Shown here: positions 1 through 64,000 of the stretch, in pieces
How the letters are laid out: each line of letters starts with the position of its first letter
Numbering within the stretch: the stretch's first letter is position 1
Assembly: GCF_030166655.1 (NCBI RefSeq)
Contig: NZ_CP126446.1
Span: 62,001-126,000 of the forward strand
Direction of reading: 5' to 3'
Length of the DNA stretch: 64,000 bases
DNA from: Pontibacillus chungwhensis
Lineage (GTDB): Bacteria; Bacillota; Bacilli; Bacillales; BH030062
Translations under genes and position numbers: made by a program
The notes under the pieces: generated by a model
Database searches by the model: none
The model's input: the letters and a program-made list of their open reading frames with translations, nothing else
What the model was told of the DNA's origin: nothing

Positions 1-1
1 A

Positions 2-145
2 AAAGAGGAAATCGCAAAGGAATTAGGTTTTTACGACACGGTTGAAAAGGATGGTTGGGGCGGTATTACGGCGCGTGACGCTGGCAATATCACCAAACGG
101 GCTATCCAAAAAGCTCAAGAACAAATGATGAGGGACAAGTCCTAA
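2..145 (+). CDS. sspF: Small acid-soluble spore protein, SspF type (3' part)
   Basis: The 5' end lies outside the window; 47 residues remain. The visible part reads [20 protein letters not shown] and continues to [20 protein letters not shown], the C-terminal part of alpha/beta-type small acid-soluble proteins that coat and protect DNA in spores. These proteins are normally made in the forespore under sigma-G; the promoter is not in view. Its position directly before ispE matches sspF in Bacillus subtilis. A compact hairpin terminator follows within ten bases. The identification rests on the family motif plus gene order. Confidence 0.9.
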
Positions 146-149
146 TGAC

Positions 150-170
150 AGGGGCTTGGCCCCTTTTTTG
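150..170 (+). terminator. Terminator of sspF
   Basis: A short GC stem (GGGGC/GCCCC with a 3-nt loop) is followed by six T. It lies directly after the sspF stop codon and fits a Rho-independent terminator. Confidence 0.85.
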
Positions 171-244
171 TTTAAAGGGGTATTGCGCTTGTTTTTGCCA
201 TGCAGTGAGTATTCTCTGTGACTTTTTAAAGCTTCTCATATCCC

Positions 245-383
245 AAAAGGTCATAGATGACGAGAATCTCTTACTTTTTAAAAGGTCTTTTCCCGTAAAA
301 GGTAACAGATGCAACGGATCAATGACCTTTTAAACGTATTTATTTCTTGAAAGGTAACAGAGGAAGGGGGTCTGTTACCTTTT
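245..383 (+). repeat. Nested direct and inverted repeats in a gene-free stretch
   Basis: An 11-bp perfect inverted repeat (TTTAAAAGGTC at 277-287 and GACCTTTTAAA at 324-334) encloses AAAAGGTAACAGA (297-309). A second copy, AAAGGTAACAGA (350-361), is inverted again at 371-383 (TCTGTTACCTTTT). The last arm could therefore pair with either of two upstream arms. The 350-383 hairpin has a 12-bp stem and resembles a terminator with a weak T tract. AAAAGGTC also occurs at 245-252. No gene is seen here; function is unknown. Confidence 0.6.
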
Positions 384-432
384 CGGCTTAATAACCAAGG
401 GAAATGTTAGAGATCGATCTCGCACGAGGGGG

Positions 433-466
433 GCGTACGACACTAAACAGTCGCCTGCGCTTTTCG
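433..466 (+). repeat. Remnant (right end) of palindromic element
   Basis: The sequence GCGTACGACACT, then a short gap and CGCCTGCGCTTTTCG, is the same right end that closes the full copies at 552-585 and 850-883. The matching left arm is missing, so this looks like a truncated earlier copy. Confidence 0.7.
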
Positions 467-585
467 TAGTGTCTAGCTCCGGCTCCTAGCCCCTAGCGTC
501 ATAAGCAATCTAACTCCAGTGGCCTTCAGCCACTTCCGTTAGCTTGCTTATGCGTACGGGGCTGAACAGTCGCCTGCGCTTTTCG
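467..585 (+). repeat. Palindromic element, copy 1
   Basis: This is a long hairpin. The outer stem is AGCCCC (488-493) with GGGGCT (558-563); the middle is ATAAGCA with TGCTTAT; the apex is AGTGGC/GCCACT. The left side carries the conserved box TAGCTCCGGCTCC, and the right end is CGCCTGCGCTTTTCG (571-585). Outer and apical stems differ from the other copies but stay complementary. No protein is encoded. Confidence 0.8.
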
Positions 586-748
586 TTTATGTCCAGCTCC
601 GGTGGGTAGAGGCTAGCGAGATAAGCAAACTACCTGCAGTGGCTAATCGCCACTTCCGGCAGTTTGCTTATCCGGCCCCACACGATGTGGGGTCGTTCGG
701 CGTTGTCACAGGAGGTGACGTTCTTAGTCGAACTTCCGCTCTCTAACC
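586..748 (+). repeat. Palindromic element, copy 2 (altered right end)
   Basis: The core hairpin has ATAAGCAAACT paired with AGTTTGCTTAT and apex AGTGGC/GCCACT. The outer stem is GTGGG (602-606) with CCCAC (677-681), different in sequence from copy 1 but again complementary. The usual right end is replaced by about 65 nt of unrelated sequence beginning with a small CCCCAC/GTGGGG hairpin; the conserved right-end box reappears only at 749-763. Confidence 0.7.
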
Positions 749-883
749 CGCCTGCGCTTTTCGTAGTGTCTAGCTCCGGCTCCTAGTGTCTAGCGTCATA
801 AGCCAGCTCCTCTCCAAAGGCTATCGCCTTTTCCGAAGATCTGGCTTATGCGTACGACACTGAACAGTCGCCTGCGCTTTTCG
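749..883 (+). repeat. Palindromic element, copy 3
   Basis: The outer stem is AGTGTC (785-790) with GACACT (856-861); the middle is ATAAGCCAG with CTGGCTTAT; the apex is AAAGGC/GCCTTT. Both flanks carry the conserved CGCCTGCGCTTTTCG box (749-763 and 869-883). The copy ends just upstream of the ispE -10 element, so it forms the upstream edge of that promoter. Confidence 0.8.
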
Positions 884-891
884 TTTAACTA

Positions 892-900
892 TGATACAAT
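892..900 (+). promoter_or_regulatory. Candidate extended -10 promoter of ispE
   Basis: TGATACAAT matches an extended -10 element (TGn plus TACAAT). No good -35 is present; the upstream sequence is the end of the palindromic element. The site lies 36 nt before the ispE start codon. Confidence 0.55.
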
Positions 901-935
901 TTATCCATAATTAATGCGAAGAAGCAGGTGATGAT

Positions 936-1805
936 ATGCGTTTTTTGGAGAAGGCGCCGGCTAAGATTAATTTAGCCTTGGACGTGTTGTACAAGCGTCC
1001 GGATCAGTATCATGAAGTGGATATGATTATGACGACAATTGATTTGTCTGATCGCATTGAGTTAAGCCCTTTGAGAACTGATGAGATTCTGATTGTTTCG
1101 GAAAATCGGTTTGTTCCGAGTGATCACCGTAATCTTGCTTTTCAGGCTGCTCAAGTGTTGAAAGATAAGTTTGGCATCCGTGAGGGTGTGGAGATCTATA
1201 TTGAGAAGCAAATTCCTGTAGCTGCTGGGCTTGCTGGGGGAAGTAGTGATGCTGCCGCGGTTCTGAGAGGGCTGAATCGATTGTGGGAATTGGATTTAAG
1301 TGTTCAGGAGCTGGCCGCAATCGGAGCTCAAATCGGTTCTGACGTGTCTTTCTGTGTTCATGGTGGAACAGCGAGGGCTACTGGCAGAGGGGAAAGAATC
1401 GAAAAACTTCCTGCACCGCCGGCTTGCTGGGTAGTATTGGCGAAGCCGACGATGGGCGTGTCGACTCAAGCGATTTATGAGAACTTGAATTTAGAGGAAG
1501 CGGAACATCCTGATATCAAAGGGATGGTGAAGGCTATTCAGAAAGAAGATTATCAAGAGATTTGTGAGAAGATCGGAAATGTATTGGAACCTGTCACCGT
1601 TCAGTTACACAGTGATGTTCAACAAATTAAAGAACATATGCATGAATTTGGTGCGGATGCTGTGTTAATGAGCGGAAGTGGTCCGACGGTATTTGGCTTA
1701 GTTCAACATGAAACAAGAGCTCAGCGTATTTACAACGGTTTACGAGGTTTCTGTGATGAAGTTTACGTGGTACGTATGCTTGGAGGACGAGTCCCTCTTG
1801 ATTAA
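936..1805 (+). CDS. ispE: 4-diphosphocytidyl-2-C-methyl-D-erythritol kinase
   Basis: IspE phosphorylates the 2-hydroxyl of CDP-methylerythritol with ATP in the non-mevalonate isoprenoid pathway. The 289-residue protein has the N-terminal substrate-binding start [20 protein letters not shown], the GHMP-kinase ATP loop [15 protein letters not shown] at about residues 90-105, and the C-terminal glycine-rich motif [12 protein letters not shown]. Length is normal for the family. The same window also encodes IspD and IspF, the steps before and after it. The ATG is preceded by a modest GCAGGTG ribosome binding site. Position between sspF and purR matches Bacillus subtilis. Confidence 0.97.
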
Positions 1806-1859
1806 AGCCGTATAAAACTGTTATATTAAATGAAAATATTCGGTTTTTGAGGTGTAGAA

Positions 1860-2675
1860 ATGAAAAGAAGTGAACGTTTGGTCGGAATGACGTATTATTT
1901 ATTGGAGCATCCCCAACAACTTGTCTCTTTACCTTTCTTTACAGAGGCATATGATGCAGCTAAGTCTTCTGTGAGTGAAGATTTAGGTATTATTAATCAA
2001 ATGTTTCAAAAGCAAGGGATTGGAGAGTTGCACACTGTTTCAGGTGCAGCAGGTGGTGTGAAGTTCATTCCGTTTAATTCGCAAGAGAATAGTGAACACT
2101 TTGCTGATCTATTGGCAAAGCAATTAGAAGACCCTGAACGCCTACTCCCGGGTGGTTACTTGTTCATGAGCGATTTGCTAGGGGACCCGGAAACGATTCG
2201 GAATATCGGACGTCTTTTTGCGACTCATTTTTCGAAGCAACACGTGGATGTCATTATGACGGTGGCTACTAAAGGGATTCCTTTAGCTTATGCGGTCGCA
2301 TCATTCTTAAATGTTCCGGTCGTCATTGTCAGACGTGATCCTAAAGTTACAGAAGGATCAACGGTCAGCATTAACTACGTATCAGGGTCATCAAGAAAGA
2401 TCCAGACAATGGTCTTACCTAAACGCAGTCTCCAAAAAGGGGCTAATGTCTTAATCATAGATGATTTTATGAAGGCCGGGGGTACCATTGATGGAATGAA
2501 GAGCCTGTTGAAAGAATTTGAAGCTAATGTAGCAGGTATTGGTGTTTTAGCTGAAGCGGAAGATGAAGATGAGGAACGTGTCGTGCAAGATTACGTATCA
2601 CTCCTTCAAATAAATAACGTAGACATTAAAGAAAAGAAAATCGAAGTACACAGAGGAACTATGTTCCACTCGTAA
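1860..2675 (+). CDS. purR: Purine operon repressor PurR
   Basis: PurR represses purine biosynthesis and related genes and responds to PRPP. The 271-residue protein has an N-terminal winged-helix segment (about 1-75) and a C-terminal phosphoribosyltransferase-like domain with the PRPP-loop motif VLIIDDFMKAGGTIDG. A TGAGGTG site sits just before the ATG. Upstream, 1835-1847 resembles the reverse complement of a PurBox with an intact TTCG core, and a much weaker partner lies near 1804, so autoregulation is possible but not secure. A terminator follows. In Bacillus subtilis ridA (yabJ) comes next; it is absent here. Confidence 0.96.
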   Translation: MKRSERLVGMTYYLLEHPQQLVSLPFFTEAYDAAKSSVSEDLGIINQMFQKQGIGELHTVSGAAGGVKFIPFNSQENSEHFADLLAKQLEDPERLLPGGYLFMSDLLGDPETIRNIGRLFATHFSKQHVDVIMTVATKGIPLAYAVASFLNVPVVIVRRDPKVTEGSTVSINYVSGSSRKIQTMVLPKRSLQKGANVLIIDDFMKAGGTIDGMKSLLKEFEANVAGIGVLAEAEDEDEERVVQDYVSLLQINNVDIKEKKIEVHRGTMFHS

Positions 2676-2680
2676 CTAGA

Positions 2681-2713
2681 GAAGAATGCATTGAATTGCA
2701 TTCTTCTTTTTTT
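2681..2713 (+). terminator. Terminator of purR
   Basis: A 10-bp perfect stem GAAGAATGCA/TGCATTCTTC with a 6-nt loop is followed by seven T, directly after the purR stop. Confidence 0.9.
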
Positions 2714-2858
2714 GACGTAAAAAATCGTATAGGCATTTAGAGAATTGTTTAAAAAGTTATTACCTTTTCTAAAGGAAGATATAACGGGCTGAATCATCGT
2801 ACAAAGGAATTAAGATTTTGGATATTGTTAGAAAAACTTAAATTTTTTTTATATTTAA

Positions 2859-2887
2859 GAAGGAATTTGAACAGTCTTGTTGAATAT
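2859..2887 (+). promoter_or_regulatory. Sigma-H promoter of spoVG
   Basis: GAAGGAATT (2859-2867) and GTTGAATAT (2879-2887), separated by 11 nt, fit the sigma-H consensus RNAGGAWWW-N11-12-RNNGAATWW. An A+T-rich tract lies just upstream. The spoVG promoter is a classic sigma-H promoter in Bacillus subtilis, and sigH itself lies at the other end of this window. Confidence 0.85.
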
Positions 2888-2926
2888 TGGTAAATAAGTT
2901 CCTATGGAAAAAGGTGGTGACAAATA

Positions 2927-3223
2927 ATGGAAGTAACTGACGTGAGACTACGACGCGTTAATACTGAAGGAAGAATGCGAGCAATTGCTTCTATTACGTT
3001 GGATGGTGAATTTGTTGTTCACGACATTCGAGTAATTGATGGCAACAATGGTTTGTTTGTGGCGATGCCGAGCAAACGTACTCCAGATGGAGAATTTCGT
3101 GATATTGCCCATCCAATTAACTCTGGCACACGTGGGAAAATTCAAGACGCTGTGTTAGAAGAGTATCATCGAGCGGGACAAGTTGAAGAAGAAGTGGAGT
3201 ATGAAGAAGCTGGAGCTTCCTAA
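2927..3223 (+). CDS. spoVG: Regulatory RNA-/DNA-binding protein SpoVG
   Basis: SpoVG is a small pleiotropic regulator that affects asymmetric septation and cortex formation in Bacillus and binds nucleic acid in other Firmicutes. The 98-residue protein begins [20 protein letters not shown] and has the conserved core [20 protein letters not shown], the hallmark of the family, then a short acidic tail. The ATG follows a strong AAAGGTGGTGA site. It is a single-gene unit between a sigma-H promoter and a terminator. Product and length fit the family closely. Confidence 0.97.
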
Positions 3224-3240
3224 TGCTTTACAACGCAACA

Positions 3241-3274
3241 GGAGTCTAATCAACAGATTAGGCTTCTTTTTTTG
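3241..3274 (+). terminator. Terminator of spoVG
   Basis: A stem of about 10 bp with wobble pairs (GAGTCTAATC/GATTAGGCTT) is followed by seven T. Confidence 0.8.
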
Positions 3275-3399
3275 GTCAGAAATGAGTGAATAAAGGAAAT
3301 ATCCTACATATCTGTATATCAATTAGGGCTTCTCGGTAGATTACCCTCTAAAAGTCCTGCATTATAAGGTGTGAAGCCGTTCTCATAATCTTTTCTTTG

Positions 3400-3428
3400 T
3401 TGAAAATAGTGCGGTTTTAAGATATATT
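3400..3428 (+). promoter_or_regulatory. Sigma-A promoter of glmU
   Basis: TTGAAA (3400-3405) and TATATT (3423-3428) are separated by 17 nt and lie about 30 nt before the glmU start. Confidence 0.75.
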
Positions 3429-3459
3429 CGTAATGGATAAAAAGGATGGAGGTTTCTTC

Positions 3460-4839
3460 ATGAATAATCGCTATGCTGTTGTATTGGCAGCCGGGCAAGG
3501 GACACGCATGAAATCGTCGTTGGCGAAAGTATTGCATCCTGTTTGCGGTAAGCCTATGGTGCAACATGTAATGGATCAATTAACGTCTCTTCAACTAGAT
3601 GAAGTTATAACAGTAGTAGGGCGTAGTGCTGATGAAGTGCGTGAACAAATCGGCGCGGACAGCCAATTTGTTGTTCAGGAAGAGCAACTTGGGACAGGGC
3701 ATGCGGTTCAACAAGCTGAACCTATCCTTGGCACTAACAAGGGAACAACTCTTGTAGTAGCAGCTGATACCCCACTACTTACAGCAGAAACGCTTGAGTC
3801 AGTGTTTAACTATCATGAACAAGAACAGGCGAAAGTAACGGTTCTGACAGCTCATGCTGAAGATCCGACAGGCTATGGTCGAGTGATTCGTGATGAACAC
3901 GGGGATGTCGCTCGTATAGTTGAGCATAAAGATGCTTCTCCACAAGAACAAGCAGTTCAGGAAATCAACACAGCTATCTATTGTTTTGATAATGAGGCAC
4001 TTTTTGAATCTCTTCAGAATGTTTCAAATGATAATGCTCAAGGGGAGTACTACCTTCCTGATGTGATCGAAATCCTTAAGAACAAAGGGGAAAAGATTGC
4101 TGCTTATCAATCTTCAGACTTTGAAGAAACATTGGGTGTAAACGACCGCGTTGCGTTATCACGTGCGGAGAAGGCAATGAAACGTCGAATTAATGAGCGT
4201 CACATGCGCAATGGCGTTACTCTGATCGATCCGGATCATACGTATATCGGATTAGATGTTACAATTGAACAGGATGCTATCATTTATCCTGGGTGTGTTC
4301 TTGAAGGAAACACACAAATTGCAACAGGTGCAGAAATTGGTCCTCATACTGAAATTAAGAATTGTTCAGTTGGACAAGCTACGGTTATTAAGCAAAGTGT
4401 TGCTCATGAAAGTCACATTGGGAATCGTGTGAAAATCGGCCCGTACGCTCACATACGTCCCGCTTCTACCCTTGCTGACGACGTTAAAGTTGGAAACTTT
4501 GTAGAGTTGAAGAAAGTTTCGTTTGGCGAAGGAAGTAAGGCTTCTCACTTAAGTTATATTGGTGATGCTGAGGTAGGAAACGGAGTAAATATTGGTTGTG
4601 GGACGATTACCGTAAACTATGATGGCCAGAATAAGCATCTAACAACCATACAAGATGATGCGTTTATCGGGTGTAACTCCAACTTAGTAGCGCCTGTTAC
4701 AGTTGGTCATGGTGCATATGTAGCTGCAGGCTCAACGATTACAGATGATGTTCCTGATCGTGCGTTGTCGATTGCTCGTTCTCGTCAAACGAATAAAGAC
4801 GGGTACGCAGATAAAATAAATCAAGCGAAAAAAGATTAA
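3460..4839 (+). CDS. glmU: Bifunctional N-acetylglucosamine-1-phosphate uridyltransferase / acetyltransferase
   Basis: GlmU acetylates glucosamine-1-phosphate and transfers UMP to give UDP-GlcNAc, the precursor of peptidoglycan. The 459-residue protein has an N-terminal nucleotidyltransferase domain ([20 protein letters not shown]; product-site motif VVAADTPLL) and a C-terminal left-handed beta-helix of hexapeptide repeats containing [16 protein letters not shown] and GTITVNYDG. The ATG at 3460 follows GGATGGAGG; a further upstream in-frame ATG at 3433 lies before that site and would add nine unconserved residues. It probably forms an operon with prs, 15 nt downstream. Confidence 0.97.
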
Positions 4840-4854
4840 TGGAGGTTTTAGCGA

Positions 4855-5811
4855 ATGGCTACTTCTCAATATAAAGATCCAGCTTTAAAAGTGTTCTCAC
4901 TTAATTCAAACCCAACTCTAGCTCAAGAAATTGCAGAGAATATTGGTACAGAATTAGGAAAATGTACGGTAACAAGTTTTAGTGATGGAGAGGTTCAAAT
5001 TAACATTGAAGAAAGTGTACGTGGGTGTGACGTATATGTAATTCAATCAACTTCAGAGCCAGTAAACCAACACATTATGGAATTACTTATTATGATTGAT
5101 GCATTGAAGCGTGCTTCTGCTCGTTCCATTAACATTGTAATGCCGTACTATGGTTACGCACGTCAAGACCGTAAAGCACGCTCTCGTGAGCCAATTACGT
5201 CTAAGCTTGTCGCGAACCTTCTTCAAACAGCTGGTGCAAGCCGCGTCATTATGTTAGATTTACACGCACCTCAAATTCAAGGATTCTTCGATGTACCAAT
5301 CGACCACCTTGTAGGTGTTCCACTTCTTTCTGATTACTTTGAAGAGAAGAATTTCGATGATGTGGTTATTGTTTCGCCTGACCACGGTGGCGTTACACGT
5401 GCCCGTAAAATGGCTGATCGCCTGAAAGCACCAATTGCGATTATTGATAAGCGTCGTCCTCGTCCGAACGTAGCCGAAGTTATGAATATTGTCGGTAATA
5501 TTGAAGGAAAAACAGCGATCCTGATTGATGATATTATTGATACAGCGGGAACGATTACACTTGCAGCCAATGCTCTTATCGAAAATGGGGCAAAAGAAGT
5601 CTATGCTTGTTGTACTCACCCTGTTCTATCTGGACCGGCAATTGAGCGTATTGACAACTCTAAGATTAAAGAGCTTGTCGTAACAAATACGATTCCTCTT
5701 AAAGATGAAAAACGTATCGATAAAATTACAGAGCTTTCTGTAGGAGAGCTAATTAGCGAAGCTATTACACGTGTTCACGAGCGTAAATCAATCAGCGTAT
5801 TATTTGATTAA
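4855..5811 (+). CDS. prs: Ribose-phosphate pyrophosphokinase
   Basis: Prs makes PRPP from ribose-5-phosphate and ATP, for nucleotide, histidine and tryptophan synthesis; PRPP is also the effector of PurR encoded nearby. The 318-residue protein contains the metal/ribose motif [12 protein letters not shown], the flexible loop DKRRPRPN and the PRPP-binding motif [14 protein letters not shown]. Length matches the class I enzyme. The ATG follows TGGAGGT. It shares the glmU transcript; no terminator is evident before ctc. Confidence 0.97.
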
Positions 5812-5834
5812 TTTACCTTTTTTCTGAAAATCAG

Positions 5835-5859
5835 GTTTACACCCTCTGTAAAAGGGAAT
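5835..5859 (+). promoter_or_regulatory. Sigma-B-type promoter of ctc
   Basis: GTTTAC (5835-5840) and GGGAAT (5854-5859) are separated by 13 nt, close to the sigma-B consensus GTTT-N12-15-GGGWAT. In Bacillus subtilis ctc is a classic general-stress gene read from such a promoter. Confidence 0.7.
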
Positions 5860-5903
5860 TATAAATCATTAGAAGCTTTATAATTCTTTGGAGGGTGATA
5901 AAC

Positions 5904-6557
5904 GTGGCAGTTACAGTTAAAGCGAATACGAGAGAAGATTTCAAACGTTCAACTAAAAATGAGCTTCGTAAGTCCGGACTGGTTCCAGCAGTTGTTTATG
6001 GAAAAGACAAAGAACCAATTGCGGTATCGGTAAACAGCTTAGAATTATTAATGACAGTACGTGATGAAGGGAAGAACGCAATTATTTCCCTTGATATAGA
6101 AGGTAAGAAACCCGTAGACGTAATGTTACATGATTATCAGATTGAACCGATTCGTAATGAGTTATATCATGCCGATTTCTATATGGTTGATATGAGTCAG
6201 GAAATTGATGTAGAAGTAGCAATTCACTTAGAAGGAGAAGCACAAGGGACGAAAGATGGTGGGATTCTTTCTCAGCCACTTCATGAACTTTCCGTTCGTG
6301 CTAAGCCAAACGAAATCCCTGAAGAGATCAAACTAGATGTTACAAATCTAGAAGTTGGGGATAGTCTTCTTGTGAGTGATGTGAAAGCTGGAAATAACTA
6401 CGAAATTACTCAGGATGAGACCACAACAATTGTGACCATCTTACCTCCTCAAACTGAAGAAGTTGTCGAACCAGGCGAAACTCAGGATGGAGATGTAGAA
6501 CCAGAAGTCATTAATCAAAAAGATGATGATGAAGCGGAAGAGAGCGAAGAAGCTTAA
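5904..6557 (+). CDS. ctc: 50S ribosomal protein L25/general stress protein Ctc
   Basis: Ctc is the long form of bacterial L25, which binds 5S rRNA. The protein has an N-terminal L25 domain (about residues 1-95, with RKSGLVPAVVYGKD) and a C-terminal TL5 beta domain, then an acidic tail rich in D/E. A GTG at 5904 is chosen because GGAGG lies nine bases upstream; the earlier in-frame GTG at 5895 overlaps that site. The start gives 217 residues. The promoter upstream looks sigma-B-dependent. A terminator follows. Confidence 0.95.
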   Translation: MAVTVKANTREDFKRSTKNELRKSGLVPAVVYGKDKEPIAVSVNSLELLMTVRDEGKNAIISLDIEGKKPVDVMLHDYQIEPIRNELYHADFYMVDMSQEIDVEVAIHLEGEAQGTKDGGILSQPLHELSVRAKPNEIPEEIKLDVTNLEVGDSLLVSDVKAGNNYEITQDETTTIVTILPPQTEEVVEPGETQDGDVEPEVINQKDDDEAEESEEA

Positions 6558-6575
6558 TATTCTTCGGTTGGATAT

Positions 6576-6606
6576 GAGGCGTAACCCAAAAGGTTACGTC
6601 TCTTTT
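6576..6606 (+). terminator. Terminator of ctc
   Basis: GAGGCGTAACC pairs with GGTTACGTCTC around a short A-rich loop and is followed by five T. Confidence 0.88.
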
Positions 6607-6732
6607 TACACGTAAAGAAGGATTCAGTAGCAGAATTGAAGAATTAAAAGAACAACGCTTTGAACTCTTCTTTTTCGCTTATAATAAAGAGAGCAGAAGA
6701 CTTTTCAACTAGATAAAGAAGAGAGTGATTAC

Positions 6733-7293
6733 ATGAAATGTATTATTGGTCTAGGGAATCCAGGCCCTAAATTTGAAGATACGCGCCACAATATTGGATT
6801 TATGGTAATTGATGAGCTATTACGTCGCCATAATTGGAAATTAGATAAAGAGAAATATAAAGGACAGCATACTGTAGAACGTCTAGGTGGAGAAAAGGTT
6901 ATTCTTTTAAAGCCACTGACGTATATGAACTTATCTGGAGAGTCTATTCGCCCGTTGATGGACTATTACGATTTAGCTCCGGAGGATATCGTTGTGATCT
7001 ATGATGATTTGGATTTACCTCCAGGAAAGGTTCGTTTGCGTCAAAAGGGTGGACACGGGGGCCATAACGGAATCCGTTCAACCATCGATCACCTAGGTAC
7101 GAAGGAATTCCCGCGCATAAGACTTGGAATTGGACGTCCTAGTGGTCCGATGCCTGTACCTGACTATGTGTTAGGGAAGTTTCAAGGGGAAGATGCTACG
7201 GCAGCGAAAGAAAGTGTTCAAAAGGCTGCAGATGCGTGTGAAGCTTGGATGGAAAAAGGCTTTTTAGAAGTTATGAATGAATTTAACAAGTAA
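6733..7293 (+). CDS. pth: Peptidyl-tRNA hydrolase
   Basis: Pth (SpoVC) releases peptides from peptidyl-tRNA that has dropped off ribosomes. The 186-residue protein shows the family start CIIGLGNPGPKFEDTRHNIG, which includes the catalytic histidine, the motif LKPLTYMNLSG, and the region KGGHGGHNGIRS that contacts tRNA. A TATAAT lies at 6680-6685 with no clean -35 at normal spacing. It stands between ctc and fin as in Bacillus subtilis. Start ATG follows AGAGAGTG. Confidence 0.97.
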   Translation: MKCIIGLGNPGPKFEDTRHNIGFMVIDELLRRHNWKLDKEKYKGQHTVERLGGEKVILLKPLTYMNLSGESIRPLMDYYDLAPEDIVVIYDDLDLPPGKVRLRQKGGHGGHNGIRSTIDHLGTKEFPRIRLGIGRPSGPMPVPDYVLGKFQGEDATAAKESVQKAADACEAWMEKGFLEVMNEFNK

Positions 7294-7321
7294 AATGAGT
7301 AGAGTAGAGAAGCGGTCATTC

Positions 7322-7351
7322 GTATAACGTTAGGAGACTCCGGACAAACTA
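7322..7351 (+). promoter_or_regulatory. Sigma-F promoter of fin
   Basis: GTATA (7322-7326) and GGACAAACTA (7342-7351), 15 nt apart, fit the sigma-F consensus (GYATA and GGnnAnAnTR). The following gene encodes a sigma-F inhibitor. Confidence 0.75.
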
Positions 7352-7383
7352 GAGTGTAAATAGCTAGTTTTAGGAGGATGACC

Positions 7384-7614
7384 ATGGCCGTTAAATATCA
7401 GTGTCGTCATTGCAAAAAGGAAATCGGTGAACTATCACAAGATGTGCTTGATTCCGTCGAGCTTGGACTTACTTCTCTGAACGAGGAGGAGCTTTTAGAT
7501 ATGGTTAGCTATCACGAAAATGGTGATGTGATGGTAAGAACAATTTGTGAAGATTGCCAAGAATCATTAGAAGAAAATCCTCACTATCATGAACTTGATT
7601 TCTTTATACATTAA
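7384..7614 (+). CDS. fin: Anti-sigma-F factor Fin
   Basis: Fin (YabK) binds and inhibits sigma-F in the forespore, helping the switch to sigma-G. The 76-residue protein has two CxxC pairs (CRHC near the start; CEDC near residue 60) expected to bind zinc, and the conserved tail NPHYHELDFFI. The ATG at 7384 is preferred over the in-frame ATG at 7378 because AGGAGG (7372-7377) would touch the latter. A sigma-F promoter upstream makes a negative feedback loop likely. Confidence 0.94.
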   Translation: MAVKYQCRHCKKEIGELSQDVLDSVELGLTSLNEEELLDMVSYHENGDVMVRTICEDCQESLEENPHYHELDFFIH

Positions 7615-7626
7615 ATTGATTTGTTC

Positions 7627-7653
7627 GCTTTGGTGAAAAGCCAAAGCATTTTT
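7627..7653 (+). terminator. Probable terminator of fin
   Basis: GCTTTGG pairs with CCAAAGC around a 7-nt loop and is followed by a short T run. Confidence 0.7.
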
Positions 7654-7686
7654 GTATGGAGTGTGGGGATTAAGGGGGGGAACAGA

Positions 7687-10600
7687 TTGCAAGGACTCAA
7701 GCAATTTCTAACACAACAAGATGATATCCACTCCATTATTTCAGGATTTTCATCAGGCATGAAAGAACAGTTTGTATCAGGGCTTTCAGGTTCTTCGCGT
7801 GGGGTCTTAATATCCTTACTTGAAGAATCTGCGAAGCGCCCTGTTTTAGTAGTGACCCATCAGCTTATGCAAGCTCAACAACTCTATGAAGATTTGCTTG
7901 GGCTCACAGAGCCTGAGGAAGTTCATTTATATCCAGTCAATGAATTAATTGCTTCGGAGATTGCGGTAGCAAGCCCTGAGTTAAGAAGTGAGCGGATTGA
8001 AGCTTTAAATCATTGGTCTGAGAGGAAATCGGGTATTTTAATTGCTCCGGTTGCCGCTCTTAAACGTATTTTGCCACCGACCTCCTACTGGGAGAACTAT
8101 CAGCTTCCCTTTGAAGTGGGTGGGGTCATTCAATTAGAAGATTACATGAAACAACTAGTCGATATGGGCTATGAACGTGCTGATATGGTATCTGCTCCTG
8201 GAGAATTCAGCATGCGCGGTGGGATTATGGATATCTATCCACTAACACAACCCAACCCTTTGCGCATCGAGTTCTTTGACGATGAAGTGGATTCAATTCG
8301 TTATTTCGATTCAGAAAGTCAACGTTCACTGGAGAAAGTAAATCGGGTCACAATTGGACCTGCTAGTGAGTTGCTTTTAACCGATGAAGATTTAGCAAGG
8401 GCCGCTCAAAAGCTTAGCGAGTCTTTTGCAGACACGCTGAAGAATCTTAAATCACCAGAGTTAAAGGAAACGCTATCTGAGAATATCGAACGTGATATTG
8501 AACGATTAAAGCAGCAGGAACGTTTTCAGGAAATGTATAAATATATTTCTTTATACTATGAAGAATCGGCTAGTTTGCTAGATTATCTACCAGACAATGG
8601 GTTAATGGTCTTTGATGAAATGAGTCGAATTCAAGAAACCGCTACACGCTTAGATGAAGAAGAAGCCGAATGGTATAGTAGTTTGTTGGAATCAGGGCAA
8701 ATGGTAAGGGATTTATCAATCTCCTACAATTGGTCTGATGTTTGGCATTCCATTCACCACCCTCGTCTTTATATGTCAGTATTCCTGCGCCATATTCCAA
8801 ATACCCAACCAGAGAATATCGTAAATATCTCGTGTAGGGCCATGCAACAATTCCATGGGCAAATGAATTTGCTACAAACGGAAATGGATCGTTGGCAAAA
8901 GGGAGATTATTCCGTTCTAATCGTAGCACCAAACGAATCTCGCGCAGAGAAAATCCAGGCTGTACTCGAAGACTATGATATGGAAGCGGTCGTTTCTGAA
9001 AGAAGGCCTGCCTTCCCACTGACTAATCCAACGATTATGGTAGGTCACCTGACCACAGGTTTTGAGTTACCTATGCATAAAGTAGCCGTGTTAACAGAGA
9101 ATGAGTTATTTAAAAAGAGGTCAACACGTCCAAAGAGAAAGAAGAAGATTTCGAATGCTGAGCGGATAAAAAGTTATCAGGAATTGAAGGTCGGAGATTA
9201 CGTTGTTCACGCTCATCACGGAATCGGAAAATACTTAGGAATTGAAACGCTTGAATTAAACGGGCTACATAAAGACTATATGCTCGTTAAGTACTCAGGT
9301 GATGATAAGCTATACGTTCCGATTGACCAAATTGATTTGGTCCAAAAGTATGTTGGATCTGAAAGCAAAGAACCTAAGCTTTACAAGCTCGGCGGAAGTG
9401 AATGGAAGAAAGTCAAAAGCCGCGTTCAATCATCTGTCGAGGATATTGCAGATGACTTAATTAAGCTTTATGCAGAACGAGAGGCGACAAAGGGGTACGC
9501 CTTTGCTGAGGATACTGAAATGCAAAGGGAGTTTGAAGCTGCATTCCCTTACCAGGAGACAGAAGACCAAATTCGCTGTATTGAGGAGATCAAAACGGAT
9601 ATGGAGAAAGTACGTCCGATGGATCGCCTTCTATGTGGTGATGTAGGGTATGGAAAGACAGAGGTCGCCATTCGCGCAGCCTTTAAGGCGATTGCAGATG
9701 GAAAGCAAGTTGTTATTCTGGTGCCGACAACCATATTAGCTCAGCAGCACTATGAAACCATCCGTGAGCGTTTTCAGGATTTCCCTATTGAAATTGGTTT
9801 GCTAAGCCGCTTCCGAACACGAAAGCAACAGAAAGAAACGACGGAGGGCTTAGAAAAGGGGACGGTTGATCTTGTCGTTGGGACTCATCGTATCCTATCT
9901 AAAGACATTAAGGTAAAAGATCTAGGTCTTCTTATAGTCGATGAAGAACAACGCTTTGGAGTTAAGCACAAAGAAAAGATTAAGCAGATGAAAACAAATG
10001 TCGATGTCCTGACGCTTACAGCAACACCAATCCCAAGAACGCTTCATATGTCGATGCTAGGCGTACGAGATCTATCCGTTATCGAAACACCTCCTGAGAA
10101 CAGGTTTCCTATTCAGACATACGTACTCGAATATAACCACGTGTTTATTCGCGAGGCCATTGAACGAGAATTGGCCCGTGGTGGACAAGTCTTCTTCTTG
10201 TATAACCGTGTGGAGAATATTGAACGTATGGCGGAGGAAATATCAGCACTCGTGGACGAAGCACGTGTTTCTTATGCGCATGGCCAAATGAATGAGTCTG
10301 AGCTTGAAAATGTGATGTTTAGTTTCCTTGAAGGGGAGTCTGACGTTCTTGTATCTACCACCATTATTGAAACAGGGGTGGATATACCGAATGTAAACAC
10401 ACTTATCGTGTATGATGCTGATCGCATGGGATTGAGTCAGCTTTATCAGTTAAGAGGACGTGTAGGGCGCTCTAATCGCGTAGCCTATGCTTATTTCACT
10501 TATCAAAAAGATAAAGTCCTATCTGAAGTAGCAGAGAAACGGTTACAAGCTATCAAGGAATTCACAGAGCTGGGTTCAGGCTTTAAGATTGCCATGCGTG

Positions 10601-11214
10601 ATCTATCGATACGAGGAGCAGGGAACCTTCTTGGTTCTCAACAACATGGTTTTATAGATTCCGTTGGTTTCGACATGTACTCTCAAATGCTAAATGATGC
10701 CATCGAAGCCAAGCAAAAAGGAAAAGAAGTCGAAGAGACGAAACCGTTTGAACCAGAACTTACTCTAAGCCTGGATGCTTATATCCCGGATTCTTATATT
10801 GCGGATGAGAAACAGAAGATTGATATGTACAAGCGATTCCAGTCCATTGAATCTCAGGAAGATCTTCATGATCTGCGAGAAGAGATGATCGATCGATTCA
10901 GTGATTATCCTGAACAGGTAGAGAATCTGTATCAAGTAGCGGTGCTGAAACTTGCTGCCAAGAAGGAGCGCGTGGAATCCATTAGTGAGAAGAAACAAAA
11001 GATTGAGTTGCTGATGGAAGCCGATGCTAGCCAGCAAATTGATGGAGCGAAGTTATTTGAGATCGCTAACCAATATGGGCGTATGATTCAATTAGGGACA
11101 GAAGGCCAGCAATTGAAAGTCGTCTTTAAATGGGATCGAAACACCGCCCATCATCGTTATAAAACGATTGAGGAGTTCTTGCAGCAATTGCCTGAAGCCA
11201 AACATTCTGCATAG
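7687..11214 (+). CDS. mfd: Transcription-repair coupling factor Mfd
   Basis: Mfd removes stalled RNA polymerase from lesions and recruits UvrA. The 1175-residue protein has an N-terminal UvrB-like region, an RNA-polymerase-interacting domain ([20 protein letters not shown]), and a superfamily 2 translocase core with Walker A GDVGYGKT and the box [11 protein letters not shown], then a C-terminal TRCF domain. The start is a TTG at 7687, six bases after an AGGGGGG site; this gives the family's normal N-terminus and length. A longer in-frame version from 7621 would read through the fin terminator hairpin and is rejected. Confidence 0.95.
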
Positions 11215-11307
11215 AGCAAATGTTAAGCAATATCCCTAATTTTATTGTACAAAATGAGCCTCACTTTGAAGAATTTGATGTTTTCTCCTACAAATATGAA
11301 GGAATAA

Positions 11308-11337
11308 TGTATAGTTCTCACTTTGAGAAAAATACTA
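11308..11337 (+). promoter_or_regulatory. Sigma-G promoter of spoVT
   Basis: TGTATA (11308-11313) and AATACTA (11331-11337), 17 nt apart, resemble the sigma-G consensus (TGMATA and CATACTA). In Bacillus subtilis spoVT is a sigma-G gene. Confidence 0.65.
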
Positions 11338-11425
11338 TACCCATCAAATGGTGATTTTGTTCTTTACAGAAGCGATCATACATCACCAAGAGAATAATCA
11401 TCAGATGAAAGTGAGGCTTCATGGA

Positions 11426-11962
11426 ATGAAAGCAACTGGTATCGTAAGACGTATTGATGATTTAGGTCGGGTTGTTATCCCGAAAGAAATTCGAAGAACC
11501 CTTCGTATTCGAGAAGGGGATCCTCTAGAAATCTTTGTAGACCGAGAAGGTGAAGTTATATTAAAGAAATATTCACCGATTAGTGAACTAGGAGATTTCG
11601 CAAAGGAATATGCAGATGCACTATTTGACTCACTTGGTCATCCTGTCCTTATTTGTGATCGTGACGAATTCATAGCTGTTTCAGGTGGGTCGAGAAAAGA
11701 ATACTTGAATAAAAGTATTGGCCAAAAAGTCGAACAAGCTATTCAGGATCGTGTGGTCTTAACAGAATCCAATGAGTCCACAATTGAAATTGCAGATGGC
11801 ATTGACGAAACCATTTCTTCGTATGTTATTGGACCGATTATCTCAGGTGGAGATCCAATTGGTTGTGTGATGATCCTGTCGAAAGAAGGCGAAGCGTTAA
11901 CGAACGTTGAGCAAAAAGCGGTCGAAACAGCAGCGAGCTTCTTAGCTAAACAAATGGAATAG
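11426..11962 (+). CDS. spoVT: Stage V sporulation transcription factor SpoVT
   Basis: SpoVT is a forespore regulator that tunes sigma-G genes. The 178-residue protein has an N-terminal AbrB-type swapped-hairpin DNA-binding domain (residues 1-50: MKATGIVRRIDDLGRVVIPK, then EIRRTLRIREGDPLEIF) and a C-terminal GAF-like domain. The ATG at 11426 gives the conserved N-terminus; an open frame extends upstream to 11348 but has no family similarity. It is a monocistronic unit with a probable sigma-G promoter and its own terminator. Confidence 0.97.
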   Translation: MKATGIVRRIDDLGRVVIPKEIRRTLRIREGDPLEIFVDREGEVILKKYSPISELGDFAKEYADALFDSLGHPVLICDRDEFIAVSGGSRKEYLNKSIGQKVEQAIQDRVVLTESNESTIEIADGIDETISSYVIGPIISGGDPIGCVMILSKEGEALTNVEQKAVETAASFLAKQME

Positions 11963-11970
11963 AAAGAAAG

Positions 11971-12003
11971 AGAGGAGCCTCATTTGCGTAGGCTCCTCTT
12001 TTC
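11971..12003 (+). terminator. Terminator of spoVT
   Basis: AGAGGAGCCT pairs perfectly with AGGCTCCTCT around a 9-nt loop and ends in T residues. Confidence 0.88.
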
Positions 12004-12053
12004 ATACATACTAGAATAAGTAAGAATGGAAAGGTTTAGAAAGGGATACATAC

Positions 12054-13649
12054 ATGGCAATACATACGAAACAACAACGCCTGTTGAGAGGGGCTTTGCT
12101 ACTTACGTTAGCTGGTTTAGTCGGGAAGGTATTAAGCGCAGGTTATCGAATCCCCCTTCAAAATATTGCAGGTGATGTAGGCTTTTATATTTACCAGCAG
12201 GTTTATCCGATATTAGGGATGGCCTCTATGATTTCGATATATGGGTTTCCTATGGCCATTTCGTCTCTTGTGGCCAAAGCAAGAGCAGAGAAAAGATCGT
12301 TATCGCTTTCCCGCTTTTACGTACCTGTCTTTGGAGTGATGGTTACCATTAGCATCGTGTTGTTTTGCTTGATTTACTTCGGATCTCCTGTCATTGCCTC
12401 TGTAATGGGGGATTCGAATTTACGCGAGCCCCTTGAGGTAACTTCGACGGTATTTTTACTCCTTCCTTTTACCTCAATTGGAAGAGGGGCCTTTCAGGGG
12501 ATAGATGATATGACGCCCACAGCGGTTTCTCAGATGACGGAGCAGGTGGTAAGAGTTAGCGTCATTATATTGGCCACCTTATACTTTGTAGGGGAAGGCT
12601 ATAACTATTATTATGTAGGTTCAGGTGCGGCATTCGGTTCGATTGCAGGAGGGCTTGGAGCTTGTTTTGTGCTTTCTCTTTTTATCGTGAAACGTCGGTC
12701 GTCTCTTCTGTTTCATTCCTCGAATGCTTTTTCCATGATGGAGATTGCGAGGACTATGGTTCTCACAGGATTATTTTTATGTGTAAATTACATGATGCTC
12801 TTACTTATGCAGTTTGCGGATGCCTTTACAATGGTTTCTCCTTTAAAGGAATATGGCCTATCGTTAGAAGGAGCTCAGAAAATGAAGGGGATATTCGATC
12901 GTGGCTATCCCCTCCTTCAATTAGGGACTGTTCTTGCCTCTTCTTTGGCTCTTGCTATAGTTCCGTCTGTGACCAAGAAGCGACTCGAGAATAAAGCGAA
13001 GGATGTAGAGGAGAATGTGGGGCAAGCCATGAAGCTTTCATTGCTGATTTCAGTGGCTGCTTCTGTTGGACTCTTTATGTTGTTACCTGAAGTGAACGTT
13101 CTTCTCTTTACTAGTAATGAGGGAACCACTGCGCTAAGGATATTGGCCATTGTGATTGTCTTCGCTTCTCTTACGTTGACTCTGTCTTCTTTACTCCAAG
13201 GGTTTGGTATAGTATTTTTGCCAGCTTTGACCGTAGGGGGTGGCATTGTGGTAAAGGGAGTCTTAAACAGCCTCCTTATTCCATTCTACAGCATCACAGG
13301 AGCTGCCATCGCTACTCTGTTGAGTGTTCTTATCATCCTTCTTAGCAATATAGTGATATTCAGAAAACGAGTCCCTGTGTCCTTGAAAGCAAGTATTCCT
13401 TGGAGAGCTACGATCATCTCTTTAGGTATAATGGTTATGGTTGTATTCCTCACTGGTGAAGCTTATAAAGGTCTTGTAGAAATGAACGATCGTCAGGATT
13501 ATATAGGATACTGCCTTCTCACAATTGGAGCCGGAGGCGTGAGTTATATGATTTCATTACTTAAGACTGGTGCTTTTACGGAAGATGAAGTGAAGGAATT
13601 TCCTATGTCTTCAAAAATAAAAAGATTAACGAAAAGGAGGTCATCTTAA
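12054..13649 (+). CDS. yabM: MATE/MurJ-like polysaccharide transporter family protein YabM
   Basis: This 531-residue, very hydrophobic protein resembles the SpoVB/MurJ-like group of lipid-linked precursor flippases. About 14 membrane segments are expected, starting with LLRGALLLTLAGLVGKVLSA, which is the group's typical first helix (GK after the first segment). The substrate is not known; in Bacillus subtilis the homologue is uncharacterised and SpoVB is the better studied relative. Its stop codon overlaps the yabN start by one base, so both are translated together. Confidence 0.88.
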   Translation: MAIHTKQQRLLRGALLLTLAGLVGKVLSAGYRIPLQNIAGDVGFYIYQQVYPILGMASMISIYGFPMAISSLVAKARAEKRSLSLSRFYVPVFGVMVTISIVLFCLIYFGSPVIASVMGDSNLREPLEVTSTVFLLLPFTSIGRGAFQGIDDMTPTAVSQMTEQVVRVSVIILATLYFVGEGYNYYYVGSGAAFGSIAGGLGACFVLSLFIVKRRSSLLFHSSNAFSMMEIARTMVLTGLFLCVNYMMLLLMQFADAFTMVSPLKEYGLSLEGAQKMKGIFDRGYPLLQLGTVLASSLALAIVPSVTKKRLENKAKDVEENVGQAMKLSLLISVAASVGLFMLLPEVNVLLFTSNEGTTALRILAIVIVFASLTLTLSSLLQGFGIVFLPALTVGGGIVVKGVLNSLLIPFYSITGAAIATLLSVLIILLSNIVIFRKRVPVSLKASIPWRATIISLGIMVMVVFLTGEAYKGLVEMNDRQDYIGYCLLTIGAGGVSYMISLLKTGAFTEDEVKEFPMSSKIKRLTKRRSS

Positions 13650-15118
13650 TGACACATCATATTGATATAGTCGGTTTAGGGGCGGCAGATCTAAACCAGT
13701 TGCCCTTAGGTGTCTATCGTTTCTTGTTAAAGAGTGAAGGGGCTCGCTATGCCCGTACGCTAGATCATCCTGTTATTCAAGAACTAGAAGCGGAAGGGAT
13801 CACATTTCAATCATTTGATCACATTTATGAGGAACAACAACAATTTGGTGAAGTGTATGAAAGAATAGCGAAAGAGATCCTATCTAAAGCGCAACAACAA
13901 GACGTTGTGTATGTGGTGCCAGGCCACCCTATGCTTGCAGAGAAAACAGTCCAGCTCTTGTTAGAAGCGGAAAGGAATCATACAGTCTCTGTTTCAATTA
14001 AAGGGGGACAGAGTTATTTAGATGATCTTTTCACAAGTTTAAAAATTGATCCAATAGAAGGATTTCAGTTTATCGATGCTACAGGCTTTTCTCGTAATAG
14101 CATAGAGCACAGACAACATACAGTATTCTGTCAGGTATACGACAACATGATTGCATCAGATGTAAAGGTTGCCTTATTAGAGGATTTGTCGCCTGAGTTC
14201 CCGGTTTATATCGTAGATGCAGCCGGAAGTGAGCATGAACGTATAATAGAAGTACCTTTAGTTGAGCTTGATCGCAACGTTGAACTGAGTAATCTCACAA
14301 GTGTATATGTCCCACCTGTGAAAGAAGAGCAGCTTCCTCATAAATTCTTTCGTGTTCGTGAAGTTATCGCTGCATTACGTGCGCCGGGCGGTTGTCCGTG
14401 GGATCGTAAACAAACCCATGAGAGTTTGCGCCCCTATTTAATTGAGGAATCTTATGAGTTAATACAAGCTATTGATGATCAAGATGATGAGGGGATTGTG
14501 GAAGAACTCGGGGACGTGCTTCTACAAGTGCTATTACATAGTCAGATTGGTGAAGATGAAGGATTTTTCACAGTGGATGACGTAATTCTATCATTAACGG
14601 AGAAAATGATTCGCCGTCATCCTCATGTATTCGGAGACCGCCAAGCTGATGATGTAGAACAAGTCATGAAGAATTGGGATGAAATTAAAAAGGATGAAAA
14701 AGGGGAAGAGCGTCCATCTGTGTTAGATGGAATAGTAGAAGCCTTGCCTGGCTTAATGAGAGCTCAAGAACTGCAGAAGAAGGCGAAGAAAGTAGGATTT
14801 GACTGGGATGATCCGCAGCCAATGTGGGATAAGGTGTTAGAAGAAATGGATGAGTTTAAAGAGAGCTTGCATTCTGAAGGATTTTCCGCTCAAGAACTAG
14901 AATATGGAGACGTGTTGTTTGCGTTTGTGAATCTTGCTCGTTACTATAAAATAAATCCAGAACTCGCAATTCAACGAACAAATGACAAATTCGAAAGACG
15001 TTTCAAAGAGATGGAATCCGTAATCACATCTGAGAATCAGCAAATGGAAACGATGACGTTAGAGCAATTAGATCGATATTGGATACAAGCTAAAAACAGG
15101 GAGAAAGGGGAACAATAA
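13649..15118 (+). CDS. yabN: Tetrapyrrole methylase-like / MazG nucleotide pyrophosphohydrolase fusion
   Basis: The 489-residue protein has two domains. Residues 1-220 resemble the SAM-dependent tetrapyrrole methylase fold (DIVGLGAADLNQLP at the start; VVPGHPMLAEKTV). Residues about 225-489 are MazG, with LRAPGGCPWDRKQTHESLRP and the metal-binding EESYELIQAI...EELGDVLLQV helices that hydrolyse NTPs to NMP and pyrophosphate, cleaning up abnormal nucleotides. The fusion is standard in Bacillus. What the methylase half does is unknown. It sits between yabM and rqcP, with gaps of three bases or fewer. Confidence 0.94.
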   Translation: MTHHIDIVGLGAADLNQLPLGVYRFLLKSEGARYARTLDHPVIQELEAEGITFQSFDHIYEEQQQFGEVYERIAKEILSKAQQQDVVYVVPGHPMLAEKTVQLLLEAERNHTVSVSIKGGQSYLDDLFTSLKIDPIEGFQFIDATGFSRNSIEHRQHTVFCQVYDNMIASDVKVALLEDLSPEFPVYIVDAAGSEHERIIEVPLVELDRNVELSNLTSVYVPPVKEEQLPHKFFRVREVIAALRAPGGCPWDRKQTHESLRPYLIEESYELIQAIDDQDDEGIVEELGDVLLQVLLHSQIGEDEGFFTVDDVILSLTEKMIRRHPHVFGDRQADDVEQVMKNWDEIKKDEKGEERPSVLDGIVEALPGLMRAQELQKKAKKVGFDWDDPQPMWDKVLEEMDEFKESLHSEGFSAQELEYGDVLFAFVNLARYYKINPELAIQRTNDKFERRFKEMESVITSENQQMETMTLEQLDRYWIQAKNREKGEQ

Positions 15119-15121
15119 ACG

Positions 15122-15376
15122 ATGAGACTAGATAAATTTCTAAAAATATCTCGTTTGATTAAACGTCGTACTTTGGCGAAAGAAGTGGCAGATCAAGGGC
15201 GAATTCAATTAAACGGGAATACAGCAAAGGCATCTACTGATGTATCTATAGGTGATGAGCTTTCCATTCGTTTTGGACAGAAGCAATTAACATTAGAGGT
15301 GACGTCTCTACGGGAAAATGTGAAAAAAGATGAGGCATCCTCTCTCTATAAAATTATAAGTGAGCAAGAGGTTTAG
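15122..15376 (+). CDS. rqcP: S4-domain ribosome-associated quality control factor RqcP
   Basis: RqcP (YabO) binds obstructed 50S subunits with peptidyl-tRNA and works with RqcH in adding C-terminal alanine tails to stalled chains. The 84-residue protein is an S4 RNA-binding domain: MRLDKFLKISRLIKRRTLAK followed by VADQGRIQLNG and a lysine-rich end. Length and order next to yabN fit the family. It is the last gene of the yabM-yabN-rqcP unit; a strong terminator follows. Confidence 0.93.
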   Translation: MRLDKFLKISRLIKRRTLAKEVADQGRIQLNGNTAKASTDVSIGDELSIRFGQKQLTLEVTSLRENVKKDEASSLYKIISEQEV

Positions 15377-15394
15377 ACAGACCGAACAAAAGCA

Positions 15395-15436
15395 TTGAGC
15401 ACGGATCTCCCTTTCCTGAGATCCGTGCTCATTTTT
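15395..15436 (+). terminator. Terminator after rqcP
   Basis: A 14-bp perfect stem (TGAGCACGGATCTC/GAGATCCGTGCTCA) with an 8-nt loop is followed by five T. Confidence 0.92.
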
Positions 15437-15481
15437 GTGTCTATTTAAGGATAAGGTCATCATCTTTTTTAAAGGGATTGT

Positions 15482-15510
15482 ACATAAATGAATCCCCTCT
15501 TTCATAGATT
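15482..15510 (+). promoter_or_regulatory. Candidate sigma-E promoter of yabP
   Basis: ACATAAA (15482-15488) and CATAGATT (15503-15510), 14 nt apart, are moderate matches to sigma-E elements. yabP is a mother-cell gene in Bacillus subtilis. The match is not strong enough to be certain. Confidence 0.35.
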
Positions 15511-15537
15511 GGTATCGATAAGGGGAGGGGTGGATAT

Positions 15538-15840
15538 ATGGAGTATTATGATAAAGAAGTACAAGGGTCCAGAGGGCAAGGGGATCATCACGTAAAGATG
15601 AATAATAGACGCAATCTGGAAATCACGGGAGTAAAAGAAGTCGATAGCTTTGATGCTGAAGAATTTTTGTTGCAGACCAATATGGGGTATTTAGTGGTTC
15701 GGGGCCAGAATCTACAGATGAAGAACTTAGATGTAGAGCAAGGGATCGTCTCTATTAAGGGAAAGGTGTATGAGCTCTCCTATTTGGATGAACAGCAACA
15801 GGAGAAAGCTAAAGGATTCTTTAGCAAAATGTTCAAATGA
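15538..15840 (+). CDS. yabP: Sporulation protein YabP
   Basis: YabP belongs to the YabP/YqfC family of mother-cell sporulation proteins. The 100-residue protein has the family core NNRRNLEITGVKEVDSFDAE and TNMGYLVVRGQNLQMKNLDV, a beta-rich fold without known catalytic residues. In Bacillus subtilis yabP and yabQ are transcribed by sigma-E. The ATG follows AGGGGAGGGG. The stop overlaps the yabQ start by four bases (ATGA), indicating coupled translation. Confidence 0.93.
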   Translation: MEYYDKEVQGSRGQGDHHVKMNNRRNLEITGVKEVDSFDAEEFLLQTNMGYLVVRGQNLQMKNLDVEQGIVSIKGKVYELSYLDEQQQEKAKGFFSKMFK

Positions 15841-16436
15841 GTTTAGATACTCAATTTATTACAATGCTCATCATGTTTAGTAGTGGCGTCTACTTGGGTA
15901 TGGTTATGGATACATTTAAAAGATTCGAACCCTTGTGGAAGCCGAACGTCGTCATGAGGTATTCGTTTGAAATTTTATTCTGGATTCTTCAAGGTTTGGT
16001 CTTGTTTTATTTTCTATTTTTAGCGAACCAAGGGGAATTACGTCTATATATTGTGCTGGCTGTGGTGTGCGGTTATGCTGCATACCAGGCCTTATTTAGG
16101 ACAACCTATAAAAAAGTATTAGAGAGGTTAATCAAGATTGTTGCAGGGCTGATTCGTTTCCTCACGCGTCTTGTGACCGTTTTTATTGTTCGTCCTATCC
16201 GTTTTCTAATATTCACGATTGTGAAGCTAATTCTCCTTCTATGGACAACCTCGCTAGCCATTCTTTTCTTTTTACTAAAAATTATACTATATCCATTTCA
16301 GCTAATCGGGCGCATAACGTGGAAGCTTGTGCCGAAAAATGCGAAAAAATACTTACTAGACGTAGCAGGGTTTTATAGTAAAATAAAGAATATAATACTA
16401 AAATGGCGGGAATTTATCCAGCAAAAAAGGAGGTAG
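15837..16436 (+). CDS. yabQ: Spore cortex biosynthesis membrane protein YabQ
   Basis: YabQ is a membrane protein needed for spore cortex formation in Bacillus subtilis. This 199-residue protein has hydrophobic segments near residues 6-24, 41-62 and 66-84 and a longer hydrophobic region at about 105-150, with basic residues between them. The N-terminus (LIMFSSGVYLGMVMDTFKRF) fits the family. No enzymatic motif is seen. It shares a transcript with yabP and probably continues into divIC, whose GTG lies about ten bases on. Confidence 0.88.
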   Translation: MSLDTQFITMLIMFSSGVYLGMVMDTFKRFEPLWKPNVVMRYSFEILFWILQGLVLFYFLFLANQGELRLYIVLAVVCGYAAYQALFRTTYKKVLERLIKIVAGLIRFLTRLVTVFIVRPIRFLIFTIVKLILLLWTTSLAILFFLLKIILYPFQLIGRITWKLVPKNAKKYLLDVAGFYSKIKNIILKWREFIQQKRR

Positions 16437-16445
16437 CACATCGTC

Positions 16446-16826
16446 GTGCAGAATCAACGTGACTCAGTGGCAAAGATTGATTCGGGATATGTAAAGCAGT
16501 ATGATGCGCACGTAGAGCGTCAAAACAAGAAAAAGAAGCGGCTGATTCGCCGATTAGCCTTGTTTGTGATCGCCACCCTTCTGTTATTTGGTGGATTACT
16601 GACTTACCATATTCAACAACGAAGTCTTTATGCTGATAAACAGGCTAAATATGAAGAATTACAAGAAGAGATGAACCTATTAGAGAAGCAGGAAAAAGAT
16701 TTTAAAGAAGAAATAAAGCTTTTAAATGATGAAGAGTACGTTTTACAAATCGCAAGAACGAACTATTTCTTCTCAAAAGAAGGCGAAATTATCTTTAAAA
16801 TCCCTGATAATGGTCCCTCTTATTGA
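16446..16826 (+). CDS. divIC: Cell division protein DivIC (FtsB-like)
   Basis: DivIC is a bitopic divisome protein that works with FtsL and DivIB. The 126-residue protein has a basic cytoplasmic N-terminus, one membrane segment at about 35-57 (RRLALFVIATLLLFGGLLTY), and an extracellular coiled coil (KYEELQEEMNLLEKQEKDFK). The GTG start at 16446 follows AAGGAGG. Its stop codon overlaps the -35 element of the next promoter. Confidence 0.94.
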   Translation: MQNQRDSVAKIDSGYVKQYDAHVERQNKKKKRLIRRLALFVIATLLLFGGLLTYHIQQRSLYADKQAKYEELQEEMNLLEKQEKDFKEEIKLLNDEEYVLQIARTNYFFSKEGEIIFKIPDNGPSY

Positions 16827-16852
16827 CACTCTTTTTAAAGCTTATATATAAT
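16823..16852 (+). promoter_or_regulatory. Sigma-A promoter of yabR
   Basis: A consensus TTGACA (16823-16828) overlapping the divIC stop codon and a consensus TATAAT (16847-16852) are separated by 18 nt. Confidence 0.85.
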
Positions 16853-16900
16853 ATATAAGAATGATACTTTTTGAAATTCATAAGGAGGAGCAATTTTTTT

Positions 16901-17335
16901 ATGTCAATTGAAGTAGGCAGCAAGTTGCAGGGCAAGGTAACAGGTATCACTAATTTTGGAGCATTCGTTGAACTACCTAATGGTTCAACAGGCTTGGTTC
17001 ATATTAGTGAGGTTGCTGATAATTATGTAAAAGACATTAATGATCACTTAAGTGAAGGCGACCAGGTAGAAGTGAAAGTGATTAATGTAGAAAAAGACGG
17101 TAAGATTGGCTTGTCTATTAAGAAAGCGAAGGACAACTACAAAGGTGACCGCGAACGTCGCAGTAATAACCATAATAAAGGCGGCGGAAAAGGCAAAGGA
17201 AACAAAGGCAACCAGCGCCCTGAGAATTTTGATTCGTTAATGAATCGTTTCCTTAAAGATAGTGATGAAAAACTCGCATCTTTAAAAAAGCACACGGAAT
17301 CGAAACGTGGAGGTCGAGGTGCTAAACGAGGCTAA
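16901..17335 (+). CDS. yabR: S1 RNA-binding domain protein YabR
   Basis: This 144-residue protein has one S1 domain at residues 1-72 (VGSKLQGKVTGITNFGAFVE and GLVHISEVADNYVKDIN) followed by a basic, glycine- and asparagine-rich tail and a C-terminal SLMNRFLKDSDEKLASLKKH motif. It resembles general stress protein 13 and polynucleotide phosphorylase S1 domains. RNA or ribosome binding is expected but the target is unknown. The ATG at 16901 follows AGGAGG; upstream residues in the open frame are unconserved. It has its own promoter and terminator. Confidence 0.92.
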   Translation: MSIEVGSKLQGKVTGITNFGAFVELPNGSTGLVHISEVADNYVKDINDHLSEGDQVEVKVINVEKDGKIGLSIKKAKDNYKGDRERRSNNHNKGGGKGKGNKGNQRPENFDSLMNRFLKDSDEKLASLKKHTESKRGGRGAKRG

Positions 17336-17380
17336 CTTGCTGTCTATGAGCAACCATTATGAATTGAATGTTCTTATATA

Positions 17381-17419
17381 AAAAAGTGACCAGCTTTATT
17401 AAAAGCTGGTCACTTTTTG
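17381..17419 (+). terminator. Terminator of yabR
   Basis: AAAAGTGACCAGCTTT pairs with AAAGCTGGTCACTTTT, a near-perfect 16-bp stem with a short loop, ending in T residues. Confidence 0.92.
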
Positions 17420-17514
17420 TATTCAATGAGGAAGGGGCGAAGAGCTTTGTTTGGTTCCTTTTATAAAGGTTTGATAATATGAATATATAGATGATTGAGG
17501 AGGAGGCCTTAGTC

Positions 17515-18303
17515 GTGAAGGAATGGATGGAAGAACATATAGTAAAGAGGTTGTTAGAAGATGCGATCAATCACACTCGAGTAGGTGTTACGATAACAGA
17601 TCCAGACCAATCGGATAACCCGATTATTTATGCTAATAAAGGTTTTGAATCTATTACAGGATATCGCAATGATGAAATCATAGGGCGTAACTGTAGGTTT
17701 CTTCAAGGCGAACAGACAGATCAGGCAAGGATAGCTCAGTTAAAGCATGCCATTGCCAATAAAGAATCCGTTTCTATAACGCTCAAGAATTATAAGAAAG
17801 ATGGAGAAACCTTCTGGAATGAACTACATATTGATCCAGTTTACGTAGAAGAAGAGAGTAAACATTTTTTTATTGGGATCCAACGAGATGTAACGGACAA
17901 GAAAAGGGCAGAAGAGGACTTAACAAAATCCTTAAACGAGATAACAGCTCTCTCTACACCGATTGTTCCTTTAACAGATGAGATCTCGGTTTTACCTTTG
18001 ATCGGCAATATGGACGGGGAACGGCTTGCTATCATATCTGACAATATTGCAGAGAAGATGGCCTCTCTAAAACACCGTAAGTTGATTGTAGAATTATCAG
18101 GGTTAATCGATTTTGACGAAGAAGTTATTCACGGAATTTATAGATTGCATCATTTATTGCAACTTCTAGGTACGGAATTAATGATTGCTGGAATATCCGC
18201 TGACTTTGCAAGTAAAGCAGCTAGAATGGGGATCCTTGTAGATGATATTAAATCCTATGCCACGGTCAAGGATGCTTTAAGGAATTTACAAACCTCTCTA
18301 TAA
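17515..18303 (+). CDS. LOV-STAS blue-light photoreceptor, YtvA-like
   Basis: The 262-residue protein matches YtvA in length and architecture. An N-terminal LOV (PAS) domain spans about residues 8-128 and carries the flavin-binding signature GRNCRFLQG; Cys60 is the expected photo-adduct cysteine. Helix linker residues follow, then a C-terminal STAS domain (about 145-262). In Bacillus subtilis YtvA feeds blue light into the sigma-B stressosome. The GTG at 17515 is chosen because GAGGAGGAGG lies just upstream; an ATG at 17491 precedes that site. The gene is not at this place in Bacillus subtilis, so it is an insertion or relocation. Confidence 0.92.
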   Translation: MKEWMEEHIVKRLLEDAINHTRVGVTITDPDQSDNPIIYANKGFESITGYRNDEIIGRNCRFLQGEQTDQARIAQLKHAIANKESVSITLKNYKKDGETFWNELHIDPVYVEEESKHFFIGIQRDVTDKKRAEEDLTKSLNEITALSTPIVPLTDEISVLPLIGNMDGERLAIISDNIAEKMASLKHRKLIVELSGLIDFDEEVIHGIYRLHHLLQLLGTELMIAGISADFASKAARMGILVDDIKSYATVKDALRNLQTSL

Positions 18304-18346
18304 CTTGAGGTTGAAATCATGAGGAATAGAAATGCTACACATATAA

Positions 18347-18377
18347 AAAAGCTGCTTCTTAATAAGAAGCAGCTTTT
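18347..18377. terminator. Bidirectional terminator after the LOV-STAS gene
   Basis: AAAAGCTGCTTCTT and AAGAAGCAGCTTTT form a 14-bp stem with a 3-nt loop and A/T runs on both sides. Confidence 0.9.
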
Positions 18378-18401
18378 CCTTCATCCTATTTCACATAAAT
18401 G

Positions 18402-18426
18402 TAAAAAAATCCACACCGGTGTGTGG
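18402..18426 (-). terminator. Terminator of the minus-strand tRNA unit
   Basis: On the minus strand CCACAC pairs with GTGTGG and is followed by seven T. It lies just past tRNA-Glu. Confidence 0.8.
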
Positions 18427-18446
18427 TAGGACAAGAATTCGGATGA

Positions 18447-18518
18447 TGACCCGTACGGGACTCGAACCCGTGTTACCGCCGTGAAAGGGCGGTGTCTTAA
18501 CCGCTTGACCAACGGGCC
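18447..18518 (-). tRNA. trnSL-Glu: tRNA-Glu (TTC)
   Basis: The cloverleaf is complete on the minus strand, with acceptor GGCCCGT/ACGGGTC and anticodon loop CTTTCAC. The genomic bases after the discriminator are TCA, so the CCA end is not fully encoded. It follows tRNA-Met in one transcript, as upstream of spoIIE in Bacillus subtilis. Confidence 0.95.
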
Positions 18519-18543
18519 GTTGAATAGTATCTAGTAAAATAAA

Positions 18544-18620
18544 TGGTAGCGGCGGAGGGGATCGAACCCCCGACCTCACGGGTATGAACCGTACGCTCTC
18601 GCCAGCTGAGCTACACCGCC
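18544..18620 (-). tRNA. trnSL-Met: tRNA-Met (CAT), elongator type
   Basis: The minus-strand cloverleaf has acceptor GGCGGTG, anticodon loop TTCATAC and an encoded CCA. A paired first base (G1) argues against an initiator tRNA. A CAT anticodon could also be a lysidine-modified Ile tRNA, but the body resembles Bacillus elongator tRNA-Met. Confidence 0.92.
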
Positions 18621-18685
18621 ATAATCTTACTGTGTAATAGTATACTTTTTGTTTCTTCGGTGTGTTTCCCCCGAAGTCACAAGCA

Positions 18686-18714
18686 TTATATTACATGACC
18701 AACGCCAAAGTGTC
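18686..18714 (-). promoter_or_regulatory. Promoter of the tRNA-Met/tRNA-Glu unit
   Basis: On the minus strand TTGACA and TAATAT are separated by 17 nt, about 65 nt before tRNA-Met. Confidence 0.8.
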
Positions 18715-18825
18715 AACGGATTTTATAAATGTCATTATTTTTTGAATATTTAGCGCTTAATTCTGAAGTAAGATATGGGATTCCGACAGAGATAAAGGAG
18801 GGAGAGAAGGAAAGTTTCAAACAAT

Positions 18826-18922
18826 TTGGCGAAAGACCATTCACCGTATAGAAAGCCGTCGAAACTTTTTTACATTCCGTTCTGTTGTTTTGACAAAATA
18901 AGCCTGTCCTATGTGATTAAAT
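18826..18922 (+). promoter_or_regulatory. Spo0A-dependent promoter of spoIIE with 0A boxes
   Basis: TTGACA (18890-18895) and TTAAAT (18917-18922) are 21 nt apart, the abnormal spacing known for Spo0A-activated spoIIE and spoIIG promoters. 0A-box-like sequences are TTTTGACAAA (18888-18897, over the -35), CGTCGAAA (18857-18864) and TTGGCGAAA (18826-18834). Confidence 0.75.
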
Positions 18923-18946
18923 AAGTCACTAAGGGGGAGTGTTCAA

Positions 18947-21397
18947 ATGGAGATCTTAACTAAACGAGGAGTTAAGGAAATGAGCGGGGTGGGTTTAGCT
19001 ACTCTAGAAAATTGGAAGCGAAGGATGGGGGAGCAGGCGAAAGCCTTTATGATTGAAAAAGGGTGGCTTTTGTGGATTGTTGGCTTCCTGTTAGGAAGAG
19101 CGATTGTTCTATCATCAGTATCGCCTTTTGCCCTTTCTTTTCTCGCTTCTGTTTGGCTTATGAGAAAAGATAAGTCATTGAAGGTTATGTCCGCTGTTCT
19201 TATTGGTTCATTAACCTATAACTGGCAACATAGTCTCTATGTATTTGCGGCTATGATGAGTTTCTTCTTATTAGCCTTTGTACTTCAGCGCATGAAAAAA
19301 CAGCAAGAAATCTTGCCTTTTGTGGTATTTCTCGCAAGTTTCATTCCAAGAGCCGTGGCTTATACTGTCGTTCAGCCTGCTGAAGCATATGATTGGATGC
19401 TTGCCGTTGTAGAAGCAAGCTTGAGCGCGATCCTTGTACTTATCTTTATGCAGAGTATTCCATTGTTATCACCAAAACGTTATAAACAATCACTCAAAAA
19501 TGAAGAGATTGTTTGTATGATTATCTTATTAGCTTCCGTCCTAACAGGTACGATTGGATGGCAAATTTATAATATATCGCTTGAACAAACGTTATCGAGG
19601 TATCTTGTCCTATGGCTTGCTTACATTGGTGGGGCGGCTATTGGTTCAACCGTCGGAGTGGTGACGGGGTTAATATTAAGTCTGGCTAACGTGGCAAGCT
19701 TATATCAAATGAGTTTATTAGCCTTCTCTGGGTTACTGGGTGGTTTATTAAAAGAAGGAAAGAAGATTGGGGTGGGGGTTGGCCTCTTCGTTGGTACGAT
19801 GCTAATCGGTATTTACGGGGAAGGACTGGGTTCATTGGCTCCGTCCATGTTAGAGTCTTCCGTGGCTGTTTTGCTCTTCTTTGTCACGCCAGAAAAGTGG
19901 ATTCGTAATTTGGCCAGGTATATACCTGGGACCAATGAACATTCCCAGGAGCAAGAGCAATACTTACAAAAAATCCGCAATGTAACAGCCAACCGAGTTG
20001 AGCAATTCTCAAGTGTCTTTCAGGCGCTCTCTAAGAGTTTTGCGCAAGTACAGCATCATATGGATGAGGAACAAGAGAGTAAAGAAACCGATTATTTCCT
20101 GAGCAATGTTACGGAGAAGACGTGCCAATCGTGTTTCAAGAAGGATAAATGCTGGGCTCAGCAGTTTGATGAGACCTACGGATATATGAAAGAAATGATG
20201 AATGAATTGGATGCAGGAACCTTCCAGCATAAACGAAAACTGCAATCAGACTTTGAAAAGCACTGCGTTAAATCAAAGAAGGTTATTGAAACGATGAATC
20301 ATGAACTATCATTTTTCCAAGCCAATCAGCGATTGAAAAAGCAAGTATTAGAGAGCAGACGTTTCGTAGCGGACCAACTGAACGGTGTTTCAGAAGTTAT
20401 GGGGGACTTCGCGAAAGAGATCTTAAAAGAGCGGGAAAATCATGAATTACAAGAAGAAGAAATAATACAAGCATTAAAAAGTATGGGGTTTGAGATTGAA
20501 CAACTTGAGATCTATAGCTTAGAAACGGGGAATATTGATATCGATATGACGCTTTCTTTCTATGATTATAAAGGGGAGGGTGCGAAGATTATAGCTCCTG
20601 TTTTGTCTGAGATCTTAAATGAAACGGTAATGGTGAAGCATGAGGAGATCTCACCATTCCCTAATGGATATGGGTCATTTTCATTTGGTTCCACGAAGAA
20701 ATTCGTAATCGATACAGGGGTGGCTCATGCTGCCAAAGATGGTGGATTAGTTTCAGGCGATAGTTATTCTACAATGGAGCTTGGAGCAGGTAAATACGCT
20801 GTTGCGATTAGTGATGGGATGGGCAATGGGGAAAGAGCTCATGTGGAGAGCATGGAGACGCTACGCTTACTTCAACAAATCTTACAGTCAGGCATCGAAG
20901 AAAAGGTAGCGATTAAATCTATTAATTCTATTCTTTCTCTAAGAACCACCGATGAAATATTCTCAACACTTGATTTAGCGGTTATTGACTTGCAGGATGC
21001 AGCCGTGAAGTTCTTAAAAATCGGATCTACTCCAAGCTTCATTAAGAGGGGAGATCAACTAAGCAAAATTGAGGCGAGTAACTTACCTATTGGCATCATA
21101 CAGGAATTCGATGTTGAGGTTGTTAGTGATCAGTTAAAACCTGGCGATCTTCTTATCATGATGAGTGATGGAATCTTTGAGGGGCCAAAGCATGTAGAGA
21201 ATATTGACATGTGGTTAAAGCGTAAAATTAGAGATATGGAAACAGAAGATCCTCAAGATGTTGCTGACCTATTACTTGAAGAAGTGGTCAGGACACGGGC
21301 TGGGGCAATTGAGGATGACATGACCGTTGTGGTGGCAAAAATCAATCATAATGTTCCCCAGTGGGCGAACATCCCTATACTTGGACGGGCACAATAA
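18947..21397 (+). CDS. spoIIE: Stage II sporulation protein E, serine phosphatase
   Basis: SpoIIE localises to the polar septum with FtsZ and dephosphorylates SpoIIAA, which frees sigma-F. The 816-residue protein has about ten N-terminal membrane segments (roughly residues 35-330), a central FtsZ-interacting/regulatory region with a CQSCFKKDKCW cysteine cluster, and a C-terminal PP2C-type phosphatase with metal motifs AISDGMGNGERA, MMSDGIFEG and EDDMTVVV. Start ATG follows AGGGGGAG. The gene has its own Spo0A-type promoter and a terminator. Its action links to fin and spoVG in this window. Confidence 0.97.
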   Translation: MEILTKRGVKEMSGVGLATLENWKRRMGEQAKAFMIEKGWLLWIVGFLLGRAIVLSSVSPFALSFLASVWLMRKDKSLKVMSAVLIGSLTYNWQHSLYVFAAMMSFFLLAFVLQRMKKQQEILPFVVFLASFIPRAVAYTVVQPAEAYDWMLAVVEASLSAILVLIFMQSIPLLSPKRYKQSLKNEEIVCMIILLASVLTGTIGWQIYNISLEQTLSRYLVLWLAYIGGAAIGSTVGVVTGLILSLANVASLYQMSLLAFSGLLGGLLKEGKKIGVGVGLFVGTMLIGIYGEGLGSLAPSMLESSVAVLLFFVTPEKWIRNLARYIPGTNEHSQEQEQYLQKIRNVTANRVEQFSSVFQALSKSFAQVQHHMDEEQESKETDYFLSNVTEKTCQSCFKKDKCWAQQFDETYGYMKEMMNELDAGTFQHKRKLQSDFEKHCVKSKKVIETMNHELSFFQANQRLKKQVLESRRFVADQLNGVSEVMGDFAKEILKERENHELQEEEIIQALKSMGFEIEQLEIYSLETGNIDIDMTLSFYDYKGEGAKIIAPVLSEILNETVMVKHEEISPFPNGYGSFSFGSTKKFVIDTGVAHAAKDGGLVSGDSYSTMELGAGKYAVAISDGMGNGERAHVESMETLRLLQQILQSGIEEKVAIKSINSILSLRTTDEIFSTLDLAVIDLQDAAVKFLKIGSTPSFIKRGDQLSKIEASNLPIGIIQEFDVEVVSDQLKPGDLLIMMSDGIFEGPKHVENIDMWLKRKIRDMETEDPQDVADLLLEEVVRTRAGAIEDDMTVVVAKINHNVPQWANIPILGRAQ

Positions 21398-21402
21398 AGA
21401 GA

Positions 21403-21437
21403 AAAGGGTACCTTTTGGGCGGAGGTGCTCTTTTTTA
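21403..21437 (+). terminator. Terminator of spoIIE
   Basis: AAGGGTACCT pairs with AGGTGCTCTT (two wobble pairs) and is followed by six T. Confidence 0.75.
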
Positions 21438-21527
21438 TTTTGGGAGACTCTGCTTTTGTAAGTTACTAGTATAAATGCAATGAATCTAGTCGAAGATGAT
21501 AGTAATTTATGGAGGAGGAGATATCTC

Positions 21528-22268
21528 ATGAATAAAGGGACATTAAAGCAAATTCTATTGATAACAGACGGATGTTCAAACCAGGGAGAGGATCCTTCTG
21601 CTGTGGCGACGTTAGCTTATCAGCAGGGGGTAACGGTAAATGTAATCGGGGTCCTTGACGATCAACAATCAGAGCAACCTGATGGTTTAGAAGAAGTTGA
21701 AGAGATTGCGATGAGTGGTGGTGGGGTTAGCCAGATTGTATATGCAAAGTCTTTGTCTCAGACTGTTCAAATGGTAACCAAGCAAGCTATGACCCAGACG
21801 CTTCAGGGTGTCGTTAATCAAGAATTACAGCAAATCCTTGGAGCACAGCAAGAGATTGAGGATCTTCCTCCTGAAAAGCGCGGAGAGATCATGGAAGTTG
21901 TGGAAGACCTTGGTGAAACGTGTGATTTAGAAGTATTGGTATTGGTGGATACAAGTGCGAGTATGCATAATAAACTTCCTACAGTGCGTGATTCTTTATT
22001 CGATCTATCTTTAAGTTTAAATGCCCGTATGGGGAAAAACCGCTTCTCCATCTACACATTTCCAGGGAAGCGCAAGGATTTGGATAAGGTTATGGATTGG
22101 ACGCCTAAGCTTGATTCCATTTCTTCTGTCTTCCCGAAACTGACCAGTGGTGGGATTACACCAACAGGGCCTGCTTTAAGAGAGGCCATGCAACAATTCG
22201 CCAAAAAACGAAGCCTTCGTAACTTCATAGGTCGTGAAGATCATCATGCAGAAGAATCAGGGTATTAA
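21528..22268 (+). CDS. yabS: VWA-type protein YabS with permuted motif order
   Basis: This 246-residue protein matches YabS of Bacillus subtilis, of unknown function. It carries von Willebrand A motifs in an unusual order: the late strand ILLITDG (D14) comes first, followed by the typical VWA C-terminal region to about residue 90; then, after a linker, the MIDAS start VLVLVDTSASM (D141, S143, S145) and the GGITPTGPAL threonine motif (near 208-217). The start ATG at 21528 follows GGAGGAGGAG. It overlaps yabT. Being between spoIIE and yabT suggests a sporulation-period role. Confidence 0.9.
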   Translation: MNKGTLKQILLITDGCSNQGEDPSAVATLAYQQGVTVNVIGVLDDQQSEQPDGLEEVEEIAMSGGGVSQIVYAKSLSQTVQMVTKQAMTQTLQGVVNQELQQILGAQQEIEDLPPEKRGEIMEVVEDLGETCDLEVLVLVDTSASMHNKLPTVRDSLFDLSLSLNARMGKNRFSIYTFPGKRKDLDKVMDWTPKLDSISSVFPKLTSGGITPTGPALREAMQQFAKKRSLRNFIGREDHHAEESGY

Positions 22269-23235
22269 TTTATCACCTGGTACAGTTGTAAAAGGGAAGT
22301 GGCACCATCGTTCATTTATAATCGTTAAACAGTTAGGGTCTGGCGCTATGGGTGTTGTGTATCTAGCCACAGAACAAGGGCGGAAGGTGGCAGTGAAGTT
22401 CGGGCACAATAGTTCCTCTATTACCACAGAAGTAAATGTATTACGTACGTTTCAAAAGGTTCAAGATCACCAGCTTGGACCTTCTTTATTAGATGTAGAC
22501 GACTTTGTCCTTCCAGATGGCTCACAAGTTTCTTTTTATGCCATGGAGTATCTGAAAGGGAAAGATCTAAATCCATTTGTGCAAGATCATGGGACTGAAT
22601 GGATTGGTATTCTCGCGGTTCAGCTGCTAGAAGACTTAGAACACCTTCATCAATTTGGTTGGGTATTTGGAGATTTGAAACCTGATAACCTTATCGTGAC
22701 GTTCCCACCTGCGCGTCTTCGTTGGTTGGATGTCGGGGGTACGACTCAAATTGGGAGAGCGATTAAAGAGTACACTGAATTTTATGATCGTGGCTATTGG
22801 GGGATGGGATCAAGGAAAGCAGATCCTCAATATGATTTATTTGCCTTAGCGATGGTGCTTTTACAGATTGAATACCCCTCTCGTTTTGAAAGAGGGACCC
22901 ACCCGGAGAAGACTTTGTTTTCGAAAGTACAACAAGCTAAAAAAATAGCTCCATATAAAGAGATCCTGAAGAAAGCACTTCATTCTGAATACTCCTCTGC
23001 AGAAGAGATGAAGCATGCCATAAATACTTTATTATTAACTCCTACACGTCAGACCGCTAGCACTTCAAGAATTGCCAGACGCCAATCTGCTTCTATAAAG
23101 CAAAATCAGAAGAGCCCATCTGGACCCATACACTCCTCTTCTGCATCAAGCTCAGCTCGTAGTTGGGAATTGATTGGAATTGTTATGACCGTGTGCTTAT
23201 TTTATATGATGTATGTAGTTATGCAGTGGATTTAA
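22246..23235 (+). CDS. yabT: Serine/threonine protein kinase YabT
   Basis: YabT is a membrane-anchored Hanks-type kinase active in sporulation; in Bacillus subtilis it is DNA-activated and phosphorylates RecA and other proteins. The protein has the glycine loop LGSGAMGVVYLA, the lysine in KVAVKFG, and a catalytic loop GDLKPDN in which the usual HRD is altered to FGD; the DFG position reads DVGG. A basic linker precedes one C-terminal membrane helix. No extracellular PASTA domain is present. The ATG at 22246 overlaps yabS by 23 bases; a GTG at 22234 is an alternative start. Confidence 0.92.
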   Translation: MQKNQGINLSPGTVVKGKWHHRSFIIVKQLGSGAMGVVYLATEQGRKVAVKFGHNSSSITTEVNVLRTFQKVQDHQLGPSLLDVDDFVLPDGSQVSFYAMEYLKGKDLNPFVQDHGTEWIGILAVQLLEDLEHLHQFGWVFGDLKPDNLIVTFPPARLRWLDVGGTTQIGRAIKEYTEFYDRGYWGMGSRKADPQYDLFALAMVLLQIEYPSRFERGTHPEKTLFSKVQQAKKIAPYKEILKKALHSEYSSAEEMKHAINTLLLTPTRQTASTSRIARRQSASIKQNQKSPSGPIHSSSASSSARSWELIGIVMTVCLFYMMYVVMQWI

Positions 23236-23331
23236 CGAGTTGGACGCTTACGTTTTGCAGTAGTTGAATGATAAATGGTAGGATAGAAATGGCATATTAA
23301 GATAAAAAGAATAAGAACGGAGTTGGGGCAG

Positions 23332-24723
23332 TTGTTTAGCCAAAAGGTCGATCAATTTGCTCAAAGGCATCAGCTGTTTTCAGCGAATTCTACCATATTA
23401 GTTGCTGTCTCAGGAGGGCCTGATTCTATGGCTCTTCTCCATTATCTAAAAAGCAGGGAACAACGCTTTGGAATTGATCTTGTTGTTTTAACGATTGATC
23501 ACTCCTTGAGAGGGGTAGACTCCAAAGAGGATGTTCATTATGTAAGTACTACCTGTAAGAAGTGGGATATTAAATGTGAAACCGTTACGTTAGATGTGCC
23601 TTCTTTCAAAGAGGAGCACGGTTTAGGAACACAAGAGGCAGCCAGGAAGCTTAGATATCGTTACTTCAGCGATCAAATGCGAAAGCATCATGCAGATTTT
23701 CTGGCGATGGGTCATCATGGCGATGATCAAGTGGAGACGATTCTTATGGAAATGGTGCGTGGAGCAGAACCAAGCAGCATTCGTGGTATTCCAGTTTATC
23801 GTTCCTTTAGCATAGGTCAGATTATTCGTCCACTTCTATGTGTGACAAAGCAAGAAATTGAAGCTTATTGTGAAGAAGTTGGTATTACTCCTCGTATAGA
23901 TGAGTCCAACAAGTCAACGACTTATACAAGGAACGCTATGCGAGCTCACGTATTACCGGTCCTGAAGTCTCACAACCCGAAGGTCCACGAGCATATGCAG
24001 TATTTCCAAGAGTATCAGCGGGATGACGAGGCCTATATGATGCAAGAATCTAAGCGGATTTTCGAGTCCTCTCTTTTTGACAAAAAGGATCATGAGATTC
24101 AGTTTAATCGAAGTGATTTTTTAAACGTTCCTTCACCTTTACAAAGGAGGACCTTTCACTTAATATTAAACTATCTGTATCAAGAACCCTCTTTTGATGT
24201 AACTTATCATCACTGGGAGCAATACATACGAATAGTGAAAGACAAGACCCCACAAGCAATCATGCATTTGCCAAGAGGTCTGTCTGTTGTTCGTTCTTAT
24301 GAGAATATCGTTTTTACCTTTAAGAAAGAAGAAGCGGTCCCTTTTCATTATTTGTTACACGTGCCAGGGGAATTGGTTTTGCCTGATGGAGCTTATATAT
24401 ATGCCGATCAAGACGATCATTACAGGGGTCACGACAGCCATCATTTTGCTTGTGATATAAGTAACGTAACCTTACCTCTCATCGTTCGGACGAGAAAGCC
24501 GGGCGATAAATTTATTCCTAAAGGAATGAAGGGGCGTAAAAAGGTGAAAGACTTATTTATTGATGAAAAGGTCCCTCATGAACAACGCAGTAAGTGGCCA
24601 ATTGTTACAGATGCAAATGGTCAAATCCTGTGGGTCGTTTCATTAAAAGAAGCAAACATTCCAGTTAATCAACAACACCCGACCTGGTTACATCTTACTT
24701 ATGAGAATCACAAGAACTTCTAG
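23332..24723 (+). CDS. tilS: tRNA(Ile)-lysidine synthase
   Basis: TilS converts C34 of tRNA-Ile (CAT) to lysidine so it reads AUA codons. The roughly 463-residue protein has the PP-loop ATPase motif [13 protein letters not shown], the conserved [10 protein letters not shown] and [10 protein letters not shown] segments, and a C-terminal TilS domain with [20 protein letters not shown]. Start is assigned to a TTG at 23332, nine bases after GGAG; another TTG at 23323 touches that site. hprT follows after 11 bases, as in Bacillus subtilis. Confidence 0.95.
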
Positions 24724-24734
24724 GAGGATGGAAA

Positions 24735-25280
24735 ATGCATAATGATATCGAAAAAGTCTTAATTTCCGAGGAGGAGCTACAATCAAAAGTTAAGGAATTG
24801 GCAGCCCAACTGTCTGAAGATTATGAAGGCAAGTTTCCTCTAGCAATTGGTGTGCTAAAAGGTGCCATGCCATTTATGTCTGATCTGTTAAAGCGTATGG
24901 ACACATACCTGGAAATGGACTTTATGGATGTATCAAGCTATAACGGTACAATGCAATCATCAGGCGAAGTGAAAATTGTTAAAGATTTAGACACACAGGT
25001 AGAAGGAAGAGACCTTCTAATTATCGAAGATATTATCGATAGTGGCTTAACTTTAAGTTACCTTGTTGATCTGTTTAAATACCGTAAAGCGAAGTCCATT
25101 AAGATCGTAACGCTTCTTGATAAGCCATCTGGCCGAAAAGGAGACGTTAAAGCGGACCTTGCAGGATTTGAAGTACCTGATGAATTTGTAGTAGGTTATG
25201 GGTTAGACTACCAAGAGAGATATCGTAACCTACCATATATCGGTGTCTTAAAACCAGCTGTTTACGGTGGAGATCAATAA
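24735..25280 (+). CDS. hprT: Hypoxanthine-guanine phosphoribosyltransferase
   Basis: HprT salvages hypoxanthine and guanine to IMP and GMP using PRPP made by Prs. The 181-residue protein has the PRPP-binding motif [17 protein letters not shown], the early loop [13 protein letters not shown], and the base-recognition region [13 protein letters not shown]. Length fits the family. It is probably co-transcribed with tilS; TAGGAGG overlaps the tilS stop and precedes the ATG. The pairing with tilS and ftsH is conserved in Bacillus. Confidence 0.96.
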
Positions 25281-25350
25281 GAATAAACCTTCGTTTTATT
25301 CATATAATTCACCAAAACGGGTTGTACTCATAGTAAGAGGTGACAATCTG

Positions 25351-25380
25351 TTGACAACCGTTACCTGACAAGGGTAATTA
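25351..25380 (+). promoter_or_regulatory. Candidate sigma-A promoter of ftsH
   Basis: A consensus TTGACA (25351-25356) and TAATTA (25375-25380) are 18 nt apart. A second possible -10, TACTAT, lies at 25406-25411. Confidence 0.45.
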
Positions 25381-25446
25381 GTTGTGTAAGTTCTTTCACA
25401 TATGGTACTATTTACTATAGTTTTCTCGCCTGGGAGGAGGTAGGCA

Positions 25447-27477
25447 ATGAACCGAATATTTCGTAATACCATCTTCTATGCGCTAATCTTTTTAGTGGTG
25501 ATAGGAGTTGTTGGTCTATTCAGAGGAGATACTTCTCAAGATGAACAATTTAAATACAGTGAATTTGTTCAGCAGCTAAATGATGGTCAGATAGAGACCA
25601 TGAACATTCAATATACGAACCATGCTTACAAGGTGACTGGTGACTTGGTTTCGTCTGGCGATGGAGAAGAAGAGAATCAAAGCTACACAGCAACGATTCC
25701 GGATAACGAACAAATTGTTAACCGAATTGCAGATGCCGCACAACAACAGGGAATTGAGACAGTTGATTTTGAAAAAGCGGAAGAGCCTAGCGGATGGGTG
25801 ACGTTCTTTACATCCATTATTCCGTTTGTCATCATCTTCATTCTATTCTTCTTCTTACTCAACCAAGCTCAAGGTGGCGGAAGCAAAGTCATGAACTTTG
25901 GTAAAAGTAAGGCGAAGTTATTCAATGAAGAGAAGAAAAAGGTTCGTTTTAAAGACGTAGCCGGGGCAGATGAGGAGAAACAAGAACTAGTTGAGGTTGT
26001 TGATTTCCTAAAAGATCCTCGTAAATTTGCTGCAATTGGTGCACGTATTCCTAAAGGTGTTCTACTTGTTGGACCACCAGGAACAGGTAAAACGTTAATA
26101 GCACGTGCTGTAGCTGGGGAAGCGGGCGTACCGTTCTTCTCAATCAGTGGTTCAGACTTCGTGGAAATGTTCGTTGGTGTAGGTGCTTCTCGTGTACGTG
26201 ATTTATTCGAGAACGCGAAGAAGAATGCACCATGTATTATCTTTATCGATGAGATTGATGCTGTAGGTCGTCAACGTGGCGCAGGTTTAGGTGGAGGTCA
26301 CGATGAACGTGAACAAACGCTTAACCAGCTACTTGTTGAGATGGATGGTTTTGGTGCCAATGAGGGAATCATTATCATTGCTGCGACAAACAGACCAGAT
26401 ATTCTTGACCCAGCCTTACTCCGTCCAGGACGTTTCGACCGTCAAATTACCGTAAACCGTCCGGACTTAAAAGGACGCGAAGAAGTGCTTAAAGTTCACG
26501 CTCGTAATAAACCACTGGATGACGAGTCAATTGATCTTCATACAATTGCAATGCGTACACCAGGATTTTCGGGTGCTGACCTTGAGAACTTACTGAACGA
26601 AGCTGCGCTTGTTGCGGCTCGTGCAGATAAGGAAAAAATCGATATGCTCTCAGTTGATGAAGCGATTGATCGTGTTATTGCAGGTCCTGCGAAGAAGAGT
26701 CGCGTCGTTTCTCAGAAAGAGCGTAACATTGTGGCTCACCACGAAAGTGGACACACCATTATCGGAATGGTTCTTGATGAGGCGGATATGGTTCACAAGG
26801 TTACGATTGTTCCTCGTGGTCAAGCTGGCGGTTATGCCGTTATGCTTCCTAAGGAAGATCGCTTCATGATGACCCAGCCGGAACTTCAAGATAAGATTGC
26901 AGGTCTGCTTGGTGGACGTGTGGCAGAAGAAATTATGTTTGGAGAAGTTAGTACTGGTGCTTCAAACGACTTCCAACGCGCGACAAGCATTGCACGTAAG
27001 ATGGTTACTGAATATGGTATGAGCTCTAAGCTTGGACCACTTCAATTTGGTGGTGGCGGTGGAGGACAAGTGTTCTTAGGCCGTGACATCCAAAATGAGC
27101 AAAATTACAGTGACAAGATTGCGTATGAAATTGATCAGGAAGTTCAGCGAATCATTAAAGAACAATATGACCGTGCTAAAGGCATCTTAACTAAGCATAA
27201 AGAGCAGCTTGAGCTAATTGCCAAGACGCTTCTTGATATAGAAACGTTAGATGCAGCACAAATCCGTTCTTTATTTGATAAAGGTGTTTTACCTGAAGGT
27301 TCTGATGACCCAGCCTATACTTCTAAATCTGAATCTGGAGAAGATGTTAAAGTGAACATTCAGTCCAAAGAAGATGAAGAGCCAAAGGCTGATCTGAATA
27401 AGAAAGAACCAACAAACCTAAATAAATCTGAACCATCTGAAACGGATGGCGAAGACCCTGATAAGAAAAACGACTAA
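25447..27477 (+). CDS. ftsH: ATP-dependent zinc metalloprotease FtsH
   Basis: FtsH is a hexameric membrane AAA+ protease that degrades membrane and regulatory proteins. The 676-residue protein has a membrane helix near residues 6-25, an extracytoplasmic domain, a second helix near 117-138, the AAA module with Walker A GPPGTGKT and Walker [10 protein letters not shown], the SRH region, and the zinc site HESGH in [10 protein letters not shown]. The C-terminal tail is acidic and low-complexity. The ATG follows GGGAGGAGG. A strong terminator follows; coaX, which comes next in Bacillus subtilis, is absent. Confidence 0.98.
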
Positions 27478-27487
27478 GTATACTAAA

Positions 27488-27525
27488 GAACTGCTTCAGC
27501 CCTTAAGAGCTGAAGCAGTTTTTGT
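27488..27525 (+). terminator. Terminator of ftsH
   Basis: AACTGCTTCAGC and GCTGAAGCAGTT form a 12-bp stem followed by T residues. Confidence 0.9.
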
Positions 27526-27744
27526 TTGTGTGTAAGGGTGTTCTGCATGCATATGTTTCAGATTATGTGACTAGTTTCCCTCCCTTCGTTTACAATAGGA
27601 TTGAGTAACTTTGTTGAAATAGATAACCAATATCGTTTATTTTAAATAAATAGTGATAAGCTCATTTCGTACATATCTCTAAAAGGGATGTGGATTATAC
27701 TGCTGAAAGCAGGATTACGAAAAAGAAAAGGAGAATGAATTAAT

Positions 27745-28617
27745 ATGGGTGATTATTTAATTCGCGCAACCGCCTATAATGGTATGGTACGCGCATATGG
27801 CATACAATCAACAGAAACAGTAGGAGAAGCAGTTCGTCGTCAAGATACCTATGCAACAGCTTCTGCTGCGCTTGGGCGTACTTTAACAATCTCAGCTATG
27901 ATGGGGTCTATGTTAAAAGGAGACGATAAACTTACGATAAAGGTTGAAGGTGGAGGACCGATTGGTGCAATTATAGCCGATGCTACAGCTCACGGTGATG
28001 TACGTGGGTATGTATCCAATCCTCATGTAGACTTTGACTTAAATGACAACGGAAAGCTTGATGTCCGCCGAGCGGTAGGGACAACGGGTACGTTAAGTGT
28101 CGTGAAAGATCTTGGCCTAAAGAATAACTTTACCGGTGAAGTACCGATTGTTTCTGGGGAGATTGGGGAAGACTTTACGTATTACTTTGCAAATTCTGAG
28201 CAAGTCCCTTCGGCAGTAGGTGCTGGAGTGCTGGTGAACCCGGATCAGACTATTAAAGCTTCTGGAGGCTTTATCATTCAGATTATGCCTGGTGCTGATG
28301 ATGAAACCATTTCAAAAATAGAGCAACAAATCAATGAACTACCACAGGTGTCTCGTTTAATTAATGAAGGGCATACGCCTGAAGAAATGCTAGAAAAACT
28401 TCTAGAAGGCGGAGATATGAAGATCTTAAGCAAATCGCCGGTTCAATTTAAATGTCAGTGTTCGCGTGAGCGTCTGGAGCAGGCTCTTCAAGGTCTAGGT
28501 GATGAAGAACTTCAAGCTATGATTGAAGAAGATCATGGTGCAGAGGCGCACTGCCATTTCTGTAATGAAGCGTATCACTTTACAGAGGATGAGCTTCGCG
28601 AACTTAAAACACAATAG
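27745..28617 (+). CDS. hslO: 33 kDa redox-regulated chaperonin Hsp33
   Basis: Hsp33 is a holdase activated by oxidation and unfolding. The 290-residue protein has the N-terminal core ([20 protein letters not shown]) and a C-terminal zinc switch with CQC (near residue 236) and CHFC (near 271), the four redox cysteines. The ATG follows AAAGGAGAATG. The 267 nt upstream contain no gene; TACAAT at 27591-27596 is a possible -10 element without a clear -35. yacD follows 27 nt downstream. Confidence 0.96.
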
Positions 28618-28644
28618 ATAGACATCTAGGGAAAGGTGGTTGGG

Positions 28645-29559
28645 ATGACGCGAAAGCTTTTGTGGGGGATTATTGTAGTTTTACTTGTTACAAATTTAAC
28701 GACACTGTTAGTTTGGGTGAACACTAAGGAACAAGATTCAACAAGCTCCACGAATAAGCTGGCTCCGGTTGTTGAAGCAACAGAAGAACCAGTAGCTTTA
28801 GTAGGAGATGAAAAAATTCATCATGAAGAGTGGATGGCTACCCTTCAGGAACAATACGGGGAAGACATTCTGAGGGAAATGATCGATAAACAAGTAGTCT
28901 TTCAACTTGCTGATCAGTTTGAGGTTGATATTTCAAATAAACTCATCCAACGTGAACTTGCTCTTATGGAGACGATGCTTCCGGTTATGGATGAAAGTGA
29001 AATAAAGTTGAAACGGGAGCAGTGGGAGAATGATGTTCAGTACCGCTATTTTTTGGAAGATCTGTTGACGAAAGATATTGGTATTAGCGAGAAAAAGATC
29101 AAAGACTTTTATGAAGATCATCAAGACCAATACGAGTTCCATACGACCTATCAGTTCTCTCATATTGTTTTACCTTCAAAGGAAACCGCCTTAAAGGTGA
29201 AAGAAGAACTTGATAACGGGGCTGAATTTAGTATGTTAGCCAGAGAATATTCAGAAGATGAATACACGAAAGATAAAGGCGGTTATCTCGGTTATTTCTC
29301 CGTGGAAAGTCGATACTTACCATCCTCCTACTATGAAGAGGCGGAAAGTTTAGGTCAAGGTGAGTACAGTAGCCCTTTCCAAACAGATCAGGGCTTTGTG
29401 TTGCTTCAATTGCACCGGACGCTTCCTCCTATCACTTTTACCTATGAAGAAGTTAAAGAACAAATTAAAAGAGAAATTGCACTTGATTATGTAAGTGGTT
29501 CGTTATCGGCCTCCCCCCTATGGAAAGAGATTGGGGTCAACTGGATTTATGGCGATTAA
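28645..29559 (+). CDS. yacD: Membrane-anchored parvulin-type peptidyl-prolyl isomerase YacD
   Basis: The 304-residue protein has one N-terminal membrane anchor (LLWGIIVVLLVTNLTTLLVW) and an extracellular PpiC-type rotamase domain at about residues 165-265 (FSHIVLPSKETALKVKEELD, YSEDEYTKDKGGYLGYF). There is no lipobox cysteine, so it differs from PrsA in anchoring. A role in folding secreted proteins is expected. The ATG at 28645 is preferred because GAAAGGTGG lies just before it; a GTG at 28636 overlaps this site. Confidence 0.9.
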   Translation: MTRKLLWGIIVVLLVTNLTTLLVWVNTKEQDSTSSTNKLAPVVEATEEPVALVGDEKIHHEEWMATLQEQYGEDILREMIDKQVVFQLADQFEVDISNKLIQRELALMETMLPVMDESEIKLKREQWENDVQYRYFLEDLLTKDIGISEKKIKDFYEDHQDQYEFHTTYQFSHIVLPSKETALKVKEELDNGAEFSMLAREYSEDEYTKDKGGYLGYFSVESRYLPSSYYEEAESLGQGEYSSPFQTDQGFVLLQLHRTLPPITFTYEEVKEQIKREIALDYVSGSLSASPLWKEIGVNWIYGD

Positions 29560-29615
29560 CGAATCGCTTCTTTTTTATAGGTGGGAAGGATATATTAATT
29601 AGGGATTCTTTTTGT

Positions 29616-29644
29616 TTGACTTTTTAGACTATTATCCATAAATT
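29616..29644 (+). promoter_or_regulatory. Candidate sigma-A promoter of cysK
   Basis: TTGACT (29616-29621) and TAAATT (29639-29644) are 17 nt apart. A TATAAT at 29656-29661 is an alternative -10 with a poor -35. No clear CymR operator was recognised. Confidence 0.45.
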
Positions 29645-29687
29645 ATTAGTAAGTCTATAATATTACTAGGAATTGGGAGTGTTTGAT

Positions 29688-30614
29688 GTGAGAATTGGAA
29701 ATTCAATCGCAGATCTAATTGGTAAGACGCCTATTGTGAAGTTGAATCGAATCTCTGATGAGAACAGCGCGGATATATACGTTAAATTAGAATACATGAA
29801 TCCAGGGAGTTCTGTGAAAGACCGAATTGCACTTGCGATGATTGAAGCCGCTGAGAAAGAGGGGAACCTGAAGGAAGGGGATACTATTATTGAACCAACA
29901 AGTGGTAATACAGGTATTGGCCTTGCGATGGTTGCGGCTGCAAAAGGATATCGCTCCATTTTAGTTATGCCAGATACGATGAGTGAAGAGCGAAGAAACC
30001 TTCTGAAAGCTTACGGGGCTGAACTGGTGCTAACTCCAGGGAGTGAAGGTATGAAAGGTGCCATTAAAAAGGCTGAAGCTTTGCAAAAAGAGCACGGCTA
30101 CTTCATGCCTCAACAATTCAATAATGAAGCGAACCCGGCCGTACACGAGAAGACTACGGGTCCTGAAATTGTGGAACAGATGGGCGACCAGTTAGACGCG
30201 TTTATAGCAGGAATCGGAACAGGGGGCACGATAACGGGAGCAGGAAAGGTTTTGAAGAATGCATTTCCTAACATTCAGATCTACGCTGTAGAGCCGGAAA
30301 GTTCTCCTGTTCTATCAGGTGGTTCCCCAGGCCCGCATAAAATTCAAGGAATCGGTGCCGGCTTTGTTCCTAAGGTACTGGACACAGCTGTTTATGATGA
30401 AATTATCCAAGTAACCAATGATCAGGCATACGAAACGGCTAGGGAAGTAGCGAAGACTGAAGGTGTGCTAGGTGGTGTCTCTACTGGTGCTGCAATCTAT
30501 GCTGCGAAAGAAGTAGCCAAAAAGCTTGGAAAAGGTAAGAAGGTGCTCGCTATTGTACCAAGCAACGGAGAGCGTTACCTATCTACTCCTCTTTACCAAT
30601 TCGATCCCTCCTAG
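29688..30614 (+). CDS. cysK: Cysteine synthase (O-acetylserine sulfhydrylase)
   Basis: CysK makes cysteine from O-acetylserine and sulfide using PLP; O-acetylserine comes from CysE encoded at 58.7 kb. The 308-residue protein has the PLP lysine motif [16 protein letters not shown], the substrate loop [11 protein letters not shown], and the phosphate-binding [12 protein letters not shown]. The GTG at 29688 follows GGGAGTG and gives the conserved N-terminus [20 protein letters not shown]; a TTG at 29673 precedes that site. A terminator follows. Confidence 0.97.
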
Positions 30615-30625
30615 CTTTAAGAATG

Positions 30626-30655
30626 ACCTCTCCTTTTATAGGGAGAGGTTTTTTT
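30626..30655 (+). terminator. Terminator of cysK
   Basis: CCTCTCC pairs with GGGAGAGG around a 7-nt loop and is followed by seven T. Confidence 0.88.
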
Positions 30656-30858
30656 GTATACGTGATAAGGAATAAAGAGATCCCTCTTATAGGGTGCGAC
30701 GTTGCTTTCCTGCAAACTCACAGCGGCATCGTCTCCGATTTTATAAAAAAGGGCGAAAGGCATCATTCATGCTGAACTGGCTCACTTATGTGAATATATC
30801 CCTTAGATTGTGTACAATAGAATAGGAAACAAGAACGGTAATAAAGGAGTTAGGTATT

Positions 30859-31683
30859 GTGACTATTCTTCGTACAAGAGAAAAAACGTTTGATTTAACG
30901 AAGGAAACCCTCGTCATGGGTATTTTAAATGTTACTCCCGATTCATTTTCTGATGGAGGTCAGTTTGATGAGGTAGAGGTCGCTATAAAGCAAGCGAAGC
31001 AAATGCAGCAGGATGGAGCTCATATTATCGATGTGGGCGGGGAATCAACAAGACCCGGGCATGATCCGGTTACTGAACAAGAAGAGTTGAAACGAGTTCT
31101 TCCTATTATCAGGGCGGTGAGGCAGGAAATTGATATCCCGATCTCAATAGATACCTATAAATCAGAAGTAGCCAGGCAAGCCCTGGAGGCTGGAGCTTCT
31201 ATTATCAATGATGTGTGGGGAGCTAAAAGAGATCCACAAATGGCCCAAGTAGCTGCCGCATATCAAGTTCCAATTATATTAATGCACAATCGTGAAGACC
31301 GCCATTATGCCAATTTAATAGAAGATATGAAAAAGGATCTACAGGAAAGTATCGACCTTGCTAAAGATGCTGGTGTGAGAGATGAGAATATCTTATTGGA
31401 TCCTGGGGTAGGCTTCGCGAAGACGCCCGAGCAAAACGTAGAGGTTATGGGTCATTTGTCAGAAGTCGTATCGTTAGGGTACCCTGTTTTACTTGGAACC
31501 TCTAGAAAATCATTTATCGGCCAGGTGCTAGACCTTCCTGTTGAAGAGCGCATGGAAGGGACGGGGGCTACGGTTTGTTATGGTATGACACAAGGTATTG
31601 ACCTTGTTCGAGTTCATGATGTAAAACCCATTGCAAGAATGACGAAAATGATGGATAAGATGCTAGGAAAGGGGAGCGATTAA
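30859..31683 (+). CDS. folP: Dihydropteroate synthase
   Basis: FolP (Sul) condenses p-aminobenzoate with dihydropterin pyrophosphate and is the sulfonamide target. The 274-residue protein has MGILNVTPDSFSDGG, the loop GGESTRPGHDPV, SIDTYKSEVARQAL and a C-terminal TSRKSFIG pterin/phosphate motif. The GTG start follows AAAGGAG. It begins a folP-folB-folK-yazB unit with gaps or overlaps of a few bases. In Bacillus subtilis pabB, pabA and pabC precede it; here only 244 nt separate it from cysK. TACAAT at 30813-30818 is a possible -10. Confidence 0.96.
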   Translation: MTILRTREKTFDLTKETLVMGILNVTPDSFSDGGQFDEVEVAIKQAKQMQQDGAHIIDVGGESTRPGHDPVTEQEELKRVLPIIRAVRQEIDIPISIDTYKSEVARQALEAGASIINDVWGAKRDPQMAQVAAAYQVPIILMHNREDRHYANLIEDMKKDLQESIDLAKDAGVRDENILLDPGVGFAKTPEQNVEVMGHLSEVVSLGYPVLLGTSRKSFIGQVLDLPVEERMEGTGATVCYGMTQGIDLVRVHDVKPIARMTKMMDKMLGKGSD

Positions 31684-31684
31684 C

Positions 31685-32053
31685 ATGGACAAAATTCTAA
31701 TTAACCAAATGTCTTTTTACGGCTATCATGGTTTGTTTCCGGAAGAGAATAAATTAGGGCAAAGGTTTAAGGTTGACCTAAGCTTAGAGTTAGATCTTAA
31801 GAAAGCTGGACAAACTGATGATATGGAAGAGAGCATTAATTACGGACGTATTTATGAAGTGACAAAAGAGGTTGTCGAAGGCGAAGCAAAGCAATTAGTG
31901 GAAACGGTAGCTGAGAATATTGCTTCAGAATTGCTGACTCATTTTGAGAAATTACAAGCTTTAACTGTTACGGTTATTAAACCTGATCCACCTATACCAG
32001 GGCATTATGAATCGGTAGCCATTGAACTATACAGGGAGCGTACAAGTGAATGA
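31685..32053 (+). CDS. folB: Dihydroneopterin aldolase
   Basis: FolB cleaves dihydroneopterin to 6-hydroxymethyl-dihydropterin and glycolaldehyde in folate synthesis. The 122-residue protein has the family start MDKILINQMSFYGYHGLFPE, the active-site segment SINYGRIYEVTKE, and the C-terminal VTVIKPDPPIPGHYESVAIE with the conserved lysine. It overlaps folK by four bases (ATGA), indicating coupled translation. Confidence 0.96.
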   Translation: MDKILINQMSFYGYHGLFPEENKLGQRFKVDLSLELDLKKAGQTDDMEESINYGRIYEVTKEVVEGEAKQLVETVAENIASELLTHFEKLQALTVTVIKPDPPIPGHYESVAIELYRERTSE

Positions 32054-32562
32054 AGGAAGCATATATAGCACTGGGATCTAACATCCCTCCGAAGGCTAAC
32101 TATCTTGAGCAATCTTTAAAGCTATTGCACGAGCATGAAGATGTTGAAGTTTTACAAGCTTCTCCTATTTATGAAACGGTTCCTGTAGGTTATACTGAAC
32201 AAAGTGATTTTCTAAATATGGTAGCCCATATCCGCACTTCTCTAACTGCTTTTAGCCTTTTAGAAGTATGTCAGGGAATTGAACGAGATCTTGGACGTGA
32301 ACGTACGATTAAATGGGGACCTCGTACAATCGACCTTGACATTTTATTATATAATCAAGAGAATATTGAAACAGAAGAATTAGTTGTCCCTCATCCTAGA
32401 TTACAAGAACGAGGCTTTGTGCTTGTGCCTTTGGCTGAACTAGCTCCGAATTTAATCGTTCCTGTTATTGGTGAGTCTGTTTCAGATTTACTAGCTGCCC
32501 TAGCAGATGATGAGAAAGAAGGAATCGCTAAATGGAAGCCGCAAAATGGGGTAAACGAATAA
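32050..32562 (+). CDS. folK: 2-amino-4-hydroxy-6-hydroxymethyldihydropteridine pyrophosphokinase
   Basis: FolK transfers pyrophosphate from ATP to hydroxymethyl-dihydropterin, supplying FolP. The 170-residue protein has YIALGSNIPPK, the QASPIYETVPVGYTEQSDF region and the metal/ATP motif RTIKWGPRTIDLDILLY. Its 3' end overlaps yazB by 31 bases. Length and motifs fit well. Confidence 0.96.
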   Translation: MKEAYIALGSNIPPKANYLEQSLKLLHEHEDVEVLQASPIYETVPVGYTEQSDFLNMVAHIRTSLTAFSLLEVCQGIERDLGRERTIKWGPRTIDLDILLYNQENIETEELVVPHPRLQERGFVLVPLAELAPNLIVPVIGESVSDLLAALADDEKEGIAKWKPQNGVNE

Positions 32563-32738
32563 GATCCTACAGGAAATTAAAGGGCTATACTCAAGTTGAT
32601 TTTGCAAAGATGCTTGGAATTTCAGTATCTGTTCTGGGTGAAATTGAGAGAGGTGCTCGTTTTCCTAATGAAAAGCTCATAAATAAAATTTCAATAGAGC
32701 TAAAAGTTCCGATCCAAGAATTAGTCCCGAGGGATTGA
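32532..32738 (+). CDS. yazB: XRE-family helix-turn-helix protein YazB
   Basis: The 68-residue protein is a single Cro/C1-type helix-turn-helix domain (KRIRSYRKLKGYTQVDFAKM, then LGISVSVLGEIERGARFPNE). It is the last gene of the folate unit. In Bacillus subtilis yazB has the same place and size and no defined function; a regulator of the operon is conceivable but untested. The start ATG lies inside folK. In Bacillus subtilis dusB follows; it is absent here. Confidence 0.9.
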   Translation: MEAAKWGKRIRSYRKLKGYTQVDFAKMLGISVSVLGEIERGARFPNEKLINKISIELKVPIQELVPRD

Positions 32739-32811
32739 GTTTGACAGGAATAAGGGCAAGGAGTTTTCGCTTGCCATTAAGAAAGCGTGGATTCGTAACA
32801 TCTAAAGGATA

Positions 32812-32857
32812 AGCATACTATTCATTAGCCATTGTTTGGCTGATGGATGAATATGCT
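32812..32857 (+). other. Hairpin before lysS
   Basis: AGCATA and the following TATTCAT and AGCCA pair with TTGGCT, ATGAATA and TATGCT, giving an imperfect stem of about 20 bp with a 4-nt loop. It lies 38 nt upstream of the lysS start and lacks a T run, so it is not a simple terminator. No T-box motif is present. Confidence 0.5.
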
Positions 32858-32876
32858 ACTTGAGTGGACAAGCTAA

Positions 32877-34379
<1,503 letters not shown>

Positions 34380-34384
34380 TATGG

Positions 34385-34412
34385 ATCCCCTGCAAATTGC
34401 AGGGGATTTTTT
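34385..34412 (+). terminator. Terminator of lysS
   Basis: TCCCCTGCAA and TTGCAGGGGA form a perfect stem followed by seven T. Confidence 0.92.
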
Positions 34413-34537
34413 TATATGTAGCTATTTTAATAGCGGGGTGGTGGTGGAAATATGACGGAATAGTTGATGTATCAGTACACAATGGATTTTTCAGATTCAT
34501 TAGAATAAACTTAAAACAAAAAAGTTGTTAAAAAACC

Positions 34538-34567
34538 TTGCGCGAAGAAAGTCAGCCGTGGTACATT
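34538..34567 (+). promoter_or_regulatory. rRNA promoter module 1
   Basis: TTGCGC (34538-34543) and TACATT (34562-34567) are 18 nt apart. The expected start is a G near 34575, which begins a perfect hairpin GTTGCGTT/AACGCAAC. It is the weakest of three similar modules upstream of the first 16S gene. Confidence 0.6.
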
Positions 34568-34711
34568 ATTAAACGTTGCGTTAACAACAACGCAACAAAC
34601 AAAGTGATCTCGAGATAGTGTTAAGCAATTGAATTGCCACCACAAATCTTCTTATTATATAGGAGAGAGATCAGGTTAATGAAAGAGAACAAAAACTTTT
34701 TAAAAAAGATA

Positions 34712-34740
34712 TTGACTCAAAATTAACCGCATGATAAGAT
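34712..34740 (+). promoter_or_regulatory. rRNA promoter module 2
   Basis: TTGACT and TAAGAT are 17 nt apart; an A+T-rich tract like an UP element lies upstream. The expected start is G at 34747. The flanks are nearly repeated in module 3. Confidence 0.88.
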
Positions 34741-34876
34741 ATTTAAGTCGCTGTTAAACGACAGCAACAAAAAAGGATCTCAGGCGAAACGCACATAAAG
34801 CAATTTGAGAGCGCGCCATACTTAATGAGTGAGAGATCGAGTTGAAAAAGAGAACAAAAACTTTTTAAAAAAGATA

Positions 34877-34905
34877 TTGACTCAAAATCAACCACATGTT
34901 AAACT
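34877..34905 (+). promoter_or_regulatory. rRNA promoter module 3
   Basis: TTGACT and TAAACT are 17 nt apart, with the same A+T-rich upstream tract as module 2 and a start G expected at 34912 in the same sequence context (GTCGCTGTTAAAC). Confidence 0.85.
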
Positions 34906-34960
34906 AGTTAAGTCGCTGTTAAACAGCGGACATAACGAAGAAACATTAAAACGAAACATT

Positions 34961-34980
34961 TGATCTTTGAAAACTGAACG
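34961..34980 (+). promoter_or_regulatory. rRNA leader boxA-like antitermination site and 16S processing arm
   Basis: TGATCTTTGAAAACTGAACG resembles the Bacillus rRNA boxA region. The stretch from 34971 to about 35001 is complementary to 36691-36719 after the 16S gene, forming the 16S precursor stem. Confidence 0.65.
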
Positions 34981-35060
34981 AAACAACATGTATCGTCAAT
35001 GTCTTTAAATTGATTTTTAAAGCCAGTAATCATTTATTTTGATGCTAGGCAGACTCACAT

Positions 35061-36633
<1,573 letters not shown>

Positions 36634-36742
36634 TACGGAACTAGCGAGTCCTTCGGGACTTGCTAGCAGGCACACATTGTGCCATTAAACCATTGACCAT
36701 GTTCGTTTCGTTCGGTTTTGGAAGCTCAAATGCTTTCAAACA

Positions 36743-36773
36743 GTACCTTGAAAACTAGATAAGAATTAGACAT
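36743..36773 (+). other. 5' arm of the 23S precursor stem, first operon
   Basis: This arm, starting GTACCTTGAAAACTAG, is complementary to 39769-39800 with one mismatch and one bulge. The spacer 36626-36836 contains no tRNA gene. Mini-III, encoded by mrnC in this window, is known to cut such stems in Bacillus. Confidence 0.8.
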
Positions 36774-36836
36774 CAAACCAACGTTAGATTTAACGTAAGC
36801 ATCATTATGATGCGTCTTTTCACATTGATTTTAGAT

Positions 36837-39748
<2,912 letters not shown>

Positions 39749-39768
39749 TAACTAAAGTGAAAATGGTT

Positions 39769-39800
39769 ATGTCATAATTCTTATCTAGTTTTGAAGGTAC
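39769..39800 (+). other. 3' arm of the 23S precursor stem, first operon
   Basis: ATGTCATAATTCTTATCTAG and the following bases pair with the arm at 36743-36773, enclosing the first 23S gene. Confidence 0.8.
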
Positions 39801-39823
39801 TTAGAAAAAATCTAAAATACCTG

Positions 39824-39852
39824 TTGACTTTGTTGAATAAATAAAGTACAAT
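39824..39852 (+). promoter_or_regulatory. Internal sigma-A promoter before 5S rRNA and the tRNA cluster
   Basis: TTGACT (39824-39829) and TACAAT (39847-39852) are 17 nt apart and lie 34 nt before the first 5S gene. The second operon has no such sequence at the matching place. Confidence 0.75.
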
Positions 39853-39886
39853 ATATCTTGTCCTTGAAAAAAAGGAAGAGAAAAAG

Positions 39887-40001
39887 TCTGGCGGTATTGG
39901 CGAAGAGGTCACACCTGTTCCCATGCCGAACACAGAAGTTAAGTTCTTCAGCGCCGATGGTAGTCGGGGTTTCACCCCCGCAAGAGTAGGACGCCGCCAG
40001 G
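39887..40001 (+). rRNA. rrfA: 5S ribosomal RNA, first copy
   Basis: About 115 nt with the terminal stem TCTGGCGG/CCGCCAGGC and the conserved CCATGCCGAACACAGAAGTT. It differs from the second copy at the outer stem pair (C-G versus A-T) and in two loop-region bases. Confidence 0.95.
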
Positions 40002-40013
40002 CTTTACATATAT

Positions 40014-40089
40014 GGAGGATTAGCTCAGCTGGGAGAGCACCTGCCTTACAAGCAGGGGGTCGGTGGTTCGAGCCCGCCATCCTCCACCA
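40014..40089 (+). tRNA. trnJ-Val: tRNA-Val (TAC)
   Basis: The acceptor begins GGAGGAT, the anticodon loop is CTTACAA and CCA is encoded. It is the first of nine tRNAs in the order Val-Thr-Lys-Leu-Gly-Leu-Arg-Pro-Ala, the order known from the trnJ cluster of Bacillus subtilis. Confidence 0.97.
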
Positions 40090-40117
40090 TTTTACTTTAA
40101 AAACTAAAGATCATGAA

Positions 40118-40194
40118 GCCGACCTAGCTCAATCTGGCAGAGCAACTGACTTGTAATCAGTAGGTTGGGGGTTCGAGTCCCTCGGTCGGCACCA
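40118..40194 (+). tRNA. trnJ-Thr: tRNA-Thr (TGT)
   Basis: Acceptor GCCGACC/GGTCGGC, anticodon loop CTTGTAA, and an encoded CCA. Confidence 0.97.
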
Positions 40195-40227
40195 TTTTTA
40201 CTATAATAAGTCTGATATAGATTAAGG

Positions 40228-40303
40228 GAGCCATTAGCTCAGTTGGTAGAGCATCTGACTTTTAATCAGAGGGTCGGAGGTTCGAATCCTCCATGGCTCA
40301 CCA
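40228..40303 (+). tRNA. trnJ-Lys: tRNA-Lys (TTT)
   Basis: Acceptor GAGCCAT/ATGGCTC, anticodon loop CTTTTAA, and an encoded CCA. Confidence 0.97.
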
Positions 40304-40317
40304 TTTATACACACCGT

Positions 40318-40402
40318 GCGGGTGTGGCGGAATTGGCAGACGCGCTAGACTTAGGATCTAGTGTCTCTCGACGTGGGGGTTCAAGTCCCTCCACCCGCAC
40401 CA
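40318..40402 (+). tRNA. trnJ-Leu1: tRNA-Leu (TAG)
   Basis: A class II tRNA with a long variable arm; acceptor GCGGGTG/CACCCGC, anticodon loop CTTAGGA, and an encoded CCA. Confidence 0.97.
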
Positions 40403-40413
40403 TAATTTCATAA

Positions 40414-40488
40414 GCGGAAGTAGTTCAGTGGTAGAACACCACCTTGCCAAGGTGGGGGTCGCGGGTTCGAATCCCGTCTTCCGCTCCA
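40414..40488 (+). tRNA. trnJ-Gly: tRNA-Gly (GCC)
   Basis: Acceptor GCGGAAG/CTTCCGC, anticodon GCC in the loop TTGCCAA, and an encoded CCA. Confidence 0.97.
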
Positions 40489-40501
40489 TTTAAAAAGTCC
40501 T

Positions 40502-40590
40502 GCCGGGGTGGCGGAATTGGCAGACGCACAGGACTTAAAATCCTGCGGTAGGTAACTACCGTGCCGGTTCGAGTCCGGCCCTCGGCACCA
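40502..40590 (+). tRNA. trnJ-Leu2: tRNA-Leu (TAA)
   Basis: A class II tRNA with a long variable arm; acceptor start GCCGGGG, anticodon loop CTTAAAA, and an encoded CCA. Confidence 0.97.
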
Positions 40591-40603
40591 TTGCAAATAT
40601 CAA

Positions 40604-40680
40604 GCGCCCGTAGCTCAATTGGATAGAGCGTTTGACTACGGATCAAGAGGTTAGGGGTTCGACTCCTCTCGGGCGCGCCA
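40604..40680 (+). tRNA. trnJ-Arg: tRNA-Arg (ACG)
   Basis: Acceptor GCGCCCG/CGGGCGC, anticodon loop CTACGGA (A34 expected to become inosine), and an encoded CCA. Confidence 0.97.
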
Positions 40681-40691
40681 TTTTCTTTTTG

Positions 40692-40768
40692 CGGGAAGTA
40701 GCTCAGCTTGGTAGAGCACATGGTTTGGGACCATGGGGTCGCAGGTTCGAATCCTGTCTTCCCGACCA
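40692..40768 (+). tRNA. trnJ-Pro: tRNA-Pro (TGG)
   Basis: Acceptor CGGGAAG/CTTCCCG, anticodon TGG in the loop TTTGGGA, and an encoded CCA. Confidence 0.97.
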
Positions 40769-40777
40769 TTTAAATAA

Positions 40778-40853
40778 GGGGCCTTAGCTCAGCTGGGAGA
40801 GCGCCTGCTTTGCACGCAGGAGGTCAGCGGTTCGATCCCGCTAGGCTCCACCA
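40778..40853 (+). tRNA. trnJ-Ala: tRNA-Ala (TGC)
   Basis: Acceptor GGGGCCT/AGGCTCC, anticodon loop TTTGCAC, and an encoded CCA. Only two bases separate it from the repeated leader of the second 16S gene. Confidence 0.97.
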
Positions 40854-40855
40854 AT

Positions 40856-45651
<4,796 letters not shown>

Positions 45652-45658
45652 TAACAAA

Positions 45659-45788
45659 AGCGCAAGCGACCGCCTAGACCCGTACGGATAAGACAGATTT
45701 TCGAAAAAGGCTTTAGCCTTTGTAGAAAAGATGACTTATACGCTAGGGTCTGGGAGCTGGAGCTAGACGTAAAAACGTAAAAGGCACG
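45659..45788 (-). repeat. Palindromic element, copy 4, inside the second rRNA operon
   Basis: Read on the minus strand it has the box TAGCTCCAGCTCC, outer stem AGACCC/GGGTCT (plus-strand 45746-45751 and 45676-45681), middle ATAAG/CTTAT, apex AAAGGC/GCCTTT and right end GTCGCTTGCGCTTTT. This is the layout of the copies at 467-883. It lies between the 23S end and the 3' arm of the precursor stem. Confidence 0.85.
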
Positions 45789-45820
45789 ATGTCATAATTC
45801 TTATCTAGTTTTGAAGGTAC
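45789..45820 (+). other. 3' arm of the 23S precursor stem, second operon
   Basis: The arm is identical to 39769-39800 and pairs with 42646-42676, so the stem can still form outside the inserted element. Confidence 0.8.
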
Positions 45821-45839
45821 TCCTTCAACAAAACAATAG

Positions 45840-45954
45840 TATGGCGGTTTTGGCGAAGAGGTCACACCTGTTCCCATGCCGAACACAGAAGTTAAGCTCT
45901 TCAGCGCCGATGGTAGTCGGGGTTTCACCCCCGCAAGAGTAGGACGCCGCCATG
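45840..45954 (+). rRNA. rrfB: 5S ribosomal RNA, second copy
   Basis: The terminal stem is TATGGCGG/CCGCCATG, a compensated change relative to the first copy; the loop reads AAGCTCTTC where the first has AAGTTCTTC. No promoter like the one at 39824 precedes it. Confidence 0.95.
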
Positions 45955-45960
45955 CAACGT

Positions 45961-45993
45961 AACCTCAAAGGATATAATCCTTTGAGGTTTTTT
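45961..45993 (+). terminator. Terminator of the double rRNA operon
   Basis: AACCTCAAAGGAT pairs with ATCCTTTGAGGTT in a perfect 13-bp stem followed by T residues. It is the only strong terminator between the first promoters and this point. Confidence 0.92.
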
Positions 45994-46179
45994 GTATGCA
46001 AATATAATTTTCTTTATGGACCTTCCCTTAAATTCCTAATCTAAATCTGATTAAACTAAGGGAGAAAAGGGTAAAAGGTAAAGATCCTCCTCTTACCCTA
46101 ATATAATTTTGCGAGCTTTTCATTCATATTGTTGAACGACCTCAACGTAGAATAGATGTAAGACCATTGGAGGGATATG

Positions 46180-46869
46180 ATGTCGATGGAAACTTTCTTT
46201 AATGACTATTTTCTACTGATGACAGTTCGTCTTGTAACCGCAGTTGTATTATGTGGGTTAATAGGATTTGAAAGGGAAATTAAAAACCACTCCGCAGGCT
46301 TTCGTACACATATCCTTGTCGGAGTCGGGGCATGCGTAATGATGCTTCTTTCCTTGTATGGATTTGACCCTTACTTAAATAAACATGATAGCATTCGTTT
46401 CGACCCAGCCAGGATTCCTTCTTACGTTATTAGTGGTATAGGCTTTCTAGGCGCCGGAACGATTATGGTTCATGGTGTAACCATACGTGGTTTAACTACT
46501 GCAGCTTCAATATGGGTAGTAGCAGGACTTGGTTTAGTTATAGGAGCAGGCATGTATGGGCCAGCTATCCTTACCACGGTGGTCGTTTTAATCAGTTTAA
46601 TTGTACTTAATAATACCGAGCGTATTTTCAAACGTAAAAGTAAACATCATATACAAATTGTCGTTTTTGAAGGTTTAGAGATGTCAAAGTTATTAGAACC
46701 CTTCGAGGCTTTTGAATTAGAGATTAATCATGTACAAATTGAAAATGAGATGAACGGTCAGAAGAATATATTTATAGAACTGACCCAAAAAGATGACTAC
46801 GGAGAGTTAGAGCTCTTTGACCGCTTATCTTCTGTCCCCCATGTTAAATGTGTGAATCAGCGTAAATAA
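46180..46869 (+). CDS. MgtC/SapB-family membrane protein
   Basis: The 229-residue protein has an N-terminal MgtC domain with four or five membrane helices (LMTVRLVTAVVLCGLIGFER, GIGFLGAGTIMVHGVTIRGL, TAASIWVVAGLGLVIGAG) and a soluble C-terminal domain of about 75 residues. MgtC proteins are linked to magnesium limitation and to F-type ATPase or K+ control in other bacteria; the role here is unknown. ATG 46180 is chosen because GGAGG (46169-46173) is six bases away; ATG 46177 is closer. The gene is not found between rRNA and ctsR in Bacillus subtilis. Confidence 0.88.
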   Translation: MSMETFFNDYFLLMTVRLVTAVVLCGLIGFEREIKNHSAGFRTHILVGVGACVMMLLSLYGFDPYLNKHDSIRFDPARIPSYVISGIGFLGAGTIMVHGVTIRGLTTAASIWVVAGLGLVIGAGMYGPAILTTVVVLISLIVLNNTERIFKRKSKHHIQIVVFEGLEMSKLLEPFEAFELEINHVQIENEMNGQKNIFIELTQKDDYGELELFDRLSSVPHVKCVNQRK

Positions 46870-46939
46870 AAGAAAATGGAGCGAAATAGGTGTTATTAAG
46901 GTGCACGTAAGTGGCAAGAATGTTTATAGTGCATTTTAG

Positions 46940-46967
46940 TTGCAAACCATTTTGAAATTTGTATAAT
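46940..46967 (+). promoter_or_regulatory. Sigma-A promoter of the ctsR operon
   Basis: TTGCAA (46940-46945) and a consensus TATAAT (46962-46967) are 16 nt apart, with the CtsR operator just downstream. Confidence 0.8.
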
Positions 46968-46975
46968 GAAGGTAT

Positions 46976-46992
46976 AGTCAAAGATAGTCAAA
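46976..46992 (+). promoter_or_regulatory. CtsR operator
   Basis: AGTCAAAGATAGTCAAA matches the CtsR heptad direct repeat RGTCAAANANRGTCAAA. A third partial heptad GTCAAAA follows at 46993-46999. The site covers the expected transcription start. Confidence 0.9.
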
Positions 46993-47023
46993 GTCAAAAA
47001 CGAACTTATTGAGGAGGGGGGCT

Positions 47024-47488
47024 ATGCGAAATATATCCGATATCATTGAAGCACATTTAAAGAACATAATTGAAAAAAGTAACCACAATGTTATCGAGAT
47101 CAAGCGTAGTGAAATAGCAGAATCCTTTCAGTGTGTACCCTCGCAGATTAATTATGTGATTAAAACGCGTTTTACTGTGGAAAAAGGCTATATAGTAGAA
47201 AGCAAACGCGGAGGGGGCGGCTACATTCGAATTAGTCGCATCAAACACCAGGATAAATTGAAGTTATTTAATGAACTTATCTTACTTATTCAACCCCGTG
47301 TTACTCAACAAGGTGCTATTGATGTTATAGAACGTTTGTTGGAAGAGGAATTAATTTCAGATCGTGAGGCTAGACTGATGGTAAGTGCGATCTCAAAAGA
47401 AGTTCTAGCTGTACCGCTTACTCTTCGAGATGAACTTAGATCTAGAATTTTATCTTCAATGTTAACAACCTTAAAGTATAAAGATTAA
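47024..47488 (+). CDS. ctsR: Class III heat-shock repressor CtsR
   Basis: CtsR represses clp genes until heat or protein stress inactivates it through McsB/ClpCP. The 154-residue protein has an N-terminal winged helix with VPSQINYVIKTRFT and the glycine wing SKRGGGGYIRI, then a dimerisation domain with LEEELISDREARLMVS. The ATG at 47024 follows GAGGAGGGGG; an upstream TTG is unconserved. It is autoregulated through the operator at 46976 and heads the ctsR-mcsA-mcsB-clpC operon. Confidence 0.98.
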   Translation: MRNISDIIEAHLKNIIEKSNHNVIEIKRSEIAESFQCVPSQINYVIKTRFTVEKGYIVESKRGGGGYIRISRIKHQDKLKLFNELILLIQPRVTQQGAIDVIERLLEEELISDREARLMVSAISKEVLAVPLTLRDELRSRILSSMLTTLKYKD

Positions 47489-47505
47489 AAGGGAGGGGAC
47501 GGAAA

Positions 47506-48060
47506 ATGGAGTGTCAAGAATGCCATGAGCGTCCTGCATCTTTACATTTTACTCAAGTAGTAAATGGCCATAAGACAGAAGTATATGTGTGTGAGAAATG
47601 TGCATATGAAAAGGGGTATATGTCACAAGGGCAAGAATCTCTATCGTTGCATAATTTATTGTCTGGTTTGTTTAACTTTGATTCGTTTCAAATGGCTGAT
47701 TCAAAATCCTATTCTTCATCACAACATGATATAAACTCATTAAAATGTGACCATTGTGGTTTAACTTATGATCAATTTAAGCGTGTAGGTAAATTCGGTT
47801 GTTCAAATTGCTATAAAACATTTGATGAACGTTTAAACCCTATATTCAGGAGAGTGCATAGCGGTAACACCGTTCACGACGGGAAAGTTCCCAAACGTAG
47901 AGGTGGTTTACTACATGTACAGAGGGAAGTTAATCAAAAACGTACTGAACTTCAGCAATTAATTCAACAAGAAGAATTTGAAGAGGCGGCTAAAGTACGG
48001 GATCAAATTCGAACTTTAGAGAAGCAGCTGGATTCAGAGCAAAGGGATGGTGAAGAGTAA
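47506..48060 (+). CDS. mcsA: Activator of protein arginine kinase McsA
   Basis: McsA activates McsB and modulates CtsR. The 184-residue protein has zinc-binding pairs CQEC/CEKC near the start and CDHC/CSNC in the middle (about residues 84-106), and a C-terminal UVR motif ([20 protein letters not shown]). The stop overlaps the mcsB start by one base (TAATG), consistent with co-translation. Confidence 0.96.
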
Positions 48061-49124
48061 TGTCCCTAGAACAGTTTATGAATGAGGCTATAAGTCCTTG
48101 GTTGAAGGAAGAAGGGCCAGATAGTGATATTGTTCTAAGCAGCCGAATACGATTAGCTAGAAATTTTGATGATATTCCGTTTCCAATTATCGCTGACTCA
48201 GAAGAGCTTGAACATGTCATTGAATTTTTTAAAGAAGAATATGAGGATAAATCCTATGGAGCTTATAAAGATTTTGAATTTATCCATATGAGTAAACTCA
48301 ATGCTACTGAGAAAAGAGTGCTGGTGGAAAAGCATTTAATTAGTCCTCATTTGGCTGATCACTCAAAGAGGGGAGCTGCTTTAATCTCTCAAAATGAGCA
48401 AGTCTCTGTAATGGTGAATGAGGAAGACCACATTCGTATACAGCTGTATTTCCCTGGTTTTCAGTTAGAGAAGGCGTTAGAGCAAGCTTCAAATTTTGAT
48501 GACTGGCTCGAGGAAAAGATTAATTTTGCCTTTGATGAGAAACGGGGTTACTTAACGAGTTGCCCAACGAATGTTGGTACTGGAATGAGAGCTTCGGTAA
48601 TGATGCACCTTCCTGCTCTAGCTGTTACCCAGCAAATGAACCGGCTAATACCAGCTATTAATCAATTAGGTCTAGTTGTTAGAGGAATTTATGGAGAAGG
48701 TAGCGAAGCAATAGGTAACATCTTTCAAATTTCCAACCAGATTACATTAGGAAAATCAGAAAGAGATATTGTAGATGATTTAAAAAGTGTGGTTGAACAA
48801 TTAATTGAGCAAGAAAGAAATGCTCGGGAACAAATTATTCAACAAAACGGCATACAATTAGAAGATAAGATTTTTCGTTCTTATGGTGTTCTGGCAAATA
48901 GCCGCATTATTGAATCGAAAGAAGCAGCTAAGTGCCTTTCTGATGTAAGGTTGGGAATAGACCTGGGGTATATTGACAACCTGTCCAAAACCATTTTGAA
49001 TGAATTAATGATCTTAACTCAGCCTGGATTTTTACAACAGTATGCACAGCAGACATTATCTCCTGATGAACGTGATGTTCGAAGAGCAACGTTAATTCGG
49101 GAAAGATTAAACTTAGAAATATAA
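48060..49124 (+). CDS. mcsB: Protein arginine kinase McsB
   Basis: McsB phosphorylates arginine residues, marking proteins such as CtsR for ClpCP degradation. The 354-residue protein resembles phosphagen kinases: [16 protein letters not shown] near the start and the catalytic-cysteine segment [15 protein letters not shown]. The C-terminal [18 protein letters not shown] includes the pArg-binding region. Length and motifs match the family. Confidence 0.97.
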
Positions 49125-49145
49125 TTAGACTAGGAGGGGTGCCCC

Positions 49146-51581
49146 ATGATGTTTGGGCGTTTTACTGAAAGAGCACAGAAAGTATTAGCATTAGCTCAGG
49201 AAGAAGCCGTACGACTAGGTCATAATAATATTGGAACAGAACATATTCTTCTCGGTTTGGTGCGTGAAGGAGAAGGAATTGCAGCGAAGGCGTTAGGTGC
49301 TTTGGGTCTGGCTGCAGATAAGATTCAAGAAGAGGTGGAACAGCTAATCGGAACGGGAGATAAGGTTTCCCAAACGATCCATTACACACCTCGTGCGAAG
49401 AAAGTAATTGAGTTATCAATGGATGAGGCACGTAAGTTAGGTCACTCCTATGTGGGTACAGAACACATCCTGCTTGGGTTGATCCGAGAAGGAGAAGGTG
49501 TGGCTGCTCGTGTATTGAACAACCTGGGAGTAAGTCTTAATAAAGCTAGACAGCAAGTTCTTCAGTTACTTGGAAGTAATGAATCTACTTCTAATGGCCA
49601 GGGAGGCGGTCGCCAATCTGCGAGTGCTAACACACCTACACTAGATTCATTAGCTCGTGATTTAACAAGCGTGGCCAAAGAGGGCAACATTGACCCAGTC
49701 ATTGGTCGAAGCAAAGAAATTGAACGTGTCATTCAAGTATTAAGCCGTCGTACAAAGAATAATCCTGTTCTTATCGGTGAACCAGGGGTAGGTAAAACGG
49801 CTATAGCAGAAGGTCTAGCTCAACAGATCATCAATAACGAGGTTCCTGAGATCTTACGCGATAAGCGTGTTATGACACTTGATATGGGTACTGTCGTTGC
49901 AGGAACTAAATATCGCGGGGAATTTGAAGATCGATTGAAAAAGGTTATGGAAGAGATTCGTCAGGCTGGAAACATCATTCTATTTATCGACGAACTCCAC
50001 ACTTTAATTGGCGCTGGTGGTGCAGAAGGGGCTATTGATGCTTCCAACATTCTAAAACCATCTCTTGCACGCGGAGATTTACAATGTATCGGTGCTACTA
50101 CATTAGAAGAATACCGTAAGTATATTGAGAAAGATGCCGCATTAGAGCGTCGTTTCCAACCTATTCAAGTGGATGAACCAAATCTTGAAGAATCGGAACA
50201 AATTCTTGAAGGTCTTCGTGACCGATATGAAGCACACCACCGTGTGACCATAACTGACGAAGCGATTAAAGCTGCTGTTAAGTTCTCTGACCGTTACATT
50301 CAAGATCGTTTCCTACCAGATAAAGCGATTGACTTGATTGATGAGGCTGCTTCTAAAGTACGTTTACGTTCCTATACAGCACCTCCTAACTTAAAAGAGT
50401 TAGAGCAGAAATTAGAAGAAGTTCGTAAAGAGAAAGATGCCGCTGTTCAAAGTCAAGAATTTGAAAAAGCCGCTTCTTTACGAGATAACGAACAAAAGCT
50501 TCGTGAAGAACTAGATAAGACAAAAGATGAATGGAAAGAAAAGCAAGGTCAGGAAAACTCAGAAGTTACAGTTGAAGATATCGCTTCAGTGGTGTCCATC
50601 TGGACGGGAGTTCCGGTTTCTAAATTAGCGAAGGATGAGAGTGAGCGTCTTCTGAATATGGAAGAAGTTCTGCATAACCGAGTGATTGGGCAGCAAGAAG
50701 CTGTTAAATCAATCTCGAAAGCTATCCGTCGTGCACGTGCAGGATTAAAAGATCCAAAACGTCCAATTGGCTCCTTTATCTTCTTAGGGCCAACAGGTGT
50801 CGGGAAAACCGAATTAGCGCGTGCGGTTGCTGAGTCTATGTTTGGTGAAGAGGATGCAATGATTCGAATTGATATGTCTGAGTACATGGAGAAACACTCC
50901 ACGTCACGCCTTGTTGGTTCACCTCCAGGTTATGTTGGATATGATGAGGGTGGACAACTGACAGAGAAAGTACGACAAAAGCCTTATTCTGTTATCTTGT
51001 TAGATGAGATTGAAAAGGCTCACCCTGATGTCTTCAATACGTTACTACAAGTTCTTGAAGACGGACGATTAACGGATTCTAAAGGTCGTACTGTAGACTT
51101 CCGCAATACGGTCATTATTATGACTTCAAACGTCGGGGCTACTGAACTGAAAACGAACAAATATGCTGGATTCACCATGGGAGATGCTAATCAGGACTAT
51201 AAGGACATGAAATCTAAAGTTATGGATGAAATGAAACGTGCATTCCGTCCTGAGTTCTTAAACCGTATCGATGAAATCATTGTCTTCCACTCTCTAGAGA
51301 AGGAGCATATGAAAGAGATTGTTACGTTAATGGTAGACCAACTTCAAAAACGTCTCACAGAATTGGATGTTGACTTTACTCTGACTGACAAAGCACTCAA
51401 CAAAATTGCAGACGAAGGGTTTGACCCTGAGTACGGAGCTCGACCATTACGTCGTTCTCTGCAAAAAAATGTTGAAGATCTACTGTCTGAAGAGCTGCTA
51501 AAAGAGAACATCTCAACCGGTCAAAATGTTGTGATCGACGTGGATGACAATGGAGAATTTGCGGTTACCACTCATTCATGA
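49146..51581 (+). CDS. clpC: ATP-dependent Clp protease ATP-binding subunit ClpC
   Basis: ClpC is the AAA+ unfoldase of ClpCP, with McsB and MecA as adaptors. The 811-residue protein has two N-terminal Clp repeats ([20 protein letters not shown] and a second near 80-145), AAA-1 with GEPGVGKT, a middle UVR-like coiled coil ([20 protein letters not shown]), and AAA-2 with GPTGVGKT and [11 protein letters not shown], ending in a D2-small domain. Start MMFGRF is the family's usual start and follows AGGAGGGG. It ends the CtsR operon; a terminator follows. Confidence 0.98.
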
Positions 51582-51616
51582 TCCGAAACAATAGATCATA
51601 AATAGATAATCATTTA

Positions 51617-51648
51617 AAATCGGAAGGTGAGAGCCTTCCGATTTTTTT
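51617..51648 (+). terminator. Terminator of the ctsR-clpC operon
   Basis: AAATCGGAAGG pairs with CCTTCCGATTT around a 6-nt loop and is followed by T residues. Confidence 0.93.
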
Positions 51649-51797
51649 ATAAGGTAACGTATTGAAGGCGAATTCTAATGTGTTTTTAGGTAAATACGTA
51701 ATGATATTGTAAAAACATTGTAACTGATTCATTCATAATACGTATGAGATAATAAGGAGAGTAAAAGGCTCTTCTTAGTAAGTAAGGAGAGATCGTT

Positions 51798-53180
51798 GTG
51801 GCGAAGCAAAAGTCAAAGTTTGTATGTCAAGAGTGCGGTTATGAAACTGCTAAATGGATGGGGAAATGTCCAAGTTGTAACCAGTGGAACACACTAGTTG
51901 AAGAACGGGTAGCATCTAAATCAACTGGAAGGCATACATTTGTAACAAGTGATGCACAAACTAGCAAGAAACCAGAAAAAATTACAGCAATCGAAACCAA
52001 AGAAGAGCCTCGTATTAAAACAGACATGCCTGAGGTGAATCGTGTATTAGGTGGCGGGATTGTACCTGGCTCCCTAGTGTTAATTGGGGGTGACCCCGGT
52101 ATTGGTAAATCGACATTGTTGTTACAAGTGTCATCTCAACTTGCTCATAAACAAGATGTGAGTGTTCTGTATATATCAGGTGAAGAATCGACGAGACAAA
52201 CGAAATTAAGAGCGGATCGTCTTGGTGTTTTATCTGATGATCTGTATGTGTTGTCAGAAACGAATATGGTAGATGTTGCTCACCATATTGATCAAATTCA
52301 GCCTTCATTTGTCGTGATTGACTCGATTCAAACAATCTATAAAGAGGACGTTAACTCTGCTCCTGGTAGTGTAACGCAAGTTCGTGAGTGTACAAGTGAA
52401 CTTATGCGGATAGCTAAAAATAATGGTATTCCAATCTTTATAGTTGGGCACGTTACGAAAGAGGGGTCAATTGCCGGGCCACGCTTACTCGAGCACATGG
52501 TGGATGCTGTGCTTTACTTTGAAGGAGAGCGTCATCATACCTTCCGTATATTACGCAGCGTAAAAAACCGTTTCGGGAGCACTCATGAGATGGGAATCTT
52601 TGAGATGAAGGAAGAAGGGCTGAAAGAAGTAGCGAATCCTTCAGAAATATTCCTAGAAGAACGGTCACAAGGGGCAGCAGGTTCCGTGGTTGTAGCCTCT
52701 ATGGAAGGCACTCGACCTGTGCTCGTTGAAATCCAGTCCCTTATATCGCCGACAAGCTACGGGAATCCACGGCGTATGGCGACCGGATTAGACCATAACC
52801 GTGTTCCATTGTTAATGGCTGTTTTAGAAAAGCGTGTAGGGTTACTTTTACAGAACCAAGATGCTTATGTAAAAGTAGCAGGCGGTGTGAAATTAGATGA
52901 ACCAGCCATTGACCTTGCCGTGGCAGTAAGCATCGCATCAAGCTTTCAGGATCGCCCCTCTAAGCCAGATGATGTCCTAGTTGGAGAAGTGGGGCTGACA
53001 GGAGAGATTCGCCGAGTTGCACGAATTGAGCAACGTGTGCAGGAAGCAGCGAAGTTAGGATTTAAACGCGCGATTGTCCCGAAGAAGAATCTGAGCGGTT
53101 GGACTCTCCCTGATGACATCGAGATAATAGGAGTTAATTCAGTTCAAGAAGCTTTAAAAGCTACGTTGGGAGGCGCTTAG
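51798..53180 (+). CDS. radA: DNA repair protein RadA
   Basis: RadA (Sms) is a RecA-like, DnaB-type helicase that helps branch migration in recombination. The 460-residue protein has an N-terminal C4 zinc finger ([18 protein letters not shown]), Walker [11 protein letters not shown], the RadA-specific motif KNRFGS and a C-terminal Lon-like domain without protease residues. The GTG start follows AAGGAGAG. disA starts at the base after its stop codon, as a two-gene unit. Confidence 0.97.
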
Positions 53181-54254
53181 ATGGAATGGGTAGAAGGAAA
53201 AGAGTCCATGATAGGAGACATTCTAAAATTTGTAGCACCTGGTACACCATTACGAGAAGGCATTGATAATGTCCTGCGCGCTAACACTGGTGGACTGATT
53301 GTACTTGGATATAATGATAAAGTGCAGCAACTTGTAGATGGTGGTTTTCACATTCAATCATCCTTTACACCTGCACACCTGTATGAATTGGCGAAGATGG
53401 ACGGGGCGCTCATTTTAAATGAAAAAGCCTCCGAGATTCTATTTGCTAATGCACAATTAATACCTGATCCTTCGATTTCTTCAACAGAAACTGGAATGCG
53501 ACATCGAACGGCAGAGCGGGTTGCTAAACAGACAGGTGAATTAGTTATTGCGATTTCCCAAAGGCGTAATGTGATTACCCTATATAAAAGTAATTTGAAA
53601 TATTCTCTAAAAGACATTGGGGTTATCTTAACAAAAGCTAATCAAGCGATGCAGACGTTAGAGAAGTATAAGAATGTATTGGATCAGGGGGTAACCAACC
53701 TTGGTGCTTTAGAGTTTGAAGAGATGGTTACATTCTCTGAAGTCCTACAAGTTATTCATCGAATAGAAATGGTTCTCCGCATAAAGAATGAAATTTTGGG
53801 GTATGTAAATGAATTAGGTACAGAAGGACGTTTAATTCAGCTCCAGTTAACAGAACTGGTATCGAATATCGAAAATGAAGCTCGATTATTATTAAAAGAT
53901 TATAGTAAGTATGGCGACTATGAGCCTCATTACATTTTAAAAAAGCTTCAAGAGGTGGCCAACACAGAGCTTATGGAAGATGCTAAAATCTTAAAGCTTC
54001 TAGGGTATCCTTCATCTACCAAACCGGATGACCCTGTCATTCCAAGAGGATACAGGATCTTAGATAAGATCCCACGACTCCCGTTCTTAATCGTAGAATC
54101 CATGGTGGATGAGTTTGGTACGTTAAATGATGTGGTGAAAGCTTCTCCGAAAGAGCTAGTAAAAGTAGATGGAATAGGGGAAGTCAGAGCGGGGAAAATC
54201 AAAGAAGGTTTAAACCGTATCCAAGAACAATTATTTATTGACCGTCACATTTGA
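53181..54254 (+). CDS. disA: DNA integrity scanning diadenylate cyclase DisA
   Basis: DisA makes c-di-AMP from two ATP while scanning DNA, and stops at branched structures. The 357-residue protein has an N-terminal DAC domain (about 15-150) with the active-site signatures DGALILNE and [10 protein letters not shown], a helical linker, and a C-terminal HhH DNA-binding domain ([19 protein letters not shown]). The ATG is immediately after radA, so translation is probably coupled. DisA and RadA are known to interact in Bacillus subtilis. Confidence 0.97.
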
Positions 54255-54262
54255 TCACACAA

Positions 54263-54291
54263 TTGACACATTTTCAAATGTTTGCTATCAT
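54263..54291 (+). promoter_or_regulatory. Sigma-A promoter of yacL
   Basis: A consensus TTGACA (54263-54268) and TATCAT (54286-54291) are 17 nt apart. It is 126 nt before yacL, leaving a leader of about 120 nt. Confidence 0.8.
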
Positions 54292-54416
54292 ACAACGTTT
54301 ATTTAATTGACTATATTTGTAAGGTGTGATACCGTTTCGACTATATAAATGGATTTAATTCTTTCATTATAATTTATAGAAAACATGGTAATACTGCATG
54401 TTAGGAGGTGACCGTG

Positions 54417-55529
54417 GTGCTTAAGAAAGTGGTCCAATTATTTATTGTTATCGCAGGTGGTACCATAGGATTTTTGTTTATACCAGACTTAGTTGTGAGT
54501 CTGTCTGATGTCGGCGAAAAATCCTGGATGGCCAATGAGTACATCGGGATGGTGCTAGGAGCCATAATATTATTTTTATTAACATTTTGGTTTGTTGATT
54601 ATATTGTCGATTTCTTTATGTGGGTAGAAGAAACACTAGTGAAAGTGCCTGTAGCAGATTTGTTATTCGGAAGTTTAGGGTTAATTGTAGGGTTGATTGT
54701 AGCCTTCTTAGTAAATATCCCCCTTCAGGAAAATCCTATAATGGTAGTATCACAGGTATTGCCGATTTTCCTAACTGTGATATTAGGATATTTAGGATTT
54801 CAGGTAGGTTTCAAGCGACGTGATGAATTCATCAATCTACTTTCATTAGCCAACAAAAAGGAAAAAGAGAAAGATCGCAAGAAGACTTCCGAAGATGACG
54901 ATGACGAGGGAGATTTCGCACCAAAAACTAAGATATTAGATACAAGTGTTATTATTGATGGACGAATCGCAGATATTTGTCAGACTCATTTTCTAGAAGG
55001 AACCATCTTAATTCCGCAATTTGTGCTCGAAGAACTTCAGCATATTGCTGACTCTTCTGATGTATTGAAGCGGAACCGAGGACGCCGTGGTTTAGATGTT
55101 CTGAATCGGATGCAAAAAGAGTTACCAGTAAACGTAGAGATCTACGAGGGTGATATTGAAGACGTTCAGGAAGTTGATAGTAAACTTGTGAAGCTAGCAA
55201 AGCTTATTAATGGCATAGTGGTAACGAATGACTTTAACTTAAATAAAGTTTGTGAGTTTCAAAATGTTCAAGTACTCAATATTAATGATTTAGCAAATGC
55301 CGTTAAACCTGTGGTATTACCAGGAGAAGAATTGACGGTTCAGGTCATTAAAGACGGGAAAGAGCAAAACCAAGGAGTTGCTTATCTTGATGACGGCACG
55401 ATGATTGTCGTTGAAGAAGGTAAGGATTATATTGGGCGTACGATTGAGGTGCTCGTAACAAGTGTGTTACAAACCTCTGCTGGTCGTATGATCTTTGCAA
55501 AGCCTAAACTACTTGAAAAAGCCCTATAA
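54417..55529 (+). CDS. yacL: PIN and TRAM domain membrane protein YacL
   Basis: The 370-residue protein has four N-terminal membrane helices, a cytoplasmic PIN domain (about residues 165-285: [40 protein letters not shown]) and a C-terminal TRAM domain ([20 protein letters not shown]). PIN domains are often nucleases and TRAM domains bind RNA; the exact function is not established. The GTG at 54417 gives the conserved MLKK start eight bases after AGGAGG; GTG 54414 is also possible. Confidence 0.9.
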
Positions 55530-55556
55530 AAAGGGTATAAACAAAATAGAGTTAAG

Positions 55557-55592
55557 CAAAAGTGATAACAGCCATGTTATCGCTTTTGTTTT
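55557..55592 (+). terminator. Terminator of yacL
   Basis: CAAAAGTGATAACA pairs with TGTTATCGCTTTTG around a 4-nt loop (one wobble) and ends in T residues. It separates yacL from ispDF and lies inside the spurious upstream extension of that frame. Confidence 0.88.
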
Positions 55593-55627
55593 GTATAAAT
55601 TTTTATCATACGTATAGGATGGGGTTT

Positions 55628-56824
55628 ATGAGTTCGTATCAAGTTATCATACTAGCTGCCGGACAAGGCAAACGAATGAAGGCAGGCCGCAATAAGCAGT
55701 TCTTATCCATTGATGGAAAGCCGCTTCTCATTCATACTGTTGAAGCTTTTAATCACGATGATTTATGTGATAAGCGGATCTTAGTGATTAATCCAAATGA
55801 ACGGTCAGAGATAGAAGAGTTATTACGAGAGTACGGATACGAGGACCTGGTTACACTTGTGGACGGTGGGAAAGAGCGACAGGACAGCGTCTTGGCTGGG
55901 CTAGAAGCAGTCTCTCGTCAAGATTCCATTGTTCTTATTCATGACGGGGCAAGACCTTTTGTGACGTATGAGTCCATTCAGAAGTTGGTCAAGGAAGCAG
56001 ATCACCATGGAGCAGCCCTTTTGGCTGTGCCAGTAACGGACACCATTAAGCAGTATCAAGGCGGAGTACTTACAACGTTAAAGAGAGATGAACTCTGGGC
56101 TGCTCAAACTCCTCAAGCCTTTCAATATTCATTGATTATTGAAGCGCATCAAAAGGCTAAAAATGATCAGTACCTTGGGACAGACGATACGTCTCTAGTA
56201 GAACGAATCGGAGGACATATTGAAGTGGTTCAAGGGAGTTATGATAATATTAAGCTTACAACACCTGAAGATATTGAAAAAGCTGAAACGATCATTCATA
56301 AACGCTCTGCTAGCACAAGAACGAAGGAGGAAATGGATATGTTTCGTGTCGGACAAGGATTCGATGTTCATCAATTAGTAGATGGAAGACCTTGTATCAT
56401 TGGTGGTGTAGAAATTCCATACGAAAAAGGATTGCTCGGTCATTCAGATGCTGATGTATTGTTACATACTGTAGCGGATGCATGCCTGGGGGCGATCGGT
56501 GAAGGGGATATTGGAAAGCATTTTCCCGATACAGATCCGGAATTCAAGGATGCAGATTCAATGAAGTTGCTTGAGCATGTATGGCAGATCGTTCAGGAGA
56601 GAGGATATGAGCTTGGGAATATTGATTGTACCATTATAGCTCAAGCTCCGAAGATGTCTCCTTATACGGCTTCTATGCAGGCAAATATTGCGCGCATACT
56701 AGGAGCGGAATCTTCACAAGTTAACGTTAAAGCTACAACGACGGAAAAATTAGGGTTTCCTGGACGTAAAGAAGGAATTGCTTCACAAGCCACGGTTTTA
56801 CTTACACGCTCACAATCGCTATAA
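55628..56824 (+). CDS. ispDF: Bifunctional IspD-IspF: MEP cytidylyltransferase / MECDP synthase
   Basis: One open frame carries two enzymes of the non-mevalonate pathway. Residues 1 to about 230 are IspD ([38 protein letters not shown]), which makes CDP-methylerythritol. From about residue 238 ([44 protein letters not shown]) it is IspF, which cyclises the IspE product. In Bacillus subtilis these are separate genes. The junction has no stop codon and retains AAGGAGG (56324-56330) and ATG 56339, so a separate 161-residue IspF may also be made. The start is ATG 55628; the upstream extension lies in a terminator. Confidence 0.93.
56324..56341 (+). promoter_or_regulatory. Internal ribosome binding site and start for IspF
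   Basis: AAGGAGG followed eight bases later by ATG at 56339 gives the normal IspF N-terminus. The site is translated through in the fused frame. Confidence 0.75.
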
Positions 56825-56920
56825 TGAGCATGGTAATTAACAAATTTCGTTATCAAGCACGTGCTTGAGATGATAAAATGAAGGTAGACTATCATTCGGT
56901 AGAAAGAAGGGAAACTAATC

Positions 56921-58390
56921 ATGACAAATGAAATTCGTGTGCGTTATGCGCCAAGCCCAACCGGTCATCTACATATCGGAAATGCGCGTACAGCACTTTT
57001 TAATTATTTATATGCACGCCATCTAGGTGGTAAATTTATTATTCGTATTGAAGATACGGATGAGAAGCGTAACGTAGCTGGTGGGGAACAAAGCCAGATG
57101 CAATACTTAAAATGGCTTGGGATCGACTGGGACGAGAGTGTTGATGTTGGCGGCGAGTATGGACCATACCGCCAAATGGAACGCCTTGACCTTTATCAAA
57201 AATATATTGATGAACTATTAGACCGTAATCTTGCGTATAAATGTTATATGACAGAAGAAGAATTAGAAGCAGAGCGTGAAGGGCAGCGTGAACGAGGAGA
57301 GGTTCCGATGTATTCGGGAGCTCACCGTGATCTGACAGAAGATCAAATAAAACAGTTCGAAGCAGAAGGTCGTCAACCTAGTATTCGTATTCGCGTACCT
57401 GAAGGTGTAACCTACAAGTGGAATGACCTTGTTCGCGGTGAAATCACATTTGATTCTAGTGATTTCGGTGATTGGGTTATTGCTAAGAAAAATGGAACAC
57501 CAACGTATAATTTTGCTGTGGCTGTGGATGATTATCTTATGAAGATCACAGACGTTTTACGCGGTGAGGAGCACATTTCCAATACGCCAAAACAAATGAT
57601 GGTGTACGATGCACTTGGTTGGGAAGCACCGCGCTTTGGCCACATGGCATTAATTCTAAATGAGCAACGCAAGAAGCTAAGTAAACGCGACGAGCATATC
57701 CTTCAGTTTATTGGTCAGTATGAACAACTTGGTTATCTGCCTGAGTCGTTATTTAACTTTATTACCCTTCTTGGCTGGTCTCCTGTTGGGGAAGAAGAGA
57801 TCTTCACATCAGACCAATTAATTGAAATCTTTGATTCAAATCGCTTATCCTCTTCGCCGGCAGTGTTTGATCCTCAAAAGTTAAAATGGATCAACAATCA
57901 ATACATTAAAGCGGCTGATCTAGATCGTGTTGTGGAGTTAGCTCTTCCTCACCTAGTTGAAGCAGGTCGCCTGCCAGAAGATATGAACGATGAACAGCGT
58001 ACTTGGGCTCGTGAATTGATCGCTCTTTATCAAGAGCAACTCAATTATTCAGCTGAGATTGTTGAACTTACTGAATTATTCTTTAAAGAAGAAATTGATT
58101 ATGATGAAGAAGCAATGGCTGTTCTTAAAGAGGAGCAAGTACCAGAGGTGCTAGAAACGTATAGTCAAAAGCTAGATGACTTAGAGGCCTTTGAACCTGA
58201 TGCGATTAAAAAAGCCGTAAAAGCTGTCCAAAAAGAAACAGGGCACAAAGGAAAAAAACTATTCATGCCTATTCGTGTAGCGACTACTGGCCAGACTCAT
58301 GGTCCAGAGTTACCAAATGCGATTCATTTGTTAGGGAAAGACACGGTTCAGAAACGACTAAAAAATGCCGTTGAGCAGCTTCAGGCATAG
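56921..58390 (+). CDS. gltX: Glutamyl-tRNA synthetase
   Basis: GltX charges tRNA-Glu, and in most Bacillus relatives also tRNA-Gln for later amidation. The 489-residue class I enzyme has the HIGH-type motif [15 protein letters not shown], the KMSKS-type motif [13 protein letters not shown] and a C-terminal helical anticodon-binding domain with [14 protein letters not shown]. The ATG follows AGAAAGAAGGG. A perfect 14-bp palindrome sits 54 nt upstream. No strong terminator lies before the T-box leader. Confidence 0.97.
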
Positions 58391-58393
58391 AAA

Positions 58394-58422
58394 TTCACAT
58401 TTTTCGTGAAATGTAATATAGT
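58394..58422 (+). promoter_or_regulatory. Candidate promoter of the cysE operon
   Basis: TTCACA (58394-58399) and TATAGT (58417-58422) are 17 nt apart, right before the T-box leader. Confidence 0.5.
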
Positions 58423-58434
58423 AGCATTAATAAC

Positions 58435-58678
58435 CTAGAACGTTGAAGAGGAGAAGTAAAAGGGTCGCTTCTTTTAGCAGAGACAATCACCCCGGCTGAA
58501 AGTGGTTGAAGGAGCTCTTTTGAAATGCACCTCTGAGTCTCATGTTGAATTGTAGTAAATATGAGCGGTACTCTCCCGTTATGAGAGGCGAGTTGGAGAT
58601 AATGTTGTATTATCTCAAACAGAGTGGAACCGCGCAAAAAGCGTCTCTGTGTTTTAAAGCACAGAGGCGCTTTTTTTC
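58435..58678 (+). ncRNA. T-box riboswitch for tRNA-Cys
   Basis: The leader has a long stem I, the T-box sequence AGAGTGGAACCGCG (58621-58634) that pairs with an uncharged tRNA 3' end, and a terminator stem GCGTCTCTGTG/CACAGAGGCGC followed by seven T. TGC at 58526-58528 in the context GAAATGCACC is the likely specifier codon, meaning cysteine. This fits the downstream cysE and cysS genes. Confidence 0.92.
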
Positions 58679-58743
58679 TGTCTCGCATAAAGGTTTGCCG
58701 TTTGTTCACCTTATGCTCATGATGAAGTATTGGAGGGATATGA

Positions 58744-59415
58744 ATGGGGCTATTCCAGATGCTCAAGGAAGATGTTGATGTTGTATTTGATCAGGATCCG
58801 GCAGCCAGAAGTCGTTTCGAAGTCATTCTAACTTACTCAGGACTGCATGCAATATGGGGACATCGTCTTGCTCATGCCTGTTATATAAAGAAATTTTTCT
58901 TCTTAGCACGAGTGATTTCACAATTGAGTCGTTTTTTCACAGGGATTGAGATTCACCCAGGTGCCCAAATTGGCCGTCGCTTTTTCATTGATCACGGCAT
59001 GGGCGTAGTCATTGGAGAAACGTGTGAAATCGGAGATAATGTGACCCTATTCCAAGGGGTTACATTAGGTGGTACCGGAAAAGAAAAAGGCAAGCGACAC
59101 CCAACTCTTAAAGATCACGCCCTTGTCGCTACAGGAGCTAAAGTTCTTGGTTCCATCACCATCGGGGAAAACTCAAAAGTGGGAGCAGGTTCGGTGGTAT
59201 TAAACGATGTACCTGATAATTCTACTGTGGTTGGTATACCAGGGACGATTGTAATTCGTGACGGGAAGAAAGTGCGAAAAGATTTAGATCACCATAAGAT
59301 GCCTGACCCCGTGGCTGACCGATTTGAAAAGATGGATGAAGAAATTACCCGATTACAAAAACAAATAGAAGATATGAAACAAGGAGTGAAACATGATGGG
59401 GATTCAGATCTATAA
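58744..59415 (+). CDS. cysE: Serine O-acetyltransferase
   Basis: CysE acetylates serine, the step before CysK. The 223-residue protein has an N-terminal helical domain and a left-handed beta-helix with hexapeptide repeats and the active-site segment [20 protein letters not shown] and [16 protein letters not shown]. The ATG follows GGAGGG. Its end overlaps the cysS start by 20 bases. Control is by the Cys T-box upstream. The length is normal for the Firmicute form. Confidence 0.97.
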
Positions 59416-60796
59416 TACCCTTACACGTCAGAAAGAAGCGTTCAAACCGATTGAAGAAGGAAAGGTCAGCATGTATGTATGTGGCCCAACGGTTTACAAT
59501 TACATTCATATTGGAAATGCGCGCCCTGCAATTGTGTTTGATACGGTCCGTAAGTATTTTCAGTACCAAAATTATGACGTTCAATACGTATTGAATTTCA
59601 CGGATGTAGATGACAAGTTAATTAAAGCAGCCAATGAATTAGGCTCTGAAGTTCCTGAGATTGCAGAGCGATTTATCGAAGCGTATAAGGAAGATGTTGG
59701 GGCCTTTGGTGTGGAAGAAGCGGTTCATCATCCGCGTGTAACAGAGAATATGTCTGAAATTATTGAGTTTATCAACACGCTGGTTGAGAAAGGTCATGCT
59801 TATGAATCAGGTGGAGATGTTTATTTCCGAACTCGTTCCTTTGATTCTTACGGAAAACTTTCACAGCAATCAATAGATGAGCTTCGAACTGGAGCCCGTA
59901 TTGAAGTGGGAGAGAAGAAGGAAGACCCGCTCGATTTCACACTTTGGAAGACAACGAAAGATGGCGAAATTGCTTGGGACAGTCCTTGGGGTGAAGGGCG
60001 ACCTGGCTGGCATATTGAATGCTCGGCTATGGCGAAGAAATACCTTGGCGATACGATTGATATCCATGCAGGGGGACAGGACTTAACCTTCCCTCACCAT
60101 GAAAATGAAATTGCTCAATCTGAAGCTTTAAACGAAAAGCAGTTTGCAAACTACTGGATGCATAATGGCTACATTAAGATTGAAAACGAAAAGATGTCCA
60201 AATCACTCGGGAATTTCGTTCTCGTTCATGACATTATCAAACACCATGACCCGCAAGTGATCCGCTTCTTTATGCTAAGCGTTCATTACCGTCATCCGAT
60301 TAACTTTAGTGAGGCCCTTCTTGAAGGGGCAAAGAATAGCCTGGACCGGATTAAAAATGCTTATGAAAACCTTGAACACCGTAAACAATCCAGCACGGAT
60401 CAAACAGATAACGATACGGAGTGGCTTGAGAAGACAGAAGGGTATAAAGAAACATTTATCAAGGAAATGGATGATGATTTCAATACGGCAAACGCCATTT
60501 CTGTTCTGTTTGACGTAACAAAGGATGCGAACGTTTACCTGCAATCATCCCATACTTCTGAAAAAGTGATTTCAGCCTTTCAGCATACACTCACTGAATT
60601 AGCGGGCGTATTAGGAATCCGTGTTGCTACAGAAGATGAACTTCTTGATGAAGAAATCGATGCTTTAATTCAAGAACGAATTGATGCCCGGAAGAATCGT
60701 GATTTCCAACGAGCGGATGAAATTCGAGACAATCTGAAAGAACAAGGGATCTTTTTAGAAGATACGCCTCAAGGAACCAGATGGAAGAGAGGTTAA
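59396..60796 (+). CDS. cysS: Cysteinyl-tRNA synthetase
   Basis: CysS charges tRNA-Cys. The 466-residue class I enzyme has the zinc/HIGH region [40 protein letters not shown] and the KMSKS loop [11 protein letters not shown]. The ATG at 59396 is preferred over 59393 by its seven-base spacing from AAGGAGTG. It lies in the cysE-cysS-mrnC-rlmB-rae1 operon with tight spacing. Confidence 0.97.
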
Positions 60797-60797
60797 T

Positions 60798-61211
60798 ATG
60801 AACCAGCAAGAAGTCGATGTAAGACAATTGAAAAGCTTAACCCTCGCCTATATGGGAGATGTCGTGTACGAACAATTTGTCAGGGAACATCTGATCAGGA
60901 GCGGAAGCGTTAAACCGCAGCAGCTGCACCAAGCTGCGGTGCGCTTCGTTTCTGCTAAATCCCAATCCGCTGTTATTCGTACCTGGCTCGATGGTGACTT
61001 ATTGACAGAAGCGGAAGAAGCTGTTGTGAGAAGAGGGCGAAACGCCAAGGGTGGCTCCACGCCAAAGAATACAGATGTACAAACCTATCGATACAGCACA
61101 GCTTTTGAAGCTCTGTTAGGATATTTGTATTTCTTAAATCAGAATGACCGCTTGGTCGAATTAGTAACACTAGCTATACAACATGTAGAAGAAAGGAGCG
61201 CGACAACATGA
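60798..61211 (+). CDS. mrnC: Mini-ribonuclease III
   Basis: Mini-III is an RNase III-like dimer without a double-strand RNA-binding domain that matures 23S rRNA from its precursor stem. The 137-residue protein has the catalytic region LAYMGDVVYEQFVREHLI and the C-terminal TAFEALLGYLYFL with a conserved acidic residue. Its likely substrates, the 23S stems at 36743-39800 and 42646-45820, are in this window. It overlaps rlmB by four bases (ATGA). Confidence 0.95.
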   Translation: MNQQEVDVRQLKSLTLAYMGDVVYEQFVREHLIRSGSVKPQQLHQAAVRFVSAKSQSAVIRTWLDGDLLTEAEEAVVRRGRNAKGGSTPKNTDVQTYRYSTAFEALLGYLYFLNQNDRLVELVTLAIQHVEERSATT

Positions 61212-61951
61212 AAGAAGAGTGGATTATTGGGAAGAATGCCGTGTCTGAGGCTCTTAAATCGGGCAGGTCCATTAATAAAGTCATGGTTTCCGATCAACTC
61301 CAACATAAAGCAACTCAGAACCTCCAAAAGATTGCTAAGGAGAACGGTGTTCAAGTTCAAAAAGTTCCAAAGAAGAAGCTTGATCAACTCGTAGATGGCA
61401 GCCATCAGGGGGTTATTGCTTCCGTTGCTGCATATGACTACAGCGAGCTAGATGACTTATTTGAACACGCCAGAAGAAAAGGAGAAGCTCCCTTTTTCTT
61501 AATTCTAGATGAAATAGAAGACCCCCATAACCTTGGTTCCATCCTTCGCACAGCCGATGCTTCAGGCGTACACGGAGTGATCATTCCTAAAAGAAGATCG
61601 GTAGGGTTAACCGCGACTGTAGCGAAAACGTCTACTGGAGCCATTGAATATATCCCTGTCGTTCGTGTAACCAATTTAGCTCGTACCATAGAAGATTTAA
61701 AGAAAGAACACGTGTGGGTGGTAGGTACAGACGCTAAAGGAGAAGAAGACTACCGTGAACTAAAAGGGGACATGCCTGTCGCGCTTGTCATTGGAAGTGA
61801 AGGAAAAGGCATTAGCCGTTTAGTAAAAGAAAAGTGCGATTGGTCCGTTCGTCTGCCAATGGTAGGTCACGTTACATCCCTTAATGCTTCCGTTTCCGCT
61901 AGTTTACTCATGTATGAAATCCACAGAAAACGCCACCCATTGGGTGAGTAA
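61208..61951 (+). CDS. rlmB: 23S rRNA (guanosine-2'-O-)-methyltransferase RlmB-like
   Basis: The 247-residue SpoU-family protein has an N-terminal substrate-binding domain (WIIGKNAVSEALKSGR) and a C-terminal trefoil-knot SAM domain with LDEIEDPHNLGSILRTADAS, VIGSEGKGISRLV and LNASVSASLLMYE. RlmB methylates G2251 in Escherichia coli 23S; the exact Bacillus target is inferred. It is located between mrnC and rae1, all acting on ribosomes or rRNA. Confidence 0.94.
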   Translation: MKEEWIIGKNAVSEALKSGRSINKVMVSDQLQHKATQNLQKIAKENGVQVQKVPKKKLDQLVDGSHQGVIASVAAYDYSELDDLFEHARRKGEAPFFLILDEIEDPHNLGSILRTADASGVHGVIIPKRRSVGLTATVAKTSTGAIEYIPVVRVTNLARTIEDLKKEHVWVVGTDAKGEEDYRELKGDMPVALVIGSEGKGISRLVKEKCDWSVRLPMVGHVTSLNASVSASLLMYEIHRKRHPLGE

Positions 61952-61953
61952 TA

Positions 61954-62463
61954 ATGGAAGTTCTCATTGTAGATGGATATAACATTATCGGGGCTTGGCC
62001 AGAGCTTCAATCTCTGAAAGATTATGATCTCGGCCAAGCCCGTGATCTATTAATTGAAAGAATGGCGGAATACCGAGCTTTTTCTAAGAACCGGGTTATC
62101 GTTGTATTTGATGCCTATTATGTACAGGGAATCGAGAAAAAACGAAAAAATTACGATGTAGAAATTGTGTTCACCAGAGAAAATGAAACAGCAGACGAAC
62201 GGATAGAAAAGCTCGTTCAGGAAGTTAAAAATATTCGGACCCAAGTATATGTAGCAACATCGGATTACACAGAGCAGCGTACGATCTTTGCGCAAGGGGC
62301 TTTAAGGCTCTCAGCCAGAGAGCTCCACATCGAAATGAAAAATATAGAAAAAGAAATCCAAAACGAAGTGAAGTCTTACAATCAGGTTCAAAACAAGTCT
62401 AAAATACCGATAAAAAAGGAAGTATTAGATGTGTTTGAAAAGTGGCGCCGAGGTGAAAAGTAA
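61954..62463 (+). CDS. rae1: Ribosome-dependent endoribonuclease Rae1 (YacP)
   Basis: Rae1 cleaves mRNA in the ribosomal A site in Bacillus subtilis. The 169-residue protein has a NYN/PIN-like fold with the N-terminal acidic motif VLIVDGYNIIGAWPEL, VIVVFDAYYVQG and the late ATSDYTEQ motif. It is the last gene of the cysE operon, two bases after rlmB. No terminator is obvious before the sigH promoter. Confidence 0.93.
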   Translation: MEVLIVDGYNIIGAWPELQSLKDYDLGQARDLLIERMAEYRAFSKNRVIVVFDAYYVQGIEKKRKNYDVEIVFTRENETADERIEKLVQEVKNIRTQVYVATSDYTEQRTIFAQGALRLSARELHIEMKNIEKEIQNEVKSYNQVQNKSKIPIKKEVLDVFEKWRRGEK

Positions 62464-62475
62464 TGCCAGCTTATG

Positions 62476-62505
62476 TTGACGCTTTTGAAACGCTTACTGT
62501 ATAAT
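62476..62505 (+). promoter_or_regulatory. Sigma-A promoter of sigH
   Basis: TTGACG (62476-62481) and a consensus TATAAT (62500-62505) are 18 nt apart. In Bacillus subtilis this promoter is AbrB-repressed; no operator could be called here. Confidence 0.8.
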
Positions 62506-62548
62506 ATTTCTATATATCGAGTGAAGTACGGTCGGGGGGAATCCTTAC

Positions 62549-63205
62549 GTGATCATCGGACAAGTGGAGAAGGACATCAAGAATTTGGATTTTGAACAAT
62601 TGTCAGACGAGGATGTCGTTGTTTTTGTGCATGAAGGAGATAGTCGAGCTTTAGAACATTTGATTAACAAGTATAAAAATTTTGTACGTGCTAAAGCCCG
62701 CACCTATTTTTTAATTGGCGCAGATCGAGAAGATATTGTGCAAGAAGGGATGATCGGGTTGTATAAAGCAATTCGTGATTACCAGGAGGACAAGCTTTCT
62801 TCGTTTAAAGCCTTCGCAGAACTTTGTGTAACTCGCCAAATTATTACTGCTATCAAAACTGCCACTAGACAGAAGCATATTCCGCTTAATTCTTATGTTT
62901 CTTTAGATAAGCCTATCTATGATGAAGAGTCCGATCGAACATTATTGGACGTAATTGCCGGTGCGAAAGCTTTAGATCCCGAGGAACTGATCATTAATCA
63001 AGAGCGATTTGGGGATATGGAGTATAAAATGTCAGAATTGTTAAGTGATTTAGAAAGAAAGGTTCTGAGTTTATACTTGGACGGGAGATCCTATCAGGAG
63101 ATCTCGGTAGATTTAAACCGCCATGTGAAGTCTATCGATAACGCATTACAACGGGTGAAGCGAAAGCTTGAGCGGTACTTGGAAATCAGTGAAATTACGC
63201 TCTAG
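62549..63205 (+). CDS. sigH: RNA polymerase sigma factor SigH
   Basis: Sigma-H drives early stationary-phase and sporulation genes, including spoVG whose sigma-H promoter is in this window. The 218-residue sigma-70 family protein has region 2 (RAKARTYFLIGADREDIVQE, GMIGLYKAIRDY) and region 4 helix-turn-helix (LYLDGRSYQEISVDLNRHVK). The GTG start follows a GGGGGGA site. Length equals that of Bacillus subtilis sigma-H. Confidence 0.97.
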   Translation: MIIGQVEKDIKNLDFEQLSDEDVVVFVHEGDSRALEHLINKYKNFVRAKARTYFLIGADREDIVQEGMIGLYKAIRDYQEDKLSSFKAFAELCVTRQIITAIKTATRQKHIPLNSYVSLDKPIYDEESDRTLLDVIAGAKALDPEELIINQERFGDMEYKMSELLSDLERKVLSLYLDGRSYQEISVDLNRHVKSIDNALQRVKRKLERYLEISEITL

Positions 63206-63212
63206 CGCTACG

Positions 63213-63241
63213 TTGACAGCCTTATAATCCCATGGTACATT
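63213..63241 (+). promoter_or_regulatory. Sigma-A promoter of rpmG-secE
   Basis: A consensus TTGACA (63213-63218) and TACATT (63236-63241) are 17 nt apart; TGG directly before the -10 makes it an extended -10 promoter. Confidence 0.8.
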
Positions 63242-63280
63242 AATGGAAGTGACTAAAACCCTGGAATGGGGCGGAGAAAA

Positions 63281-63430
63281 ATGCGAAAAAAGGTAGTCTT
63301 AGCGTGTGTTGAATGTGCAAGTCGTAACTACTCAACCAATAAGAACTCGAGCATCAATTCAGAACGACTTGAAGCACGAAAGTATTGTAAGAATTGCGGC
63401 AAACACACCCTGCACCGGGAGACAAAATAA
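63281..63430 (+). CDS. rpmG: 50S ribosomal protein L33
   Basis: The 49-residue protein begins [20 protein letters not shown] and has two pairs, CVEC and CKNC, forming a zinc ribbon, so it is the zinc-binding (C+) form of L33. It starts at an ATG after GCGGAG. It lies between sigH and secE as in Bacillus subtilis. Confidence 0.95.
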
Positions 63431-63468
63431 CGAGGAAGCCTTACGGGTGAAAGTTTGGGGGTACTAGC

Positions 63469-63642
63469 ATGTTCAAGTTTTTCAAAAACGTTTCTCGAGA
63501 AATGCAAAAAGTCAGTTGGCCTAAAGGGAAAGAACTTTCTAAATACACTGTAACGGTTATTTCTACCGTGGCTTTTGTTGCTGTCTTCTTTGCAGTAGTA
63601 GACTTAGGGATTTCGTGGATTCTTGAATTGATTACCGAATAA
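63469..63642 (+). CDS. secE: Preprotein translocase subunit SecE
   Basis: SecE stabilises SecY in the Sec channel. The 57-residue single-span protein has the conserved amphipathic part [20 protein letters not shown] and one membrane helix at about 28-50. Firmicute SecE is typically this short. The ATG follows a G-rich stretch (TTGGGGG). It is co-transcribed with rpmG. Confidence 0.95.
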
Positions 63643-63656
63643 AGCACTTATGTTTA

Positions 63657-63665
63657 TGTTATAAT
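63657..63665 (+). promoter_or_regulatory. Candidate extended -10 promoter before nusG
   Basis: TGTTATAAT is a perfect extended -10 motif; no good -35 is seen. It lies 15 nt after secE and upstream of the terminator at 63688. Confidence 0.45.
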
Positions 63666-63687
63666 GTTATTAATACGTTTCTTGCTC

Positions 63688-63713
63688 AAAAAACCCGTTT
63701 AACGGGTTTTTTC
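63688..63713 (+). terminator. Terminator or attenuator between secE and nusG
   Basis: AAAACCCGTT and AACGGGTTTT form a strong stem with a T run. It lies downstream of a possible promoter and upstream of nusG. Confidence 0.85.
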
Positions 63714-63777
63714 ATGTTGACCAAAAAACGAAACTTAATGATGAGGGAGGGAAGGGCAAACCGTTTGTCCTGAAACT

Positions 63778-64000
63778 ATGGAAAAAAGATGGTATGTTGT
63801 ACACACTTATTCTGGTTACGAGAATAAAGTGAAAACAAATTTAGAGAAACGTGTGGATTCTATGGGAATGGAAGATAAGATCTTCCGTGTAATTGTCCCT
63901 GAAGATGAAGAGACGGAAATTAAAAACGGTAAACGTAAGACCGTTAAAAAGAAAACTTTCCCTGGCTATGTGTTAGCGGAAATGGTTATGACGGATGATT
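63778..64000 (+). CDS. nusG: Transcription factor NusG (5' part)
   Basis: NusG modulates RNA polymerase pausing and, in Bacillus, promotes pausing through its N-terminal domain. The window ends after about 74 residues, which match the NGN domain start: [20 protein letters not shown] and [15 protein letters not shown]. No good ribosome binding site lies within 15 bases of the ATG; a GGGAGGG is about 28 bases upstream. The start is fixed by family similarity. Confidence 0.95.

Follow-up and report, generated by a model that had tools for sequence, protein, structure and literature searches.

A covarying palindromic repeat family that enters DNA behind intrinsic terminators in Pontibacillus chungwhensis and related bacteria

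The window analyzed here is a stretch of 64,000 nucleotides of the Pontibacillus chungwhensis genome (contig NZ_CP126446.1, positions 62,001 to 126,000). Near its left end, a small gene whose stop codon lies at 143-145 is followed by an intrinsic terminator, and an array of palindromic elements stands between this terminator-bearing gene and a gene at 936-1805, which we take to be ispE. One further copy lies in an rRNA spacer. The features are as follows.

151-169, plus strand: upstream intrinsic terminator, a GGGGC/GCCCC hairpin with T6 (read from the sequence)
434-465, plus strand: 5'-truncated leading copy, 3' end only, CGTACGACACTAAACAGTCGCCTGCGCTTTTC (read from the sequence)
474-582, plus strand: copy 1, with stem 2 AGCCCC at 488-493 and GGGGCT at 558-563 (118.4 bits)
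594-761, plus strand: copy 2, split by Bacillaceae-1 (family model and Rfam match)
601-606 and 747-752, plus strand: stem 1 of copy 2, GGTGGG/CCCGCC (read from the sequence)
608-611 and 741-744, plus strand: stem 2 of copy 2, AGAG/CTCT (read from the sequence)
677-743, minus strand: Rfam family Bacillaceae-1 (RF01690) inside copy 2 (59.3 bits, gathering score 35)
771-880, plus strand: copy 3, with stem 2 AGTGTC/GACACT (97.6 bits)
45657-45765, minus strand: copy 4, in a 23S-5S rRNA spacer (88.6 bits)

The first-pass annotation had described tandem copies with a remnant, and all of these were recovered at the coordinates given above. It had also read each copy as a long hairpin, which is borne out for copies 1, 3, and 4: their RNA z-scores were -6.25, -5.52, and -5.03, none of 200 shuffles was equally stable, and their outer stems fold as described. 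Copy 2 is likewise real (z-score -4.75), but the stem assigned to it, GTGGG/CCCAC, is wrong. Because CCCAC belongs to the Bacillaceae-1 match, this pairing is accidental, and GGTGGG/CCCGCC takes its place. Another repeat (AAAAGGTMAYAGAT; AAAAGGTCATAGAT / AAAAGGTAACAGAT) occupies the window from about 175 to 400, between the terminator and the array; its AAAAGGTCATAGAT / AAAAGGTAACAGAT sequence recurs at the same position in two genomes of the genus (G001 and G004) and also beside other P. chungwhensis arrays. Copy 4 has counterparts in five further 23S-5S rRNA spacers of the genome. Each of these six spacers holds a single copy, oriented antisense to the rRNA; five of the six copies are nearly identical, and none stands behind a terminator. 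The spacer of the second rRNA operon of the window (39752-39886) holds no copy.

The hairpin is imperfect, measures about 110-145 nt, and is laid out as YAGCTCC, stem 1, stem 2, a long arm, an apex, and the partner strands. In other genera, the full form reaches about 155-190 nt and comprises an AT-rich 5' leader of 45-65 nt ahead of YAGCTCC, the hairpin, and GCGCTTTT followed by C or G; in the window copies, only about 8-10 nt of leader remain. At least three leader types occur, each with its own 3' end: TTWAGGAAATTATAAAATTCTTGAACTGTGGATAAGCG..GACATC with GCGCTTTTGTTC, AAAGATAAGAAAGTATAAAAATTTG..TTTTAGTGTC with GCGCTTTTCTTA, and TCAGAAAGTTTAAT..GTTGTC with GCGCTTTTCGTTC. The hairpin alone has been lost in two P. 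chungwhensis copies (at 2837111 and beside 3232781). The first leader type often holds TGTGGATAA in several genera (e.g., L133, L150, L117, and L263), a DnaA-box-like motif that we take to be the complement of the DnaA box TTATCCACA.

The search of the genome and its relatives with a covariance model, which the first-pass annotation had proposed, revealed a far larger family. The P. chungwhensis genome gave 101 model matches, of which 19 were mirror hits on the opposite strand, leaving 82 copies; this count is a lower bound, with 150 of 711 first-look candidates scored. The copies form 50 arrays of one to five, including 6 in 23S-5S rRNA spacers and 13 nested in another repeat. Within the genus, seven of eight genomes had 21-121 matches, mirror hits included, and the model search returned no match in G002. 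Under stricter filters, 111 of 150 sampled genomes and 60 of 83 genera of the order carried the family, and none of 118 genomes from the rest of the phylum did. Carriers among the matches listed include Metabacillus, Cytobacillus, Litchfieldia, Neobacillus, Niallia, Rossellomorea, Sporosarcina, Domibacillus, Jeotgalibacillus, Salirhabdus, Pontibacillus, and Halobacillus, and the closest-looking named copies on that list are from Pontibacillus (L169, 116.3 bits). A pattern scan found at least 80 loci, among which are some chance matches to DNA of unrelated phyla; when these 80 were put through the model, 101 matches resulted. Plasmids and phages yielded no match for one leader-type copy used as the single query (E 1e-5). 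Much of the intergenic DNA that is still unannotated in Bacillaceae and related bacteria would be explained by this family.

One nested subfamily (112 nt, GCGTGG/CCACGC) lies within a Bacillaceae repeat (GCGAGACTCCTGCGGCAG..GAGCC / CTAGGGGAGACCCC), at a single joint. It was found at 13 P. chungwhensis loci (e.g., L060-L066, L071, L073, and L097) and seems to have multiplied together with its host repeat.

The element enters DNA just after the T-tract of an intrinsic terminator and in the same sense as that terminator. Of 133 arrays from other genera, 74 had a sense terminator within the 160 nt on their left in a hairpin-plus-T scan, compared with 11 of 665 shuffles; on the right, terminators were seen in 4 of 126 (plus strand) and 8 of 126 (minus strand). 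For this set, 10 overlapping matches of 201 were removed, together with 11 of 144 arrays whose left flank was too short or duplicated. The P. chungwhensis arrays, excluding the 6 in rRNA spacers and the 13 nested in another repeat, behaved similarly, with a sense terminator on the left of 15 of 31 (shuffles, 3 of 155); the two counts on the right were 0 and 1 of 31. Spacing provides a further line of evidence. A leader core was readable in 69 of the 133 arrays, 39 of which had an upstream hairpin terminator; the core started 5-14 nt behind the end of the T-tract in 35 of these 39, most often at 8 nt, and the 39 upstream hairpins were all different. The scan saw no terminator at 59 of the 133 arrays from other genera and at 16 of the 31 P. 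chungwhensis arrays, and a terminator-like hairpin on the minus strand was also present in 45 of 133 left flanks, as many hairpins can be read both ways. The window copies themselves lie about 265 nt behind their terminator and beyond another repeat, which counts against terminator homing.

Such a distribution could also arise passively, if copies spread at random or by recombination and selection spared those that landed after terminators. The DNA after terminators is a tolerant place, and the arrays plainly recombine, given that chimeric copies join halves of two subtypes (e.g., L012:1171-1279). However, the 5-14 nt spacing is tighter than tolerance alone needs, and in many arrays the intergenic DNA on the right is equally free. 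We therefore regard spread without active targeting as improbable.

Insertion can be followed at individual sites, for which the queries consisted of the two flanks fused directly to each other, with the element removed. For the L303 site of G031 (a Metabacillus bambusae record), no copy was present in 18 of the 19 sister genomes compared (G053 was not aligned); 15 of the 18 empty sisters join the flanks within 24-73 nt, and three hold other sequence. The flanks in G045 are 95-96% identical to those in G031, reading CCCAGCATTTTTC-ATTATTT without the element in G045 and CCCAGCATTTTTT-element-TTATTT with it in G031. A copy occupies the same place in G051; because G045, the nearest relative of G031, is empty, the insertions in G031 and G051 are most readily taken as separate events. 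The L304 site, which presumably lies behind ftsZ, reads CACTCTTTTTTT-ATGTG in G045 and CACTCTTTTTTT-element-ATGTG in G031. The L267 site is also empty in G045, but the alleles differ beyond the site too, and the G045 site corresponding to L301 could not be judged. Many flanks of P. chungwhensis arrays share a few letters after TTTT, such as GTTTAA on both sides of the window block; we claim no target duplication, because the empty/filled comparison at two sites (L303 and L304) showed none beyond T's. Pairs of empty and filled sister sites offer a clean system for finding the enzyme.

The ispE site itself differs between species. P. chungwhensis has a remnant and three copies, whereas G001 has a remnant and two copies (a GGCGGG type, then a GGCTCC type), G004 has remnants and both of the G001 types, but with their order reversed, G007 has a remnant and one copy, and G006 has a remnant only; no copy was found at this site in G002, G003, G005, or G008 (another genus). 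The site has therefore been used repeatedly, and the arrays turn over between species.

The first-pass annotation had claimed that paired positions change together, and this covariation proved to be far above chance in three alignments, larger samples among them. For the 26 best P. chungwhensis copies, 35 pairs were scored with 91.5% of cells paired. Two-sided changes occurred in 26 of the 35 pairs and amounted to 168 cells, compared with 49.4 in shuffles and with 6 cells changed on one side. The covariation score was 0.494 (0.132 in shuffles) and was reached by none of 500 shuffles, and the signal was gone when the partner columns were slid by 1-3. The corresponding scores were 0.563 against 0.168 for 98 distinct rows from other genera and, in three genomes that supplied 50 rows, 0.409 against 0.139. 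On a single measure, which counts further pair types, the observed value was reached by 30 of 500 shuffles for the 26 copies and by 46 of 500 for the 50 rows. Stem 1, stem 2, the arm, and the apex each vary blockwise, with G-C changing to C-G as readily as to A-T and with few G-T pairs. The covariation in the three alignments supports a maintained structure rather than decay, as had been proposed. Since there are copies in which the halves of two subtypes are joined, exchange between copies is part of its cause, and arm-templated correction of palindromes is a possible second source of paired changes. For the discovery of RNA motifs, this is a caution that a repeat can covary strongly without acting as an RNA; Bacillaceae-1 may be another such repeat.

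As to the nature of this structure, given at first as RNA or cruciform, the data lean toward DNA, and an RNA of the drawn strand is disfavored. Two-sided swaps with hardly any wobble intermediates do not point to such an RNA. The first, uncorrected count on the drawn strand was 273 A-C against 93 G-T cells; because many of the A-C cells stemmed from two loop-like pairs, pairs under 80% Watson-Crick were left out, and 31, 31, 31, and 32 of 35 pairs were kept in four alignments. Among the 7571 cells at these well-paired positions, 81 G-T cells stood against 143 A-C cells, and 136 pyrimidine-pyrimidine against 65 purine-purine cells (p = 4e-5, a nominal value only, since the copies are related). 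The A-C and C-T cells of the drawn strand are G-T and G-A on the complement, where they are better tolerated mismatches. As single-stranded DNA, the complement was more stable in 248 of 249 copies (77 of 77 from P. chungwhensis and 171 of 172 from other genera), with mean advantages of 3.8 and 5.6 kcal/mol, respectively. This preference is partly a matter of composition, given that the complement was still the better strand in 62 of 80 copies after shuffling, when the difference averaged 1.65 (sd 1.78). RNA parameters also favored the complement, in 68 of the 77 P. chungwhensis copies and 161 of the 172 others. The wobble-tolerant covariation expected of a transcribed-strand RNA was not seen on the drawn strand, and the complement would fit it weakly.

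A structured regulatory RNA or small RNA, with the copies transcribed and the fold acting as RNA, would nevertheless explain the strong covariation in all three alignments and the excess of A-C over G-T on the drawn strand, which becomes G-U on the complement. Gene arrangement lends this some support: when the gene on the right runs toward the element, its stop codon tends to lie close to the element 3' end, within 7 nt in 18 of 28 such arrays of other genera and within 6 nt for 11 of the 14 in P. chungwhensis, so that the complement is probably part of the 3' end of that mRNA. However, the wobble excess on the complement is no more than 143 to 81, copies come and go between sister species at one locus, and about half of the arrays lie between a terminator and a promoter, with the right-hand gene reading away in 62 of 124 arrays from other genera (9 of the 133, with a short right flank, being omitted) and in 14 of 31 from P. 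chungwhensis. We consider a role as structured RNA to be a minor possibility.

Taken as a whole, the feature is real and larger than first reported, and it is a mobile DNA repeat, not a proven RNA. It is probable, in our judgment, that the family represents short, non-autonomous, structured mobile DNA that homes to intrinsic terminators in one orientation. The target would be recognized as a hairpin plus a T-tract. Because the element itself ends in a hairpin plus TTTT, it may target itself, with new copies also entering behind old ones and building tandem arrays. The folded form that counts could be single-stranded DNA of the complementary strand, and the paired changes in the stems would come from the exchange of whole stems between copies or from one arm being copied from the other. 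A more specific version is offered tentatively, as something we would sooner doubt than assert: that the element targets a structure, the terminator, mimics it at its own 3' end, and so targets itself and builds ordered tandem arrays, traveling in the form of folded single-stranded DNA, through the action of an enzyme that has so far been connected with no repeat of this type, across most genera of the order.

Among the reverse transcriptases, group II maturases, and Y1 genes that we looked at, no mobilizing enzyme was found. One alternative is a SINE-like retroelement, whose RNA would be reverse-transcribed into terminators in trans, in a manner resembling group IIC introns. This would fit sense insertion behind terminators, and it would explain 5' truncation. 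The first copies of arrays are often 5'-cut and rarely 3'-cut: on the left, a 3' box without its 5' half precedes the first copy of 19 of 31 P. chungwhensis arrays and 24 of 133 others (shuffles, 0 of 155 and 4 of 665). The converse, a 5' box that follows the last copy on its right, was seen in 1 of 31 arrays (0 of 155 shuffles) and in 4 of 133 (3 of 665 shuffles). Nevertheless, RVT_1 was absent from 6 of 13 genomes searched, all six of them copy-bearing (P. chungwhensis itself, labeled G000, and G001, G003, G004, G005, and G033), and GIIM was absent from six of the eight genomes of the genus, with the richest included and with P. chungwhensis, G001, and G004 among the six, whereas the copy-free G002 has a group II maturase domain (GIIM). 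Moreover, an RNA starting inside the leader would lose the leader. A retroelement origin is accordingly hard to credit; group II introns and other reverse transcriptases were rejected as movers, as they are missing from copy-rich genomes.

A more serious candidate is a RAYT-like Y1 (HUH) transposase, which would make the family an unusual REP-type element. Hairpin DNA, fixed orientation, and the lack of target duplication are typical of such enzymes. Of the genomes searched, all 12 that bear copies also have Y1 genes other than the 139-aa IS200 kind, and G002, the only one free of copies, has none (G045 was counted as copy-bearing on leads only). The P. chungwhensis genome encodes three Y1 proteins, near 3569480, 3643118, and 3733718. 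Yet a single gene-less genome makes for a weak correlation, a model match lay near 1 of 20 Y1 loci, and in the 19 Y1 genes whose flanks were read, different short palindromes were often found there, which are probably the REPs of these genes. Because the Y1 loci are mostly without an element match and many have other palindromes, we hold mobilization by HUH chemistry to be rather unlikely. Independently of the present family, RAYT-like Y1 genes in Bacillaceae (L371-L390; G000-G005, G031-G034, and G045) often have short palindromes on their flanks (GTGCCTGACCCCCAC, GGGACTGTCCCC, GGTGCCTGTCACC, or TTCGACACCTTCGAA, for example), and RAYT/REP systems seem common here.

With regard to known families, the first-pass annotation suspected that the repeat may not be new and knew of no function. 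No Rfam 15 family other than Bacillaceae-1 matched the element at gathering score, either in the window or at 8 loci with leader-type copies, and Bacillaceae-1 did so only as an insert; in the open-access literature, we found no description of the family or of its terminator target. Bacillaceae-1 had been suggested as a comparison family, but it matches only 677-743 and does not extend over copies 1, 3, and 4. It shares the same genomes and is physically joined to the palindromic element in copy 2; in sequence and fold it differs, being an insert rather than a member of the palindromic family. Its reverse complement was proposed as a CsrA-binding RNA in one report (PMC4333381). The P. chungwhensis genome contains 23 Bacillaceae-1 copies, the one on the minus strand at 677-743 and 22 more. 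The 3' end of a palindromic element follows 11 of the 23, 5 of these with the hairpin to the left; 11 (12 by eye) lie in another repeat at a GCTTTCCGCGG joint, and 22 or 23 of the 23 lie inside other repeats. Bacillaceae-1 therefore looks like a mobile insert.

Among mobile systems, REP/REPIN sequences with their RAYTs and the palindromic derivatives of IS200/IS605 are DNA hairpins with oriented insertion, no duplication, and a trans-acting Y1 enzyme, traits that the present family may share; a RAYT-like gene accompanies it in the same genomes (12 of 12 copy-bearing; absent in G002). The palindromic element is larger, with a leader and a terminator target, and 19 of 20 Y1 loci are not flanked by it. 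Stem-loops targeted by group IIC introns are often terminators. These introns enter DNA behind a stem-loop in one orientation (PMC10190682). In target behavior alone, a stem-loop followed by the insertion point, the palindromic element does the same. Unlike those introns, which consist of a ribozyme and a reverse transcriptase, it is gene-less and abundant in genomes without RVT_1; the P. chungwhensis genome has neither GIIM nor RVT_1 as a sign of an intron-encoded reverse transcriptase. Transcription terminators can be the homing target of a gene-less element. The bcr1-bcr3 elements, MITE-like repeats of the Bacillus cereus group, are likewise short, structured, intergenic, and mobile, with tens of copies and no gene of their own; the accessible parts of their descriptions set them apart by their restriction to that group and their TTTAT motif and make no mention of terminator homing (PMC3446304; PMC6542083). 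Bhal-1 of Bacillus (Alkalihalobacillus) halodurans is also a stem-loop repeat, of 74 nt and in 36 copies (PMC2267715). Judged by their descriptions, these two, Bhal-1 and the bcr group, come closest to the present family among published repeats.
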